This document shows, piece by piece, positions 1-64,000 of a stretch of DNA of 64,000 nt (positions within the stretch are counted from its first letter, which is position 1; each line of letters opens with the position of its first letter). Where the stretch lies: contig NZ_CP089980.1 of NCBI RefSeq assembly GCF_021389955.1, forward strand, positions 991,501-1,055,500. Direction: 5' to 3'. The stretch comes from Fulvivirga maritima. Lineage in GTDB: Bacteria > Bacteroidota > Bacteroidia > Cytophagales > Cyclobacteriaceae. The position numbers and the translations under genes were made by a program. Under the pieces are notes generated by a model, which was given only the letters and a program-made list of their open reading frames with translations, did no database searches and had not been told where the DNA came from.

Positions 1-1
1 G

Positions 2-1570
2 TATATTATTCTGGGTAAAACCCATCCCAATATTATCAGACAATCCGGTGAAGAATATCGAAATTTTCTGCAGCTGTTAGTAAAAAATCTAAATCTTACT
101 AATCACGTAATCTTTTTAAACGAATTTATAGATCAGAAAGAGCTCTTTAAATACCTGGAAGCCTGTGATATTTACATCACCCCCTATCTTAATGAAGCAC
201 AGATCACCAGCGGAACCCTTTCTTATGCTATGGGCGCCGGCTGTGCGGTTATCTCAACTCCTTATTGGCACGCATCTGAATTATTGGACAATGGAAGAGG
301 CAGACTTTTCAATTTTAATAATTCCGACATGCTTGCAGATATCCTCCAGGAATTGATGGATAACCCCGAGCAATTAAAGGAAATTCAAAAAAGATCTTCG
401 GAATATGGCGAAAAGATAACCTGGCCCAAAATTGGAGCTAGGTATATTCAACTTGCGGAAAGGATAATATCAGAACCTCTGGAATTAACCCCTAAAAAGG
501 AAACAATTGTAGATCCTTTGCTGCTTCCGCCATTTTCTCTGTCACATATCAAACGGCTGACTGATGATACAGGAATAATACAGCACGCAAAATTCGGTAT
601 TCCTAACCTGAAAGAAGGCTACTGTCTTGACGATAATTCAAGGGCATTACTTATGGTATTAATGGCTTACAAGCAAAAAAAGGACTCGCTTGCTCTGGAG
701 TTATCGCCTATATATCTTAGTTATATACATTATATGCAAAACAGTGATGGAACCTTCAGGAACTTCCTAAGCTTTAATCGCAATTTTATGGATGAAGTTG
801 GGTCAGAAGATTCCTTTGGAAGAACCATCTGGGCGTTGGGCTTTTTATTGGGCAATGCCCCCAATGACGCTTATTATCAAACCGGCAGGCTCATTTTTTT
901 TGATGCCGCCCCTAACTTTGAGAAGTTAAAATCAATCAGAAGCATTGCCAATACTATGATCGGCATTTGTTATTATCTAAAAACCAACATGTCCGATGAT
1001 AGCATGACAGAAAGATTAAGGAAAATGTCCTTTATTTTAATAAATCATTTTGATGATAACAGTACTTCTGAATGGAAATGGTTTGAATCTTTATTGGCCT
1101 ATGATAACGGTATATTGCCACTTGCCCTGCTTCATGCTGCAGAAATTCTCAATGATGATAAAGTAACTGCTACGGCATTAGCATCCATGAACTTTCTCAC
1201 AGAGGTGACATTGAAAGATGGTTATTTATCCATTGTGGGAAACAAGAATTGGTATGAAAAAAATGGTCCAAGGTCTACCTATGCTCAACAACCTATTGAT
1301 GCCCTGGCCATGATTTTAATGTATCACCAAGCCTTTCTATTGACCAGAGATAAAGACTATCTTAACAAAATGTTCACCTGCTATATGTGGTTTCTGGGAG
1401 AAAATGATTTACGGATGAGTCTTTATGATTTTGAGACCAAAGGATGCTGTGATGGTTTTGAAAACTATGGAGTAAATAGAAACCAAGGGGCGGAGAGTTC
1501 GCTAGCTTACCTGATATCACACCTTACCATATTACAAGCTTATGAGGAATTTTATAAACTTGATGAATGA
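2..1570 (+). CDS. Glycosyltransferase (GT4-type) with C-terminal helical domain, 5' end outside window
   Basis: The frame is open from base 2, so the true start lies upstream; about 522 residues are visible. The first ~130 residues are the C-terminal half of a GT-B glycosyltransferase: the segment ending in ACDIYITPYLNEAQITSGTL, then a Gly-Ala-Gly and a conserved Glu, is the nucleotide-sugar binding region of GT4 enzymes. The remaining ~390 residues are mostly helical and look like an alpha/alpha-toroid domain, as seen in Bacteroidetes GT proteins encoded next to GH130 enzymes. The stop overlaps the next start by ATGA, so the two are translationally coupled. Likely role: mannoside or other glycan assembly in the cytoplasm. 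The family call is solid; the substrate is inferred from neighbours. Confidence 0.8.
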   Translation, partial: YIILGKTHPNIIRQSGEEYRNFLQLLVKNLNLTNHVIFLNEFIDQKELFKYLEACDIYITPYLNEAQITSGTLSYAMGAGCAVISTPYWHASELLDNGRGRLFNFNNSDMLADILQELMDNPEQLKEIQKRSSEYGEKITWPKIGARYIQLAERIISEPLELTPKKETIVDPLLLPPFSLSHIKRLTDDTGIIQHAKFGIPNLKEGYCLDDNSRALLMVLMAYKQKKDSLALELSPIYLSYIHYMQNSDGTFRNFLSFNRNFMDEVGSEDSFGRTIWALGFLLGNAPNDAYYQTGRLIFFDAAPNFEKLKSIRSIANTMIGICYYLKTNMSDDSMTERLRKMSFILINHFDDNSTSEWKWFESLLAYDNGILPLALLHAAEILNDDKVTATALASMNFLTEVTLKDGYLSIVGNKNWYEKNGPRSTYAQQPIDALAMILMYHQAFLLTRDKDYLNKMFTCYMWFLGENDLRMSLYDFETKGCCDGFENYGVNRNQGAESSLAYLISHLTILQAYEEFYKLDE

Positions 1571-2577
1571 GGGTAGCAATTCTTTCACCCATAGCCTGGA
1601 GAACACCACCAAAAAACTATGGCCCTTGGGAACAGGTGGCCTCAAATATTGCAGAAGGCTTAAACGCCAGGGGAGTTGATGTAACTTTATTTGCCACCGC
1701 AGATGCTATTACCACAGGCAAATTACAATTTGCCTGTGAGAGACCCTATGCCGAAGACCCCCATCTAGACCCAAAGGTAGGGGAATGCCTACACATCAGC
1801 CATCTGATGGAAATGGCTGAACAATTCGATATTATTCATAATCATTTTGACTTTCTTCCGCTTACGTATTCCAGCCTCATAAATACTCCGATGGTTACTA
1901 CCATACATGGTTTTTCTTCCCAGAAGATCATGCCTGTTTATAAGAAATATAATTCCTCTACCTCCTATATTTCCATTTCTAATGCAGACCGGCATCCTGA
2001 GCTTAGCTACTTAAGAACCATATATCATGGCCTCAACCCTAAAGATTTTACGTTTAAACAAAAGAAAGAGAATTTTCTACTCTACTTCGGAAGAATACAC
2101 TCGGATAAGGGCACACATATGGCAATAGAAATAGCCAAACAAGTGGGAATACCTTTAAAAATCGCTGGCCTCATTCAGGATAATGACTACTTTAATCAAT
2201 ATATAAAACCACATATAGATGAACATCGGGTGATGTTTTACGGTAATGCTGATTCTACTCTCAGAAATGAATTATTATCTAACACCCTTGCACTCTTGCA
2301 CCCTATTCAATTTGATGAACCTTTCGGGCTCAGTGTGGTCGAGGCTATGATGTCCGGTACGCCGGTTATTGCCTTCAACAGGGGAAGCATGCAAGAGCTC
2401 ATCATTAACGGTGTAACTGGCTTTTTGGTAAACAATGTCTCAGAGGCTGTTAAGGCTGTACATCAACTACATACCATTGCTTCTCAGGATTGCTACAAGC
2501 ATGCCTGCTCAGTGTTTGGTCTGGAACATATGATTGATGAGTACATGGACGTCTATAAGATGATTGTAAATAAATAG
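1567..2577 (+). CDS. Glycosyltransferase family 4 protein
   Basis: A 336-residue GT-B enzyme. The N-terminal half opens with AILSPIAWRTPP and has a Gly-Pro-Trp-Glu acceptor-side motif. The C-terminal half has the FGRIHSDKGTHMAIEIA segment and the donor-binding E-x7-E signature in EPFGLSVVEAMMSGTPVIAF. Length is normal for the family. The start overlaps the upstream stop (ATGA), so it is co-translated with the preceding glycosyltransferase. A convergent GH130 gene lies 14 bp downstream. The trio GT, GT, GH130 recurs in Bacteroidetes and suggests synthesis and turnover of a mannose-containing oligosaccharide; the sugar is an inference. Confidence 0.88.
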   Translation: MRVAILSPIAWRTPPKNYGPWEQVASNIAEGLNARGVDVTLFATADAITTGKLQFACERPYAEDPHLDPKVGECLHISHLMEMAEQFDIIHNHFDFLPLTYSSLINTPMVTTIHGFSSQKIMPVYKKYNSSTSYISISNADRHPELSYLRTIYHGLNPKDFTFKQKKENFLLYFGRIHSDKGTHMAIEIAKQVGIPLKIAGLIQDNDYFNQYIKPHIDEHRVMFYGNADSTLRNELLSNTLALLHPIQFDEPFGLSVVEAMMSGTPVIAFNRGSMQELIINGVTGFLVNNVSEAVKAVHQLHTIASQDCYKHACSVFGLEHMIDEYMDVYKMIVNK

Positions 2578-2591
2578 GGCAAGGAGTAATT

Positions 2592-4052
2592 TTAACTTTT
2601 TAATACTGTCAGTAATTCCTCCATGTCCACTACGCCATAAGTAGAAGAATAATCGGATACTGCATAAGGTAAGATAAGGTTGTTATTATGTATCAGTGAG
2701 CCACAAGAATATACCACATTAGGGACATATCCCTCCCTTTCATCCTCGTTAGGTGAAAGTAAAGGTTCTTTTAACCTACCTATTTCTTTGGAGGGATCAT
2801 CCAGGTCAAAGAGTGAGGCTCCAATACAATAGCGCCGCATTGGCCCAACCCCATGAGAAATCACTAACCAGCCCTCCTTCGTATATATCGGAGAACCACA
2901 ATTACCCATTTGTGTAAACTCCCACGGGAATTTGGGGCTCTGAATAATTATTGGATCATTCCAAACTGTGCTCCTATCGGAGTACATGAGGTAATTATTA
3001 ACTCCATCTATACGGGCCAGCATAACAAATTTCCCCTTTATTTTTCTTGGAAACATTGCTAGATTTTTATTTTGAGCACCATCACCATGTAACGGCATGA
3101 CTCGGAAGGTATAAAAATCTTCAGTGGAAAGGAGCTTGGGAAGAATAGTATGTCCATTATACGCGGTATAGGTAGCATAGACCTTTTCAGAATTATCGTC
3201 ATCCGTGAATTTCACAAAACGCGCATCTTCTATACCTTTACTTTCAGCCATTGATAGTGGAAAAATAACCCTTTCAGTTATATCTGAGTCATGCGTAAAC
3301 TGAACATCATAAAAAGAATCAGCTAACCACGTAACTTCTTGTAATGCCAATCTTCTATCAGTACTGAGCTCATGGTCCTTCAATAATTTACTAACCGCCT
3401 CATGAAGAGCGAAATATTCAAATCTATCAGGCAAATCTTGCATAATACTTTTGGAATATCTATAGGGAATCTGCATTTCCTCTAGCTTCCTGATAAATCG
3501 CTTTTTATTATATAGCTTTTTATGAATGATCTCAGCCTTGTCTATATGGCTTCCGGTTTTCATAATTTGCAGATCATTATTCTTGTCAAGTATTCCCCTT
3601 CTGAAAACAATTGAAGAAAGGTGGCCTTCACCCGTAGCTCTAAAAGATATTATTACCCTCTTTTCCCCATCATTAAGGTACGATTGATCAAAGTCCTCTA
3701 CCATAGAAGGATTGAAGAAAGCTGCCGATTCAATAGAATATTCCATGGTAGTGTAAGAGCCAATGAGCATCTTTCTTTCATCAGACAACTCATTAAAAGA
3801 AATCCCCATATGTTCAATAAGGCCTTTTAAATTATGGCAATGTTTAAAAAAAACCTTACTTATGTTTCTGTGCCGGCTGGCAAATTCCCTTAAAGTTTGC
3901 TCCAGTATAAAATACACTTCTGTATCACTCATTATCATGATATTGTTAATGAGTTTTATAGTGCGCTCATCACCATTCATAAAATAACGAGCCACCACCC
4001 TGCTCGGATCTGGCATGAATTTAATGTTTTTACGAATTACTGATACTCTCAT
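2592..4052 (-). CDS. GH130 family glycoside phosphorylase/hydrolase (mannoside-acting)
   Basis: A 486-residue protein recognised as GH130 (the old DUF377 glycosidase family). Visible family features are the central segments NYLMYSDRSTVWNDP and GNCGSPIYTKEGWLVISHGV, followed by RRYCIGASLFDLDDP and the YVPNVVYSCG strand; the five-bladed propeller fold occupies roughly residues 180-486. The N-terminal ~170 residues are helical, as in the longer subfamily. Members phosphorolyse or hydrolyse beta-mannosides in the cytoplasm. No signal peptide. It converges on the two glycosyltransferases. A perfect 7-bp inverted repeat lies 40-58 bp upstream of the start and may be its operator. Exact linkage specificity cannot be read from sequence. 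Confidence 0.85.
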   Translation of the reverse strand: MRVSVIRKNIKFMPDPSRVVARYFMNGDERTIKLINNIMIMSDTEVYFILEQTLREFASRHRNISKVFFKHCHNLKGLIEHMGISFNELSDERKMLIGSYTTMEYSIESAAFFNPSMVEDFDQSYLNDGEKRVIISFRATGEGHLSSIVFRRGILDKNNDLQIMKTGSHIDKAEIIHKKLYNKKRFIRKLEEMQIPYRYSKSIMQDLPDRFEYFALHEAVSKLLKDHELSTDRRLALQEVTWLADSFYDVQFTHDSDITERVIFPLSMAESKGIEDARFVKFTDDDNSEKVYATYTAYNGHTILPKLLSTEDFYTFRVMPLHGDGAQNKNLAMFPRKIKGKFVMLARIDGVNNYLMYSDRSTVWNDPIIIQSPKFPWEFTQMGNCGSPIYTKEGWLVISHGVGPMRRYCIGASLFDLDDPSKEIGRLKEPLLSPNEDEREGYVPNVVYSCGSLIHNNNLILPYAVSDYSSTYGVVDMEELLTVLKS

Positions 4053-4586
4053 AAGTTGATAACCAATGTTAATTAGTAATGACTCAGTATAATGTAGTAT
4101 TTCACTACATTTTCATAGCCGTTGATTCACCTTTTTTTAATAGACATAATGCCTCTATCTAAAGCTCTATGACAGCAGAGCCTCTCTCTGGTTATTGATT
4201 ATTTGTATTGCAACAGTATAGTAGGCGATAAGCAGCAGCACAATTGGTCGATAGGTTGTGATGAATGATATCACCTTGACCTCATTCACCTCCAAAGGCC
4301 CTTCTGTTGCAGAGCCATCCGAAGCACTCCCTGACTCGCTTGTCAATAACTTGGGTTTTAAAAATTTAGAGGTTCTGGAGATGAAATGTTTAAGGCAAAT
4401 GCTAATGATAAAATAATATCATTAGGAAAAGTATAGTTTATCAAAGCTAAAGAACTGGTTTATCCAAATCATCAACATTGATAACTACACCCCCTAAGAG
4501 TAATAAATGCTTCAAGCTTCACATAAGGCATAGATAACATTGACAGGGCTCAATAAAATAGTTTTGATATTATAAAATAATGGTAA
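4053..4586. other. Intergenic stretch upstream of the GH130 gene
   Basis: About 530 bp with no convincing reading frame. It contains the GH130 promoter region, with the inverted repeat listed separately. The rest is AT-rich and I see no RNA gene or repeat in it. Confidence 0.5.
4092..4110. promoter_or_regulatory. Perfect inverted repeat upstream of GH130 gene
   Basis: ATGTAGT, five bases (ATTTC), then ACTACAT: 7-bp perfect arms. It lies 40-58 bp before the GH130 start, where a repressor or activator site would sit. Its role as an operator is inferred from position and symmetry only. Confidence 0.4.
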
Positions 4587-4703
4587 TTATTCATTATCCT
4601 TCTTTTCTTTTCTCTTTGCTACTTTTGCCGCTCTTTTTTCCTTAAGGCTCTTAGTGGGGGCTGTCTTATCTGATTTCGATTTACCTTCTTTTTCTTTTGA
4701 CAT
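4587..4703 (-). CDS. Lysine-rich microprotein (38 aa)
   Basis: Starts at the ATG at 4703-4701 and ends TAA at 4587. The protein opens MSKEKEGKSKSDKTAPTKSL and continues with KEKRAAKVAKRKEKK. It is extremely rich in Lys, Ala and Glu, with no hydrophobic core, so it is probably disordered and possibly nucleic-acid binding. Similar tiny proteins with an SLKEKRAAKxAKR core occur in many Bacteroidetes as hypothetical genes (recalled, not searched). No Shine-Dalgarno, as is usual in this phylum. Function unknown. Confidence 0.6.
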   Translation of the reverse strand: MSKEKEGKSKSDKTAPTKSLKEKRAAKVAKRKEKKDNE

Positions 4704-4983
4704 TTTTAATTTGATTTAATCGTTATTCATTTTACTTACTGTAAAGATGGCCCTAATATCTTTCGGCCTATTTGCATATTTGTTTTGACTTATTACATAA
4801 TTCACAGATGGTAGATTATGCGAGAATGATTACAAGAAGGGTGTTATGTTAAAAACACTGCTCTCACCTAGTTTGCTACAGTCTGAAAAGCCCCTGTAAA
4901 TGCAGTACAGATACGCATGCATCTGTTGACTATGCCAATTTTGCATGGTTTCATAAGTCTTCTCTTAGGGCTGATGCTAGACC

Positions 4984-5337
4984 TTAATCCAGACTTAAAT
5001 TTTCATAACCACTTTTAATTATGGTGGAGATCATTTTAACTCTTACATTAGCTTTAATAATATTAGGAGTATGCGCGGGGATAATGATAGATTCACCGGT
5101 ATTTAAAAGATTTGATTTTCCATCAATCACTACTTCAGCCTCACCGTCAATGACCTGTATAAAATTATCGAATGGAGTGGTCTTTTCGCTTAACGTCTCA
5201 CCAGAGTCAAACGATACTGCACTCACATTACCGGTAGTCTTTTTAATAATTGTTTTAATCAACACTGAATTGGGTATATATTCTATTATTTCAACAATAA
5301 TGAAGACTTTAGCCTTTTCCAATTCTGGATTTTTCAT
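4984..5337 (-). CDS. Small cupin-domain protein
   Basis: A 117-residue single cupin. The strand pattern NFIQVIDGEAEVVIDGKSN, then NTGESIIIPAHTPNIIKA, matches the second half of a cupin_2 fold. The usual metal-binding histidines of motif 1 are replaced (the segment reads TTPFDNFIQVIDGE), so it may be a non-metal or sensing cupin rather than an enzyme. Cytoplasmic, no signal peptide. Its neighbours are small stress-type genes on the same strand but separated by about 80 bp, so probably not one operon. Specific function unknown. Confidence 0.75.
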   Translation of the reverse strand: MKNPELEKAKVFIIVEIIEYIPNSVLIKTIIKKTTGNVSAVSFDSGETLSEKTTPFDNFIQVIDGEAEVVIDGKSNLLNTGESIIIPAHTPNIIKANVRVKMISTIIKSGYENLSLD

Positions 5338-5418
5338 GATAATTATTTTTAAAGGAGAAATTTGAATACTGATAAATTGCTATCAGTATTCAAATATTTT
5401 AAGTTTTGTTTAAAATGC

Positions 5419-5865
5419 TTATTCGACATTCCTCTCGAACAGGTTTTTAAAACTCGTTCCCATTTCATCCATATCGTGGTTGAATTCGGATTTAAAAGTT
5501 TGCCAATCATCACTTTCCCCATCAGTTTCGTAATCATTCAGGCGGTCTTTCAGTTCATTGTTTTTGGTTTCAAGGTGATTTATCTCCACTTTGTATTCCA
5601 TTTTATTAAACCTTGGACCAGTATCCACACTGTCTTTATATGCAGATATAACCCGCTCATTTTCATCGATTTTTGATGACATCTCAGCTTTATACTGCTC
5701 AATTTCGGTGAGATAATCATCCTTAGCCTGAATCATATCTTCTTCAGGGTTTTGGTCTATGAGCTCTATATCTTTTGAGGGTTCGTCTGTTGCAGGTGTA
5801 CATCCTGATAGCACCGTGCACAAGAGCCCGGATAAAATAAATACAGACATTAATGATCTTTTCAT
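5419..5865 (-). CDS. Lipoprotein with coiled coil
   Basis: A 148-residue protein with a lipoprotein signal: a hydrophobic stretch ending in the lipobox LSGC, with Cys near residue 22. The mature part is acidic and strongly heptad-patterned from about residue 45 to 120 (EIEQYKAEMSSKIDENERVI, then HLETKNNELKDRLNDYE), so it is a coiled coil. It resembles small periplasmic stress lipoproteins of Bacteroidetes. It probably sits in the inner or outer membrane facing the periplasm. No enzymatic motif. Function unknown. Confidence 0.7.
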   Translation of the reverse strand: MKRSLMSVFILSGLLCTVLSGCTPATDEPSKDIELIDQNPEEDMIQAKDDYLTEIEQYKAEMSSKIDENERVISAYKDSVDTGPRFNKMEYKVEINHLETKNNELKDRLNDYETDGESDDWQTFKSEFNHDMDEMGTSFKNLFERNVE

Positions 5866-6050
5866 GATAAGTTATTTAAAGGGTAGAATAGAAGGGTTTT
5901 GCTAAATTGTATTTCAGAAACCACTGTTGCAAAGTTGCCAATGATTTACAAGCAACCCCTTACAGAGTAAATCAGGAGTATTATATAGATCACAGGTTTT
6001 AGTCAATTAACTGTATGGAATTCGTATAGGTAATTGTAAACCTTACCAAT

Positions 6051-6278
6051 ATGAATAAAATGATAATCATGTCTATGGGGTTGCCGCTCCATATTCAAAA
6101 CAAGAGTGGAAAGAAGGCCACCATAGAGTTTAATAAAAGTGAATTCGTAGTTTGTAAATACCATCCCGATAACCCCATTTACATCAATGACGCCTCATTA
6201 TTGGGGTGGTATCCTCGTAACCCTTTTAAACGAGTTGTTTATTTTCTAAAACAAAAAATGAATCCATATGCCGTTTAA
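6051..6278 (+). CDS. Hypothetical protein (75 aa)
   Basis: An open frame from ATG at 6051 with no overlap with other genes. The sequence has no recognisable domain; it contains a KKATIEFNKSEFVVCKYHPD stretch and a basic C-terminus (NPFKRVVYFLKQKM). Codon use looks normal for the region. Could be a genuine small protein. Function unknown. Confidence 0.4.
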   Translation: MNKMIIMSMGLPLHIQNKSGKKATIEFNKSEFVVCKYHPDNPIYINDASLLGWYPRNPFKRVVYFLKQKMNPYAV

Positions 6279-6496
6279 CCTTAGATGGACTCTTGGAGAT
6301 AAAAAAGAAGAATTTCGTTGATTAAGAGTGATATATCGACAGGTGTGTGATATATGTAATATACAAGAATGATTGTATAACATACTCCTCACATAAATGA
6401 GTGAACTTTATCATAGCTAAAAAGAAATAAAAATTCTTTTCGGTATATAAACCAACTATTTAGAAGTTAAAGTCGATTAAAATCGATAAAAATCAT

Positions 6497-8011
6497 ATGA
6501 GAAAAATAATAAAATTATTAACCACCATAACGGTCATGTTTATTTCTGGCGCCTATATTTATGGCCAAGGAATGCAAACATCGCTTTTTAATGATGTGGA
6601 CAAGATCATGTTAGCTGCCACGGAATCACAAGCCGATGTATTATCTCCCAAAGCATACGAAGAAGGTATGGAGGCCTATAAAAAGGCTAAGGATGCTTAC
6701 AAAGACGACGGAGAAATCTCTGAAATTAAACAAAATATAACCCAGGCAGGTGGAAAATTTACAGAGGCCATCGATAATTCTAAAGTAAGCGCGGTTATGT
6801 TTGCTAACTCATTATCTGCCAGAAAAGATGCTATTAATGCAGAAGCAGGATCCTTTAGCAAAGACAGCTGGATGGAGGCTGAAGAAACCATGAAAGATGC
6901 GGCCGAAGAACTTGAAAAAGGAGATGCTGATGACGCCAAGGAAAAAGCAAGTACAGCCTCTGAATTATATAGAAAAGCGGAGCTTGAATCTATAAAAGCT
7001 AATTACCTTACCAAGGCAAAAAAATTATTAGAACACGCTGATGATAATAAAGTAGATAAACGTGCCCCTAAAACTTTTAATGAAGCTAAAGGACTAATTA
7101 ATCAGGCAGAGAAAGAGCTGGTAGAAAATCGTTACGATACAGATGAAGCAAGATATTTAGCTAAGCAAGCTGAATATAAAGCATCATTAGCCATGAACAT
7201 TGCCCAGCAAGAGGAGATTTTGGATGACCGGGATTTCGAAGCAGAAGATTATATTCTTATGGTATATGAGCCCTTAAACACAATAGGTGAAAACCTCAAT
7301 CTCGATTTAAAATTTGACAAAGGTATACAGGGTCCTGTGTCTGAAATATTGACCAAAACAAACAAGGATGCATTCAGAATTTCAAGCCTGGAAGCCGAGC
7401 TTTATAACAGCAAAATGGCCAACCAAAATATGACAGAAATGCTAGCTGAACAACAAAAAATACAGGAAAACATGGAAGGTCAGCTTTCTGAAGATGCCGT
7501 GCAAGCCCAGAAAAGACAGCAGGTATTACAAGCCAGAATTGATCGTATCGCTGATATAGACAGTAAATTCGACAAGATTCAACAAATATTTAATGCTGAA
7601 GAAGCGCTTGTTTTCCGTCAAAAGGATAATATTATCATCAGAATGGTGGGAGTCAATTTTGACATAGGCAAAGCAGAAATAAAACAAGAAGACTATGCTC
7701 TGTTGGCTAAGCTTGAAAAGGCCATTGGTACCTTTGATAATGCCAGCGTAGTCATTGAAGGGCATACTGATTCTCAGGGAGCGGATGACAATAACCTTGA
7801 GCTCTCTGAACAAAGAGCTGCCGCTGTCCTTAGTTACTTAAGTGCTAATATAAATATTGATAAATCCAGGTTTAGCACCACTGGATATGGAGAGAGTAAA
7901 CCGGTAGCTAACAATGAAACCAAGCTGGGAAGAACACAAAATCGTAGGATAGACGTCATTATTATACCCACGATTGGAGATACAACTCTAAGTTTAGGAA
8001 GCAATGATTAA
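6497..8011 (+). CDS. OmpA-family protein with N-terminal helical repeats
   Basis: A 504-residue exported protein. Residues 1-24 are a signal peptide (cleavage near YIYGQ). Residues ~30-230 are Ala/Lys/Glu-rich helical repeats of the DUF4398 type (KAYEEGMEAYKKAKDAYKDD and similar). A coiled-coil region follows, and then an OmpA C-terminal peptidoglycan-binding domain at about 375-490. That domain carries VNFDIGKAEIKQEDY, VVIEGHTDSQGADDNNLELS and NRRIDVIIIP, including the conserved Asp and Arg that bind diaminopimelate. It anchors or organises the outer membrane through peptidoglycan. It is monocistronic, with a predicted terminator 33 bp after the stop. Confidence 0.88.
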   Translation: MRKIIKLLTTITVMFISGAYIYGQGMQTSLFNDVDKIMLAATESQADVLSPKAYEEGMEAYKKAKDAYKDDGEISEIKQNITQAGGKFTEAIDNSKVSAVMFANSLSARKDAINAEAGSFSKDSWMEAEETMKDAAEELEKGDADDAKEKASTASELYRKAELESIKANYLTKAKKLLEHADDNKVDKRAPKTFNEAKGLINQAEKELVENRYDTDEARYLAKQAEYKASLAMNIAQQEEILDDRDFEAEDYILMVYEPLNTIGENLNLDLKFDKGIQGPVSEILTKTNKDAFRISSLEAELYNSKMANQNMTEMLAEQQKIQENMEGQLSEDAVQAQKRQQVLQARIDRIADIDSKFDKIQQIFNAEEALVFRQKDNIIIRMVGVNFDIGKAEIKQEDYALLAKLEKAIGTFDNASVVIEGHTDSQGADDNNLELSEQRAAAVLSYLSANINIDKSRFSTTGYGESKPVANNETKLGRTQNRRIDVIIIPTIGDTTLSLGSND

Positions 8012-8043
8012 CATTATTATTAATGAATAATATTTAATATTTT

Positions 8044-8081
8044 AAGGCCAAGACGGTGAAATGTTTTGGTCTTTCTTTTTG
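8044..8081 (+). terminator. Rho-independent terminator of the OmpA-family gene
   Basis: Arms AAGGCCAA (8044-8051) and TTGGTCTT (8066-8073) pair over 8 bp with one G-U, and are followed by a T-rich tract. It begins 33 bp after the stop codon. Confidence 0.6.
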
Positions 8082-8648
8082 ATCTGTTGGACTTCAACAA
8101 AATGGGGCAATTCACAAGTATAGCTCTAATTAGAGAAAGTTATGTCATTTTTTAAGCAGGTTTTATCTTCTCCAAGAAATATTATTAATCTTCTTACCAT
8201 AAAGATTCAGATAGCCTACTGTAAGGCTAACCGAAATAGTTACAATCACTAATGGATAAATATTTTACGCTATTAATTCGATGAGGTACACGGCACCAAG
8301 TATAAAACTGAGAACTCCTTTTTCTGTTAATGATGTCCCTCATTACTTAGGACAGGTTTAGCTTATATTTAAGTTTAACAATAGTTAGTTAAATTTCATG
8401 ATTTAGGCTACTTGTATTTCGAATAGATAGTATCTTTTTTCTGGTATTTGATCCTCTATTCCCTTATGTCTTCTTTTAGTGTCATTATAGTTGAAATATT
8501 CTGCCAACGGGTGGCAAATGTCTTACACTTTTAATTCAGCGATTTACATAAATCTCATATTTAACCTACCAGATGAATGAGTATATAAGGTGGGAAAAAC
8601 GAGAAACTGGTAGCAGTATTTTTAGTATTAGTCCGTTGATTTTGTAAG
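8082..8648. other. Intergenic stretch, no gene seen
   Basis: About 570 bp between the OmpA-gene terminator and the stop of the convergent methyltransferase gene. AT-rich, with multiple stops in all frames. No hairpin, repeat or RNA gene was recognised. Confidence 0.5.
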
Positions 8649-9554
8649 CTATATTTTTTCGAATACTAATCTATAATGATCCATTATCTCCTGTTCAAAG
8701 CAAGCCCTGTTGGGGCTCACCCGAAATATAGCGATCTGATGTCGAAATTTTTTATTGGTTAAGTATTGGGGAAGTAGGGATAAGTATAGCCAATACTTTT
8801 TCAGGTTAAACTTTCTGAACTTCTTTCTCCATTGGCCGATAGTCTCAATGTAGTCCAGTCTTCCACTACTTTTAGAAATTAATTTAAAATGAGGTTCAGC
8901 ATTTCGAATGACCATTTCAGGACCGTATGGCAGCCACGACCCTGGAAATTCCTTTACCATTAAAGCACATAAATAAGCTGCAGATCCTTTTTTGGCATTA
9001 ATATCTATATCCTCCAAACCGACCATATGCTTACTAAAAGTCATAGTCTGCATATAAAATCTACCACCCATAGGCAATAAATTGTATAACGTTTTGAAGA
9101 AGTCTCTGTATACCTTTTCTTGATTTCCAGCCTTCCACTCCTCGATAGAGCAGAAATGCTCCAGTCCCCCTACACAGGCAATGGCATCAAACGTTCCGAA
9201 GTCTTCTGGTTGAATGTAGCGACAATCTTTCACTAGAACATTCAACCCATTTTTTTGGCATGCTTTGGCTTGGCCTACTGACAGGGTTAAGCCTATACTT
9301 GTAGCTCCTCTTTCCTGAGTAACATATTTAGATAAAGGACCCCAACCACAAGCCATATCCAGCACTTTGCTGCCGTCTTTAATATTAAGACTATCAGCAA
9401 TGAATTTGTGTTTTTTTCTTTGCGCATCTTCTAGAGACATGGTAAAGTCCCCGTCATATTTCGCTCCGCTGTAGTCGCCAGATTCTCCAATGCTCAAGCG
9501 AAATATTTTATCAATAATGGTATAAGTAAAATCTAAATCTTGTTGATTCGCCAT
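8649..9554 (-). CDS. Cyclopropane-fatty-acid-synthase-like SAM methyltransferase
   Basis: A 301-residue class I methyltransferase. The SAM-binding motif I VLDMACGWGPLSKYV is at about residues 63-77, preceded by AQRKKHKFIADSL, which is the typical entry helix of the CFA synthase/mycolic-acid-synthase group. GGLEHFCS corresponds to the catalytic-loop region. It is shorter than E. coli CFA synthase (no N-terminal lipid-binding domain). Probably modifies unsaturated acyl chains in membrane lipids. It is transcribed divergently from a fatty-acid desaturase 338 bp away, which makes the unsaturated substrate role plausible. Confidence 0.75.
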   Translation of the reverse strand: MANQQDLDFTYTIIDKIFRLSIGESGDYSGAKYDGDFTMSLEDAQRKKHKFIADSLNIKDGSKVLDMACGWGPLSKYVTQERGATSIGLTLSVGQAKACQKNGLNVLVKDCRYIQPEDFGTFDAIACVGGLEHFCSIEEWKAGNQEKVYRDFFKTLYNLLPMGGRFYMQTMTFSKHMVGLEDIDINAKKGSAAYLCALMVKEFPGSWLPYGPEMVIRNAEPHFKLISKSSGRLDYIETIGQWRKKFRKFNLKKYWLYLSLLPQYLTNKKFRHQIAIFRVSPNRACFEQEIMDHYRLVFEKI

Positions 9555-9892
9555 ATTTATTTTTCTTTATATAATTAACGGGACAAGCAGTGGAGAATTG
9601 TCTGTGTCAGCAGTTACCTTTGCAGTATTTATATGAATTATATTCCGAAAGAATTTTACATACTCGAATTACTATGAGCATCAGCTCAAATGCTGAAGAC
9701 TTTTACAGTTCAGTAGTCAACAAAACCTGATGTAGTGTCTTGTAATCACTTATTACTTGTTGGTTTCTTTAATAGTATCGTTCTGACATGAATGTGCTAA
9801 AGGTGCTCAATCCACTTACGCCGCATAACTGTTCAGCTTAAGCATATGGGCGCATATGAACTTAATAGCTATGGGGCAGGTTATACCAGGAC
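9555..9892. other. Divergent promoter region, methyltransferase / desaturase
   Basis: 338 bp between two divergently transcribed lipid-modification genes. It must contain both promoters. I could not assign clear boxes and see no other feature. Confidence 0.5.
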
Positions 9893-10987
9893 ATGACTAA
9901 GAACCCTAAATTCACAATAGATAAAAACTCTGAATTTTCAGAAAAACTGAAGTTAAGAGTTAACGATTATTTCAAAGTAAATAATCTCAGTAAGCAAGGC
10001 AAAGGAGGCATGATTTTTAAATCTCTATGTATGCTGACCCTTTTTTTTGTACCCTTAATCCTCATTAATACTGGGATTATTACGAGTTCATTATTACTTT
10101 TTGGCTTGTATATTTTGAGTGGCTTAGGAATGGCTGGCATAGGTATGGGGGTTATGCACGATGCTATTCATGGCTCTTTCTCTAAAAAAAAGAAAGTAAA
10201 TCAATGGATGGGCTATACCATGAATTTAATCGGAGCTAATGCCACCGTTTGGAAGATTCAACATAATGTACTACATCATACCTATACTAACATTAGTGAA
10301 TCAGATGACGATATTAATGCCCCTATCTTCCTGCGTTTTTCACCGCACGCTAAGAGGTACTGGATACACCGATTCCAATACATCTATATCTGGCTTTTTT
10401 ACGGCCTATCAACTATCTCATGGATCACTGCCAAGGATTTCGTGAGGACAAGTCGGTATAAGAAAATGGGCTTTTTCCATGGCAAAAAAGAACTGAAACG
10501 GACCATGTTAAAGATAGGTGCGTGGAAACTATTATATTATTCTTATACTCTGATTTTACCATTAATTATGGTACCACTTGCCTGGTGGATAATATTACTG
10601 GCATTTTTGAGTATGCATTTTGTTACCGGCCTGCTTATAAGCATCGTTTTTCAGACCGCTCATGTGATGCCTAATAATGACTATCCGCTTCCCAATAATG
10701 AAGGACTCATTGCCAACAACTGGTCAGTGCACCAATTGGCAACTACTAGCAATTATTCGCCAAGAAGCAAATTCTTTTCATGGCTAATAGGTGGCTTAAA
10801 CTATCAGATTGAACATCATTTATTTCCAAATATCTGCCATATGCATTATCGCAAATTGTCAGGTATTGTAGCCGCAACAGCTAAAGAATATGGCATCCCC
10901 TATCATTCTAAAAAAACTTTTCTATCTGCCATTATTGCTCACATCAAAATGCTAAGAATACTAGGGAAAATGGAATGGAAACTTTAG
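9893..10987 (+). CDS. Membrane fatty-acid desaturase (acyl-CoA/phospholipid, front-end type)
   Basis: 364 residues with all three histidine boxes of the integral-membrane di-iron desaturases: HDAIHGSF near residue 88, HNVLHHTY near 123, and QIEHHLFP near 305. The last is the QxxHH form found in acyl-lipid delta-type desaturases. Four transmembrane segments are visible in two pairs, at about residues 45-90 and 205-255. It introduces a double bond into acyl chains at the inner membrane, using ferredoxin or cytochrome-type electrons. Likely works with the divergent CFA-like methyltransferase in membrane fluidity control. Length is normal. Confidence 0.88.
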   Translation: MTKNPKFTIDKNSEFSEKLKLRVNDYFKVNNLSKQGKGGMIFKSLCMLTLFFVPLILINTGIITSSLLLFGLYILSGLGMAGIGMGVMHDAIHGSFSKKKKVNQWMGYTMNLIGANATVWKIQHNVLHHTYTNISESDDDINAPIFLRFSPHAKRYWIHRFQYIYIWLFYGLSTISWITAKDFVRTSRYKKMGFFHGKKELKRTMLKIGAWKLLYYSYTLILPLIMVPLAWWIILLAFLSMHFVTGLLISIVFQTAHVMPNNDYPLPNNEGLIANNWSVHQLATTSNYSPRSKFFSWLIGGLNYQIEHHLFPNICHMHYRKLSGIVAATAKEYGIPYHSKKTFLSAIIAHIKMLRILGKMEWKL

Positions 10988-11169
10988 ATATTTCCGAAAA
11001 TGAGATGCCGCCAACTCTATCTGTTATCATCTATTGGTGATATATCAGATAATTCCTGTAGTTAATTAAGGTTAATCACAAAGTATTATAGCACAGGCAT
11101 GCTAATCCATTAATCTTAGCATAAGTTAAGTTCTACAATACATTTACTACTCACAACAATTTTAATATA

Positions 11170-12069
11170 ATGATCCTAAAGAAAAATATTCCTATATCTT
11201 ACATCATCAGTGAACTTAAAACCCCTTTGATCTCAGTTACCCTAATTGCTATCGCCTCAGTTATTCTTCCTCTTATTTTTGGTTCATTTTTTTCTGAAAT
11301 ACCCATCAATATTGCTACTACACTAGGCGTGGCTATATCGATACTTCTCTCCTACATGATTAATCAGTCATATGAAAGGTGGTGGGAGGCGCGAAAAATA
11401 TGGGGGGAAATTGTGAATGATAGCAGAACATTAGTTTTACAACTACAGATGTATTTGCATTCTGAAAATAGAGCGATACACACAATGAGTCTGAGACAAA
11501 TAAGTTGGTGCTATTGCTTGGGAAGACATCTAAGAAAAACCGAATCCATGAATACACTAAAACAAGCGCTATCAGAATCTGATTTTGAACATATCAAAAA
11601 CCATTTGAATATACCGTTAAGCATTTTATCTCTGCAAAGTGCAAGTCTTAAAAGGCTATTACAATCTGAAGAGCTTGATAAATTCTCCCAAATTAGAATT
11701 GAAGAGACATTAGCCAGACTGACAGCATCTATGGGAAAATGTGAAAGAATAAAAAACACTGTATTTCCATCTATTTATAGATATGGTCTTCATGCAACCA
11801 TTTATTTGTTTGTGGTTTTTTTATCATTATCAGTGGCCTTTGAACTACAGCATTTTATACTTCAGTTTTTCATCTTGTTGATTGTTTCCGCAGTATTTTT
11901 CTTTTTAGAGAAAGCGGCATTTAGAATGCAGGATCCCTTTGAAAATATTGCTACAGATACACCTATGACCGCCATAGCAGAAACCATTGAAAGTAATATC
12001 ATGGAATTGCTTAATAAAGAAGTAATTTCAGCTGTTAATCAGGAAAATAACAAATTTTATGTTTTATAA
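11170..12069 (+). CDS. Bestrophin family ion channel (UPF0187)
   Basis: 299 residues matching prokaryotic bestrophins. It has an N-terminal hydrophobic pair at ~15-65 that includes the pore-forming LGVAISILLSYMINQSYERW, then WWEARKIWGEIVNDSR, the best-conserved motif of the family. A soluble helical middle follows, and a second hydrophobic pair at ~205-250. The DPFE motif near the C-terminus (MQDPFENIATDTPMT) is also typical. Homologues form pentameric channels for anions or Na+. Monocistronic by position. Confidence 0.85.
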   Translation: MILKKNIPISYIISELKTPLISVTLIAIASVILPLIFGSFFSEIPINIATTLGVAISILLSYMINQSYERWWEARKIWGEIVNDSRTLVLQLQMYLHSENRAIHTMSLRQISWCYCLGRHLRKTESMNTLKQALSESDFEHIKNHLNIPLSILSLQSASLKRLLQSEELDKFSQIRIEETLARLTASMGKCERIKNTVFPSIYRYGLHATIYLFVVFLSLSVAFELQHFILQFFILLIVSAVFFFLEKAAFRMQDPFENIATDTPMTAIAETIESNIMELLNKEVISAVNQENNKFYVL

Positions 12070-12223
12070 AATTTGCATTCAATACGTCTTGATGAGCATC
12101 TGATTTATTCAACCCTTATTAAAAAATTGAAATGTGCCTGTAAAAAATCAAGCCATCACTTTTTCTTTAAATATTGGATTTCAAAGACATCTTAAAAAAA
12201 CAATTACAATAAATGATACCACA

Positions 12224-12412
12224 ATGACTAAAATAACAAGAAGTTGGAGAGAACAGAAGATCATGCTGAAGAGAAGATTCTCAAATTTATGTGATGAAGA
12301 TTTCGAATTTGAAGAATCCCAGAAGGAGTCTATGCTCGACAATCTGGCTCTTAAACTTAACAAAACCAGATTAGAGCTTCAGAAGTTGTTTGCGGAACTT
12401 CAGACTTATTAA
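12224..12412 (+). CDS. CsbD-like small stress protein (62 aa)
   Basis: Starting at ATG 12224 gives a 62-residue protein: SWREQKIMLKRRFSNL, then CDEDFEFEESQKESMLDNLA and KLNKTRLELQKLF. This matches the CsbD-like pattern (W, K-K/R-F, L-x-D-x-D, E-x-L, GKT-like helix) common in Bacteroidetes. A longer frame from GTG 12134 exists, but its first 30 residues are unlike the family. The stop TAA is one base before the start of the isoaspartyl peptidase, suggesting co-transcription. CsbD proteins are general-stress proteins of unknown biochemical role. Confidence 0.6.
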   Translation: MTKITRSWREQKIMLKRRFSNLCDEDFEFEESQKESMLDNLALKLNKTRLELQKLFAELQTY

Positions 12413-12413
12413 T

Positions 12414-13343
12414 ATGACCAATATAGCATTGGCTCTTCATGGTGGAGCAGGAACTATTCTAAAAAAATCCATAACCCCAGAGCAAGAACATTCTTACTTG
12501 GAGGCGATGCAAGGTGCGTTAGATATAGGTTATAAAATACTGGAAAAAGGCAAATCTTCTCTGGATGCAGTGGAAGCAGTAGTTACCTTTCTTGAAGACT
12601 GCCCACTTTTTAATGCCGGGAAAGGTGCTGTATTTACCGCTGCAGGCACTCATGAAATGGATGCTTCTATTATGGAAGGAAAGAACCTTCAGGCCGGTGC
12701 TGTATCGGCTATCTCGGGGATAAAAAACCCTATAAAGCTAGCAAGGTTAGTCATGGAAAAATCAGGACATGTATTTTTGTCAGGTAAGGGTGCTGAAGAA
12801 TTTGCTCGTGAAATGGGCTGCAATTTTGAAGACGCCTCTTATTTTTATGATGAATTTCGCTATAAACAGTGGCAGAGATTAAAAAATACCGACCAGTTTC
12901 AATTGGACCATTCGTCTAATATAGATGAAAAATTCGGCACCGTAGGGGCTGTAGCCTTAGATCAATATGGCAACCTGGCTGCAGCCACCTCTACCGGTGG
13001 CATGACTAATAAGAGATTTGGTCGCATTGGTGATAGTCCAATGATTGGTGCTGGCAACTACGCGAACAATCTCACCTGCGCTGTGTCATGCACCGGTAGT
13101 GGAGAGTTCTTTATTCGTGGTGTTGTGGCCTATGATGTAAGCTGCCTGATGGAGTATAAAAACTTAAGCCTAGCTGCGGCCTGCAAGGAAGTCATTCAAC
13201 ATCGTTTACCTAAAATTGGTGGCGATGGCGGCTTAGTCGCAGTTGATTCTCAAGGAAACACTTCTTTATCTTTTAATACCGAAGGCATGTATCGAGGACA
13301 TAGAAATTCTCAAGGTAAGAACCAAGTATATATATATGCTTGA
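12414..13343 (+). CDS. iaaA: Isoaspartyl peptidase / L-asparaginase (Ntn hydrolase)
   Basis: I choose the ATG at 12414, so the protein begins MTNIALALHGGAGTI, the canonical N-terminus of the family; 309 residues. The precursor self-cleaves before the nucleophile Thr in KFGTVGAVALDQYGN (about residue 174). TSTGGMTNKRFGRIGDSPMI and GTGEFFI-like GSGEFFI segments form the active site. It cleaves beta-aspartyl dipeptides such as beta-Asp-Arg. The next genes encode cyanophycinase and cyanophycin synthetase, so its physiological job is very likely the final step of cyanophycin breakdown (beta-Asp-Arg to Asp plus Arg). No signal peptide. Confidence 0.9.
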   Translation: MTNIALALHGGAGTILKKSITPEQEHSYLEAMQGALDIGYKILEKGKSSLDAVEAVVTFLEDCPLFNAGKGAVFTAAGTHEMDASIMEGKNLQAGAVSAISGIKNPIKLARLVMEKSGHVFLSGKGAEEFAREMGCNFEDASYFYDEFRYKQWQRLKNTDQFQLDHSSNIDEKFGTVGAVALDQYGNLAAATSTGGMTNKRFGRIGDSPMIGAGNYANNLTCAVSCTGSGEFFIRGVVAYDVSCLMEYKNLSLAAACKEVIQHRLPKIGGDGGLVAVDSQGNTSLSFNTEGMYRGHRNSQGKNQVYIYA

Positions 13344-13346
13344 TAG

Positions 13347-14192
13347 TTAGAAGATCGAACCATGGATGGAGATAACTGATATTTTTTCGTCTTCTACCCT
13401 AAACTGATCTCCATTAGCCAAAATATGGGTTTTGAGATTTGAGAGCGAAATAGGCGTTCCATTCTCTAAATGTCCATGCGCATTATGTGTTAACTCACTG
13501 GCATCTAGCACCACCACCATACCGGAACCAATTACTTTGAAGTGGTCATTTTTAATGACAAGGCCTGTATCTTCAGCCAGCCCAATCCCTATTAATTTGG
13601 GGTGTATAGCAATAGCTTCTGCCAATCGCCCAAACCTCCCTCTTCTTATAAAATGTGTATCAATAACAAGTTCAGGCATAAATCCTAGCCCTTTACTCAT
13701 TAAAACGGCACCTTTAATAATGGCTTCTTTAATACTCCCACCAGCAATCATTTGATGAGACATAGCCATAGCGCCAGCACTGGTACCAGCTATCACAAAT
13801 TTCTCTTCTCTCAGTTTCTTCATTAGCAATGCATGTAACTCAGTACCACCAATGATATCAGCAATTCTGGACTGATCCCCTCCAGAAAACATGACACAAT
13901 GTGAGTCTTGGAACTGCTTTAACGTTTCCTGATCATTACACTGATCTCGGTCGACAATATTAGAAACGGAAACATTAGTACATCCTAGTTCTTTAAAAGC
14001 ATTCAGATAATTAGCTCCAACCTTTCTGGGAATGCTTGACGCCGTGGGTATGACTATAATTTTACAGTCCGGTCCGCCACATTCCTTAACTACATTAGCA
14101 AGTATACCCTCCTCAATAAAATCGAGTCCTGTCTTCTCACTCTTTCCTTTTGCTTCACTCCCACCTACTGGTATTAATATTCCTTTCAACAC
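13347..14192 (-). CDS. cphB: Cyanophycinase (S51 peptidase)
   Basis: 281 residues. It opens with GILIPVGGSEAKG, has FSGGDQSRI, and the nucleophile motif GTSAGAMAMS with Ser near residue 138, then GLGFMPELVIDTHFIRRGR and GIGLAEDTGLVI, all signatures of cyanophycinase. It hydrolyses cyanophycin exolytically to beta-Asp-Arg dipeptides in the cytoplasm. It converges on the isoaspartyl peptidase with 3 bp between the stops and is divergent from cyanophycin synthetase (116 bp between starts), so breakdown and synthesis can be controlled in opposition from one intergenic region. Confidence 0.92.
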   Translation of the reverse strand: MLKGILIPVGGSEAKGKSEKTGLDFIEEGILANVVKECGGPDCKIIVIPTASSIPRKVGANYLNAFKELGCTNVSVSNIVDRDQCNDQETLKQFQDSHCVMFSGGDQSRIADIIGGTELHALLMKKLREEKFVIAGTSAGAMAMSHQMIAGGSIKEAIIKGAVLMSKGLGFMPELVIDTHFIRRGRFGRLAEAIAIHPKLIGIGLAEDTGLVIKNDHFKVIGSGMVVVLDASELTHNAHGHLENGTPISLSNLKTHILANGDQFRVEDEKISVISIHGSIF

Positions 14193-14308
14193 TTACTTTG
14201 TAATTTTTTAATATATTATATATACTATAACAAAAGTGGCCATTATTTCTATTAAAAAAGCTACATTTATATAAAATAATAACCCGCCTGCTTACTAATC
14301 CCATCTAA

Positions 14309-16939
14309 ATGATTATAAGAGAAATACATGCCCTTCGGGGTCCCAATTATTGGTCTGTAAACAGGCATAAGTTAATAGTGATGGTATTAGACATTGGTGA
14401 TATGGAACAGAGACCTACCAATACTATTGATGGTTTTTATGAAAGAATAAAAGAAAAGCTACCTACTCTGCACGAACATACCTGCTCTGAAGGGTGCCCT
14501 GGAGGATTTTTCATGAGGGTTGAAGCTGGGACATGGATCGGTCATGTGATTGAACACATAGCACTGGAAATCCAAACCTTAGCAGGAATGGATACTGGCT
14601 TCGGTAGAACTCGCGGTTATGGAGAGGAAGGAGTTTACAATGTGGTTTTCTCTTACATGGAAGAAGAAGTGGGCTTATATGCGGCCAAAGCTTCCGTTAA
14701 GCTTGCCATGGCCCTGGTAGAAGACATGCCTTACGATCTGGAAGCAGATATTCAAGCAATGAGGCAAATAAGAGAAAGAGTAAGACTTGGGCCGAGTACT
14801 GGTTCTATTATAGAAGAAGCTGAAGTCAGAAATATTCCATGGATGCGCTTAAATCAGAATTCACTGTGCCAATTGGGTTATGGTGTGAACCAGAAAAGAA
14901 TTCAGGCTACGGTGACCAGCCAAACCAGTAACATTGGGGTGGAAATCGCTTGCGATAAAGAGGATACCAAATTTCTATTGGAGAAGTCGGAAATCCCTGT
15001 TCCCAAGGGAGAAATTATAAGAACAGAAGAGGAATTAAAAGCGGCAGTTGAATATATTGGTTATCCACTGGTAATTAAACCAGTAAGTGGCAACCATGGC
15101 AGAGGAATTACTACAAATATTCAAACCTGGAATGATGCAGTGGACGGTTTTGCAGCTGCAAAGTTAATTTCTAATGCTATTATCATTGAAAGATATTTAG
15201 AAGGTGAAGATTATCGTTTATTGGTTATTAATTATAAGCTGGTAGCAGCATCCAGACGCACTGCAGCGCATATTATTGGTGATGGGAAATCAACTATCCA
15301 AGGGCTTATAGATTTGACAAACCAAGATCCTAAGCGTGGTTATGGACATGAAAAAGTACTTACTCTTATTGAGATAAACGATATGACCTTGAATATTTTA
15401 GAAGAAAAGGGACTTACCCCTCTTTCTGTACTAAAAGAAGGCGAGGCACTCAAGCTTAAAGATACTGCTAATCTAAGTACAGGAGGCACGGCTGAAGATG
15501 TAACTGACCTGGTACATCCTTATAATATTTTTATGGCAGAGCGTATAGCCAAAATTATTGACCTGGATATCTGTGGTATAGATATTATAACTACAGATAT
15601 TGGTCAGCCTCTCCCTGAAACTGGAGGCGCTGTTTTGGAAGTGAACGCAGGTCCGGGATTTAGAATGCACCTGGCTCCCACTAAAGGATTACCAAGAAAT
15701 GTAGCCGGCCATGTGTTGGACATGCTTTATCCACCTGGTTCTTCATCGCGAATTCCTATAATAGCCGTGGCTGGCACCAATGGAAAAACTACAACTACCC
15801 GCCTTATTGCACATATGGCTAGAATGAAGGGCTACAAGGTAGGTTATACCACTACTGACGGCGTGTATATCCAAAACAGGCTGATGATGGCTGGGGATTG
15901 CACCGGACCTGCCAGTGCAGAATTTGTACTTAAAGATCCTACGGTAGATTTTGCTGTGTTAGAATCAGCAAGAGGTGGCTTGTTAAGAGCGGGTTTAGGA
16001 TTTAAAAATTGCGATATTGGTATCGTCACAAATGTTGCCGCTGATCACCTGGGCTTAAAAGGCATCCAAACAATAGAGCAGCTGGCCAGGGTAAAAAGTG
16101 TTATACCTGATACGGTATTTCCTCATGGCTATGCCATACTAAATGCAGACGATGATTTAGTATATGAAATGCGAAAAAGTGTAAAATCTAATGTCGCCTT
16201 ATTTTCTTTGAATGAGCATAATGAAAGAATCCTCCAACACGGAAAAGCTGGAGGTTTGTCAGCGATTTATGAAAACGGATATATCACTATCTGTAAAGGA
16301 GAATGGAAAATGCGAGTTTCTAAAGCTATAAATGTGCCCCTGACATTTGAAGGTAAAGCGGTTTTTATGATACAAAATTTGCTTCCTGCGGTACTTGCCG
16401 CCTATATTCGAAATTTTTCTATAGAAGATATTAAGCTTGCCATAGAGTCGTTTATTCCATCACCTGCGCTTACACCCGGAAGACTCAACATGTTCAGATT
16501 CAAGCACTTTGATGTATTAGTGGATTATGCCCATAATCCAGCAGGGCTACTGGCTCTAAAACAAATGATCGATAAAATGGAAGGCTATCCAAAAATTGGC
16601 ATCATTGCAGGAATTGGTGATAGAAGAGTAGAAGACAACATGGAAATAGGTGCAGTAGCAGCCAGCATGTTTGATAAGATCATTATTAGGCAAGATAAAA
16701 ACCTGAGGGGTAAAACGGGAGAAGAAATTATTGAAATGGTTTATGATGGGATAAAAAGTGTAGAACCTAATAAGCCGGTATCCATGATTAGCTCAGAAAA
16801 AGAAGCCATAACCAGCGCTATAAAAAATGCGGAGGAAGGCTCCCTTCTGGTCTTGTGTAGCGATGCGGTTCAAGATGCGTTACAACTTATTATGGAATTT
16901 AAAGAAGCTGAAGCAAAAAGACTCTATGACTTTGGATAA
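14309..16939 (+). CDS. cphA: Cyanophycin synthetase
   Basis: 876 residues, the usual length for CphA1. An N-terminal domain (1-160) is followed by an ATP-grasp ligase at about 215-470 (VIKPVSGNHGRGITTNI near 258, EVNAGPGFRMHLAP near 445) that adds Asp to the backbone. A Mur-ligase-like domain comes next, with P-loop AGTNGKTTTTRLI near 487 and DYAHNPAGLLAL near 740, that adds Arg side chains. The product is the nitrogen/carbon storage polymer poly-Asp-Arg, as cytoplasmic granules. Polymer synthesis and both degradation enzymes are adjacent, so the module is complete. Confidence 0.95.
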   Translation: MIIREIHALRGPNYWSVNRHKLIVMVLDIGDMEQRPTNTIDGFYERIKEKLPTLHEHTCSEGCPGGFFMRVEAGTWIGHVIEHIALEIQTLAGMDTGFGRTRGYGEEGVYNVVFSYMEEEVGLYAAKASVKLAMALVEDMPYDLEADIQAMRQIRERVRLGPSTGSIIEEAEVRNIPWMRLNQNSLCQLGYGVNQKRIQATVTSQTSNIGVEIACDKEDTKFLLEKSEIPVPKGEIIRTEEELKAAVEYIGYPLVIKPVSGNHGRGITTNIQTWNDAVDGFAAAKLISNAIIIERYLEGEDYRLLVINYKLVAASRRTAAHIIGDGKSTIQGLIDLTNQDPKRGYGHEKVLTLIEINDMTLNILEEKGLTPLSVLKEGEALKLKDTANLSTGGTAEDVTDLVHPYNIFMAERIAKIIDLDICGIDIITTDIGQPLPETGGAVLEVNAGPGFRMHLAPTKGLPRNVAGHVLDMLYPPGSSSRIPIIAVAGTNGKTTTTRLIAHMARMKGYKVGYTTTDGVYIQNRLMMAGDCTGPASAEFVLKDPTVDFAVLESARGGLLRAGLGFKNCDIGIVTNVAADHLGLKGIQTIEQLARVKSVIPDTVFPHGYAILNADDDLVYEMRKSVKSNVALFSLNEHNERILQHGKAGGLSAIYENGYITICKGEWKMRVSKAINVPLTFEGKAVFMIQNLLPAVLAAYIRNFSIEDIKLAIESFIPSPALTPGRLNMFRFKHFDVLVDYAHNPAGLLALKQMIDKMEGYPKIGIIAGIGDRRVEDNMEIGAVAASMFDKIIIRQDKNLRGKTGEEIIEMVYDGIKSVEPNKPVSMISSEKEAITSAIKNAEEGSLLVLCSDAVQDALQLIMEFKEAEAKRLYDFG

Positions 16940-17393
16940 AGTAACCCATAATCCATGTTATAAACATTTTAAAAAGGCACATTATCATCAGCAACATAGC
17001 ATACATACTCCTCCTAAATTTGCTAAATTATTTGCAGGCATAAAAACAGCTGCAATTAGTCTATAAAATACTAGACACCCCTATTTTCCTGTACACACCT
17101 GTGATCTATATAACTCTTCAATATTAGTCTGTAAGTAATACTGGCTAAAATAAGCTCTACTTTGTAGAGGTCTTGAAAATTATATCGAATACTTCCTCTG
17201 CATTAAAAAACTGAATAGTGCCTATAGAAGTATTTGGGCAAATAATGAGCATTACGCCATGTAGGCAGTCACTAATTCAGCCACGTATCAAACGTTTACG
17301 AAGTATAGAAAAAGACTAGACAATGAAGCTCTTGTACCATACAGTATAGCACCCATGAGCTTAATGAAATCAACTTAATAAAAAACAGAATCT
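16940..17393. other. Intergenic stretch, no gene seen
   Basis: About 450 bp between cyanophycin synthetase and the truncated secreted-protein gene. No convincing frame, hairpin or repeat was found. It marks the transition from conserved chromosome to the IS-rich accessory region. Confidence 0.5.
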
Positions 17394-17543
17394 ATGAAAA
17401 ATTCAACATTAATATTATCATTAGCAATTTGCATGCTTGGCAGCTTTTGCAGTTATGCTCAAGTAGTCAATAGTGATGCCCAGGTACTCGATAGTGATAA
17501 CTACCCCAATTATAGAGATCGTAAGAATTATGATAAGCCCATT
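17394..17543 (+). pseudogene. 5' fragment of a secreted-protein gene cut by an IS3-family element
   Basis: ATG at 17394 opens a signal peptide (MKNSTLILSLAICMLGSF, then CSYAQ) and about 27 mature residues rich in Asp, Asn and Tyr. After exactly 50 codons the frame runs into the terminal inverted repeat of the IS and stops ten codons later. The downstream half is not found on the other side of the IS, where an unrelated IS256-type remnant lies. The 3' part was therefore lost by IS-associated deletion. Original function unknown. Confidence 0.55.
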
Positions 17544-17607
17544 TGTAAGCACCCCCAAATTAGGACTGTGTAAATGTATAGATTTCTAACAATTATTATT
17601 ATTGAAA

Positions 17608-18475
17608 TCAGGTGTTAATTGTGGGTAACTCGATAGAGTTATCCACTGTTAACGCCCTCTGTGCATACAGCACCGGACTCAAGTCATTCAGACTTTCATG
17701 AGGCCTGAAAAAGTTATAGTCATTCATCCACTTTTCAGTAGCTTCACGCACTTCATTTATATCATCAAAAAGATACACATCCAATACATTTCTTCTGAAG
17801 GTGCCATTCAGCCTTTCTATGTAGGCATTTTGAGTGGGCTTACCTGGTTGTATATAAATGAAGTCGATTTCGTGCATTTGGCTCCATTCCTTAGTTAATG
17901 TTGCAATAAATTCAGGGCCATTATCCATCCTGATCCGCTCAGGTTTGCCTCGACGTTTAATTAAATGGTTTAAAACCCATACTATTTTATTGCTCTTAAG
18001 AGAATAGTCAATCTCTATATGTAGCGCTTCCCTGTTAAAATCATCCATTACATTGAAAGATCGAAACTTTCTGCCGTTAAATAGAGCATCCCTCATAAAG
18101 TCAATAGACCAGGTATGATTGATTACAGGCGGTATTTCCAAAGGCTCTTTCACTCTTGCGGGCAGTCTTTTTTTTTGTCTTTCTACGCATACTTAATCCC
18201 ATGGATTTATAGACTCTATGTACTTTCTTATGATTCCATTGATGCCCCTCATTGCGAAGTCGCCTGAAAGCTTTCCAAAAACCTTCTCTGGGAAACTGCT
18301 CTGCTTTTTCTTTTAAAGCAGCCATAATAGGCTCATCATTTTTAATAGATGAATAATAATAGACGGATTTGGCAAGATTTAAAACCCGGCACGCCCTGCT
18401 GATGCTGATCGCGTAATTAAATTCCCTTTTTATTTCCGTAACTAGCTGCTTTTTCTGGCAGGGCTTTAAAGCTTT
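17608..18475 (-). pseudogene. IS3-family transposase OrfB, frameshifted
   Basis: The integrase-core half of the transposase. The upstream frame gives the N-terminal part (EGFWKAFRRLRNEGHQWNHK, then [15 protein letters not shown]). The downstream frame gives the rve domain with [22 protein letters not shown] and the final catalytic Glu in [13 protein letters not shown]. The two frames are joined in a run of nine A on the coding strand (complement of 18168-18176). Removing one A restores [20 protein letters not shown], the natural sequence, so one base is surplus. All three DDE residues are present, so only the frameshift inactivates it. Confidence 0.8.
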
Positions 18476-18732
18476 TTTTCGATGATCTCTTTAGCAAGCT
18501 TAAGGTCAAGGGCTAATTCCGCATACATGTGTTTGAGCCTGCGATTTTCCTCTTCAAGCTCTTTTAGCTTCCGTAACTCTGAAGCATCCATACCTCCAAA
18601 TCGCTGGCGCCACTTGTAGAAGGCTGCCTGACTAACACCATGCTCACGGCTGATCTCAGCCGCGGTCTTACCTGCATCAAATTCCTTCAAGATGCTGGCA
18701 ATCTGTTGGGGTGAAAATTTCTTTCGTTTCAT
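18466..18732 (-). CDS. IS3-family transposase OrfA
   Basis: 88 residues: a helix-turn-helix (FSPQQIASILKEFDAGKTAA, then EISREHGVSQAAFYKWRQRF), followed by a leucine-zipper-like region ending in ALDLKLAKEIIEKKL. This is the typical OrfA of the IS407-like IS3 group. Near the end the codons GAA AAA AAG form an A_AAA_AAG slippery heptamer, the expected -1 frameshift site for making OrfAB. Confidence 0.88.
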   Translation of the reverse strand: MKRKKFSPQQIASILKEFDAGKTAAEISREHGVSQAAFYKWRQRFGGMDASELRKLKELEEENRRLKHMYAELALDLKLAKEIIEKKL

Positions 18733-18799
18733 AGTGAACAGTTTAAATTTAATTAAATTTTTCTACTTTTAAACTGTCCTATTTTTAGGGGTCCTTACA

Positions 18800-18936
18800 A
18801 AATAGAGATTCTCCTTTTAAAAATTGTTTAAGTGCTTTTTCCTTTAATTCTTCTTTCTCTTGTTTGTTCATTGCTCTTTAGTCTAAACATTATTTCTTTA
18901 TATCCAAAGTTTAGACAGAGATGAATTGACAGTCTC
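18800..18936 (-). mobile_element. Remnant of an IS256-like element (5' end only)
   Basis: The minus strand reads from an end-like sequence GGAGACTGTCAATTC near 18936 into an ATG at 18871 that encodes MNKQEKEELKEKALKQFLKG, then ESLF. That is the usual start of Bacteroidetes IS256-family transposases, recalled from the family. The frame is cut by the right end of the IS3 element at 18799. Only ~24 codons survive. The other boundary coincides exactly with the point where homology of the neighbouring IS-end remnant stops, so this element inserted into that one. Confidence 0.5.
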
Positions 18937-19029
18937 CGGAAGGTGTTCAGATTTATAACAAAAAAAGCTGGACTTAATCAGTCCAGCTCTTATATCTTGT
19001 TTTGATTTATGTAATTATCAAGGGAGGCC
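18937..19029. repeat. Solo end of the IS found intact at 29748-31443 (93 bp, inverted copy)
   Basis: These 93 bp match the complement of 29748-29840 with essentially one mismatch. In the intact element that segment is the transposase-distal end, terminating in GGCCTCCCTT. Here it ends at 19029 with GGGAGGCC and is cut at 18936 by the IS256-like remnant. It contains a strong hairpin terminator (listed separately). It shows that a copy of this IS once stood beside the Cas12f-like locus. Confidence 0.85.
18959..18988 (-). terminator. Rho-independent terminator downstream of the sigma/Cas12f-like/guide-RNA unit
   Basis: On the minus strand AGCTGGACT, loop GATTA, AGTCCAGCT, followed by seven T. 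It is part of the IS-end remnant. It is the first strong terminator after the Cas12f-like gene (about 430 nt past its stop), so it may now end that transcript. The stem would also work in the other direction. Confidence 0.65.
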
Positions 19030-19240
19030 TGCCTTAATCTTATGGTGCGTTTGGAGAAGCGGGTGAACGAAGGAACGTAGTAAACCGGCTTCGAGAAATT
19101 GGCTAATTATTTTTTCAAAAAAATACCAGGAGACTCACCATAGACTATACCTATAGATAAAATTGAGCTACTTATCTTCACTACATCACCAAAAGCAAAT
19201 GTTATGTTTAGTATTGTTAATTATTACCCGCTTGCCTTTT

Positions 19241-19420
19241 CCCGACACCATCACCTTTTACATTGGGAATTCCTTCACCAGATCTACAAGTGTAATTTTA
19301 TTGGCACATCAATGAAAAATAAAACAAGAGCACCCACGCGTTGTATATGCCTTTGGCATTTAGTGAGTGTATTTTTCATACCTCACCTTACGGGCGTACA
19401 AGCACCCTCTATGTAGTGAT
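19241..19420 (-). ncRNA. Candidate guide RNA (Cas12f-type scaffold plus one guide) for the Cas12f-like protein
   Basis: Directly after the stop of the Cas12f-like gene the minus strand has ordered hairpins and no reading frame. H1 (19407-19392) is GGGTG, loop CTTGTA, CGCCC. H2 (19386-19363) is GTGAGGTAT, loop GAAAA, ATAC-A-CTCAC. H3 (19359-19347) is ATGCC, AAA, GGCAT. At 19278-19262 comes GTGAAGGAATTCCCAAT. Compared from memory with the Un1Cas12f1 tracrRNA/crRNA, H1 keeps the GCTTG-type loop followed by a second hairpin, and the last segment resembles the 3' end of its repeat (TGAAGGAATGCAAC). By analogy the guide would start at about 19261 (GTAAAAGGTGATGGTGTCGG). Only one scaffold copy is present, so this would be a single fused guide RNA, not an array. 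Exact ends are inferred. Confidence 0.55.
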
Positions 19421-20521
19421 TTAATCCACTATTACTTCAATACCTGCTTTTGCAGCTTTGTATTTAATCTTATTCACCAATTCATAATAACTCCAGTTAC
19501 GTAACACAAATTCTTCTTCCTTGGCCACCTGGCTCTTTTCTGTCTGATTCATAAGAATAAGTGTTCCTGTCTGGTGCTTAACACAAAAGTCAATCAACTT
19601 CTTACTATAAACATGTAAACGATGAGACACATAATTGCTTTCCGCCTCCCTGAGCCTGTCCACTGCTTTCAACTTTCTTTTAATCCCTTTCCCCGAACGG
19701 CTATAGGTAGCCCCTCTCTGCGCTCTTTTTATAGACGCCTGTATGGCCAGCCTTCTGTACAAAAACTCTTCGCGCGTGCCTATAGTCAGTTTTACCTTAT
19801 CGGTTTTCACTACGATAGGATATTCCAAAGACAACGATGCTTCAGCAATAAGCTCCGGCTTCACCTCCTCAGGACTCTTTTCTATCTCAAAGACAGGCAG
19901 CCAAAACACCTTACCATCTTTCAGTTTTATATGAGAAGTGCAAAGCTTGATTTCGCCTTTAATGATCTGATTCAATAAATGATGTTTATCTCCACTATAA
20001 TCTTTGCCCAAATACGTACGAAATGGAATCTGAAATAAACGAAAGCAAAATGCCTTTTTCTCAGCAACATGCCTTAATCCGCCAATGCATTCTGCGCCAA
20101 AAGGAAAGGCCATATCTCTCCTGAAATTCTTTAAGGATCGCTCTCCTTTCCAGTATTCACCTTTATTCTTATTAAAAGCAGATATCAAAGTATTGTTGAG
20201 GTGAGAAAGGATATTGGTAGGTACCTCTCCCAGGAAACGATTAGAAACTACCCGATAGGTGCAATTGATACGAGAACGTTGTAAGATACCAGCATCATCT
20301 TTCTTTTCATCTGACAGCTTATATTTCACTCCTTCAGACAAATAAAAAAAATCCTTGATCATCTCCTGTGTATAAAGATGCGACACAATCAGGTTTGCAG
20401 CCCTGAAGCAACGGTTCTGCCATTGATACAGCTTATCCAAATTCTGCTTTCTTTCCTCCTGCGTAGGCAAGTCTATCAAGAGCTGAATTTTTCGCGTTAG
20501 TTTGATGGTAGACTTATCCAT
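19421..20521 (-). CDS. Nuclease-dead Cas12f/TnpB-like RNA-guided DNA-binding protein
   Basis: 366 residues. The C-terminal ~150 residues align with the RuvC half of Cas12f/TnpB: EEFLYRRLAIQASIKRAQRG, GKGIKRKLKAVDRLREAESN, KKLIDFCVKHQTGTLILMNQ, WSYYELVNKIKYKAAKAGIE. The catalytic positions are gone. Where the family has GxDxG the sequence reads SLSLEYP (about residue 230). Where it has V/I-x-L-E-D/N-L it reads LILMNQTE (near 322). The protein ends at VIVD, just before the zinc ribbon and the third Asp. The N-terminal ~220 residues correspond to the REC/wedge region. It should bind a guide RNA and DNA without cutting. It starts one base after the stop of an ECF sigma gene and is followed by a structured RNA region, the arrangement of dCas12f-sigma RNA-guided transcription systems recently reported from Bacteroidetes (recalled). 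Not a normal IS605 TnpB: no TnpA and no catalytic residues. Confidence 0.85.
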   Translation of the reverse strand: MDKSTIKLTRKIQLLIDLPTQEERKQNLDKLYQWQNRCFRAANLIVSHLYTQEMIKDFFYLSEGVKYKLSDEKKDDAGILQRSRINCTYRVVSNRFLGEVPTNILSHLNNTLISAFNKNKGEYWKGERSLKNFRRDMAFPFGAECIGGLRHVAEKKAFCFRLFQIPFRTYLGKDYSGDKHHLLNQIIKGEIKLCTSHIKLKDGKVFWLPVFEIEKSPEEVKPELIAEASLSLEYPIVVKTDKVKLTIGTREEFLYRRLAIQASIKRAQRGATYSRSGKGIKRKLKAVDRLREAESNYVSHRLHVYSKKLIDFCVKHQTGTLILMNQTEKSQVAKEEEFVLRNWSYYELVNKIKYKAAKAGIEVIVD

Positions 20522-20522
20522 A

Positions 20523-21311
20523 TTAAACGGACTGTAATGCTTGTTGATGTTTTTGCTGAACTACTTTATAGGCGGTCATAAACTGATGATGAACTTCCTT
20601 TTGAGAAAGGTTAAGCTGTGAGGCTATGGCTGCAAAAGAATACTTTTTCTCACAGCGCAGTTTCAACACCTCGGCCTGTTCTTCGGTCATGGTCCCCTGT
20701 ATCTTCATTCCTAAAGCAGGCTGACGTTTATTAGCACCATGCTTTATTATCTTTTTTATGTCTTCAATAGCCATATTCACTTCACGGTATATTTCCTGAA
20801 TATTCCTCCCCATCAATTGGGCTATGAATTTATACTTGAAATCATTTTCAAGACAAAGCGTTATTAAATGCCTCCTTTCAGAATCCAGCAAAGGCAGCAC
20901 TTTTTTCACCTTGTCAAAGGCCTGCTGCTCCTGTTCTTGAGCCTGATAATTCGCCCTTTCAATTTCAGGATCATAACCAGCCATATACTCCTGGTAGTTG
21001 TCAAACGCCTCTAGTGAATTGAGTTTGCGAATAAACTTAGTCTTTGAGCTAGTGAAATAGGTAATACACTCTCTGGTAATCACAAATCGAAGAAAATTGA
21101 ATATATGATCAGGAGATTGAATACTATCTCGTTTCACCCACAGCTTTAAAAAAGCATCTTGCAATAATGAATCTACCATAAAGCTGTCATTAATCAGGTT
21201 CATTCCTATCCAGAAAAGGCGGCGGCTGTGTTGAGAATAGATTTCATTTAAAACCGGAATGTGTCCTCTTTTGAAATCATGAAATTCAAATTTCATCCTA
21301 ACCTGTGTCAT
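20523..21311 (-). CDS. ECF (sigma-E/RpoE-type) RNA polymerase sigma factor with extra C-terminal HTH
   Basis: 262 residues, longer than the usual 170-200. Residues ~17-90 are sigma region 2 (SRRLFWIGMNLINDSFMVDS, LLQDAFLKLWVKRDS, IFNFLRFVITREC). Residues ~128-182 are a sigma4 domain (VLPLLDSERRHLITLCLEND, then FKYKFIAQLMGRNIQEIYRE). Residues ~204-255 repeat that logic (TEEQAEVLKLRCEKKYSFAA, then IASQLNLSQKEVHHQF), a second sigma4-like helix-turn-helix. No anti-sigma gene is adjacent. The stop TAA is separated from the Cas12f-like ATG by one base, so the pair is translationally coupled. Inferred role: recruited by the guide-loaded Cas12f-like protein to bring RNA polymerase to target promoters. 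Regulated by the divergent XRE protein through the overlapping operator. Confidence 0.85.
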   Translation of the reverse strand: MTQVRMKFEFHDFKRGHIPVLNEIYSQHSRRLFWIGMNLINDSFMVDSLLQDAFLKLWVKRDSIQSPDHIFNFLRFVITRECITYFTSSKTKFIRKLNSLEAFDNYQEYMAGYDPEIERANYQAQEQEQQAFDKVKKVLPLLDSERRHLITLCLENDFKYKFIAQLMGRNIQEIYREVNMAIEDIKKIIKHGANKRQPALGMKIQGTMTEEQAEVLKLRCEKKYSFAAIASQLNLSQKEVHHQFMTAYKVVQQKHQQALQSV

Positions 21312-21336
21312 AGTTAATTTATTATTCTATCAAATC

Positions 21337-21367
21337 CCAAGATAAAAAAATTAAGGTTGTAAACAAA
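21337..21367 (-). promoter_or_regulatory. Predicted promoter of the sigma/Cas12f-like operon
   Basis: On the minus strand: TTTG at 21367-21364 (-33 box), 19-base spacer, TATCTTGG at 21344-21337 (-7 box). The Bacteroidetes consensus is TTTG-N19-21-TAnnTTTG, so there is one deviation in the -7 box. It lies 26 bp before the sigma start. The -33 box is inside the palindrome at 21358-21377. Confidence 0.5.
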
Positions 21368-21377
21368 TTCGTTTACA
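21358..21377. promoter_or_regulatory. Palindromic operator between sigma gene and XRE regulator
   Basis: TGTAAAC, six bases (AAATTC), GTTTACA: perfect 7-bp arms. It lies between divergent genes and overlaps the predicted -33 box of the sigma operon. The adjacent XRE protein is the obvious candidate ligand, giving repression of the operon and autoregulation. Inferred from position and symmetry. Confidence 0.6.
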
Positions 21378-21422
21378 TAATATTTCTAGCTTAATTGTTT
21401 TTTTGCCATATACATAAAGCTA

Positions 21423-21653
21423 ATGGCTATCAAGAAAGAAATATTGCAGAAACGACTCGGAGAAAGGATAGCTTATTTAAGAACAACGAAAGGGCTGAAC
21501 CAAACAGAATTAGCACACTATTGCAACAAGGATAGGCAAAGTATCAACCGTTTAGAGAAGGGTAAGGTAAATCCATCCATCTATTACCTTTTACAGATAT
21601 CAAATGCTTTGGAAATTAATATGAGTGAGCTTTTCAATTTTGACTTGAAATAG
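21423..21653 (+). CDS. XRE-family HTH transcriptional regulator (76 aa)
   Basis: A compact lambda-repressor-type domain fills the protein: RLGERIAYLRTTKGLNQTEL, AHYCNKDRQSINRLEKGKVN, PSIYYLLQISNALEINMSEL. No other domain. It is divergent from the sigma gene with a perfect palindrome in between. Likely represses the sigma/Cas12f-like operon and itself. Small XRE proteins of this form also accompany mobile elements, in keeping with the neighbouring integrase. Confidence 0.85.
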   Translation: MAIKKEILQKRLGERIAYLRTTKGLNQTELAHYCNKDRQSINRLEKGKVNPSIYYLLQISNALEINMSELFNFDLK

Positions 21654-21757
21654 ACAAATATCACTTCCTATTATCAATATTTCATTTCAACAAACTCATT
21701 AGCTCTTCCAGCAATCCCCCCTCAACATATTGATTGTAATCATTCGTAACTTTTATC

Positions 21758-23002
21758 CTAACCTTTACTTATTCCTCTCGAATTGGCCAGCTTCTCCTGA
21801 AGCAATCCCATATCTTCACTCACTTTATGCTCTACCACTTTAGCATATATCTGGGTTGTAGTAATTTTAGTATGCCCTAACATTTTACTAACTGATTCTA
21901 TTGGCACTCCATTACTTAAAGTGACTGTGGTAGCAAAGGTATGTCTGGCTAGGTGAAAAGTGAGGTTTTTACGTATTCTACATAAATCAGCTATTTCCTT
22001 TAAATAAGAGTTAAGCTTCTGGTTTGATATGACAGGAAATAGTGTTCCATTAATTTCAGCTCTGGGATGTTCCTTATACTTACTTATAATTTCCATTGCC
22101 TTAGGTAAGATCGGAACACTTACTTTCTGCTGCGTCTTTTGCCTGGTGGTCATTATCCATAATTTACCATCTACCCCCTTACTTAGATTTTCTGGCGTCA
22201 ACTTCATTACATCAATATACGCTAAGCCAGTATAACAGCTAAAAACAAATAGATCCCTCACCCAATCCAACCTGGCTATCTCGAACTTCTTATCCTGCAA
22301 CCTTATTAACTCATCTTGATCCAGAAAACCGCGCTCAACTTTATTAAATTTCAGCTGATATCTTTCAAATGGATCCTTTACCATCCACTCTAACCTCACA
22401 GCCAACCGTATTAACTTCCTCAATCTTTCAAGGTGCTTCATCACACCATTATTAGACAATGGTTTCTGATGATCCGTTGGCTGATATGCCCTTAAGTAAA
22501 GCTCAAACTCGGTAATAAACTTATAGGTAAGCTCAGACAAATACATATCTGATTTTCCGTAACGTTTCTTAAGGTAGCGTAGAAGGTATTTCTTAGTTGT
22601 ATAATAATTCTTTAAGGTGCCATCAGACAAAACATTCTTGAAATTGGTATTATGATAATCAACTAACTGAGTAATAGTGTGCCCGTCTTCATCCAGACCA
22701 AGAGCCATGTTCTTGAGAGCTTCTGCCGTAATCAATTTTTTCTCAATCTGCATTTGCTGATAGCTATTAGTAATGCCGGATCTAAATTGTTCCAGATAAT
22801 GATTTAGTTCCTTTACCGCCATAGCAGTACCTTTCGCCCGACCACCTGATTCATTCCAATTGGCAATTTTAATTCTCTTTTTCATAGAGACTTCCACTCT
22901 TTCAGAATCTACAGTAATACGGGCATAAATAGGCACCAGACCGTTTTTAAGCTTATTTCTCCTGATAATAAATTGTACTCCAAATGTTTTTGAACTCCTC
23001 AT
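21758..23002 (-). CDS. Tyrosine site-specific recombinase (integrase)
   Basis: 414 residues of the Bacteroidetes conjugative-transposon integrase type. An N-terminal arm-binding domain (FGVQFIIRRNKLKNGLVPIY) is followed by a SAM-like core-binding domain at ~105-210 and a catalytic domain at ~225-400. HLARHTFATT supplies His-x-x-Arg, MLGHTKITTTQIYAKV supplies the late His and the nucleophile Tyr. FSCYTGLAYIDVMKL covers the first Arg position, which is Ala here as in many Bacteroidetes integrases. Arm-like repeats and an att candidate lie 30-300 bp upstream of its start. It probably integrates an element that includes or neighbours the Cas12f-like module. Confidence 0.88.
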   Translation of the reverse strand: MRSSKTFGVQFIIRRNKLKNGLVPIYARITVDSERVEVSMKKRIKIANWNESGGRAKGTAMAVKELNHYLEQFRSGITNSYQQMQIEKKLITAEALKNMALGLDEDGHTITQLVDYHNTNFKNVLSDGTLKNYYTTKKYLLRYLKKRYGKSDMYLSELTYKFITEFELYLRAYQPTDHQKPLSNNGVMKHLERLRKLIRLAVRLEWMVKDPFERYQLKFNKVERGFLDQDELIRLQDKKFEIARLDWVRDLFVFSCYTGLAYIDVMKLTPENLSKGVDGKLWIMTTRQKTQQKVSVPILPKAMEIISKYKEHPRAEINGTLFPVISNQKLNSYLKEIADLCRIRKNLTFHLARHTFATTVTLSNGVPIESVSKMLGHTKITTTQIYAKVVEHKVSEDMGLLQEKLANSRGISKG

Positions 23003-23031
23003 AATGACTTCCTTTAGTTGTATTTGATAAA

Positions 23032-23166
23032 TAGGTCACCAGAAAACGGTGAAACTCACTAAAAAACCGAATCAAATGGCCTTAAAAAGAATGATCGTTA
23101 TTCGCTGAATATCAATAATTTAAGCCCTTTCTGGTGACCTAAATTTAAAAAATAAAAAAGGTCACC
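23032..23166. repeat. Inverted/direct repeat cluster upstream of the integrase (putative integrase arm sites)
   Basis: TAGGTCACCAGAAA at 23032-23045, its exact complement TTTCTGGTGACCTA at 23128-23141, and a third shorter copy AGGTCACC at 23159-23166. The 14-bp arms are perfect. Position next to the integrase start suggests recombinase or excisionase binding sites. Confidence 0.55.
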
Positions 23167-23223
23167 GTATAGGTCTCATTTTCATTGATAATAAAGGTGT
23201 TTTACTGGAGGAGGTAAAATTAA

Positions 23224-23257
23224 AAAACCCTCCAAATCGTGAAATTTGGAGGGTTTT
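23224..23257. terminator. Bidirectional hairpin terminator
   Basis: AAAACCCTCCAAAT, loop CGTGAA, ATTTGGAGGGTTTT: 14-bp perfect stem, A-rich on one side and T-rich on the other, so it works on both strands. It separates the integrase control region from the att candidate. Confidence 0.75.
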
Positions 23258-23278
23258 GTACTTAGATGGTTATCTAAT

Positions 23279-23296
23279 CGTCGGGATGACTGGATT
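23279..23296 (-). other. att-site candidate: tRNA 3'-end-like sequence
   Basis: On the minus strand AATCCAGTCATCCCGACG resembles the T-arm/acceptor end of a tRNA gene (typically GTTCGAATCCxGTCxxCCCGAC). The preceding GTTGTAATCC has lost the conserved GTTCGA, and no tRNA body follows, so it is not a functional tRNA. Integrases often recombine at tRNA 3' ends, and this lies 277 bp from the integrase start. The second copy is not in the window. Confidence 0.35.
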
Positions 23297-23297
23297 A

Positions 23298-23837
23298 CAA
23301 CTACCCCTTATTAATTATTGAATATCAATTACTTAATTGAATTTTAATTTTTAAGGAACACGAATTGGAGCTTTTTATTTTGACCTCCATTGTTCTTGTT
23401 TCAATTTAGTTAATTATGAATTTTGTTACAAGGCTGGGATTTCAATATTCTGGAAGTTATTAAGCAAGACTTCACCTATAATAGATATTTTTATATTTAA
23501 GGAATAATCCAGAGTTGCAATAAATGATACTCTCTTATAAAAGCGCTACTACCTAACACTATCAGGAATTAAGTGATAATTATAATAAAGTAGTTGAGTT
23601 GCCGTAAGATCAAACACACTCTGATAAAGTGAGAAGGAATTATTTACCCCACATACATAATTCCCTTCTAATTAAATTCAAGAAATTAACCATTCCATAG
23701 TAAAACAGTGCTGCAAGTCGTTTACTATTAAATAAAGAAAAACATCATTAATTATCTCAAAAAGCCTCGTCAAATTAATGCTATCCAGAATATTCTCATA
23801 TCATCAATTAGATACTTACATTTAAAGTTGCTAATAG
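23298..23837. other. Intergenic stretch, no gene seen
   Basis: About 540 bp of AT-rich DNA between the att candidate and the 3' end of the IPT lipoprotein gene. Frames are short and closed. No repeat or RNA element was recognised. Confidence 0.5.
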
Positions 23838-24770
23838 CTATTTGATATAAACAACACCTGTATTCATCGGAGACATTGGAATGTCCTTGCAGATTCCTGT
23901 GATTGTATGAGGCCCACTTGGAAGGTCTTCTGGAAGACTTATTCTATAAGTTCGATACCCAGATCCAATAGGTACACTCCAATTAAAAACTTTAATATCA
24001 TCAACATAAAAAGTTAATGCCTCTTCATCCGTATTCGTATTATAAATATAAGTACTGTAAACATATATGTCCATTACATGGTCTGCTTTAATATCAACCT
24101 CAGTGGTATCATTAAAATTGTAGCTAATCTGTGTTTTAAAATTATCTTCAAATGTATGTGTATAATTTTCAAATTGAAACTTGAATTTATATTCCCCTCC
24201 ATAAACATTTGAAGGAGGTAGTATTTTAATTAATGTGTCAGAAATACTTATAACTCTAAACGTAGAAGTACGAGTAGAATCAGAAATTAACTCTAAATCG
24301 CCATACTTATCATTCGTTTTAGTCCCAAAATATTTTCCGCTTATTGAAATTGTATCCAGATGCGAGCCTATTTTAGGATAAAAATCATTAAAAACTGGGG
24401 CCAAAACTTTAAAGGTCTGGGGAGCATATGAAAATTTCGGCACAGATCCCGAACTTGATGTTTTGTAAACAATATAAACCGAATCTTCAACGCCAACGAA
24501 TCCAGACGGAATACCTGCCTTTGCTAAATCATTTCTATAATCACCAGTTAAAAGTTCCTCCCCAAAATAGGCGTATAGAGAACTTGTAGTACTTGCTTTA
24601 TCTAAATTTGTTCCATAAAATGTAATCTCTGTACCTGAAGGCCCTGATAAAGGTGAAATACTATCTATAGTAATGATTAATTCACCACTATTATTGAGAC
24701 TCTCATCATCTTTATCACACGATGTTAGTAAAATGAAGGATAATAAAATTAAAAAGTAAAATTGCCTCAT
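23838..24770 (-). CDS. IPT/TIG-domain lipoprotein
   Basis: 310 residues with a lipoprotein signal (FILLTSCDKDDES, Cys near residue 18). Two IPT/TIG immunoglobulin-like domains follow: ITIDSISPLSGPSGTEITFY at ~35-55 and APVFNDFYPKIGSHLDTISI at ~125-150. A C-terminal beta domain contains EALTFYVDDIKVFNWSVPIG. Surface or outer-membrane lipoproteins of this kind in Bacteroidetes often bind glycans or act as adhesins. No PUL partners are adjacent. No enzymatic motif. Confidence 0.7.
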   Translation of the reverse strand: MRQFYFLILLSFILLTSCDKDDESLNNSGELIITIDSISPLSGPSGTEITFYGTNLDKASTTSSLYAYFGEELLTGDYRNDLAKAGIPSGFVGVEDSVYIVYKTSSSGSVPKFSYAPQTFKVLAPVFNDFYPKIGSHLDTISISGKYFGTKTNDKYGDLELISDSTRTSTFRVISISDTLIKILPPSNVYGGEYKFKFQFENYTHTFEDNFKTQISYNFNDTTEVDIKADHVMDIYVYSTYIYNTNTDEEALTFYVDDIKVFNWSVPIGSGYRTYRISLPEDLPSGPHTITGICKDIPMSPMNTGVVYIK

Positions 24771-24868
24771 ATCAAATTAAAATTTTTTACTTAATAATAC
24801 CATTTTGTTAAGTGAGGTAACATCAATCTAATCGATTATTTTTACGTATAACTTAATTTTATTAATTA

Positions 24869-25328
24869 CCCCGCTACCCTTAGTCTTACCGAAGGGCGAC
24901 TAAGGATTTATTTATGGTAACGAGTGTCTCTGACACGGCGAATTAGCTTCTTATCTCAAAAGCAATCTAATAACCTTCCTCCAATATACCATAATCAGAC
25001 TGATGATTAGCATACCAAGCCCTTAACTCTTGTAAGGCTTGCTCGTAATTATCTACTGCCAGTTCTCCGTCTTCTGTGGGGAGGGGCTGAGCAGTAAGGT
25101 GTGGGGCAAGGTACTCCATTACTCTGTAGCCACAAAGGATGGCAGCTTCGTTATCTGGGTCTGCGGAGGTGCAGTTGTTTTCATTGCTGTTGATGATGGT
25201 GAAGAGATAATCAAAGGCCGTTTTGTTACGGGTGTATACCAAGTCTGGCACTAGTTCATAGACCAGGTTATCATTTACCGGGAGGTTTTTTAGGATACTG
25301 ATGATTTTTTGAGCTGAAGCCTCATCTT
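24869..25328 (-). pseudogene. Cassette copy A: 3' part of the HEAT-like secreted protein gene plus downstream flank
   Basis: The segment is near-identical to 27512 onward (copy B). It includes the downstream palindromes (CTTAGTC...GACTAAG and GTGTC-TCT-GACAC) and about 120 C-terminal codons, ending at 24967 (DLVYTRNKTAFDYLFTIINS and onward). It is cut at 25328 by the IS3 element. The 5' coding part is missing, but the 5' flank of the gene reappears after the IS at about 26593-26653. IS insertion with loss of ~540 bp explains the structure. Confidence 0.8.
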
Positions 25329-25387
25329 GGACCTGCTACATTTGATTGGACAGTAAGTTAAGCGCATTTGAGTTAAATTTACTAAAT

Positions 25388-25702
25388 ATGAAAAGAGCAA
25401 GAAGAGAGTTTGACAAGGAGTTTAAACAGATGGCAGTGAACCTGTGCCTGTCAGGAAAAAGTACAAGAGAAGTAGCTGATGAGCTTGGTTTAAGGACTGA
25501 GCTGGTTACCCGATGGAAACGTGAATACAATGAGTACAAAGAAGGTAGTTTTTCAGGTCATGGTAATCAGAATTTAACCTCAGAACAAAAGGAGATAGCC
25601 CGTTTAAAACGAGAACTGCGTGAAGTCCAACTAGAAAGGGATATTTTAAAAAAGGCAGTAAGCATCTTCTCCAAGGGAGACAACAAATATTCCGGTTCAT
25701 AA
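25388..25702 (+). CDS. IS3-family transposase OrfA
   Basis: 104 residues from ATG 25388: the IS3 HTH (REFDKEFKQMAVNLCLSGKS, then TREVADELGLRTELVTRWKR) and a coiled coil (EQKEIARLKRELREVQLERD) ending in ILKKA. The slippery heptamer A_AAA_AAG lies in frame at 25648-25654. A -1 shift there reads GSKHLLQGRQQIFRFIKEYN straight into orfB. Confidence 0.88.
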   Translation: MKRARREFDKEFKQMAVNLCLSGKSTREVADELGLRTELVTRWKREYNEYKEGSFSGHGNQNLTSEQKEIARLKRELREVQLERDILKKAVSIFSKGDNKYSGS

Positions 25703-25734
25703 AGGAATACAACCACAGATTTGGTGTTGAGAGG

Positions 25735-26559
25735 ATGTGTAAAGTACTTAAAGTCAGTAGAAGTGGTTTCTATAATTGGAGCAACAGAAGGCCATCAATG
25801 AGAAAGTTGGAGAATGAAAAGGTATCCGCATATATCAGGACTATACACAGCAATAGCAGAGGAAGGTATGGTAGCCCGAAGATCACCGAGGAGTTACGAG
25901 ACCTGGGTTGGCGTATCTCTCGCCCCAGAGTGGCCAGGATCATGCGTAACCAGGGCATTAGAAGTATTATTTGCAGAAAGTTCAGAGGAACTACCACCCA
26001 ATCAAGACACAACTATCCAGTAGCTAAAAACCTATTAAACAGAGATTTTCAGGCAAACCTTCCGGGGCATAAATGGGTCTCTGATATTACATACATCCCC
26101 ACTGGTCAAGGTTGGATGTATTTAACCATCATTATGGATTTGTACGATCGAAAGATTATAGGATGGTCATTGAGTAGGTCTATGGCGTGCCATGATACAA
26201 TATGGCCAGCCTGGAGAATGGCTTTAATTAATAGGCCAATAACAAACCAATTAATATTTCATTCCGACCGGGGAGTGCAGTATGCCACCTATTCTTTTTC
26301 AGATCACCTCAAAAGTAAGGGTATACAACAAAGCATGAGTAGAAAAGGTAATTGCTGAGATAATGCTGTGGCAGAAAACTTCTTTAAGATACTGAAGTCA
26401 GAACTGGTCAAACATACCAATTTCTATAGTATTTTTCAGGCCAAGAATGACCTGTTCGAATTTATAGAAATATGGTATAATAGAAAAAGAAAACATTCGC
26501 ACTTAGGATATAAGACGCCTGAACAATTTAATAACCATAACTATTCAAAATGTGCTTAA
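25735..26559 (+). pseudogene. IS3-family transposase OrfB with in-frame TGA
   Basis: From ATG 25735 the frame encodes the HTH-like start (RSGFYNWSNRRPSMRK) and the rve integrase core: KWVSDITYIPTGQGWMYLTI, then FHSDRGVQYA. At 26356-26358 a TGA replaces the Trp codon of the conserved GNCWDNAVAE block. The frame then continues with DNAVAENFFKILKSELVKHT to 26559, including the last catalytic Glu. A single nonsense change therefore removes the catalytic Glu from the product. Confidence 0.85.
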
Positions 26560-26621
26560 CTTATTGTCCAGTTTTTTGTTGCAAATCCATTGGTTAGGTG
26601 TTATAAATTTTGTCCAATAGG

Positions 26622-26654
26622 TAGCACGCGTATTGCTGTCGCTACGCGCGCTAG
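26622..26654. repeat. REP-like palindrome, copy 1
   Basis: GCACGCGTATTGCTGTCGCT, then ACGCGCGCTAG. The stem CGCGTA/TACGCG has a GC-rich outer part. Related copies are at 28551, 29211 (inverted) and 31950. Upstream bases (TTTTGTCCAATAGGTA) are shared with copy 4. Confidence 0.75.
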
Positions 26655-26947
26655 ATGGGTTATCTCAAAAAGAGCTTGCGCAACTTTTTAATACCTCACA
26701 TACAACCATAGGAAAGTATGAGCGTGACGAGATGATACCGTCTATTGAAGCGGCTAAAAAACTAGCCAGGATATTAGATACTACGGTAGGTTATTTGCTA
26801 GGAGAAAATGAACAAGCTGATCTGTTCAAAGACAAAAAAATGCTGCAGCGACTGCAAGACATTTTAAACCTACCAGAAAAAGAAAAAAGCAGCCTGATTC
26901 TGACCATAGATCATTTTATCAAAGCTGCTAAAATTAATATGATGTAA
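26633..26947 (+). pseudogene. XRE-family HTH regulator, N-terminus replaced by REP sequence
   Basis: The recognisable domain starts at GLSQKELAQLFNTSHTTIGK, then YERDEMIPSIEAAKKLARIL and TTVGYLLGE. The normal first helix (about 12 residues before GLSQ) is missing. Its place is taken by translated REP sequence with only a TTG start. The C-terminal helix (ILNLPEKEKSSLILTIDHFI) is intact. Probably a gene truncated when the REP/cassette junction formed; it may still be expressed as a shortened protein. Confidence 0.55.
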
Positions 26948-26951
26948 GAAC

Positions 26952-27230
26952 TTAGTACTTATAGTTTTTATCTTCTTTTGGTGGAAGCGGATATTGTTCC
27001 ATATCTAAGAGAAAATCATTTTTAAGTTGCACTTCTTTGTGTATCTCTCCTAATCTAAATGAAAATTTAAAAACTAATTCTGCGTTAAGGTCTCCAAAAT
27101 CTATAGTTACAAAGGGAACACCCTCTAAATGCTCCGAATACGCTTTAATTTCTGTCTCGTGTTCCTTGTTAAAGTGGAATGTATACTGGATAACAGCTAT
27201 GTTAGCATAGAATGCTCTAAAAATTTTCAT
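26952..27230 (-). CDS. Probable immunity protein for the deaminase-like toxin end (92 aa)
   Basis: 92 residues starting at ATG 27230, immediately after the stop (27233-27231) of the upstream toxin fragment with no gap. No known domain; acidic, one-domain size, no signal peptide: MKIFRAFYANIAVIQYTFHF, then VTIDFGDLNAELVFKFSFRL. Position directly behind a toxin C-terminus is the standard place for a cytoplasmic cognate immunity gene. Function is inferred from context only. Confidence 0.5.
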   Translation of the reverse strand: MKIFRAFYANIAVIQYTFHFNKEHETEIKAYSEHLEGVPFVTIDFGDLNAELVFKFSFRLGEIHKEVQLKNDFLLDMEQYPLPPKEDKNYKY

Positions 27231-27511
27231 CTATTTAACGTTCTTTAAACCATCAATTAGGTATATGTCTACATTAGGAAACATAGTAGCAAAGTCTTGA
27301 ATAACACCTTGACAAGACACACAGTAAGGTAGTTCAGATGCAATAGATATTTCACCTGTTATTTCTGGGTAAACCTGACCTTTCTTAGCTTTTAAACGAT
27401 TAGCTATTTCGCTTAACCCAACGTACTCAGTATCAAACTCTCTGCTCCATGCGCCGTCTGTATCTACTCCTCCACTTCTATCAACCTTATAAAAGTCAAA
27501 GATCTGTTCAC
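27231..27511 (-). pseudogene. C-terminal toxin fragment with nucleic-acid-deaminase-like motif
   Basis: An open frame with no start, entering from cassette B and ending TAG at 27231. It encodes GEQIFDFYKVDRSGGVDTDG, EFDTEYVGLSEIANRLK and ISIASELPYCVSCQGVIQDF, then ATMFPNVDIYLIDG. The PYCxxC followed by a VI-x-x-F helix and FPN is the zinc-binding half of deaminase-fold toxins of polymorphic toxin systems; DTE would be the first zinc/proton-shuttle motif. The N-terminal delivery part is missing: the junction is the cassette palindrome. Orphan toxin tip retained with its immunity gene. Confidence 0.55.
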
Positions 27512-27609
27512 CCCCGCTATCCTTAGTCTTACCGAAGGGCGACTAAGGATTTATGAATGGTAACGAGTGTCTCTGACACGGCGAATTGGCTTCTTATCTC
27601 AAAAGCAAT

Positions 27610-28509
27610 CTAATACCCCTCCTCCAAGATACCATATTCAGACTGATGATTAGCATACCAAGCCCTTAACTCTTGTAAGGCTTGCTCGTAATTATCTACT
27701 GCCAGTTCTCCGTCTTCTGTGGGGAGGGGCTGGGCGGTGAGGTGTGGGGCAAGGTATTCCATTACTCTGTAGCCACAAAGGATGGCGACTTCGTTATCTG
27801 GGTCTGCGGAGGTGCAGTTGTTTTCATTGCTGTTAATGATGGTGAAAAGGTAATCAAAGGCCGCTTTGTTGCGGGTGTAGACTAGATCTGGCGCTAGTTC
27901 ATAGACCAGGTTATCATTTACCGGGAGGTTTTCAAGGATGCTGATGATTTTTTGAGCTGAAGCCTCATCTCCCATGCGCGATAAGGCTAGCAAGGCTGAC
28001 CACTGCAGTCTGCGATTTGAGGATGCCGCATAGCTTTTCAATGTATTCTCTGCTTCCGAAATATTCAAATAGCCGATTAATTTGATAAGTTCTGGCTTAT
28101 GGTATTTTATAGTACTCAAGGCTGACAAAAGCTCTTGCTGATCTTTGGCTGAAAACAAGTCTTTATCAAACTCAGTGAGAAATTCTATATTATCTCCTGA
28201 AAGACCAGAATCCTTATCTTTTACACCTTCAATTAATGCTTCTATAGCTACTTTTTTGATCTGTTGATTATCAGTATTAGTGGCTGACCTATAAGCGATG
28301 TAATAGGCCTTACCTCTCACATCATCTATTGAATCTTTGTAATATGGTGTAAGCTGATTCATTAAATTCATATCCCCAGAGAAAAACGCTGAAGGTATTT
28401 GTGGGTAAGAACCCGTTCTTACGGATTGAATGTAAGTGTCTATATTCTGGCTTCTTGCTGTGAAGGTGAAGAGACAGGCTATGGATATGGTGAGTAGTGT
28501 TTTTTTCAT
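27610..28509 (-). CDS. Secreted HEAT-repeat-like protein
   Basis: 299 residues. Signal peptide 1-20 (MKKTLLTISIACLFTFTARS). The rest is helical with HEAT-like repeats at ~65-215 (LIKLIGYLNISEAENTLKSY, LQWSALLALSRMGDEASAQK). The protein ends in a Gln/Glu-rich helix (NYEQALQELRAWYANHQSEY). Periplasmic or surface. It is the only intact member of three local copies. Being embedded among toxin/immunity scraps it could be an immunity or adaptor protein, but nothing in the sequence proves that. Confidence 0.65.
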   Translation of the reverse strand: MKKTLLTISIACLFTFTARSQNIDTYIQSVRTGSYPQIPSAFFSGDMNLMNQLTPYYKDSIDDVRGKAYYIAYRSATNTDNQQIKKVAIEALIEGVKDKDSGLSGDNIEFLTEFDKDLFSAKDQQELLSALSTIKYHKPELIKLIGYLNISEAENTLKSYAASSNRRLQWSALLALSRMGDEASAQKIISILENLPVNDNLVYELAPDLVYTRNKAAFDYLFTIINSNENNCTSADPDNEVAILCGYRVMEYLAPHLTAQPLPTEDGELAVDNYEQALQELRAWYANHQSEYGILEEGY

Positions 28510-28550
28510 TTATTGATAAGATAGATTAATTGTTGTGGAATCTAGTTAAG

Positions 28551-28583
28551 TAGGACGCGTATTGCTGTCGCTAATCGCGCTAG
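28551..28583. repeat. REP-like palindrome, copy 2
   Basis: GGACGCGTATTGCTGTCGCT, then AATCGCGCTAG. It lies at the 5' side of the HEAT-like gene of cassette B. Slightly degenerate in the second arm relative to copy 1. Confidence 0.7.
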
Positions 28584-28625
28584 ATGGAGTGGCAACGGAG
28601 TGGGACTACTGACACCGCTAGCTTT

Positions 28626-29081
28626 CTAGAGATTTTCATTACTTAAAGATAATATATCACTTAAAACTCTTCTTTGCGTCAAATACAGTACATCATGCTT
28701 TGTAGAATCCTTTTGCTCGCTGTTTAATTTTAGTCTATTGAGCATTTTCGGCAAACCTTTTTTAAAAGATAGTAGACAAAGGTTAGTGTAACCATTTGGT
28801 AAATGATCAATTACTCTAGAAGGATTTAAATAAACTGATTCTAAAAACACTTCAACCTCCAAAAAGGATTCTGGATTACTACTTGTAAATAAGATATCAA
28901 ACTTAGTATTAATATTTATATCTATACTTAAACCTTTAGCACCAACTAAAAATTCGCCATATTTCAAATTAAACCTTTTTAAAATACTTTTTTCCGGCCT
29001 ATCCCATAATAAAATTGTAGGGTTTTGCTTTAAAATTCCACTTATTGATATTTGCTCAAATACACTTGCTGTAATTTTCAT
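28626..29081 (-). CDS. Hypothetical protein, probable immunity protein (151 aa)
   Basis: 151 residues, no recognised domain, no signal peptide: VFEQISISGILKQNPTILLW, then FEILFTSS-like segment FDILFTSSNPESFLEVEVFL. Its ATG overlaps the TGA of an open frame from upstream (ATGA), and that frame has no start and is cut by a REP element. This repeats the toxin-tip/immunity arrangement at 26952-27511. The role as immunity protein is inferred from layout. Confidence 0.45.
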   Translation of the reverse strand: MKITASVFEQISISGILKQNPTILLWDRPEKSILKRFNLKYGEFLVGAKGLSIDININTKFDILFTSSNPESFLEVEVFLESVYLNPSRVIDHLPNGYTNLCLLSFKKGLPKMLNRLKLNSEQKDSTKHDVLYLTQRRVLSDILSLSNENL

Positions 29082-29210
29082 TTTATATTATATTTAATCG
29101 CCTTCTCGTAAAATTCATACGATTTCTCCAATGATGATGGGGGTAATTCTTCCAATAACCTTAACGATTCCCCTGATGACTGTCTCAAGCTACTTGGTAA
29201 ACCCTTCTGG
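29078..29210 (-). pseudogene. Short C-terminal fragment of a larger (toxin-like) protein
   Basis: An open frame ending TGA at 29078, overlapping the next start. It encodes KGLPSSLRQSSGESLRLLEE, then LPPSSLEKSYEFYEKAIKYN. There is no start codon: upstream lies REP copy 3 and then the end of the RAYT gene. Too short to name a domain. The translational coupling to a small gene suggests it was the tip of a polymorphic toxin. Confidence 0.4.
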
Positions 29211-29238
29211 CGCGCGTAGCGAAGCAATACGCGTGACT
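29211..29238. repeat. REP-like palindrome, copy 3 (inverted, at 3' end of RAYT gene)
   Basis: CGCGCGTAGCGAAGCAATAC, then GCGTGAC: the reverse orientation of copies 1, 2 and 4. It abuts the stop codon of the RAYT transposase gene, the usual location of a REP cognate to its RAYT. Confidence 0.7.
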
Positions 29239-29740
29239 ACCGCACTAATTCAACATCTATCAATCCCTTTCTTCCAGCATAATCCCTTGCGGAACTGTAC
29301 CAATAATTTTCTGCCTCATCTACTATCTCTGACTCGACTGGATTATTATGAATATAATCAACACGTTGTTCTACTAGTTCCGCGCTATACAATTCTACAG
29401 GATGGTTTCCATCTTTCCATAATTTATTAGCTGTAATTCTTTTTAATAATCTTCCTGCTTTTTCAGATGCTCTTAGTAGCCATTCACTTCTGCTTTCATT
29501 GATCAATTTAATTTCTTCTATAAGCTTTTTGTTGCTATGCTTTTTAAAATCTCTCATAATAGCACTTAAAGATTCCCCATTTCTACTACTGATTACCATG
29601 TGAAGGTGACTGGGCATAAGGCACCAGGCATGAATAATTAATCCTCTTTTTTTGCTGATAATACTTCAGGCAATTAATTAAAACATGCTTATATTCCTTT
29701 CTGGTGAATAGATCTATCCAGAAAACAACTGTGCTGGTCT

Positions 29741-29747
29741 CAAAATA
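29741..29747. repeat. 7-bp target-site duplication, left copy (CAAAATA)
   Basis: CAAAATA at 29741-29747 and again at 31444-31450 flanks the IS. Removing the IS and one copy restores the RAYT reading frame GLYFETS exactly. Confidence 0.75.
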
Positions 29748-29788
29748 GGCCTCCCTTGATAATTACATAAATCAAAACAAGATATAAA

Positions 29789-29817
29789 AGCTGGACTGAT
29801 TAAGTCCAGCTTTTTTT
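29789..29817 (+). terminator. Hairpin terminator at the transposase-distal IS end
   Basis: AGCTGGACT, GATTA, AGTCCAGCT, then seven T on the plus strand. On the minus strand the stem is followed by TTTTATAT, so it can also end the transposase message. The same hairpin is in the remnant at 18959-18988. Confidence 0.7.
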
Positions 29818-29954
29818 GTTATAAATCTGAACACCTTCCGCTTTAGCGTCTTCGAAAAGTGCAAAATCGTGAGTGGTTTTATTAATAAATCTGAAGGAAT
29901 ATCGATTTAGAATAGTATAGACACACCGATCCCTAAGGCTTTTCTGATTTAGGT

Positions 29955-31292
29955 TTAGGCGGCCTGAAGTAGTGGTATGTTTTCTGATTTCTTTTTGCTC
30001 ATCTTAACAGCATTGGCCATCATAACGGCAAAGAATACATGTATCATTTCTCGTTTTTCTCCCTTAACCTTGATTTTATTCAGGCCGTAAGCCGTTTTAT
30101 GGGTACCAAAACTTCCCTCCATCACGGTTGCTCTCTGGTTAGAGATGAGGCTTCTGAGTTTGCTTTCCTGAGGTTTGTTTATCTTGGGGCCTTTCTTTGG
30201 AAAGCAAGTGAACACTTTCCTTACTGTTAAATACTTTCTGTTGGCATTAGTGGCATAAATGCGATCTGCCCCCAGCTGATGAAGGGAACCAAATATCGAT
30301 CTATGTTTTAAACTACTTATTTTTAGTCTGGTACTTTCATTGAATGCCCTGAACTCCATGGCATCAATAAAGCAGATGCCGTCTACCTGAAGCATGTGGG
30401 CTTTCATTCCAAACTCAACCCTTTTAGTTTCTTTGCCTCGTACGATAGGCCTGACATAAGGTCTGGGAAGCGATACTATCCTGTTTTTCAATTCTTTAGC
30501 TGGATGATGCTGCAAGAATTGCTGTTGCTCAAGTACCTTCTTTATTGTTTTTAGGTATGATCGCTCTTGAAAGTGAAGCTGTATTTGTGGGTTTTCATTG
30601 AGTAAGTATTGCAGCTGTCCAAGCCCTTTGGACAGTAGATATATCAATGCCTTTTTACGCTTGCGTCCAGCTTTGTATGTCTTTTTTCGACTACGATCGT
30701 AAGACATCTGCTTGCGTTTTTGATCTATATATTTGGAGCGAGGCCGTTTTACACCTAATATTTTACTCCATCTGTAAAGCTGTTTTTCAAACACCCATTG
30801 ACAGCTTTCCCAAAGTAGTTTTACATCGGTAGGAAAACGAATATAACTTTCATAGCAAGTGGCATCCATTAAGAGAACATGCGTATTATTCATATCTCTT
30901 TTCCAATGATGAATGAGTACTTCCTGAAGTTGTTGCCAATCAGTATTATCAGCCATATACGTCCTGATTCTACTTAAAATGGCCTTATCCTTAATTCTTT
31001 GGTTATCATCCAACAATTTATTGCAAAAAAGCTGAAGGCTCCAGTCAGTATTAAATCGTTCTATTAACTTCTCGTCACTCAGGTTTAAATAAGATTTTAG
31101 AAACATTAGACCAAACATGCCTTGGGCCGAAAACCAGCGGGGTGCGCCTGGGCCTCTATTTTCCTTTGGCAAACATTCTGAAAGTTGACTCCAAGGAATA
31201 GTATTATAAACCTTACCTAATTTGCTATTCTTGAATAAGTACCATTTTGGAGTTAAGTAATCTTGCGGTTGGAAAAGCTCTTGATCTCTCAT
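29955..31292 (-). CDS. DDE transposase, IS1182-like
   Basis: 445 residues, full length. The N-terminal DUF772-type domain is visible as FSAQGMFGLMFLKSYLNLSD, then ERFNTDWSLQLFCNKLL. The DDE core begins at VLLMDATCYESYIRFPTD (first Asp), continues through FGMKAHMLQVDGICFIDAM with LGADRIYATNANRKYL (second acidic residue region), and ends at ATVMEGSFGTHKTAYGLNKI (Glu). These match IS1182/IS5-superfamily transposases. Apparently intact. Confidence 0.85.
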   Translation of the reverse strand: MRDQELFQPQDYLTPKWYLFKNSKLGKVYNTIPWSQLSECLPKENRGPGAPRWFSAQGMFGLMFLKSYLNLSDEKLIERFNTDWSLQLFCNKLLDDNQRIKDKAILSRIRTYMADNTDWQQLQEVLIHHWKRDMNNTHVLLMDATCYESYIRFPTDVKLLWESCQWVFEKQLYRWSKILGVKRPRSKYIDQKRKQMSYDRSRKKTYKAGRKRKKALIYLLSKGLGQLQYLLNENPQIQLHFQERSYLKTIKKVLEQQQFLQHHPAKELKNRIVSLPRPYVRPIVRGKETKRVEFGMKAHMLQVDGICFIDAMEFRAFNESTRLKISSLKHRSIFGSLHQLGADRIYATNANRKYLTVRKVFTCFPKKGPKINKPQESKLRSLISNQRATVMEGSFGTHKTAYGLNKIKVKGEKREMIHVFFAVMMANAVKMSKKKSENIPLLQAA

Positions 31293-31342
31293 ATATTGCA
31301 GTGTTAATTGTGATTAGGCACTACAATTTAACAAATCAAAAA

Positions 31343-31380
31343 CCCCGAAAAAAGCTTTATATAGCTAATTTCGGGGTTTT
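31343..31380. terminator. Bidirectional hairpin inside the IS right end
   Basis: AAACCCCGAAA and TTTCGGGGTTT form an 11-bp stem around an AT-rich loop, upstream of the transposase start. It probably shields the transposase gene from outside transcription. Confidence 0.65.
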
Positions 31381-31667
31381 ATTTTATGCTTTAATACTGA
31401 TAAGTAACTGTATTTCAGTGTTTTTTATTTAAAAGGGAGGCCCCAAAATATAAACCTTCTGGGTTTCTGAATTTGTATTTCTCAGACATGTCTTTATTTT
31501 CAGTAGCTAAATATAAGAACTTTAATTAGCAGTGAGGGAAAGTGGTTATTGAACAGATTGAGTGAGCACCCCCGCTATCCTTAGTCTTACCGAAGGGCGA
31601 CTAAGGATTTATGAATGGTAAAGAGTGTCTCTGACACGGCGAATTAGCTTCTTATCTCAAAAGCAAT

Positions 31668-31916
31668 CTAATACCCTTCATCCAAGATACCATAATCAGA
31701 CTGATGATTAGCATACCAAGGCCTTAAATCATCTATTGAATCTTTGTAATATGGTGTAAGCTGATTCATTAAACTCATATCTCCAGAGAAAAACGCTGAA
31801 GGTATTTGTGGGTAAGTACCCGTTCTTACGGATTGAAAGTAAGTGCCTATATTCTGGCTTCTTGCTGTGAAGATGAAGAGACAGGCTATGGATATGGTGA
31901 GTAGTGTTTTTTTCAT
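31668..31916 (-). pseudogene. HEAT-like secreted protein gene with internal deletion (82 codons)
   Basis: The first 64 residues match copy B (signal peptide, then PQIPSAFFSGDMSLMNQLTP, YYKDSIDD), and the last 18 match its C-terminus (RPWYANHQSDYGILDEGY). The frame is kept, so a short secreted peptide could be made, but the repeat domain is gone. Confidence 0.75.
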
Positions 31917-31949
31917 TTATTGATTAGGTGATAACTTTTGTCTAATAGG

Positions 31950-31982
31950 TAGCACGCGTATTGCTGTCGCTACGCATGCTAG
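31950..31982. repeat. REP-like palindrome, copy 4
   Basis: TAGCACGCGTATTGCTGTCG, then CTACGCATGCTAG. It lies just upstream of the deleted HEAT-like gene of cassette C, in the same orientation as copies 1 and 2. Confidence 0.7.
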
Positions 31983-32036
31983 TTAGGATCAACCACCATG
32001 CCAAGCATGGCGGCAACGAGGGTAGTTTTATTTAAA

Positions 32037-33218
32037 CTATTCCTCTTGATCTGGCTCAATGATCTCAAAACAGTAAACACTTCTACCATTGTCCCCCAAC
32101 AGATATTTACCTTGATAAGAACGTTCCAGGAAACGAAAACGGGTAAGGTCTAAGCGGCTCTGAATGACGTCATTTTCCGGATCCTCCGGTGGATACTTTT
32201 CGGAGGCAAACTCAGCATACTCCACTTTGTGTGTAGTTCTGCTGATAGCACTCATTACATCTGCAAAACTCTCTTTCCCATCTTGTTCAAAGAATATATA
32301 CTCATCAGATAAGGTGATCTCAGATACTATATCAACATCCTCCGACATCCAATATACTTCACCAGAAATTTTGCTAATACAATACACATTCATTGGAGTA
32401 CGAGCAAATATACTGTCTCCCTCAAAGATCATCTGCATGGTAAAGCCTGCATTGCCCCCCTCCTTTAGCCAAGTGGATTCAATCTGGCGGGTATCTAGGT
32501 TCACCACATTCAATCCAAAAGATTCCGCCCAGATATAGAGTTTGTTATCTTGTCTGTTGAGTTCCCCGTTTAAAGAAGACTCTCCCTCGGTTATGATCGG
32601 AAGGCTCCAAAGTGTTTTACCCGTTCTTTTATCTAACTGATAAAAAGTAGTCCGAGTGGTCATATTGATCAAATTTTCTTTGTACTCCTGAAAGGTATAT
32701 ACTGTCTCCGGAAATTCACGCTGCCATATCTGCTTCCGCGAAAAGGGATCAAAAGCAAAGAGCTTATTTTTATCCTCCACATAGTAAAGAACAGAGTCAT
32801 TTAAAAAGTAAGGAAAATCCCCATCACTGATAAAACCAAACTTTTTATATTTTCGTTTGGTAAGGGAAATCTTACCGGTGTACATGTTTTTGATCACAAT
32901 CTTATCCATCAGGTCAAACACCAGCAGGCTGTCTGGCAGCCTGGATTTAATAACTTGCAGATCAGCAGGATTTGAGAAAAATAATTGCTTAGAGGTCTTT
33001 AAGTCCACCACAAAATCCATATTGAAGTGATGGATTAGTAGGTCATTTTTAACCAGTACACGCTTGATGAAATAATGAGAATGATCGTTTTGCTCATAAG
33101 GGAACTCCCATTTCAATTCCAGGATTTCAGCTATGCTTTTATCCGCATACAGGCCTGTTTGAGCCTGTGCACTTATTAATCCAATGCTAAAAAAGGTGGC
33201 TAATATTAATTGCTTCAT
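32037..33218 (-). CDS. Periplasmic PQQ-like beta-propeller protein, probable immunity partner of the M15 protein
   Basis: 393 residues with a signal peptide (MKQLILATFFSIGLISAQAQ). The mature part is a beta-propeller of PQQ/quinoprotein-like repeats: LFAFDPFSRKQIWQREFPET, TFYQLDKRTGKTLWSLPIIT, VYCISKISGEVYWMSEDVDI. There is no PQQ-dehydrogenase active site. It is the last gene of the long operon, 4 bp after the stop of the M15-bearing protein. An exported protein encoded directly behind a peptidoglycan-active effector is what an immunity protein would look like; the alternative is a structural scaffold protein. Confidence 0.65.
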   Translation of the reverse strand: MKQLILATFFSIGLISAQAQTGLYADKSIAEILELKWEFPYEQNDHSHYFIKRVLVKNDLLIHHFNMDFVVDLKTSKQLFFSNPADLQVIKSRLPDSLLVFDLMDKIVIKNMYTGKISLTKRKYKKFGFISDGDFPYFLNDSVLYYVEDKNKLFAFDPFSRKQIWQREFPETVYTFQEYKENLINMTTRTTFYQLDKRTGKTLWSLPIITEGESSLNGELNRQDNKLYIWAESFGLNVVNLDTRQIESTWLKEGGNAGFTMQMIFEGDSIFARTPMNVYCISKISGEVYWMSEDVDIVSEITLSDEYIFFEQDGKESFADVMSAISRTTHKVEYAEFASEKYPPEDPENDVIQSRLDLTRFRFLERSYQGKYLLGDNGRSVYCFEIIEPDQEE

Positions 33219-33222
33219 AATC

Positions 33223-36200
33223 TTAATTACTTATACTAAACTTGTCGTCTGCAACTAATTCCAGATGCATAAAATCTTTTAATCTTTTCCAGTTACCACC
33301 CCAGCCAATATCACCATTACCAGTATCTAAAAACTCACGGGCAAACTCTGCACTCATCAGCATAAATCCATTTTGCGCAAGGCTGGTAGCACTGTTGTTC
33401 AACACACTAATAATCCCAGAGTAACTACTTATACTATAAAAGATTTCCTTGTAATCTGCTTTCCTTGACTCAATGAACGTGCCAACTGCCTGATAGGTGG
33501 TGGCTTCTGGGATAGATTGGGGTTGAGCGATCGTTACATTGGTGACCCAATAGGTATAATCTCCGTTTTCGGGTTGCTCACAAGCTTCCTTCAAACTGGC
33601 AATCGCAGCTTCAAAACCAAACAACCCTTTTAAATTATTGAGTACTGTGAGTAATGTCTCATTCTCAATGGATTTATGCTTATCCAATAAAAAGGCTTTT
33701 AAATAACCCTCTTTGTACAGGTCGTACAACTGGTTGATTTCTTCGGTGGATTTTATAGCCTTTACAGTTTTCAATAATGCATCCGCTTCGGTTGGTAATT
33801 CTTCAAACAACTGCCGCTCGATCTCAGCTATTTCCTGCGGTGTTTTCTGATTGAAAAAATGCACTTCATTTCGCAAGTTGGTGTTACGGTTCACCAGTTG
33901 AGAAAAAGTAGAAGCAGCCGAACGAAAGTTTCCAAGTGTCTCGTTCAATAACATCTCAAAGTTTTCAGTTTTTAAGCTGCTCTTATTCAAGTGTTCAAAG
34001 CCTTCCTTTATGGAGCTGATATCTGTTTGTTGATAGCCGAACCCGATCAGCTTATCATGAGCTTCCTTCAAGTCTTCCGGATTGGATGGGTTTTGAAAAA
34101 ATTTAAACCCGGTAAGCAATTGTAGAAAATAAAGCTGCCCTTTCGACAGATAAGGATTACGCTGCCAGCTCACATCTAAGGCCATTCCGTAAGCATGATT
34201 ACTAACCTGATCTGTGGAGTTTCGTTGAAAGCGAATACTGAATCCACCCATGGTATAATCCGGGTGATTGACATAACCACTACCTAAGTTGCTTTCAATA
34301 TCCTGTAGATAAACCCAGTAATTGTCATGTACAATTACTTTTCTCCCTAGAAAAGAGCGTTCTCTAACCTGGTCTCCTAGATAATCGAGTGCGTTAGTAA
34401 AATTCCGTAATACTTGTTCGTCCATCTGATCAGAGGTTACCTCATCATACATGAAAGTTGCCAACTGCTGGTAATATTCAAATTTGTCCATATCACTTGT
34501 AGGTGCAACATCTTCAATATATTTGGCTACTTCATAATTATCCAGGAAAGCATCTACATCAGGATGTACACTCCCTTGGGTTTCAGTTTGAAAAGAATCT
34601 TCAAAATCCTGACTGGTACTGGCAATGATTTTAATGATAAAAGGGGATTCATCTGAACGGATATAAATTTCTTCACCATCTGGTATATTCTGGTTTACCT
34701 GCCCATCCCATTCAAATTTCTTCCCTTCTCCAATCCCTAAACCTTCCGATCTTACATAAGCCAGCACACCATCATTTTTATACACTTCCAGTTTGACATA
34801 TTGCAAAGGATATTTCTCTGTTGGCTTGATTGAATAGGTAATTTCCAGTTTGTCATTGTCAATACCCGCAGCAAACTGGTCATCCGTGATGGGGTCTATT
34901 GTCACCAGTTCCGGCCGTTCTTCTTCGCCTACCAAATACGGACAAAGCATCTCCAATAGCTCATCCCATTCTGTTTCTGATAAACCCGCTGCATAAGGTG
35001 GCTGTTTACCAGTTAATTTTACTGTGAGTTCTTCTATTCTGGCTTTATTCGCATCATCTTCCTTGACCAGTTCTAGCAATGCCTCCGGGTTTTCCTGATA
35101 TCCTTCAATCTTAGCTAACACTGCTTCCAATCCTTCTTCATTCTCCGGCAGGCAATCAGGCAAAGCTATCAACCTTCTCATCAGGGCTTCATCCAACGGG
35201 CCCTTGCCGTTGTTCTCCAACCACAGGTTGATTTCTTCTTTGTAGTGCTTTAATACTTCTTTGATCAGTTCCTTTTGGACAAACAAAACACTATCAGATT
35301 CTGTGGTGGTATCCGGTGTATTTCCCTCTCCTGAACCCCCTCTACTTACATTTCCATCCTTATCCACAGTATAAGTATTGCCTTCGTCATCAGTGATTTG
35401 AGTAGGAACTCTTTCGCCTGTTTCAGGATCTGTTTCCTGGGTGAAGGTTTCAGTGGTACCATCTTCTTTTTCTACTATAATCTGTCCACTCTCATCTACC
35501 GTTACTGACGCTACAGTGCCGTCTACTTTAATGGTAGTGCCGTCAAAAGGAGCTTCCTGATCTTCAGCGCCACCACCTTCTTCAGCTGCATCATCACCTC
35601 CCAGCGCATCGAGATCAAACATCAGGGGGCTGTCAGCATTAAAAATAGTAGTTACAGCTCCGGTGATCATTTGCAGGTCTGTATTGATAAAAATACCTTC
35701 AAACTCTACTCTCACTTTTACGTGCTTTAGCCATGGCATTTCAGCATGACCTTTTCCTGAAAAAGTACCATTACTACCCGAAGCATTAATAACGCGTACT
35801 TCTACATCTCCTGCTTTAAAAATATCTCCGGGATTAAGCTCAGGCAAAGCCTCTTGATTCTCCAGATCAATATCTCCGGGCTGGGCTCCACAGGTGTAGT
35901 TGGTAACGGGATTTTCAGAAGTAGCAGAGGTAACAACACCACTTTTCCCTCCGTTAGCAGCACCACACAAAGCCGCCACTTGAAATTCATAAGTGGTTTC
36001 TGGTTGAAGACCATCTAATGTCAACTCTTCCAAATAAGTTTTTTCAGATTGCCACTCATCGTCACTGCCTTCTTTTCTATAATAGACCACAAACTCGGTT
36101 TGTGCCGGGCCAGTCTGCCAGCTCACTTTTATTCTGCTACTGCTCACGGTACTGGCCTCTACCACTACAGGAGGAGAGCATGCATCTCCATAAATAAATG

Positions 36201-37050
36201 AATATACTTCACTGTACCCATCGTTTTTAAACAGGTCCATTGGCTCTATTCCATTAATAGCTCTGGCTCTTACCCTAAATGCATAACGCCGGCCAGGCAC
36301 TAATGGAGGCTCTGCAATACCATAAACCAGGCTGGTACTGTAGGTGGTAGTTTCATAAATAGGCGGCGTGCTTTGAATAGCATTATTGGGGTCTCTTCCT
36401 TCTGGCCATAGTTCTACCAGTTCAAAATCATAAGCGGTAGAAAAAGCAGAGTTAGGTGAACCGGTGTGCCTTGGAGTCCATTGAAAAAGTTGGGTTTGCG
36501 GATCTTGCACTCTTACCTTTTCACCATTAAAAGGGGTATTAATAATAGGCGGGTCATTTAACATCAGCCAGGCAGAACCACAAGCCATATTAGAGACTTC
36601 TGTACCCAAATTATATTCAAGAACTTCAAAACATATTCTATAAAAGCCTTCAGGGAGGGCATTACCCCTAACCACCTGGTCTTTACTTATCCCTTGAAAA
36701 ATAAGATTCTCTGGGTTAAAATAGGCTCCTAAATCTGCTGCCCCTAACATGAGCGGCATGCCTCCTTGTAAAAACAGCGGCTGTGGTCTATAGTCAGGGC
36801 GAGTAGTTATGGAAACACCTGTTCCTTCAATGGTAAGCCTAAGTCTTACCTGCAAATCTTGTCGAGAGAGATCTCGCAAGAGCACATTTAAAACAAACCG
36901 GTTATTATCAGCTGCGGCATAATCTGAAAGGTATAATGAATAAGGCGGTGTAAGCTGAAAGGTAGCCTGAACAGGATAAGATTGGGCACTTACCTGCTGG
37001 GAGAAAAAGCAGCCCGTAATAAAAATTAAAAAGTATATATATTTTTTCAT
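33223..37050 (-). CDS. Giant secreted FN3 protein with C-terminal M15 (VanY/CwlK-like) peptidase domain
   Basis: 1275 residues. Signal peptide to about residue 22 (cleavage VSAQ-S). The N-terminal ~160 residues (TFQLTPPYSLYLSDYAAADN) look like the TANFOR-type domain of Bacteroidetes. FN3 domains follow at ~170-380 (RIKVSWQTGPAQTEFVVYYR). Then come an acidic linker with a YD-like stretch (TYTVDKDGNVSRGGSGEGNT) and helical segments. From ~900 a peptidase M15 domain begins: SNHAYGMALDVSW gives the H-x6-D zinc motif at ~951-958, and GWGGNWKRLKDFMHLELV near 1250 gives the final His. About 290 helical residues separate the two halves, which is unusual. Likely cleaves peptidoglycan stem peptides of target cells. 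Placed between structural genes and a propeller protein. Confidence 0.7.
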   Translation of the reverse strand: MKKYIYFLIFITGCFFSQQVSAQSYPVQATFQLTPPYSLYLSDYAAADNNRFVLNVLLRDLSRQDLQVRLRLTIEGTGVSITTRPDYRPQPLFLQGGMPLMLGAADLGAYFNPENLIFQGISKDQVVRGNALPEGFYRICFEVLEYNLGTEVSNMACGSAWLMLNDPPIINTPFNGEKVRVQDPQTQLFQWTPRHTGSPNSAFSTAYDFELVELWPEGRDPNNAIQSTPPIYETTTYSTSLVYGIAEPPLVPGRRYAFRVRARAINGIEPMDLFKNDGYSEVYSFIYGDACSPPVVVEASTVSSSRIKVSWQTGPAQTEFVVYYRKEGSDDEWQSEKTYLEELTLDGLQPETTYEFQVAALCGAANGGKSGVVTSATSENPVTNYTCGAQPGDIDLENQEALPELNPGDIFKAGDVEVRVINASGSNGTFSGKGHAEMPWLKHVKVRVEFEGIFINTDLQMITGAVTTIFNADSPLMFDLDALGGDDAAEEGGGAEDQEAPFDGTTIKVDGTVASVTVDESGQIIVEKEDGTTETFTQETDPETGERVPTQITDDEGNTYTVDKDGNVSRGGSGEGNTPDTTTESDSVLFVQKELIKEVLKHYKEEINLWLENNGKGPLDEALMRRLIALPDCLPENEEGLEAVLAKIEGYQENPEALLELVKEDDANKARIEELTVKLTGKQPPYAAGLSETEWDELLEMLCPYLVGEEERPELVTIDPITDDQFAAGIDNDKLEITYSIKPTEKYPLQYVKLEVYKNDGVLAYVRSEGLGIGEGKKFEWDGQVNQNIPDGEEIYIRSDESPFIIKIIASTSQDFEDSFQTETQGSVHPDVDAFLDNYEVAKYIEDVAPTSDMDKFEYYQQLATFMYDEVTSDQMDEQVLRNFTNALDYLGDQVRERSFLGRKVIVHDNYWVYLQDIESNLGSGYVNHPDYTMGGFSIRFQRNSTDQVSNHAYGMALDVSWQRNPYLSKGQLYFLQLLTGFKFFQNPSNPEDLKEAHDKLIGFGYQQTDISSIKEGFEHLNKSSLKTENFEMLLNETLGNFRSAASTFSQLVNRNTNLRNEVHFFNQKTPQEIAEIERQLFEELPTEADALLKTVKAIKSTEEINQLYDLYKEGYLKAFLLDKHKSIENETLLTVLNNLKGLFGFEAAIASLKEACEQPENGDYTYWVTNVTIAQPQSIPEATTYQAVGTFIESRKADYKEIFYSISSYSGIISVLNNSATSLAQNGFMLMSAEFAREFLDTGNGDIGWGGNWKRLKDFMHLELVADDKFSISN

Positions 37051-37060
37051 CTACAATATT

Positions 37061-39160
37061 TTAATTCACCTTAACCAACACTTCTTCACTAAGTGCTGAG
37101 GATGATCCATCAGTAAAAACCGCTCCCACCTGATAGCGATACACTTCTCCCTTCTTCAATTCCTGATCAGTATATTTCTGCTGATCACTATTAATAGAGC
37201 CTAACGGAGTTATAGGAGCCTCTCCTACAGACCGATAAATAATAAATCTTTCTACCCCGGGTTGATCATACTCCCAACCCAGCGTGATTGATGGCTCCTC
37301 TTCCTTTTGAGTATAAAACAACTTACCTATTCCTCTCTGCACCTTTCTAGGAAGTGGTGAGGCTGATAAGGGTTGTGCCGGAGGCGATTCTAAGCCAGAT
37401 TCATCTACAGTGATGATGGTATACTGATAGGTTAACTCCTGATCTACTCCTAAGTCTTGCCAGGTAGTATCCTGTGCTGTTAGCACTTGTACCAATGCCC
37501 ACCTCGCCTCGGTATTGCTCTGTCTGTAAATCAACTGATCTTTAGAATCTGCTGAGCTACCAGGAACCCAGGTTAGCGTAATATCTCCTTCTCCGGGTCT
37601 TATAGCCGTTAATACAGCACTCACTGGAGGGGTGAAATCAGGGCGTTTTACAGCAGCACTTTCAGAATACTCCGAAGGGTTATAATGAGTATCTACAGCC
37701 ACCACTTTATAGTAGATTTTAGGAGTAAGGTTATTTCTTGCTAGTGTATCATAAAACACAGTATCCTTTAATGCTGCATTAGTAACCTGTACATACTCTT
37801 GTTGCTCAAAATTGCTCCTAAACACCCGATAACCATACAAATCTTTTTCAGTATTAGGCTTCCAATTTAAGGTTACCAGGCCGGTTGTATCCATCTTTCC
37901 TGTAATCCCCTGTGGAATGGAAGGAGGAATGCTATCTATAAGCAGCACCATATAAGGCATGGAGAATACCTCCTGAGTATATTTACCAATGGCCTTTATT
38001 TGATAATAATTAGTTGGCAACGGATGATCATCAATAATACTACCCTTCTCCAGATCAAGATTATCTTTCAATAGGGTAAAAGCTGTTTTATCATTCTCTG
38101 CTCTCAGTAATTGAAATTTTTCTATCTGATAGAGGTATCTTTCATCAAACTCCCATTTGAGTACTACCATATCTTTAAGTGCATTTCCACTTACAATAGC
38201 TGGTCTGGCTATAAGCTTATCCCTTCCTATTCCTGTAACTTCATCAGAAAAAGGTCCCTTTTGTCCAAAAGGTGTTACCCCTCTGATTCGATATCGGTAT
38301 TCAACATTATTTTGCGGCAATGAATCTATAACATGCATTAAATGTGCCTTAGAAGGATCTGAAGAAGCACTTACAAAAGGTATTTCAGATATATCCTTGA
38401 ACTCTCCTCCCACTGTAGCTCTTTGTATTTCAAAGGCAGTATAAGTACCAGAATATATCTCCCGATCCCACTCCAGGGAGACCATAAAGTCACTAAATTC
38501 TGCTGTAGGAGTTTGCGGTGTCGGTAAAGGAATTTCTTCATCTAAGCCTGTATAGACAATTCCTGTAGCTATTGGCAGGTTTTCTTCTGGCACGGCACTA
38601 TGTACTCGGTATAAATATCTCTCTCCTGCTTTTACATGGGTGTCTTTATAATATAGTGCCGATTTCTCTGCTGCTTCCACAGACATATCAGCAGAAAAAA
38701 GAGCAAATGAAAACCGTTGTTCGAGCTCTCTGGATTTGTTAATTACAGAGACCATGTCACTTCTATAATTATCAGACAATTCAAAGGTTTCTCCATAAAT
38801 GGCCTGCGCCGCCACACCTGCAAAATTATCTTTATCGGCTAGCTCCTCCCATTCAGCCACTGGCGCCGGTGTATGAGGTGTCTCCCATAAAACCATTGTT
38901 TCTGGCTGTTTAAGTGCCTTTCCATTTCTCATCATGGTTACACGCTCCAATCTATAGCCATATTTGTTTAACAGCTGCCATGCTGCAGGAGAATTGGGCG
39001 CCCAACGCAATAAAATTTGTCCTTCATACGGCAAGGCTATTACTTTTATGGCATCATCTTCATTACCCTGAGCTTTAGTATCCAAAGCCGATAAAGAGGC
39101 CATGATAAAAACCAGACAAGCGATAGGTATGAAGCTTAATTTTCCTTTTAACTTATTCAT
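37061..39160 (-). CDS. Secreted fibronectin type III repeat protein
   Basis: 699 residues; signal peptide to ~30 (LSALDTKAQ). At least five FN3-like domains are visible, for example TAEFSDFMVSLEWDREIYSG, LKDMVVLKWEFDERYLYQIE, GLVTLNWKPNTEKDLYGYRV, DITLTWVPGSSADSKDQLIY and SITLGWEYDQPGVERFIIYR, each of ~90 residues. No catalytic domain and no recognised T9SS tail. It is in one operon with neighbours 3 and 10 bp away. Probably an extracellular structural or adaptor component of the exported complex. Confidence 0.75.
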   Translation of the reverse strand: MNKLKGKLSFIPIACLVFIMASLSALDTKAQGNEDDAIKVIALPYEGQILLRWAPNSPAAWQLLNKYGYRLERVTMMRNGKALKQPETMVLWETPHTPAPVAEWEELADKDNFAGVAAQAIYGETFELSDNYRSDMVSVINKSRELEQRFSFALFSADMSVEAAEKSALYYKDTHVKAGERYLYRVHSAVPEENLPIATGIVYTGLDEEIPLPTPQTPTAEFSDFMVSLEWDREIYSGTYTAFEIQRATVGGEFKDISEIPFVSASSDPSKAHLMHVIDSLPQNNVEYRYRIRGVTPFGQKGPFSDEVTGIGRDKLIARPAIVSGNALKDMVVLKWEFDERYLYQIEKFQLLRAENDKTAFTLLKDNLDLEKGSIIDDHPLPTNYYQIKAIGKYTQEVFSMPYMVLLIDSIPPSIPQGITGKMDTTGLVTLNWKPNTEKDLYGYRVFRSNFEQQEYVQVTNAALKDTVFYDTLARNNLTPKIYYKVVAVDTHYNPSEYSESAAVKRPDFTPPVSAVLTAIRPGEGDITLTWVPGSSADSKDQLIYRQSNTEARWALVQVLTAQDTTWQDLGVDQELTYQYTIITVDESGLESPPAQPLSASPLPRKVQRGIGKLFYTQKEEEPSITLGWEYDQPGVERFIIYRSVGEAPITPLGSINSDQQKYTDQELKKGEVYRYQVGAVFTDGSSSALSEEVLVKVN

Positions 39161-39163
39161 GAG

Positions 39164-42100
39164 TTAGTTAATTTGAAATGAGATGGTTTCATAAGAAGTG
39201 ACCGTATTAATTCCCGGTAAACGGTACTCTATATTCACCTTATAAGTAGTACCTGTCTGTATACCGGGGAAAGGTGTTTCCATCACTCGTTCCATCCAGT
39301 CGTTCCCCTGCCCCATACTAATGTTTTGAGTGGCCTGCTGTCTCACATGACTATAATCCTGATACATAATAAGTGGCAGATTATATATTATAGTGCTATT
39401 TCCTGGTGTATTAATGACCGTTCCTGAAGCTGCCATGTCAGCATCTAAATACAAATCTTCATCTTGCTGGGTTATGTAAAGTGCTTTGTATGGCGGCACT
39501 CCATAAGGCATACTCATACGATCTTCACTAAGAGTTATTCCAGATATAGGGAATGGTGATGGGTATGCCAGTGGTTCAATCATATTTTTAAACCATGGAA
39601 TATTTAACTCTGCAGTAAAGCTCACCAGCGGCAAATAGTTACTTCCTCCTTTGATCTCATAGGTATCAAAAGTTTCTTGTCCTTCTACCGCAGCCTTAAG
39701 CTGATGAATAGTTGGTCTTACAGGAACACGCCAGGTATTATAAATATTAAGTGCCGCTACCTTCTCCTTAAAGGTATTATAATTACTAGTCTGGAAAACT
39801 GCACTATACACTATCTTTTCCTGATATTGCTGTATGGTACCTGAAGCTGTTTTAGTTTTAACTTCCATAGTGGACTCTCCGATATCTTGGGTTACGGCTT
39901 TATTACCCTGAGCTACGTTACTATCAATACCATCTGACGTATTTAATGGTAGATTAACTATCTCCAACTTGTATATTGTATTAGTATTTAATTCATCAGG
40001 AATATTGAAACTTATTTCGTTATTACTATAGGTAAAATCAAATTCCACTTCTTCTCCGGTACTAGATACAAACCTACCAATCTGATTCCATTCTTTTCCT
40101 GGATCAAAAAGTTTAGACATACCACTTATAAGATGAACATATCCACTACCATGCTCTCCGGGGTGGAAGTGCAGCTGCTTATTAGTAGGGTAGCTATAAG
40201 CAACATTGTCCTCTGGTAAATAATCTGGTTCTTCTCCTGTGGTAAACTGCGCCTCTTTTCTTTCTATTACCTTTTCTCCATTAACCGTTACTGGAACCCA
40301 GGTATTATTCACATTTTCTTCAAAGCTCACCTGCACCACCAATTTCAATTGCTTTTCGCCGGGTAAAATTTCGGTAGTCTTTAAAGAAACCACATCATGC
40401 AAATCATTCCAGGTCATAGTTCCTCTTAGTTCCTGGGTGCCATCGTACAATTTCATTTCATCAAGCTTAATCCTGAAAACCTTTCTTTTCTCATCTAGAT
40501 CTACCATCTGAAATTCCTTTTCCACTTCCATATCAAAGATACCCTGAGCGGCAGTAAACACATTAACATCTCCTTCATTATCAGCAGGAGTAAGCTGACT
40601 AATTACATTCAGATTTTCTAGTACGGAGCCGGTCTGCAGTTCACAATCATCTCCAATAGTCACCTCAAAGCGACAATGACCACTTACCAATCCATTTAAT
40701 ACACTGAACTCACCTCCTACAACACCTTTCATCCATAGTGGATTAGGCAATTTGGCCTGTAATATGGCACCAGCTGCTATTTTCAAGATCTCAAGCTTTC
40801 TCTTTTTGCCGAAGAGCCTCACTTTTATACCTATTTTACCCATAAAAGCAGCAAAAGCCTGTCCATTAGCATACCAACCATTGATCCCGATGGGCTCTGT
40901 ACTACCTACGCAGGTTGTGCTTCCATAATCTTTAAGCATTACATCAAAACCAGCTGTAGCGGCAAATCTACCGTAAAACATTAAAAAGCTCTGATCGCCT
41001 GTATCCATTCCAAAGCGAGTACCAAAGGCAATACCTTTTCCTTCTCCCACGGCATTCAGATCATCCATGTAGGTCATCATATCTTCACCTAAATCGAGTA
41101 CTTCCTGAACAAGTTTTGGTGGTGGTGGACTACCCGGTATATAATCCCCCATCATGAAATAGCTTTCTGTTTTCACCAGCCCCAGTATCTGCAGACCGAC
41201 AGGATCAGTAGGGCTTCCCACGTGTATATACCAGTCATCAGGACTAATATGCAAGACAGCCCATCCGGCTCTATTATCCTGACCAATTCCTTTTATAACT
41301 CCGTAGGCTATATTGATAAAGGTTTCAAAATTACCATGCAGTGTTTTGTTTACCACATCGTAATTAATATGAATATGAGCTGATATAGCAGCTTTAGGCA
41401 TTAAGGAATTGGCCACATTATTAACCATATTATCAACCATACCTGATAAGCCCGGTATACTGATGGTGACAACGGGAGTTAAGAAGTATCCATTTCCCTT
41501 AAAGTCCACTTCTCTGAGTCCTCCTCCTTCGTTAAAAGCAACAGTCAATGCGGCATCACCATTAAAAAGTCCTCCATCCGTTGTACTTAAGGTTATCATA
41601 GCTTTTATTGCCATGCCCGCAGTAGAGTCTGGAACATAATTCACGCCGGAAAGGCTTCTGGCAAAAGGGCTTGAGACACCATCTGTCGAAGGTTTAAGAT
41701 GATAGGAAGCACCTCCTCCAAAGGCATTAATTTTAGCTGCTCCTATAGTCGCGTTAGAAAGGTGAGCCAGAGCATCAGCAAACCAATATCGATAATTATG
41801 AACAGAACCAAATAGCCCCACGGCCTGCACATTGAGCATACCTTCCAGCACTCCCATCTGTACTTCGCCATAAAACCCATTTCCATAAACATCGTCATCT
41901 TTAAACCAGGTTAAAGAACCGGCTAAACTATAGGCTCCGTTGTCAATATTAATTCCTATTTTATGTATACTTACCCCGTCAAATACCCATTTAGGTGATT
42001 GATAGTTTTCGGCTGATTCATCCTCAGTTCCACGATCATACTTACTAGAAATTGTAAAGCCCGCTTCGCCTCCAAAATTTCCTCCATCATCGCCTACTAT

Positions 42101-43678
42101 ACTTACATAAGCAGTAAAGGCAAGATTTATCTTCTCTTTAGAAACACTTCCACTTATATCTGAGATGCCCATACTAAAAGCTCCTAAGGAAGGACCTTTA
42201 ATATCTGAAAGCGAGAAGCCTTGTATCGAAATGTAAGGTTCAACGGTTTGAATATTAAGTCCCTCAAAACCCAAGTCAGGGACATTAAGCTCTTTGCCTA
42301 CGCCTATACTCATCTTACCATTTAAGCTGGCTTTGGGTAAAAATTTGCCGTCCTTTAACTGTACTTCTACATAGGAAGATGAGTAAATCTCCACCTCTGC
42401 CGCAGACAGAAAATCAAATTCTATACCTTCCTCAGGAGCCGAAATAGAAAAAGTATATTGATCATTTTGTGCGATAACTGCAGTATAATCCAATGGCTTA
42501 TCTTTGAGAACAGGTAGCTTTACCTGACCTGCAAAACCTGCACCTACTAATTTATTAGATACAATGCTAAGTCTAAATGACTCGACAGAAAACGGCCATT
42601 TATCCATTTTTCCATCTCCAATTAAATTACTAAACTGAGCTGTGGTAGTAATACCTTGTTTATCTATTACAGTATTATATAAGGAGATTTTAACGGGCTC
42701 TTTACCATTTCCTTTATTAAAAGCGGAAGGTAATTTAAGAGATAGTTCTTGAATAGATATTCCTTTCCACAGCCCCCCACTCATAGCACTCTCATAGTTC
42801 TCAGGATAGTTCATGCCTGGAAGAGCTCTCAAGGTACTATTATCTATGACAGCCTTTTTAACTGTAAAAACAAAATCCTTCAGTCCTTTTACCTGAAAGG
42901 GAGGAATAGTAATCTCAGCAATCATGTCATTCCAGTCAGTAATAACAGTAGTGAAACGTCCTGTTACACGATCACTCGGGGTCTTAGATGTGGAGTCAGG
43001 AATGAATAAATCCCTGCTAAATTCCACTGCGGCATCTATGCCCATTGCCTTAAAGCCATCACAATCCCACTCTATGAACGTTTTTTCTGCTAATAAGCTC
43101 AGGGTTGTGTTAGGTCCTAATTTTACATCTTGCTTTCCTAATAATCGTAACTGTGCTCCACTTGCCAAGCCCCCTCGCTTACTAAAACGAATATTCCGTG
43201 CTCCAAAGGCTATTTTTTTTTCTGAATCAGGCACCTCAAAAACCATTGAGGCACTTAGATATGCGCCTTCTGGTTTCATTTGCAGCTCACTCACCACTAT
43301 TGTATATGTTAGATTTCCTATCGTCTTTTTTATGCCGACAGGCAGATCTAAAATAACATTTTCATCAAATGTTTCTACAAACCTCTTATTCTCCTTCACA
43401 TAGGCATCCATTTCAAATGCCTCAAGTTGTTCACCTTGTAGCGTATCGCCTAAAACTCTGATTTCATGAAAGGTAACATCCTCTTGATAGGTGGGAAGTG
43501 AAGGCAGATTTAAATCTCTGCTCATTACTTTACTATATTTGCTTACCATCTTATGATGATAAGAAACCTCTCTTTTAAGAGGTTTAACATCTTCTGAAGC
43601 CACACTTAGAGAATCTCCAGGTGCTGACCAGCAATGAGTAGTTAGTAAAACAAAAAATATGAGCAGAGATTTCTTCAT
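39164..43678 (-). CDS. Giant beta-rich exported protein (1504 aa), function unknown
   Basis: Signal peptide MKKSLLIFFVLLTTHCWSAP. The body is dominated by short amphipathic beta strands with many Gly and repeated shapes such as GAFSMGISDISGSVSKEKIN and GNGFYGEVQMGVLEGMLNVQ, then an Ala-rich GATIGAAKINAFGGGASYHL. This suggests a very long beta-solenoid or beta-prism rather than a barrel. The C-terminal ~400 residues contain Ig-like domains (VSLKTTEILPGEKQLKLVVQ). No T9SS CTD that I recognise. It is one of four giant exported proteins of the operon, and large conserved size suggests a structural or delivery role. I do not recognise the family by name. Confidence 0.6.
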   Translation of the reverse strand: MKKSLLIFFVLLTTHCWSAPGDSLSVASEDVKPLKREVSYHHKMVSKYSKVMSRDLNLPSLPTYQEDVTFHEIRVLGDTLQGEQLEAFEMDAYVKENKRFVETFDENVILDLPVGIKKTIGNLTYTIVVSELQMKPEGAYLSASMVFEVPDSEKKIAFGARNIRFSKRGGLASGAQLRLLGKQDVKLGPNTTLSLLAEKTFIEWDCDGFKAMGIDAAVEFSRDLFIPDSTSKTPSDRVTGRFTTVITDWNDMIAEITIPPFQVKGLKDFVFTVKKAVIDNSTLRALPGMNYPENYESAMSGGLWKGISIQELSLKLPSAFNKGNGKEPVKISLYNTVIDKQGITTTAQFSNLIGDGKMDKWPFSVESFRLSIVSNKLVGAGFAGQVKLPVLKDKPLDYTAVIAQNDQYTFSISAPEEGIEFDFLSAAEVEIYSSSYVEVQLKDGKFLPKASLNGKMSIGVGKELNVPDLGFEGLNIQTVEPYISIQGFSLSDIKGPSLGAFSMGISDISGSVSKEKINLAFTAYVSIVGDDGGNFGGEAGFTISSKYDRGTEDESAENYQSPKWVFDGVSIHKIGINIDNGAYSLAGSLTWFKDDDVYGNGFYGEVQMGVLEGMLNVQAVGLFGSVHNYRYWFADALAHLSNATIGAAKINAFGGGASYHLKPSTDGVSSPFARSLSGVNYVPDSTAGMAIKAMITLSTTDGGLFNGDAALTVAFNEGGGLREVDFKGNGYFLTPVVTISIPGLSGMVDNMVNNVANSLMPKAAISAHIHINYDVVNKTLHGNFETFINIAYGVIKGIGQDNRAGWAVLHISPDDWYIHVGSPTDPVGLQILGLVKTESYFMMGDYIPGSPPPPKLVQEVLDLGEDMMTYMDDLNAVGEGKGIAFGTRFGMDTGDQSFLMFYGRFAATAGFDVMLKDYGSTTCVGSTEPIGINGWYANGQAFAAFMGKIGIKVRLFGKKRKLEILKIAAGAILQAKLPNPLWMKGVVGGEFSVLNGLVSGHCRFEVTIGDDCELQTGSVLENLNVISQLTPADNEGDVNVFTAAQGIFDMEVEKEFQMVDLDEKRKVFRIKLDEMKLYDGTQELRGTMTWNDLHDVVSLKTTEILPGEKQLKLVVQVSFEENVNNTWVPVTVNGEKVIERKEAQFTTGEEPDYLPEDNVAYSYPTNKQLHFHPGEHGSGYVHLISGMSKLFDPGKEWNQIGRFVSSTGEEVEFDFTYSNNEISFNIPDELNTNTIYKLEIVNLPLNTSDGIDSNVAQGNKAVTQDIGESTMEVKTKTASGTIQQYQEKIVYSAVFQTSNYNTFKEKVAALNIYNTWRVPVRPTIHQLKAAVEGQETFDTYEIKGGSNYLPLVSFTAELNIPWFKNMIEPLAYPSPFPISGITLSEDRMSMPYGVPPYKALYITQQDEDLYLDADMAASGTVINTPGNSTIIYNLPLIMYQDYSHVRQQATQNISMGQGNDWMERVMETPFPGIQTGTTYKVNIEYRLPGINTVTSYETISFQIN

Positions 43679-43700
43679 CTTTGATTAATTAGCAGGATTA

Positions 43701-44162
43701 TTAGTTAATGGTTTCGAAATGCACTTCTACACTTACAGAATCTGGTTCATCATCTGTAAAATACTTATAATGAAATTCCATCGTAGTCTCTGTTAAATTC
43801 TCCAAATCATATGGTGTATCATCTATCTCTAGCATTTGACTACCATCTTCACTTATATCAAATGTATAAGTTGCATTCTCCTCTTCATCCCAACATGGAG
43901 TTTCATTTATATCTTTAATCCAGGTTAGATCTGATTTAAAGGTATAAATGTTATCAAGGACGCATTCTTCTGTTTCATCCACAGAATTCTCTAAAACCTT
44001 TACTAATCGCCAGTCTTTACTTGAATTATTAGTTATTAATTGAAGTGTTTCTTCATATGGAGTCAGCTGCTCTTCCGGAGTAACCTCATCATCGTCACTA
44101 CATGCTATGAAGCCTAAAAAAGAGGCCATTACTATTGCTGAAACTCTAAAAAATTGGTTCAT
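43701..44162 (-). CDS. Lipocalin-like lipoprotein, paralogue 1
   Basis: 153 residues. Signal peptide with lipobox (MNQFFRVSAIVMASFLGFIA, then CSDDDE). The mature domain (SSKDWRLVKVLENSVDETEE, ENATYTFDISEDGSQMLEID) matches small Bacteroidetes lipocalin-like lipoproteins: a W near the start of strand 1 and a YTFDxSxD pattern. Its signal is nearly identical to that of the next gene upstream while the mature parts differ, so this is a tandem duplication with diversification. Confidence 0.65.
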   Translation of the reverse strand: MNQFFRVSAIVMASFLGFIACSDDDEVTPEEQLTPYEETLQLITNNSSKDWRLVKVLENSVDETEECVLDNIYTFKSDLTWIKDINETPCWDEEENATYTFDISEDGSQMLEIDDTPYDLENLTETTMEFHYKYFTDDEPDSVSVEVHFETIN

Positions 44163-44181
44163 GGGTTTTATTTATTAAAAA

Positions 44182-44649
44182 TTAAAATTTTAAATATTCA
44201 GAGATCCAGCCTGAAGACGCATCATCTTCCTCATAAAGGATTTCTAAATGAAGTGTATCAGCATTAAGTTGGGAAATAAGCCTTCTATAAAGGAGGTCTC
44301 CATCCTGATTGTAAAAACTTATTGTATCATTACTAGAGTTTAACTCATATAAACGATTGAAACTACTTCCGTCATTATCACATTCTACGCCTCTCCTTTC
44401 TCTTGAAAATTCGCTTTCGGTAAACCGATATACATCATCTTTATAGCAGTCATCTATTTCATCTCCTATTGAAGTTATAAATCGGTTTTCTCGCCACTCA
44501 TGGGCTGTTAACTTAGTTATTATAAGATTTTCTTCAGGCTCCTCAATTGGATCATCTGGTGCTATATCATCATTATCATCATCACTACATGCTGTGAAGC
44601 CTAAAAAAGAGGCCATTACTATGGCTGAAATTCTAAAAAATTGATTCAT
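44182..44649 (-). CDS. Lipocalin-like lipoprotein, paralogue 2
   Basis: 155 residues. Signal MNQFFRISAIVMASFLGFTA, then CSDDDN. Mature part: LTAHEWRENRFITSIGDEID, VYRFTESEFSRERRGVECDN, RLYELNSSNDTISFYNQDGD. Same fold expectation as paralogue 1. It lies in the operon between the beta-barrel gene (18 bp away) and paralogue 1 (19 bp away). Confidence 0.65.
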   Translation of the reverse strand: MNQFFRISAIVMASFLGFTACSDDDNDDIAPDDPIEEPEENLIITKLTAHEWRENRFITSIGDEIDDCYKDDVYRFTESEFSRERRGVECDNDGSSFNRLYELNSSNDTISFYNQDGDLLYRRLISQLNADTLHLEILYEEDDASSGWISEYLKF

Positions 44650-44667
44650 GGTTTAATTCAATAAAAG

Positions 44668-46356
44668 TTAAAAATTAAAACTATATCCTAGCGTTCCTGT
44701 AAACTCAGTAAAATCAGGGGTACTCTCATCTTTTACTGTTCTCCTTAACGTCACTAAATTAAGAGTGAGGTTATGCTTCTTTTTTAAGGTGTAACTTCCA
44801 TTCGCCCTTAAGTTTATGACCGTATTAATTAAGGATGAATTAGAATAAGCGTTTACACCTCCTATTGAGACACTTGCCCTTACCTTACGGTCAAAAAATG
44901 TTCGATTTACCGCCAGAGAGGGGCCTATCATTGAACTTTGCGCTATCTCACTTTCATTTCTTGACGCATTAACTGAAAGAGCAAAAGATGTATTAATAGC
45001 AGTGAGCCCTATGTTATATGCCAAATTCATATTGTAAAATCGGGTACCACTATTTTGTTCTACTCCTCCCTGCTTGTCACTGGCATCTTGAAAATTAAAG
45101 TTAACATTAACACTTTCTCTCTTTTCTTTACTTGATGACATCATATACACTACAGCAAGGCTGGCATTCTGCGAAATTTGCGTAAAATCTAAAGTATCAA
45201 GATTATCATAGGGAGTGAGCTGGTTTAAAGTCTCAAACTGCGATCTTACGTTGGTATAAGTTTGAAAATTAGAATATGAACTAGTGATATTCAATTTCTG
45301 AATTGGTGAATAAGTAACATTTAATGATCCTAGCCATCTTCGCATAGCACTCACCTTATTATCATCCAAATTATCTCGTTGCAAGCCACTATTTACGCCC
45401 ACATTCAGCTTACCTGCCAACATAGACCAATTGAGCTGGGCGGTAATATTCTCCATGTCATTATTAAAATAATACGCTCCGAGAGTTTGATACCCTGGGT
45501 CTATTCTTTCATATGTCACACCAAGGGAATACACAGAGAATTGATAGCTTAAACTTCCCTTATAGGCATGATAGTAACTAGAAGAAAATCTGGGTGTATA
45601 CAATGCTCCTACATGTTGAAAAATATTATTTGCCGCATCACTTTCCTCCGTATTAATATCTCTGGAAAGGGCACTAGAGGCAAATTCTCCAGAGAAGACA
45701 AGCCCTTCAATTATTTTTTTACTTCCTTCCACACTTAAAACCAGATTCTCCTGAGGTTTCAAATCGCTAGAAATACTATCTACTGAAGAAGGATCATCAG
45801 CTGCTCTAAATAGGGTAGCAGAAATATAATCATTACTTTCTCCGTATTTCACCTGTAATCCATAGCCCATTCTCCTGAATGCCCCCTCTTGCAAGCTATC
45901 AGCATCAACGGCTTTTACCAGCCTTCCATACATGGCCTTCACACTCCATTTACCTTCTGGTGTCAACTCTACTCCTCCGCCCAGAAAAAGATGGCCATTT
46001 AAGGTATATGGTGAAAAATTCATACTGCTCCAACCTAAATGGGTAGTAACCCATTTATATTTAGGATGTATTCCGTATTGATTAAATGGTTGCTGAAAAC
46101 TACTATTCTGATTAGACAAACTAAAAGAGAAGGGTATACTCCACCCATAAATACTGAATGCCAACTGGCCTGTCATATAATATGAATACGGATCCCTTCT
46201 TCGTTCAATGCCATCAACAGCATACAAGATCTGATTCAGACTTATGCCTCCATTCACTTTTAGAGCCTTACCCTGCCCTATTTGTGAAAGATCCTGACCC
46301 TGAACAGAAAATAACGGTAACAGAAAAAATATAGCAAGTAGAAGTCTCTTATTCAT
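44668..46356 (-). CDS. Outer-membrane beta-barrel protein
   Basis: I choose the ATG at 46356 (MNKRLLLAIFFLLPLFSVQG), three codons after an alternative. About 562 residues. The mature protein is a series of alternating amphipathic strands ending in aromatic residues (GQLAFSIYGWSIPFSFSLSN, WVTTHLGWSSMNFSPYTLNG, YISATLFRAADD), and the last strand is EFTGTLGYSFNF, with a terminal Phe as in BAM substrates. It overlaps the upstream PorP/SprF-OmpA gene by 8 bp. Probably the transport or anchoring pore for the operon's exported proteins. Confidence 0.7.
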   Translation of the reverse strand: MNKRLLLAIFFLLPLFSVQGQDLSQIGQGKALKVNGGISLNQILYAVDGIERRRDPYSYYMTGQLAFSIYGWSIPFSFSLSNQNSSFQQPFNQYGIHPKYKWVTTHLGWSSMNFSPYTLNGHLFLGGGVELTPEGKWSVKAMYGRLVKAVDADSLQEGAFRRMGYGLQVKYGESNDYISATLFRAADDPSSVDSISSDLKPQENLVLSVEGSKKIIEGLVFSGEFASSALSRDINTEESDAANNIFQHVGALYTPRFSSSYYHAYKGSLSYQFSVYSLGVTYERIDPGYQTLGAYYFNNDMENITAQLNWSMLAGKLNVGVNSGLQRDNLDDNKVSAMRRWLGSLNVTYSPIQKLNITSSYSNFQTYTNVRSQFETLNQLTPYDNLDTLDFTQISQNASLAVVYMMSSSKEKRESVNVNFNFQDASDKQGGVEQNSGTRFYNMNLAYNIGLTAINTSFALSVNASRNESEIAQSSMIGPSLAVNRTFFDRKVRASVSIGGVNAYSNSSLINTVINLRANGSYTLKKKHNLTLNLVTLRRTVKDESTPDFTEFTGTLGYSFNF

Positions 46357-47798
46357 AAATAACAAATTCTACTCTACGGTTTTTAGCTCTATTTTCATCT
46401 GAAGTATTAGGTACAAGAGGATCTTTGTCTCCTTTACCAGTGGCTTTTAACCTTTCTTGTGAAATACCCTTAGAAATTAGATAATCAATCACTACTGACG
46501 CTCTCTGCAAGGCAATCTTTTCATTAGCACTTTCGCTACCAATGTCATCAGTGTGCCCTATCACCTCAAGGTATGTATTAGGATGAGCCTTTAGTAAACT
46601 GACCAATTCATCTAAATACTGCTTAGCATCATTATTAAGATTACTTTCATTGAAACCAAATTTGAAGTCCTGCCTCAAGGCTATATTATAATCTCCCTTT
46701 TCAGGTCTGAACTGAGCATCCTTACCGGAGGTATTTGTCTTTTTGTCACGAGCAAATTCAATATCCTTCACCTCTCCGATATGATATTCACTCGGAGTTA
46801 TGACAGTCTGTTCTTTGGATTTCTTTTTGAAGACATTTCTAAATGCCAAACTAACTTCAAAGGCACTTCCGGCCAGGGAGGCATTACCTGAAGAAGGGGT
46901 ATCATAACTCACACCTAACCTAAAGGAGGGCTGCTGGATTAACACACCTCCTCCAATTCGCCCCTGAGCTCTATATCCGCCATAGAATTCCAGGTAACCA
47001 TTTTTTATAAGATCAAATGGATTAGTGTTCTCAAAATATTTTTTAACCTGAATACGTGCTTGAGCGAAATGCACATGATTATCAAAAAGATAATAGCCTC
47101 CAGGACCAATAGAGATCCCATTATTATTAAAGAGCCTCCAATAGGCTTGCGCACTATAGCTTCTCTCTCGTTTGTATGCTTCTTGCCCCCAGGATATATC
47201 AGGATTATTTAGATAATTAGAAGCAACGCCTAAATATCCAACCTCTTTCCCTTCGTCATCTGTCTTATAATAATTTAAACCTGCTCCTAGATTTACAAAA
47301 TTCTTTTTTCTCAAAGGAGTCCGGCTCTCCCGTTGGTAACGAAGAGTCAAAGCCGTTAAAACTATCCCATTGTGCCCCTGTGTAGATGGTTCCATTACTA
47401 AAGTATTGCTGAAACCAACCTAAATTAACACCAAAAGATAAAAGTGAACTTCTGTTTAGATACACATTATAGGCATACCCTCCTTGCACTGCATTGGTAA
47501 TATATTTCATATCAGTTCCCGTCTGTTGGCGAGTTACTGATAGCCCTATTCCGCTGCGCAATCGATCATCTGATGAAAACAAGGGATAGGTGGCTGTAAG
47601 CAAAGACTGGTTCGCCTTTTCTCCATCAGTCAAAGACGTTTCTCTGTATTGTGCAGTGACTCTTAACTCAGGGTATAAAGCTATTCTTGCCGGATTAGTC
47701 TCTAGCACAGATTGCTCATACTGACTAAAAATTAAGCCCTGGCTATATACTTTAATGGAAGCTAATAAAATTAATACTATCAGGTAAATTTCTCTCAT
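46349..47798 (-). CDS. PorP/SprF-family T9SS membrane protein fused to OmpA domain, frame interrupted
   Basis: Two overlapping frames form one gene. The first encodes a signal peptide (MREIYLIVLILLASIKVYSQ) and the PorP/SprF start GLIFSQYEQSVLETNPARIA. The second continues at NFVNLGAGLNYYKTDDEGKE, gives the rest of the barrel, then an OmpA domain (ADFKFGFNESNL-like DFKFGFNESNLNNDAKQYLD, YLEVIGHTDDIGSESANEKI, NRRVEFVIYE). The switch falls at GAG AAA AAA GAA (complement of about 47305-47313); removing one A of the run of six joins EPDSFEKK to NFVNLG. About 480 residues if joined. PorP/SprF proteins help secrete cargo with type B CTDs, and the next upstream gene carries exactly such a CTD. Confidence 0.8.
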
Positions 47799-47801
47799 CT
47801 G

Positions 47802-50276
47802 TTATCTGGCTAATCTGAATGTTCCCTGTTGTTTATTTTGGTAACTCAAAGGACGTCCATCATAGTAATGCCCTTGAATTTTCCACATATAAATACCTGA
47901 TGGCTGCTTCTCTCCATTGTAAATCCCATTCCACTCATCCTCCTTACTGTTTATTGTTGCCAACCGCTTACCTTGAAGATTGAAAATTTCCAGCTTTACA
48001 CTTTCAATTCCTGTCCCGTATATTTTAAACACATCATTATTACCATCTCCATCAGGGCTAAAATAATTAGGAATAAAAATCTCTGCATTCACCTTTACCA
48101 GCACACTGTCTGTTAATGAGCAGCCATTATTATCTGTTCCTCGCACATAGTAATAACTACTTATCTGAGGGCTTACTTCAACATAGGCATTATCAAATGG
48201 CGAGTTTAATCCCTCTTCCGGACTCCATTGGTATTCTATCGCCCCTGAGGCATTAAGGATTCCCACTTCATTTAAACCAATGGCAATGTCATTCCCTGCT
48301 TCCACTTCTGGCAGTGGATTTACTGCTACTGTCAAACCTGTACTATCAATAAGGCAATCTTCTATGTAAGTCTTTAAAGTATAGGTAGTATTTACAGAAG
48401 GCCATACATTAGGGTTAGCAGCTTCTTTATCACTTATAGCATCACTTCCCTCCCATTCATAATGATATGGCAATAATCCACCTGAAGCAGTAGGAGAACC
48501 TCCCAGTTGAACAGTATCTCCCAGGCAAATCACCTTATCACCTCCTGAATTAATTACTGTTTCAGGATTTGCTTCTACTTCAATTGAAGTTTCAACAATA
48601 CACCCTAAGGCTCTATTTACTGTTAAATTTATCAGTGAAGCATTTGCAGCATCTATGGTTAGTGTATCTTCATTAGAAATAGGTAGAGAAGACCCATTCA
48701 TAAACCAAGAAGGACTATCTCCTGCCTGTTTATCACTATAACTAAGTATTACACGTTCACCACAATCTATTCTTTTGGTGGTGATTTGTATATCATAACA
48801 AACATAAAAGCTTTGTTCCTGAGCAAATGAAGAACTGTTATAACTTTGATCTACTGTCTGCACTCCCCAATAATAAAGTCCCTCTTCCAGTGAATTAAGA
48901 TCGTAAGCAAGCCCTGTAATCCCCCCCATGTTAGGTGAAAGTAAAGTTCCTGTTGAAATATCTGATAAAGGGCTTTTTATATCCTGAATACCGGGTTGAC
49001 TTCCTAGGTATAGATTATAAGTCAATCCATCTACAGCTGACTCCACATCACTACCTGCTGTCCATGAAAAACGAGCAGTATCAGCAACCACTTCTACCTG
49101 AAGGGCTGAAGGCGCCGTTGGATTACTATTTGTCTCTGAACTATTATTATGATATACGTTACTTATAGGCGAGTTAATAGAATACCCCGTAACAAAAAGA
49201 TCTAACCTGCCATCATTATCTAAATCCACCCAATTAGCTTCGCCGGATATAATACCTGCTAAAGGCGTGGATGTATCTAGTAATTGACCATTATTATTTC
49301 TAAGCAAGTAGGCATTAAAATCCTGACCGTTAAGCCCTCCATAATACAAGTCAATATGTCCATCTTGGTTATAGTCTCCAAAGGCGGCATTACTCAAGGT
49401 AGCTTCATCAAAATTTTGAACTAACGTGAAGTTTGACCCATCATTATTAATATATAACTGTGTATAATCATTACCATATCTTGTTCCACTAATCCAGACG
49501 TCTGGAAATCCATCTTCATTAATATCTGCGGCTTTAATATTGCCATTGCTTAGGCCAATCAAAGAAGTGGACGTGAGTGTAAAACCTCCCTTACCATCAT
49601 TTAGATAATAATATGACCGAGGTTGATTATTATTATCTAACCCGTTCATTAAAATATCTTCCCATCCATCTTTATTAAAATCAGCAACCTCTATATCTCC
49701 CTGACTCATCCCTTCAAAAAGGTCATTGGACTCTTCAAAATTGTCTCCCGTATTTTGATATAAAAGTGTATGTCTTTCACCCTCTTCATCTACTCCGCTA
49801 ATAAGCACGTCTTTCAATCCATCGTTATTGAAGTCAATCACCTGAATATTACCAAAACCTAATCCTGTCAAAGTATGACTTAACAGGTAAAAACCAGACT
49901 GCCCATAATAATATATGAGGCTTAAAGGATTATTTGAATCATCTACTCCAGTAATAACTATATCTGGCCTACCATCATTATTAAAATCTGCAATAGCGAT
50001 ATCTCCATTGGATAGCCCTGGAAAACCAGACCCCATAGAGGAAAAGGTTCCATCGGTATCATTGAAGAAAACATCTGTTATTTTGGTATTATCTGCCTGT
50101 ATTCCAAACAAAACCAAATCACTCCAACCATCTCCATTAATATCAGCCCAAGCTGATGCTCCATCACCTACATCAGGAAGTTCATCATTGATTATGGAAA
50201 ATTGCTGAGAATAGGAGCCATTACATGCAAACAGGACTAAAAACATTCCTGCAAAAAAGCGCAACACATTAATCAT
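47802..50276 (-). CDS. FG-GAP/VCBS repeat protein with gliding-type (type B) T9SS C-terminal domain
   Basis: 824 residues. Signal peptide to ~23 (FACNGSYSQ). Residues ~30-370 carry about seven FG-GAP/VCBS blades with DINGDGWSDLVLFG, DFNNDGRPDIVITG, DFNNDGLKDVLISG, DFNKDGWEDILMNG, DINEDGFPDVWISG, DYNQDGHIDLYYGG and DLDNDGRLDLFVTG: calcium-binding integrin-like propeller. Then an FN3/Ig region and a PKD-like domain. The CHU_C/type B CTD runs from ~735 to 824 (AEIFIPNYFSPDGDGNNDVF, then ESVKLEIFNLQGKRLATI, WNGIYNGEKQPSGIYMWKI). Exported to the surface by the T9SS with the adjacent PorP/SprF protein. Confidence 0.88.
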   Translation of the reverse strand: MINVLRFFAGMFLVLFACNGSYSQQFSIINDELPDVGDGASAWADINGDGWSDLVLFGIQADNTKITDVFFNDTDGTFSSMGSGFPGLSNGDIAIADFNNDGRPDIVITGVDDSNNPLSLIYYYGQSGFYLLSHTLTGLGFGNIQVIDFNNDGLKDVLISGVDEEGERHTLLYQNTGDNFEESNDLFEGMSQGDIEVADFNKDGWEDILMNGLDNNNQPRSYYYLNDGKGGFTLTSTSLIGLSNGNIKAADINEDGFPDVWISGTRYGNDYTQLYINNDGSNFTLVQNFDEATLSNAAFGDYNQDGHIDLYYGGLNGQDFNAYLLRNNNGQLLDTSTPLAGIISGEANWVDLDNDGRLDLFVTGYSINSPISNVYHNNSSETNSNPTAPSALQVEVVADTARFSWTAGSDVESAVDGLTYNLYLGSQPGIQDIKSPLSDISTGTLLSPNMGGITGLAYDLNSLEEGLYYWGVQTVDQSYNSSSFAQEQSFYVCYDIQITTKRIDCGERVILSYSDKQAGDSPSWFMNGSSLPISNEDTLTIDAANASLINLTVNRALGCIVETSIEVEANPETVINSGGDKVICLGDTVQLGGSPTASGGLLPYHYEWEGSDAISDKEAANPNVWPSVNTTYTLKTYIEDCLIDSTGLTVAVNPLPEVEAGNDIAIGLNEVGILNASGAIEYQWSPEEGLNSPFDNAYVEVSPQISSYYYVRGTDNNGCSLTDSVLVKVNAEIFIPNYFSPDGDGNNDVFKIYGTGIESVKLEIFNLQGKRLATINSKEDEWNGIYNGEKQPSGIYMWKIQGHYYDGRPLSYQNKQQGTFRLAR

Positions 50277-53200
50277 CTATTCTATAATAATTTTAAGGGT
50301 TTTTGTTATGTCCTCGGACTGTAGTATTAAAAAGTATATTCCTGGTTCCAGATCATCAAAATCAAAAGAGACGTCATACTCCTGAGCTCCCTTTCTTTCT
50401 TCAATAGCCATTTCACCTTGACCTTGTAATCTTAAAAACTGAAGTATAATCGGCTGAACTTCTGTAAGCATCACGTTAGCCGTAAACTTTCCACTATTTG
50501 GATTAGGGTAAACTGTAAAAGACTTAATCGAATCATCATTTTTTCCAAATTCTTCTTTTGATGTTTCTCCGCTGGCTCCTGTAACTATAATTTCTTTACT
50601 CATAGATGCTTCACATCCTCCCAATTGAGTATTTAAGGTGATGGTATAGGTACCCGGCTCAGGAAATATCACTTGCTGATGATAACCATATTTCTCCATG
50701 GAGATAACTTCGTCTGGTATTTGCCACTCAGACGTGGTAGGTTCAGGATAAGAAACATTGACTAACACTACCGTATCTCCAGCTACAGCCTCACTTAAGA
50801 CTAAGTATTCTGCGGATAGTACTTCATTACTGATTTCCAATTCATATTCAGCAGTGCCTGTACAGCCATTCATATCAGTAACTACTACTTCATACCTTCC
50901 TGGCATATCTGCCAATAAAGTCTGTGATGTACCTATTTGTTCGCCTTCAAATACCCAGCTATAATCACTTCCAGGGTAGCCTGCATCTAAGAACACTGTT
51001 TGGCCTTCACACACTGTACTACCTCCTCCTAAATCTGGGGTAATAGGCAGAGGTTGCTCCAGTAAAATCACTTCAGAAAAAGTACACCCATTAGCATCCA
51101 CTACATCTAATTGATAAGACCCTGAACACAAGTTATAAAGACCTGAACCAGAAACACCTCCTGACCATGTAAATTCATACGGAGGCGTACCTCCTTGTAA
51201 TGAAACCTCTAAACTTCCATCACAACCATCATAGCAAGAAGGCTCTCTTTTATCGACCAGAAGTTCAAAGGGCATAGGTGCTGAAATGACCACCTCAATA
51301 AAATTGATACAACCTTCTGTATTTTCTATCTGGATAAGATATAAGCCTTCGGGTAAGTTCTCCTTTCTAATCCCCTGGGTTCCATCAGGCCAAGTAGCTA
51401 TGTCTCCAGGCTGCAATTCAAGGTCAATAACACCATCAGAAAGACCGTAACATGAAACATCATCTACGTTTACAGCAATAGGCTCTGGAGCATTAGTATT
51501 GGCTATTCCAAAATATTCTTGCTTAGTGCAACCATTATTATCTGTTATACTGAGTTGATATCTACCTGCTTCTGCATTTGATAAATCACGATCATTACTA
51601 ATTTCTATCCCGTCCCCATTCTTCCAACTATAAACATAGGGAGGAACTCCTCCACTTATATCAACCCTTACGGTTCCATCTTCTTCCAAACATTCGGTTG
51701 ACATTATCTCTAAAGGAAGTATGGTTAAAGGGGCAGGGCTATAGATATGCACCTGCTTAGTAAGAGGGCAATTTCCATAACTATCTGATACTATCACTTC
51801 ATAATCACCTGCTACCAAATCAGTAAAAACACCTTCTTCTAACCAAGTACTGCCCTGATCGATAGAGTATTGATATGGAGGTACCCCTCCCTGTGCTTCT
51901 AATGTAAAACTTCCTTCTGCAGCTCCACTACACAATAAATCATTCAATGATATTAACCGCACACTCATTTCTTCTGGATCTTCTATTTGGATGCTCAAAC
52001 TATCTACACATCCTCTGGCATCTTCAGCATAAAATTGATAATCACCAGCTTCCAATTGACTGAACACTCTATTCTCATATTGCAATTCGTCCTTAATCAA
52101 TCCGTATTTATATGGCGTATTTCTCCAGCCGCCTGAAGCTTGTAACGTAATAGATCCATCAGCAGAACCAAAACATGTAGCTTGCTGCAGTTGATTATAA
52201 GATAAATCAAAATTTAAAGCAGGTTCTTCTATACTAAAGGGAGAACCCGAACGAGGATATGAGCATCCATTGTCATCTTTTACTAATAAATAATAAAGCC
52301 CTGCATTCAGACTTTGCATATTAGCAGAAGCCGAAACTGACAGTGTATCTTCACGCAATGTTTGTTTATATTGATCCTGCCACGTTAAATAGTATGGGGC
52401 AGTACCTCCCTCAATTGTAGCAGTTACTGAACCATCTTCATCTCCTTTGCAGATAAGTGACGTGGATGACAATAAGGTATTTAGCCTGTCAGGTTGTGGC
52501 ATAAAGACGGTATCGAATCCCTGGCATCCATAATAATCTTCCATCTTCACTTGATAGTATCCCGATATCAATTGTTCAAAAACAGCACTATCTACAGGAC
52601 TTTCCGTTGCTCGTTGCTCATCAAAAGGAAACTCGAGATCTGGAGGGACATCTAAATGTGTTAGAGTATAATAGTAACTTTGTCCTTGATATGGCAATCC
52701 TTCCTTAGCCAGCAAGCCTACACTAGCAGTAGCGCTACCATAACAGCTGGCAGGCAATATATTTCTAGCATCCAGAATTATTTCATTAGGTTGAGTTAAA
52801 GAGGTTGTGGTGGTCAACTCACATCCATTCGGGTCTCTCATTAACACTTGATAGGTAGTATCTGCTTTTAAAGCGCCTATAAATGTTTCTTGTGACACGC
52901 CTTGCGTACTAGCCATCAAGTCTGCCCCTATGTATAACTGATAAGGTGTGGCCCCTCCACTTAAAGTGAAATTAAGGGTATCTGTACCTCCAAAACAACT
53001 TACATCATAGTACTCACTATTATCATTGGGATTATGATATTCATTTGCCGGAACCACCTGCACAAATTTTAATGGATCGGGGCGACTAAGAATAATATCT
53101 TCTGTTCCCTCATAAGCACAGTCATAACGATCAGTAATATCATAAGTATACACAATATTATCACCACTTCCATTTACGGGAGATAATGAGGTATAAACAG

Positions 53201-54909
53201 AATCATCCTTATATTCAGAAAATCCTTCGTTTGAGCTTAGATGAAATTCATAAGGACTGGTGCCCCCCTCACCTGATAATGTTATGATCCCGTCTTCCGA
53301 CTCATAACAAGAAACTTCTGCCCCTCCCACATATTTATAGGTTTCAGCTGTGGCTGTAGGTAATGAAGAGGGCTGCTTTATCACTATATCTGTTTTTGAG
53401 TAACATTGGGTAGTGTTATTTTTATCTTTCACCTCTATATAAATAGGATATGATCCAGCGGCTAAATTCGAAAATATCACTGGACTACTCTCACTTATCT
53501 CCCCTATTGGATGATCATTTCCTCCGCGATCACTGTCCATGGTGATATATAATTCCCTATCATCATCGACTCTTTTAATGGATATGTAGCCTGAGTTATC
53601 TCCTTTACAAAGTACATGTTGGATATCAAAATACGCATTAGAGTACAATGGCTCTTCGTCTTTATTAAGTACACCATCTACTTCTTGCGGCACACCAATA
53701 ATTGGAGGTGGTGGCGGCAAAATATCTACAGGTAAGCTGTTAGAGCTGTAATCAAGATTAGTTACATTGTCTTCATAAAAAATCTTTACCGAATAATACT
53801 TAGTAACATTTTCACTTACTTCAGGGGTTGGTATTTTAATGGCATAAAGGCCATGTGGTGAATCCTGAGTACTTGTAGCAATTAGATTCCATTTCAAATC
53901 ATATATAGGCACATTATACTTACACCCTTCTTTGCTACAAATTCCCGTACAATCCAAGTCGCTATCTACATCTCCATGGGTTCTATCAATATTACATTGT
54001 AAACAAGCATCATCAACCTCATCAGAACATTGCTGATTCATCCTTTCTTCATATCCTATTACTATCTGTTCCCCTTTAACATTTTCATACCATTCTATTT
54101 TCTCAATTTTATCATCTATTATTGGGTAATTTCCAGGTTTCCAAAAAATATAATAATTGTAATCATAATCACTATCAGTTCCGCACACTACCCGGGAACC
54201 TGAAGGGTTGGGATTATCTTTATCATAATCCCCCTCGTAAGCAAATAGAGGAGCATGCATTACTGGAGGGGTGATGGTATATCTAATTTTAAAACTGTAT
54301 TTATTATTTAATTCGGTCTCTGCTGAAGAAAAAGTAAACACCCCTGATCCCATATCTGCATCAATGCTAATTGATCGTTCAAAAACAGCATTAATATGAT
54401 CATTATCATCTTGGCAACTCATACCAATGGAGTTACAATTACAATCGGATTGATACCTACTATCATCCTGACAATCCTTTTTCAAACCCCTCAAACCTTA
54501 TATTAAAATCAAGACCTCCATTTTTAAGGTAAGAGTCGTCCTTATTGAAAATATTGTAAGGTAGTAATGGGCCTATTCGATTTCCTATTGAATTTTCAGC
54601 TTCAGTGATACAATTACCTTGAGGAAAATCATTAACTCCTATACTAACTCCGCCTCGATATAAATTATCATCCTCTTCTTTTAGTTTAGCCCAAATTTTC
54701 CAACGATACTCAAGTAATGAATCACCATCAGGGTCCCCAAAACCACAAACTTCTATTACTTCTAACTTAACCCTGTACTGCCCCTCCTCATAAGATTCCT
54801 GAGCTCTCACTTGAGTAAAGGCACATAGACTCAGTAAAAAGTGGAAAAAAATTAAGAAAGCTAGATTTATATAAGGTTTAGAGCAATCCTTAGAAAAGAG
54901 TTTTTTCAT
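50277..54909 (-). CDS. Giant SprB-repeat adhesin with type A T9SS CTD, frame interrupted near N-terminus
   Basis: The start ATG at 54909 gives a signal peptide (MKKLFSKDCSKPYINLAFLI, cleavage near VRAQ) and ~130 residues. The frame then breaks in a run of five A (complement of about 54477-54481) at FEGFEK. Removing one A continues as DCQDDSRYQSDCNCNS for about 1395 residues. The body has about ten SprB-type repeats with the C-x-G-x-x-D/E-G-x-I/L-x-L-x-x-x-GG-x-x-PY core, for example CFGSADGSITLQASGG, CYDGCDGSLEVSLQGGTPPY and CSGAAEGSFTLEAQGGVPPY. It ends with the Por_Secre_tail (FTVYPNPNSGKFTANVML, ILQSEDITKTLKIIIE). Surface filament or adhesin; first gene of the operon. Confidence 0.82.
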
Positions 54910-54935
54910 AAAAGCAAAAAAATAAACAACAAAAC

Positions 54936-54963
54936 CAAATTTATAACTAAAAGAAGTAATCAA
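54936..54963 (-). promoter_or_regulatory. Predicted promoter of the 32-55 kb operon
   Basis: On the minus strand: TTG at 54963-54961, 17-base spacer, TAAATTTG at 54943-54936, an exact match to the Bacteroidetes -7 box TAnnTTTG. It places the transcription start about 20 nt before the ATG at 54909. The remaining genes follow with gaps of 0-40 bp and no internal terminator was seen, so all probably share it. Confidence 0.55.
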
Positions 54964-56192
54964 TGAATCATTTAAATATTAAAACCCCAACCACATGACT
55001 AAACAATGCTTAAAATAAAATATAACAGAATCAGATCGCCTCTTATATTTATATTATATATTAGATTCAATATAAATATGCGAGGTGCTAAATAGGTAAC
55101 CTCGATTAAAAAAGATTAATAATATATTCCTTAATTAAGTAATTTTATAATTATTCAAAACGGAAATAAAGCCAATAGCCCAAATCTCACACAGAATTAA
55201 GTTAACTTCCTTAAATTCAGCTAATAAATATAGTTTGAAGGAAAGTCGTGATAATAGGACAGAAAACTCTAACTAAATTTTTCTATTCTATTGTAAAATC
55301 CTCACATAAACTTAGACGCATAAGAAGTGGTTAATTCTACAATTGAGGTTATATGATATTATAGCAAACTGCTTAACCTAATAAACACCTCCCCAATTTC
55401 CATTCAAACCTACAGGCTGAATAAGGCTCTTTCCGTTCCTGCAATCGCCCCATTCAACCTAGCACAACAAGCCTTTTTACTTACCCGCCCACTCCCCTGG
55501 GTAAGTCAATACCCTTGTTTTTTTCCTCGCTCAGTTTCTATACAGTAATTCGGAACCTGCTCACATTTCTAACCGCAAAAATATATCACAATACAAAGCC
55601 TGTAAAGGGTATATAAACAGTGCCCTACTTAGCCCTTCCCTACTGCCCTTGACATACTTTGTATATTAATATGAACTGGCATTTAAGAAATGACGACTGA
55701 TTCTCTGGAGCAGGTAAAAGATATGATTATACGACTTAGATATACCCTCCCCTTTTATGTGAGTGACCTGTTGGGGTGGCCACAGCAAGATGTACAAATG
55801 TATACATTTGGATCTTGACCTAACGGTAATTGGCCATGCTCGCAACTCGCATAGAGTGAATGAAACACACCTAAGTTTAATCTATCTATGATCTGTAAGA
55901 ATTGGCATTACTCACTTTCATAAACACTGACAGCTTAGGCTTTAAATACCATTCCGAATTCTTTTTTGGAAATAATATTGGTTATTAATATTTACTCATG
56001 TTTTATTCAGTGTCAAAATGGCGGAATTGATTGGCTTGGTAAAACAGAGTTTTGTGAGACTTTTTAAAGTCCTACGCAATAACTTACACTATAGATATTA
56101 GAAGCTGCGGCACTCTTACCACTGAGAGGAGAATGGCGCAAAAGGTGCTGAGAGGTTCAATTTCTTCATAACGAGAACTTCTCCATTAGATT
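54964..56192. other. Long intergenic stretch, no confident gene
   Basis: About 1.2 kb upstream of the long operon. Mostly closed frames. One possible 42-codon frame at 55690-55818 (plus strand) begins MTTDSLEQVKDMIIRLRYTL and ends TFGS; nothing supports it beyond an ATG and normal composition. No tRNA, repeat or hairpin terminator was recognised. Confidence 0.5.
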
Positions 56193-56741
56193 CTATTCCT
56201 TTAATTGTTTAATGCTCCATCTCGTTGCGTAGATCAGATAACGAAAAATGAAAACAATGCCTATTAAATAAATCGCGATCAAAATCATCATATCTTCAGT
56301 AACTCCTTTAAAAAATAAATTCTCTCGATTTTGTTTTAATTGATTTTCAAGGGTCTGAATATTAACCAAATACCTTTCGGATTCTTTATCGTTATGGATT
56401 TTTTCCAAAAACTGATCCTCTGAGCTGTTTACCTTATTATTATCTTTTAAATACTCATAAGTTTTTAGTGCTAAGGTTTGGTCTTTTAAATCGCCAATAA
56501 ATTCAATACGACCAGGCATATCTACGGAAAAATTCTCCTTTATAAAATAATAAACTTTTAACCGGTACGGAAGGCTTTCAAAATCAATCAATTCGTCAAT
56601 TTGCTTATTAATCTCTTCTCTATCTCTATAATTTGATCGATACAGTATATCCCATGACACAATCAGCATTATATATACAACACATGTTCCTATAATAAAT
56701 AAGAATTCTCTTGCTATTATTTTTTTACTTCCTTTATTCAT
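56193..56741 (-). CDS. Hypothetical membrane protein with two transmembrane helices
   Basis: 182 residues. TM1 at ~12-33 (FLFIIGTCVVYIMLIVSW) and TM2 at ~150-170 (MMILIAIYLIGIVFIFRYLI) flank a charged helical region with a coiled coil at ~105-140 (ESERYLVNIQTLENQLKQNR). This arrangement is common among Bacteroidetes hypothetical proteins. No catalytic motif. Function unknown. Confidence 0.65.
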   Translation of the reverse strand: MNKGSKKIIAREFLFIIGTCVVYIMLIVSWDILYRSNYRDREEINKQIDELIDFESLPYRLKVYYFIKENFSVDMPGRIEFIGDLKDQTLALKTYEYLKDNNKVNSSEDQFLEKIHNDKESERYLVNIQTLENQLKQNRENLFFKGVTEDMMILIAIYLIGIVFIFRYLIYATRWSIKQLKE

Positions 56742-58077
56742 TAGAATAATTAGAGATTACAGTTTAGTGATTTTTAATCAAAATCTAAATGAATAGCAGC
56801 ATTTTGTGAGACCTTTTATATAAAAAAAGCAGTCTTAATTTTGATCAATTAACTCCGTTAAGTTTTTCATAATCGTGAATCATTGATAGCCAAGACTCCC
56901 ACTTTTTCTTAAGAAAAAGTTAAAAAGAACATGACTGGCCTCAAAAGGCTAGCAAGTTTTTCTAAGACTTTCCTACAATACGACTAATCTCTTTGTTATT
57001 CTGATATTATTTTTTTTCGTTAATACCAAATAATAGGCTCCAGTAGCGAGATCACTCGTCTTTATCCTACCCTTTTGTTCTTCAATAAAATATTGATAAA
57101 CCTTCTGCCCTAAATTATTATAAATAATTATTTGATAAGGAGCTTGACAAGCGTCATTCATCGTAATTTCAATATTGCCTCTTGTAGGGTTCGGGTTAAC
57201 CTGAACACTGGCTTCTGTGCCACATGGAATGTTGGGATTATCTGAAGGACTTAGAGTTTGAAATGTTGCTTGAATATAATTGGGAAGGTCTAATCCCACC
57301 CTGTTTTCATTCCATGCAAGTGATTTGACCGTTAAGTTACAAGAGCGCCCCAAACTGTTGGGATTATTAATGACCAAAAGTGAATTATGATTTACCGAAG
57401 CATTAGAACTCAAATTACCGGAACCATAAATCCTACCATCGGGCCCAATTTGTAAACTAATATTGGCTAACCCGAAATAATCTCTTACTGCAGGATTATT
57501 TCGAAGAAGGCCAACACGGGTGCTTTCTGGTGAGGTATCAGTTAAATTAAACTGATACAAGAAATCTCCGGCCCCTACCCCTTCATCCGAGTAGCCATGC
57601 AAATACAATAACTCACTATTTGGAGAAAAAGAAACACCGTATTGGAAAGCGTAATTACCCAAATCTTGTGGATTAGATATTTGGCCTGACACATCATCAA
57701 AATCGAATACCTGGAAAAGGCCAAGCCTTGTCTGATTAGCAGATCGCAAGTTTACAGCTAGTTTTTTACCGTTTGGAGAAGGCTTCATATGGCCCTGTAG
57801 TTCTGTAAGAATATATTTATGAGAAGTGCCAATATGAATATTATGAATTAAACTAATGCCTGATGAAGCAATCTGGTAAATTTTAAAAATATCATTGTTG
57901 GCCTCATGTAAAATCAACCAGTAATCTGTTCCATTGGCATGTGGTATGGCTGCTATTTTCTCCGTAACGCTATCTACTGGCTATTTCGGTCGGACTATGC
58001 CAGTTGTTTCGGTCGGACTATGCCAGTGATTTCGGTGTATCTATGCCACTTTAAGAGTTTCGTAATTTTAGTAAATA

Positions 58078-58812
58078 TTAATGTTTCAACATACCTTTTC
58101 TCAAAGATTCTCCTTTGAGATCTATTCTATGAGAAGAGTTAACGAGCCTGTCTAATATGGCATCAGCAATAGTGCCTTCACCAATAATATCATACCAGGC
58201 TGATACTGGTATTTGAGAGGAGATTATAGTTGAAGTTTTTCCATGACGATCATCGATAATATCCATAAGTACTTCTCTTGCCATATTGTCCATGCTTTGT
58301 AAACCAAAATCATCTAGTATTAAGAGTTGGGCAGAGGTAATTCGTTTAAGTTCTTTGATATAGGTGCCATCTACTTTGGCGAGTTTCATTTTGTTGAACA
58401 GGCGAGCTGTTACCTGATAGATGGTGTTATAGCTCATCAGACAAGCTTGTCTGCCTATGGCCTGACTCATAAAGCTTTTGCCGACTCCTGAAGCACCTGT
58501 GATAATGATGTTTTCACTTTGCTTGATGAACTGTAAGGAGGACAACCTGTTGAACATGTTTTTATCCAGATTCCTATTTTCAGAGAAGATTATTTCATCC
58601 ATGTCTGCCTGCTGCTTAAAGGTGGCTTTTTTCATCAGCCGTGTAATCTTCTTATTCTGCCTGTCTTCCCATTCACTTTCAGTGAGTAAGGCCAGGTATT
58701 CATCTGGGGTACATTTTTGATAAGCATTGCTGCTGAGTTGTTGTCTGTGCAGTTCAGCCATCGCAGACAGCCTCATGGATTTTAATTTTTCTATTGTTTG
58801 ATTATTGTTCAT
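58078..58812 (-). CDS. istB: IS21 helper ATPase IstB
   Basis: 244 residues of the DnaC-like AAA+ family: Walker A GASGVGKSFMSQAIG near residue 106-120, Walker B QLLILDDFGLQSM near 165-175, sensor-1 region STIISSQIPVSAWYD, and a C-terminal DRLVNSSHRIDLKGESLRK box. Length and order are normal. It controls target immunity and activates IstA. Eleven base pairs after the istA stop. Confidence 0.92.
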   Translation of the reverse strand: MNNNQTIEKLKSMRLSAMAELHRQQLSSNAYQKCTPDEYLALLTESEWEDRQNKKITRLMKKATFKQQADMDEIIFSENRNLDKNMFNRLSSLQFIKQSENIIITGASGVGKSFMSQAIGRQACLMSYNTIYQVTARLFNKMKLAKVDGTYIKELKRITSAQLLILDDFGLQSMDNMAREVLMDIIDDRHGKTSTIISSQIPVSAWYDIIGEGTIADAILDRLVNSSHRIDLKGESLRKGMLKH

Positions 58813-58823
58813 AAAATTATTGT

Positions 58824-60367
58824 TTACTGGTAATGGTTAGCCCCTCTGATGTTTTTGTGAGAAGGGATATGTGATTGATGATTTTCTTGTTCTATTTCAT
58901 GCTCGTCCATATTATTACTGAGTATATTTTTGAGCCTTTGATAGCTGTATGTGTCATGATGAACAGCCCTTAGGCAGGCTTTATCTACACGCTCATGGCC
59001 ATAGTTTTTGGCCAGCATTAAAATGCCCATGGCTCTTTTGTAGTTAATCTCAGGATAGTCCCCCTGCAGAAATAAACCCGTCATAAACAGCTTTACATTT
59101 ACACCTATTTTACCTCCCTGATCAGAAAAATACTGGGGACTCCATTGGCTATAAGCACGGTGTGTACTGGAGAGGTGATTCTTATTAGTAATATAAGCTC
59201 CCTTACTCATTACTCTATTATGCAGCGCAATGCGTTGGCTTTTGTAGTATACTTCAACATGTTTGGAGGTATACTGTATCTGGGTTTGAGATCCAATGTA
59301 GCGATAGGGAACGCTATAATAAGTCTTGTCAGCCGAGAAGTAGACATATCCCATCTTCTGTACCTTGGCTCTGGCGTATTCTTTAACCTGATAAGTACTT
59401 TGGGGTAAGCTTTTTAGAAGGGATGATTCTACGGATTGGAACAGCTCTTTTCTGGAAGCTTCTTTTCTTTGAAAAAGTACATTATTATAGCCCTTAAGAT
59501 GATGCTGAATCTCTTCATTAAGCGCTTCAATAGAGAAGAAAGTCATTTTACGCATAGGGTAATAAATGCGCTGGTAGACCAGCTGAACAGCATTTTCTAC
59601 CAAAGCTTTATCTTGTGGTGCATAACTACGTGTGGGGTTTATGGCACACCCATAGTGATGAGCGAAGTCTTTGAAAGTTTTATTAATAACCGCCTCATAC
59701 TTACTGGATCGGGTAACTGCCGATTTAAGGTTGTCTGACACGATGGCTACAGGTACTCCTCCAAAGAAGCGGAGTGCATTATTGAGGCATTGAATAAAGT
59801 CCTCCCTTTTTGACTTTTACATGCTTCCACATAAGTATACTGACTAAAAGGAAGTGTGGCCACAAAAACTTCTACCTGGCTTACTTCTCCTGTAGATGGA
59901 TCTACTACTTCTAATTTCTTACCTGCAAAATCAACATAAAGCTCTTTTCCTGCCTTGTGCTCTAACTTCATAGAACCTTTGGCCTGTTTGTACTTACGCT
60001 GATAATGGGTGGTAAACTGAGTGTAACTGTAACTATCCTGAGTTTGCTCAGCATACAACTGGTAGTGGTACTGAAGGGTAAAGCCTGGGTGATGACGCTG
60101 TGGGTGCATGGTCTCAAAAAAACGCATTAAAACTGCATAACGATCATTGTTTATGGTTGTCTTAGACGAAAACAGTTCTTCTAAGGCATCAGTATCCAAC
60201 TGTAGCAATGCTTCCATGGGCTGGTCGCTTGACTGAAGTGATCGCAAATAATGGTTAACAGTGTTTCTATTCACACCCAGGGTCAAAGCAATTTGCCGAT
60301 TGCTCAGCCCTCTCAAATGAAGATTGATAATTTGTTTTAAGTCCATTATGTCAAGTTTATTCGCCAT
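58824..60367 (-). pseudogene. istA: IS21 transposase IstA, frameshifted
   Basis: The upstream frame has the HTH (LKQIINLHLRGLSNRQIALT, then LGVNRNTVNHYL) and the start of the rve core (GKELYVDFAGKKLEVVDPST). It runs off at KSQKGRTLFNA. The downstream frame resumes in IVSDNLKSAVTRSSKY-type sequence (second Asp) and contains DKALVENAVQLVYQRIYYPM (catalytic Glu). The switch is in CAAAAAGGG (complement of about 59805-59813); here one base must be added (KREDFIQCLNNALRFFGG) to join them, the opposite of the other frame breaks in this window. Confidence 0.85.
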
Positions 60368-61198
60368 CCTTTTTTTGGGGCGATATTAACAATCAATGAG
60401 CTCTTAAAGTGGCATAAATCGAACCGAAATAGGTGTCAATTATTATAATATGGTGGCACAAATCGAACCGTAATCAAATAGATACACTGGCACGGTTTGA
60501 ACCGAAATCACTGGCATATACCTTACCGAAATGGGTGGCATAAATCAAACCGTTGTATCCATCTACCAAAAATATATTCTTTTTATCAGACAATACATCC
60601 CCCAGATTATTATCTAGCGAAATATCTATTATGGAATAATATACCGCTGCCTTTCTGGAAATTAATTCACTAACATATGGATCCGTTTTGATAGTAAACA
60701 AATAGAATTTTGTTTGACTATTAGGGACGGGCACAACATAGGAAGTATTAGTTGAATTGGAAGAGCCTATCAATCCATTTCCATTCGGCATAATGTTATG
60801 ATTGCTATTCCAAACCTGAAGCCCGTTACTGTAAAACAGAAGGGCACCAGTTTTTGAATTTGACCAGGAACTAGTAGCACCTATAGATGTCATTTGACTA
60901 CTATTTACACTTTGCAGCTCATTACTTGAAAAGGTAACAGCAGCCCGATCTCCGAAATACCAATTATTTGCTTCCTTCTGAGCAAAACACTCATTGATGA
61001 AGCTTATAATAATGAACAAGGTCGATAACCAATATTTCATAATAAAAAGAACGGAAAAACAAAGAGCTTGTTGCTCCTTGTGAATTTCCGTCAAGGAATT
61101 TATTTCTGAGTTGAGGTAGGACTTAGAGCACTAGCGCAACTTCCCGAACAGTCTGGAGGTCCACCTTTTAGTCCCCCTCATTTTGATTACTGCAGAGA

Positions 61199-64000
61199 GT
61201 TTCAATCCTTATTCATATGAATGTTGCTCTGGAAGTCATCGTCCACAGGGATAGTTATGCATTGTCCACGTTTCAATCCTTATTCAACTGGATGTTGCTC
61301 TGGAAGAACTCCACTCTACCTAAGGATATCGAGTATGGAGGGTTTCAATCCTTATGCATCTGGATATTGCTCTGGAAGGATAAGGGATAATCTTAGCATG
61401 TCAATCCTTAATAGGTTTCAATCCTTATTCATCTGGATATTGCTCTGGAAGTTCTAAAGATTAGGCATTTGATTTGGATATAACCAAGTTTCAATCCTTA
61501 TTCATCTGGATGTTGCTCTGGAAGAATTTTCCTTTGCTTTGTCTACCCTGTCTTGACTGGTTTCAATCCTTATTCATCTGGATGTTGCTCTGGAAGAGAG
61601 CCGTTATTTATCAAGCCGTCGTGGTGAATGTGTCTCAATCCTTATTCATCTGGATGTTGCTCTGGAAGTTAAAAGAAATAATATAGTGTTATGCATAAGT
61701 ATTAGTTTCAATCCTTATTCATCTGGATGTTGCTCTGGAAGTAAGTCCTCCACGTCTTGCCGTTTACTGTTAGATCGTTTCAATCCTTATTCATCTGGAT
61801 GTTGCTCTGGAAGTATTTTATGATGGCGCTCCTTATGACAAAGGACTTAGTTTCAATCCTTATTCATCTGGATGTTGCTCTGGAAGTCATGTCTTTCTTT
61901 TTTTAAGATTAGAAAGAATCTCTAGTTTCAATCCTTATTCATCTGGATGTTGCTCTGGAAGACTGGTATATTTGGTTACACCGGAGCAACCGCTTCAGTT
62001 TCAATCCTTATTCATCTGGATGTTGCTCTGGAAGCAAAATTACCTGACCATTTTCATCTTCCTCAGAAAGTTTCAATCCTTATTCATCTGGATGTTGCTC
62101 TGGAAGTTTAACACTTATAACAATTACAATTATGGCTAAGGCGTTTCAATCCTTATTCATCTGGATGTTGCTCTGGAAGTTATGTCCGCTGGCTTCAGAG
62201 AGCTGATCCTGACTGTTTCAATCCTTATTCATCTGGATGTTGCTCTGGAAGATAATTGCTTGATTCTATCGGCCATATATCCTGTGTTTCAATCCTTATT
62301 CATCTGGATGTTGCTCTGGAAGATAAAATTCTAAAACCATGAATGTCTTAAAAACACGTTTCAATCCTTATTCATCTGGATGTTGCTCTGGAAGAAGATT
62401 ATTTTCTACATATTATACTTAAGTGACCGTGTTTCAATCCTTATTCATCTGGATGTTGCTCTGGAAGTAAATATCCAGAATCCCCTTGTAGTTTAGACCT
62501 TTGTTTCAATCCTTATTCATCTGGATGTTGCTCTGGAAGACCCTATGACCAGGGCAGGCAAGCAATACTACCTATGGTTTCAATCCTTATTCATCTGGAT
62601 GTTGCTCTGGAAGTAAATTATCTCTATTCATTATTAATTGAATGTCTGGGTTTCAATCCTTATTCATCTGGATGTTGCTCTGGAAGGAGAAACGGATTGT
62701 TCATTTCCTGTAAGAAGGGTATGTTTCAATCCTTATTCATCTGGATGTTGCTCTGGAAGTTGTGTTATCATGATGTAATATAAGTTATTTGAGTGTTTCA
62801 ATCCTTATTCATCTGGATGTTGCTCTGGAAGTAACGGTCTAAGGCAACTAATTTTTAATTGTGATTAGTTTCAATCCTTATTCATCTGGATGTTGCTCTG
62901 GAAGTCTACTAAGTGCTTACCCATCACCGATTTGCTGAAGTTTCAATCCTTATTCATCTGGATGTTGCTCTGGAAGAAATATCTTCAATTCTTTAACGCT
63001 TTCCAGATCGAGTTTCAATCCTTATTCATCTGGATGTTGCTCTGGAAGATAAAAATTGTGTGTGTATTTGCGGATTGTTAACGAGTTTCAATCCTTATTC
63101 ATCTGGATGTTGCTCTGGAAGTCCTTAACTAGCAGAAAATTATCATTAGGATGCGAAGTTTCAATCCTTATTCATCTGGATGTTGCTCTGGAAGTCGATG
63201 GGTTCCATTCCGCCGTTTCAATGTAAACAAGTTTCAATCCTTATTCATCTGGATGTTGCTCTGGAAGTGCAGCATTAAGAGATACGGCATACATAGAGTA
63301 TGAGTTTCAATCCTTATTCATCTGGATGTTGCTCTGGAAGGTTGTCAGAGCCAGACCGAGCAGCTGTGAAGCATCGTTTCAATCCTTATTCATCTGGATG
63401 TTGCTCTGGAAGTAGTTTAGATGAGAGCTTATTCCTTAGGTTGTTTGAGTTTCAATCCTTATTCATCTGGATGTTGCTCTGGAAGACCCCCCGGTTCCGC
63501 CCCTTACATTATCTACATTAAGTTTCAATCCTTATTCATCTGGATGTTGCTCTGGAAGCAAACCGGTTTTTCTTATCGGGCTTTTTCCCTACAGTTTCAA
63601 TCCTTATTCATCTGGATGTTGCTCTGGAAGTTTGATACATTCCTGAAAAACAATCCTAAGCCATCGTTTCAATCCTTATTCATCTGGATGTTGCTCTGGA
63701 AGAAATGATTACGGATCTAAAACAGCCATGGACATATTGTTTCAATCCTTATTCATCTGGATGTTGCTCTGGAAGGGATCATCTAAAGCCCCTAACTCTT
63801 CACTTTTCCATTTTTGTTTCAATCCTTATTCATCTGGATGTTGCTCTGGAAGTTATGGAAGCACTTAAGATTGACACATCTAAGCTTGGTTTCAATCCTT
63901 ATTCATCTGGATGTTGCTCTGGAAGAGCTAGTTTCTGGAATTTACTCCTATTCAATGACTAGTTTCAATCCTTATTCATCTGGATGTTGCTCTGGAAGAA
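61199..64000 (-). CRISPR. CRISPR array, 39 repeats visible, continues past window edge
   Basis: The 37-bp repeat reads on the minus strand CTTCCAGAGCAACATCCAGA, then TGAATAAGGATTGAAAC; the ATTGAAAC end marks this as the crRNA direction. Repeats start at 61199, 61270, 61342, 61415, 61488 and so on to 63962. The 38 complete spacers are 34-40 bp, mostly 35-36. The first four repeats on the left have one or two changes, and the seventh (61632) has one, while the rest are near-identical, so the left end is the old (trailer) end. Leader and newest spacers lie beyond 64000. No cas gene is within the window; repeat length and GAAAC end fit type I or III. All long open frames here are repeat translations. 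Confidence 0.97.

What the first reader, a model, noticed from the sequence alone, without database searches (positions are those of the whole stretch)
19241..21311. Nuclease-dead Cas12f-like protein coupled to an ECF sigma factor: candidate RNA-guided transcription system
Seen: an ECF sigma gene and a Cas12f/TnpB-like gene separated by one base. The Cas12f-like protein keeps the RuvC-half scaffold, but its GxDxG site reads SLSLEYP and the Glu site reads LILMNQTE. It stops at VIVD before the zinc ribbon and third Asp, so it cannot cut. A structured non-coding stretch follows. Known (recalled): dCas12f homologues linked to sigma-E factors in Bacteroidetes have recently been reported to recruit RNA polymerase with a guide RNA and start transcription at a fixed distance from the R-loop; TnpB-derived nuclease-dead repressors (TldR) are a parallel. 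Inference: this locus activates an unlinked target gene chosen by its guide. It is a new, unusually short (366 aa) instance.
Basis: partly seen in the sequence, partly recalled or inferred. Interest (0 to 1): 0.95.

Follow-up and report, generated by a model that had tools for sequence, protein, structure and literature searches.

The report
RNA-guided sigma factor and its target
This stretch encodes a close relative of a bacterial gene switch whose structure has been solved, in which a cutting-dead CRISPR protein and a guide RNA probably aim a sigma factor; its guide has one matching site in the genome, inside a structured leader in front of a nutrient-import operon far away.

Summary
The window carries an ECF sigma gene, one base later a nuclease-dead Cas12f gene, then a covarying guide-RNA scaffold. 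Both proteins match chains solved together (PDB 9n9q), so this is a new member of a known kind. It is not unusually short: 78 of 80 relatives are 364-366 aa.

The new part is a probable target. The guide's first 11 nt plus the preceding G occur once in the 6.39-Mb genome (0.12 expected), inside a structured leader upstream of a SusC/SusD operon 1.78 Mb away. In the stretches tested the leader matches no Rfam 15 family. Two mutually exclusive pairings are supported by covariation: a rod, and a terminator-like stem before a T-run. The guide site is the segment both share. The same leader precedes the sigma gene in 44 of 80 relatives.

I infer that guided initiation starts between the terminator arms and so escapes attenuation. 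Activation, start site and bypass are untested. In 8 of 18 genomes no guide matches an examined leader by 10 nt or more.

The parts
20523..21311 (-). ECF sigma factor, 262 aa; homologue of the dCas12f-bound RpoE of PDB 9n9q
   Evidence: 128 identities with the 261-aa sigma of L017
19421..20521 (-). nuclease-dead Cas12f (dCas12f), 366 aa, Asp to Ser and Glu to Asn, no C-terminal part
   Evidence: 262 identities with the 365-aa L017 protein
19340..19409 (-). guide-RNA scaffold, three covarying hairpins, ends in ACAAC
   Evidence: the only match of model R2 in this genome
19320..19339 (-). guide region; the first 11 nt (19339-19329) match the target exactly, the rest is T-rich
21423..21653 (+). 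divergent HTH_3 regulator gene (76 aa) upstream of the sigma gene, where 44 of 80 relatives have the leader instead; a role in this system is a guess

Best explanation
The operon makes an ECF sigma factor and a nuclease-dead Cas12f that together use the downstream guide RNA to start transcription at a chosen site (an RNA-guided transcription system of the dCas12f-sigma kind). In this genome the guide is aimed at the leader of a SusC/SusD outer-membrane import operon at contig position 2,786,520-2,786,675 (-). That leader is a transcription attenuator: its middle segment B pairs either with an upstream segment A (a rod) or with a downstream segment C just before a T-run (a terminator). The guide matches the DNA of segment B. 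Polymerase recruited there would begin downstream of B but still before or within C, so the new transcript lacks one terminator arm and reads into susC. Shown by computation: the gene pair, the dead site, the gRNA, the unique site, the two covarying pairings, the SusC/SusD genes downstream. Inferred: binding, activation, start position, attenuation and its bypass.
For: Membership. Unique G+11-nt site inside the leader: (reversed-pattern control 0; 0.12 expected at the window's base composition). The leader copies were found independently of this guide by a covariance model; the own genome has 2 of them, and at E up to 10 only two further short hits at E 3.3 and 7.2. The other copy's site shares only 7 nt with the guide. 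The window guide matches its own leader by 11 nt against a mean of 5.9 and a maximum of 8 for leaders of the other genomes compared. Rod: 98.4% of cells paired, 23 of 32 pairs changed on both sides; terminator stem: 97.5%, 7 of 15; slid controls 30.9-41.8% and 38.3-47.6%. Base before the site is G in 64 of 64 copies; the outer C arm starts at +59 to +69 from target nt 1. Folded from segment B, the own leader's stem is -38.0 kcal/mol; from +46 it is -6.1. SusC/SusD downstream of both own copies. 66 of 88 gRNAs, in 59 of 70 loci, carry the same guide type.
Against: No expression, binding or start-site data. The match is 11 nt; nt 12-15 and 17 mismatch. Of 45 guides in 18 genomes, 13 (in 10 genomes) match an examined own leader by 10 nt or more; guides of the same type in G003, G013, G017 and G019 do not, and two genomes with such guides (G005, G018) have no detectable leader. 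The leader is far commoner than this dCas12f clade (48 against 8 of 395 genomes), so attenuation, if real, does not depend on it. The start distance (about 46 bp) and the 5'-G TAM are recalled.
Confidence: 0.62

Rival explanations
1. The system is an RNA-guided sigma as above and the SusC/SusD leader is its target, but the structured leader is irrelevant to the mechanism: guides simply settled on its best-conserved stretch, and the terminator-like pairing is an ordinary 3' end or part of an unrelated riboswitch.
For: The leader occurs in 42 of 387 genomes without this dCas12f and there too precedes SusC/SusD genes in 12 of 20 copies examined, so it evolved for something else; its guide-matching segment is among its most conserved parts.
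Against: The site lies between the arms in the geometry needed for bypass in all 64 aligned copies, and 44 of 80 dCas12f operons carry the same leader in front of their own sigma gene.
Confidence: 0.25
2. The guide RNA acts on RNA, not DNA: its B-like sequence pairs in trans with segment C of the nascent leader and prevents the terminator (antitermination).
For: The guide equals segment B, which pairs with C.
Against: The sigma partner and the solved dCas12f-sigma entry point to DNA and initiation; the own guide can pair with the own C arm over only about 8 bp (read from the sequence).
Confidence: 0.06
3. The complex is a repressor or roadblock of leader transcription, like TldR.
For: TldR is a nuclease-dead TnpB repressor (abstract start of PMC13418256 in the listing says that TldR regulates flagellin expression; repression is recalled).
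Against: A sigma gene lies 1-2 nt upstream of dCas12f in 73 of 80 relatives, which a plain repressor would not need.
Confidence: 0.05
4. The window's 11-nt match is chance, and the true target is elsewhere or lost.
For: Several relatives' guides fail to match their own leaders.
Against: A single genome-wide hit with 0.12 expected falls exactly on the homologous position of one of two leader copies.
Confidence: 0.06

Closest known systems
dCas12f-sigma system of PDB 9n9c/9n9m/9n9o/9n9q
   Same: Same two proteins, full length: dCas12f 262 identities over 366/365 aa, sigma 128 identities over 262/261 aa, against locus L017 (record named Allomuricauda taeanensis), whose protein contains the first 102 residues of the PDB chain as printed. 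Same gene order and scaffold.
   Different: Guide: the L017 guide begins TTGTGGGATATACG, the window's GCGTGGGTGCT. L017 has the leader in front of sigma, the window has a divergent HTH gene.
TldR (nuclease-dead TnpB regulators)
   Same: Dead RuvC protein with a guide RNA (recalled).
   Different: No sigma partner, phage-borne, aimed at flagellin genes (recalled; listing).
Cas12f nucleases / TnpB
   Same: RuvC-type fold region aligns to 9nzo and to TnpB chains.
   Different: Catalytic Asp and Glu replaced, C-terminus missing.
Riboswitches and transcription attenuators (for the target leader)
   Same: Two mutually exclusive pairings, the second a stem before a T-run.
   Different: No Rfam 15 match in the stretches tested; ligand or signal unknown.

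Membership tests
dCas12f-sigma RNA-guided transcription system | Cas12f/TnpB-like protein without the catalytic Asp and Glu | tested here: met
dCas12f-sigma RNA-guided transcription system | ECF-type sigma gene directly linked | tested here: met
   gap of 1-2 nt in 73 of 80 relatives
dCas12f-sigma RNA-guided transcription system | conserved guide-RNA scaffold downstream | tested here: met
dCas12f-sigma RNA-guided transcription system | guide match next to a 5'-G motif (motif recalled), upstream of a gene and in its direction | tested here: met
dCas12f-sigma RNA-guided transcription system | sigma recruited by dCas12f and transcription started at a fixed distance | not testable with these tools
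   needs ChIP and 5'-end mapping
TldR | nuclease-dead TnpB without a sigma partner | tested here: not met
   sigma gene one base away; best full-length match is dCas12f
CRISPR-Cas12f nuclease | intact RuvC catalytic residues | tested here: not met
Known Rfam RNA family (target leader) | match at gathering score | tested here: not met
   six loci at gathering score gave tRNAs only; L003 4880-5230 at E up to 10 gave at best 17.6 bits against a cut-off of 39. Own-genome copies were not scanned with Rfam.
Transcription attenuator (target leader) | mutually exclusive antiterminator and terminator pairings | tested here: met
   in sequence only, termination was not measured

The most novel reading that the evidence does not exclude
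RNA-guided initiation has evolved to override RNA attenuation: dCas12f-sigma guides are copies of the 5' terminator arm of an undescribed attenuator in front of SusC/SusD operons, so that the guided start site always falls between the two arms and makes a terminator-proof transcript. In about half of the relatives the dCas12f-sigma operon carries the same attenuator, so it would switch itself on together with its targets.
Probability: 0.35. Interest if true: 0.88.

Novelty: new member of a known kind. Interest (0 to 1): 0.62.

Why it matters
It gives a natural, checkable target for a dCas12f-sigma system in a complete genome. It also joins two regulators that, as far as I know, have not been joined: programmable initiation and leader attenuation in nutrient-import operons. 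I could not check this against the key preprints, which the library does not hold. The leader may be a new regulatory RNA class in its own right, since it occurs in 48 of 395 Bacteroidota genomes sampled, 42 of them without this dCas12f.

Tried and rejected
A 20-nt guide search with up to 3 mismatches gave, besides the gRNA itself, one site, upstream of another ECF sigma gene. I rejected it: it diverges at the fifth base (GCGTT), lies in what reads as the intrinsic terminator after a dihydrolipoamide-dehydrogenase-like gene, and has no leader. First idea 'the guide only targets its own operon' was dropped for the window: the region upstream of its sigma gene has no leader. The idea that the guide segment is just a conserved scaffold end was dropped because other gRNAs of the same scaffold carry quite different sequence there. 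RNAalifold on a first alignment found little beyond the central hairpin, so I wrote the rod structure by hand and tested it by pair counts with slid controls. A housekeeping comparison meant to show horizontal transfer was inconclusive: LpdA is 73-76% identical to three flavobacterial genomes and 77-79% to two of the same family. Literature searches found no paper on dCas12f-sigma or on this leader (listings and abstract starts only, no paper was opened). Structure prediction was not run because a 72%-identical chain is solved.

Full report
1. What is there. On the minus strand, a 262-aa ECF sigma ORF (21311-20523) is followed one base later by a 366-aa Cas12f-like ORF (20521-19421). The Cas12f-like protein is weak in Pfam (OrfB_IS605, E 0.009) but clear in NCBIfam guided_TnpB (E 1.8e-18, below cut-off). 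In the PDB it matches 'Nuclease-deactivated Cas12f' end to end (9n9c, 9n9m, 9n9o, 9n9q; E 1.8e-178), and the sigma matches 'RpoE' of 9n9q (E 6.2e-82). The PDB chain's first 102 residues as printed occur in the protein of locus L017 (record named Allomuricauda taeanensis); the window protein has 262 identities with that 365-aa protein and the sigma 128 with its 261-aa partner. Against the Cas12f 9nzo the catalytic Asp is Ser and the Glu is Asn, and the C-terminus is missing.

2. The family. A scan of species genomes found 115 relatives and kept 80, 61-79% identical. 78 of 80 are 364-366 aa; the gap to the sigma gene is 1-2 nt in 73 of 80 (in the other 7 it is larger or no sigma ORF was found by my rule). 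So the short length and the tight coupling are family traits.

3. The guide RNA. Downstream lies a conserved scaffold (window 19409-19340) with three hairpins. On 32 copies 99.0% of cells pair and 5 of 15 pairs change on both sides; slid controls pair 27.5-56.5%. With a strict pattern I found 88 gRNAs in 70 loci including the window; 66 of 88, in 59 of 70 loci, continue with a GCGTG-type guide, conserved over about 10 nt and T-rich after about nt 12. Several loci have two to six gRNAs in a row.

4. The guide points to a structured leader. In relatives, the guide type matches a site about 200 nt upstream of the sigma gene. There sits a conserved, structured element, found by a hairpin pattern in 44 of 80 loci. 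On 24 copies a hand-written rod structure pairs in 96.4% of cells with 13 of 32 pairs changed on both sides. Rfam 15 has no match at gathering score in six loci apart from tRNAs, and nothing near a cut-off for one copy at E up to 10.

5. Where the leader occurs. A covariance model found it in 18 of 20 whole genomes chosen from these relatives and the window's own. Of 32 copies not directly in front of a sigma-dCas12f operon, 18 have a SusC-like gene within 2.4 kb (15 with a full-size SusD-like gene after it; judged by size and sequence). One more has a TonB-receptor-like ORF further on, two lie at contig ends, one lies 1.4 kb before a sigma-dCas12f pair, and ten precede other or unclear genes. 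Pfam/NCBIfam confirmed SusC, SusD, M16 peptidase or AhpC-type genes in the ten proteins tested except one small ORF. In a sample of 395 Bacteroidota genomes the leader is in 48 (E up to 1e-5) and this dCas12f in 8 (E up to 1e-20). 6 of those 8 have the leader against 42 of 387 others (Fisher p 5.6e-5, not corrected for relatedness). In 20 copies that I picked from eight dCas12f-free genomes, 12 precede SusC/SusD-size genes; others precede response-regulator or ECF-sigma-like ORFs. So the leader is older or wider than the RNA-guided system.

6. The window's own target. The genome has one dCas12f, one gRNA and two leader copies, both followed by a small ORF, a SusC/RagA gene (TIGR04056, tested on L167), and a SusD-like gene. 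G plus the guide's first 11 nt, GGCGTGGGTGCT, occurs once in 6.39 Mb, at C1:2,786,580-2,786,591 (-), exactly at the homologous place in one leader; 0.12 hits are expected at the window's base composition and the reversed control gave none. The GGGTGCT stretch is unusual: the guide matches leaders of the other genomes compared by 5.9 nt on average and at most 8. The second copy, at C1:1,067,039-1,067,196, 11.5 kb beyond the window's right end, shares only 7 nt.

7. Two exclusive pairings. On 64 copies (65 loci searched; L066 gave none), segment B (the guide site) pairs with upstream segment A in the rod: 98.4% of cells over the whole rod, 23 of 32 pairs changed on both sides. It pairs with downstream segment C before the T-run in 97.5% of cells, 7 of 15 pairs changed on both sides; slid controls give 30.9-41.8% and 38.3-47.6%. 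The alignment was fitted to the rod, so the rod's count leans; the B:C pairs were not in the model. A TAnnTT[TA]G box, the Bacteroidota -7 motif (recalled), lies 25-50 nt before the modelled start in 59 of 64 copies against 4.1 in shuffles. The sense of the RNA is fixed by many G-U pairs on this strand.

8. Proposed mechanism. From its own promoter the leader would be made and, unless the rod holds B, terminate at the T-run. dCas12f-sigma bound at B would start polymerase further on. The outer C arm begins at +59 to +69 from target nt 1, and the recalled start distance of about 46 bp falls before it, so the guided transcript would keep C but lack B. In folding, the own stem from B on is -38.0 kcal/mol and the transcript from +46 is -6.1. 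Where the leader also precedes sigma-dCas12f, this predicts positive feedback; in the window a divergent HTH_3 gene stands there instead. None of this is shown by experiment.

9. Against. Of 45 guides in 18 genomes, 13 (10 genomes) match an examined own leader by at least 10 nt; 8 genomes have none, among them G003, G013, G017 and G019 with GCGTG-type guides, and G006, G010, G011 and G012 with other guides only or mostly. Not every leader copy was in that comparison: weak copies and one copy in G010 were left out. G005 and G018 have such guides but no leader hit. Other guides aim elsewhere: the L017-type guide has a 3-mismatch site in G001 about 220 nt downstream of a leader, and only its own gRNA copy in L017's genome.

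10. Verdict. A sound member of the dCas12f-sigma kind, with a well-supported target and a bold, testable link to an undescribed attenuator.

Noticed in passing
G000 C1:1067039-1067196 (outside the window; L167 440-597): Second leader copy with a near-duplicate SusC/SusD operon, 11.5 kb past the window end; its site matches the guide by only 7 nt.
   Followed up: yes
window 21312-21653: Divergent 76-aa HTH_3 gene and a palindrome-like TGTAAACGAATTTGTTTACA between it and the sigma gene. In 30 of 36 relatives without the leader a divergent ORF of at least 55 aa lies upstream; five of seven such ORFs tested have an HTH match at E up to 0.01.
   Followed up: partly
window 21758-23002: Tyrosine recombinase (Phage_integrase, Arm-DNA-bind_5) next to the operon, which may have arrived on a mobile element.
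   Followed up: no
window 17608-18732: IS3-type transposase ORFs (rve domains in the 181-aa ORF, HTH-like 88-aa ORF) just beyond the gRNA.
   Followed up: no
L049, L050, L060, L035, L023, L034 downstream of dCas12f: Three to six tandem gRNAs with different guides, array-like.
   Followed up: partly
L022, L024, L036, L027, L010, L034, L125, L129: A second kind of guides (such as AAAAATCCGATC, CCTTCCCCTAAAG) that do not match the leader; targets unknown.
   Followed up: no
L186, L190, L193, L192, L151: Leader copies in front of response-regulator-like or ordinary ECF sigma ORFs, so the leader's regulon may include regulators.
   Followed up: no
G019 C12:220887-221251: Degenerate dCas12f remnant with a stop, still next to a gRNA scaffold.
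   Followed up: no
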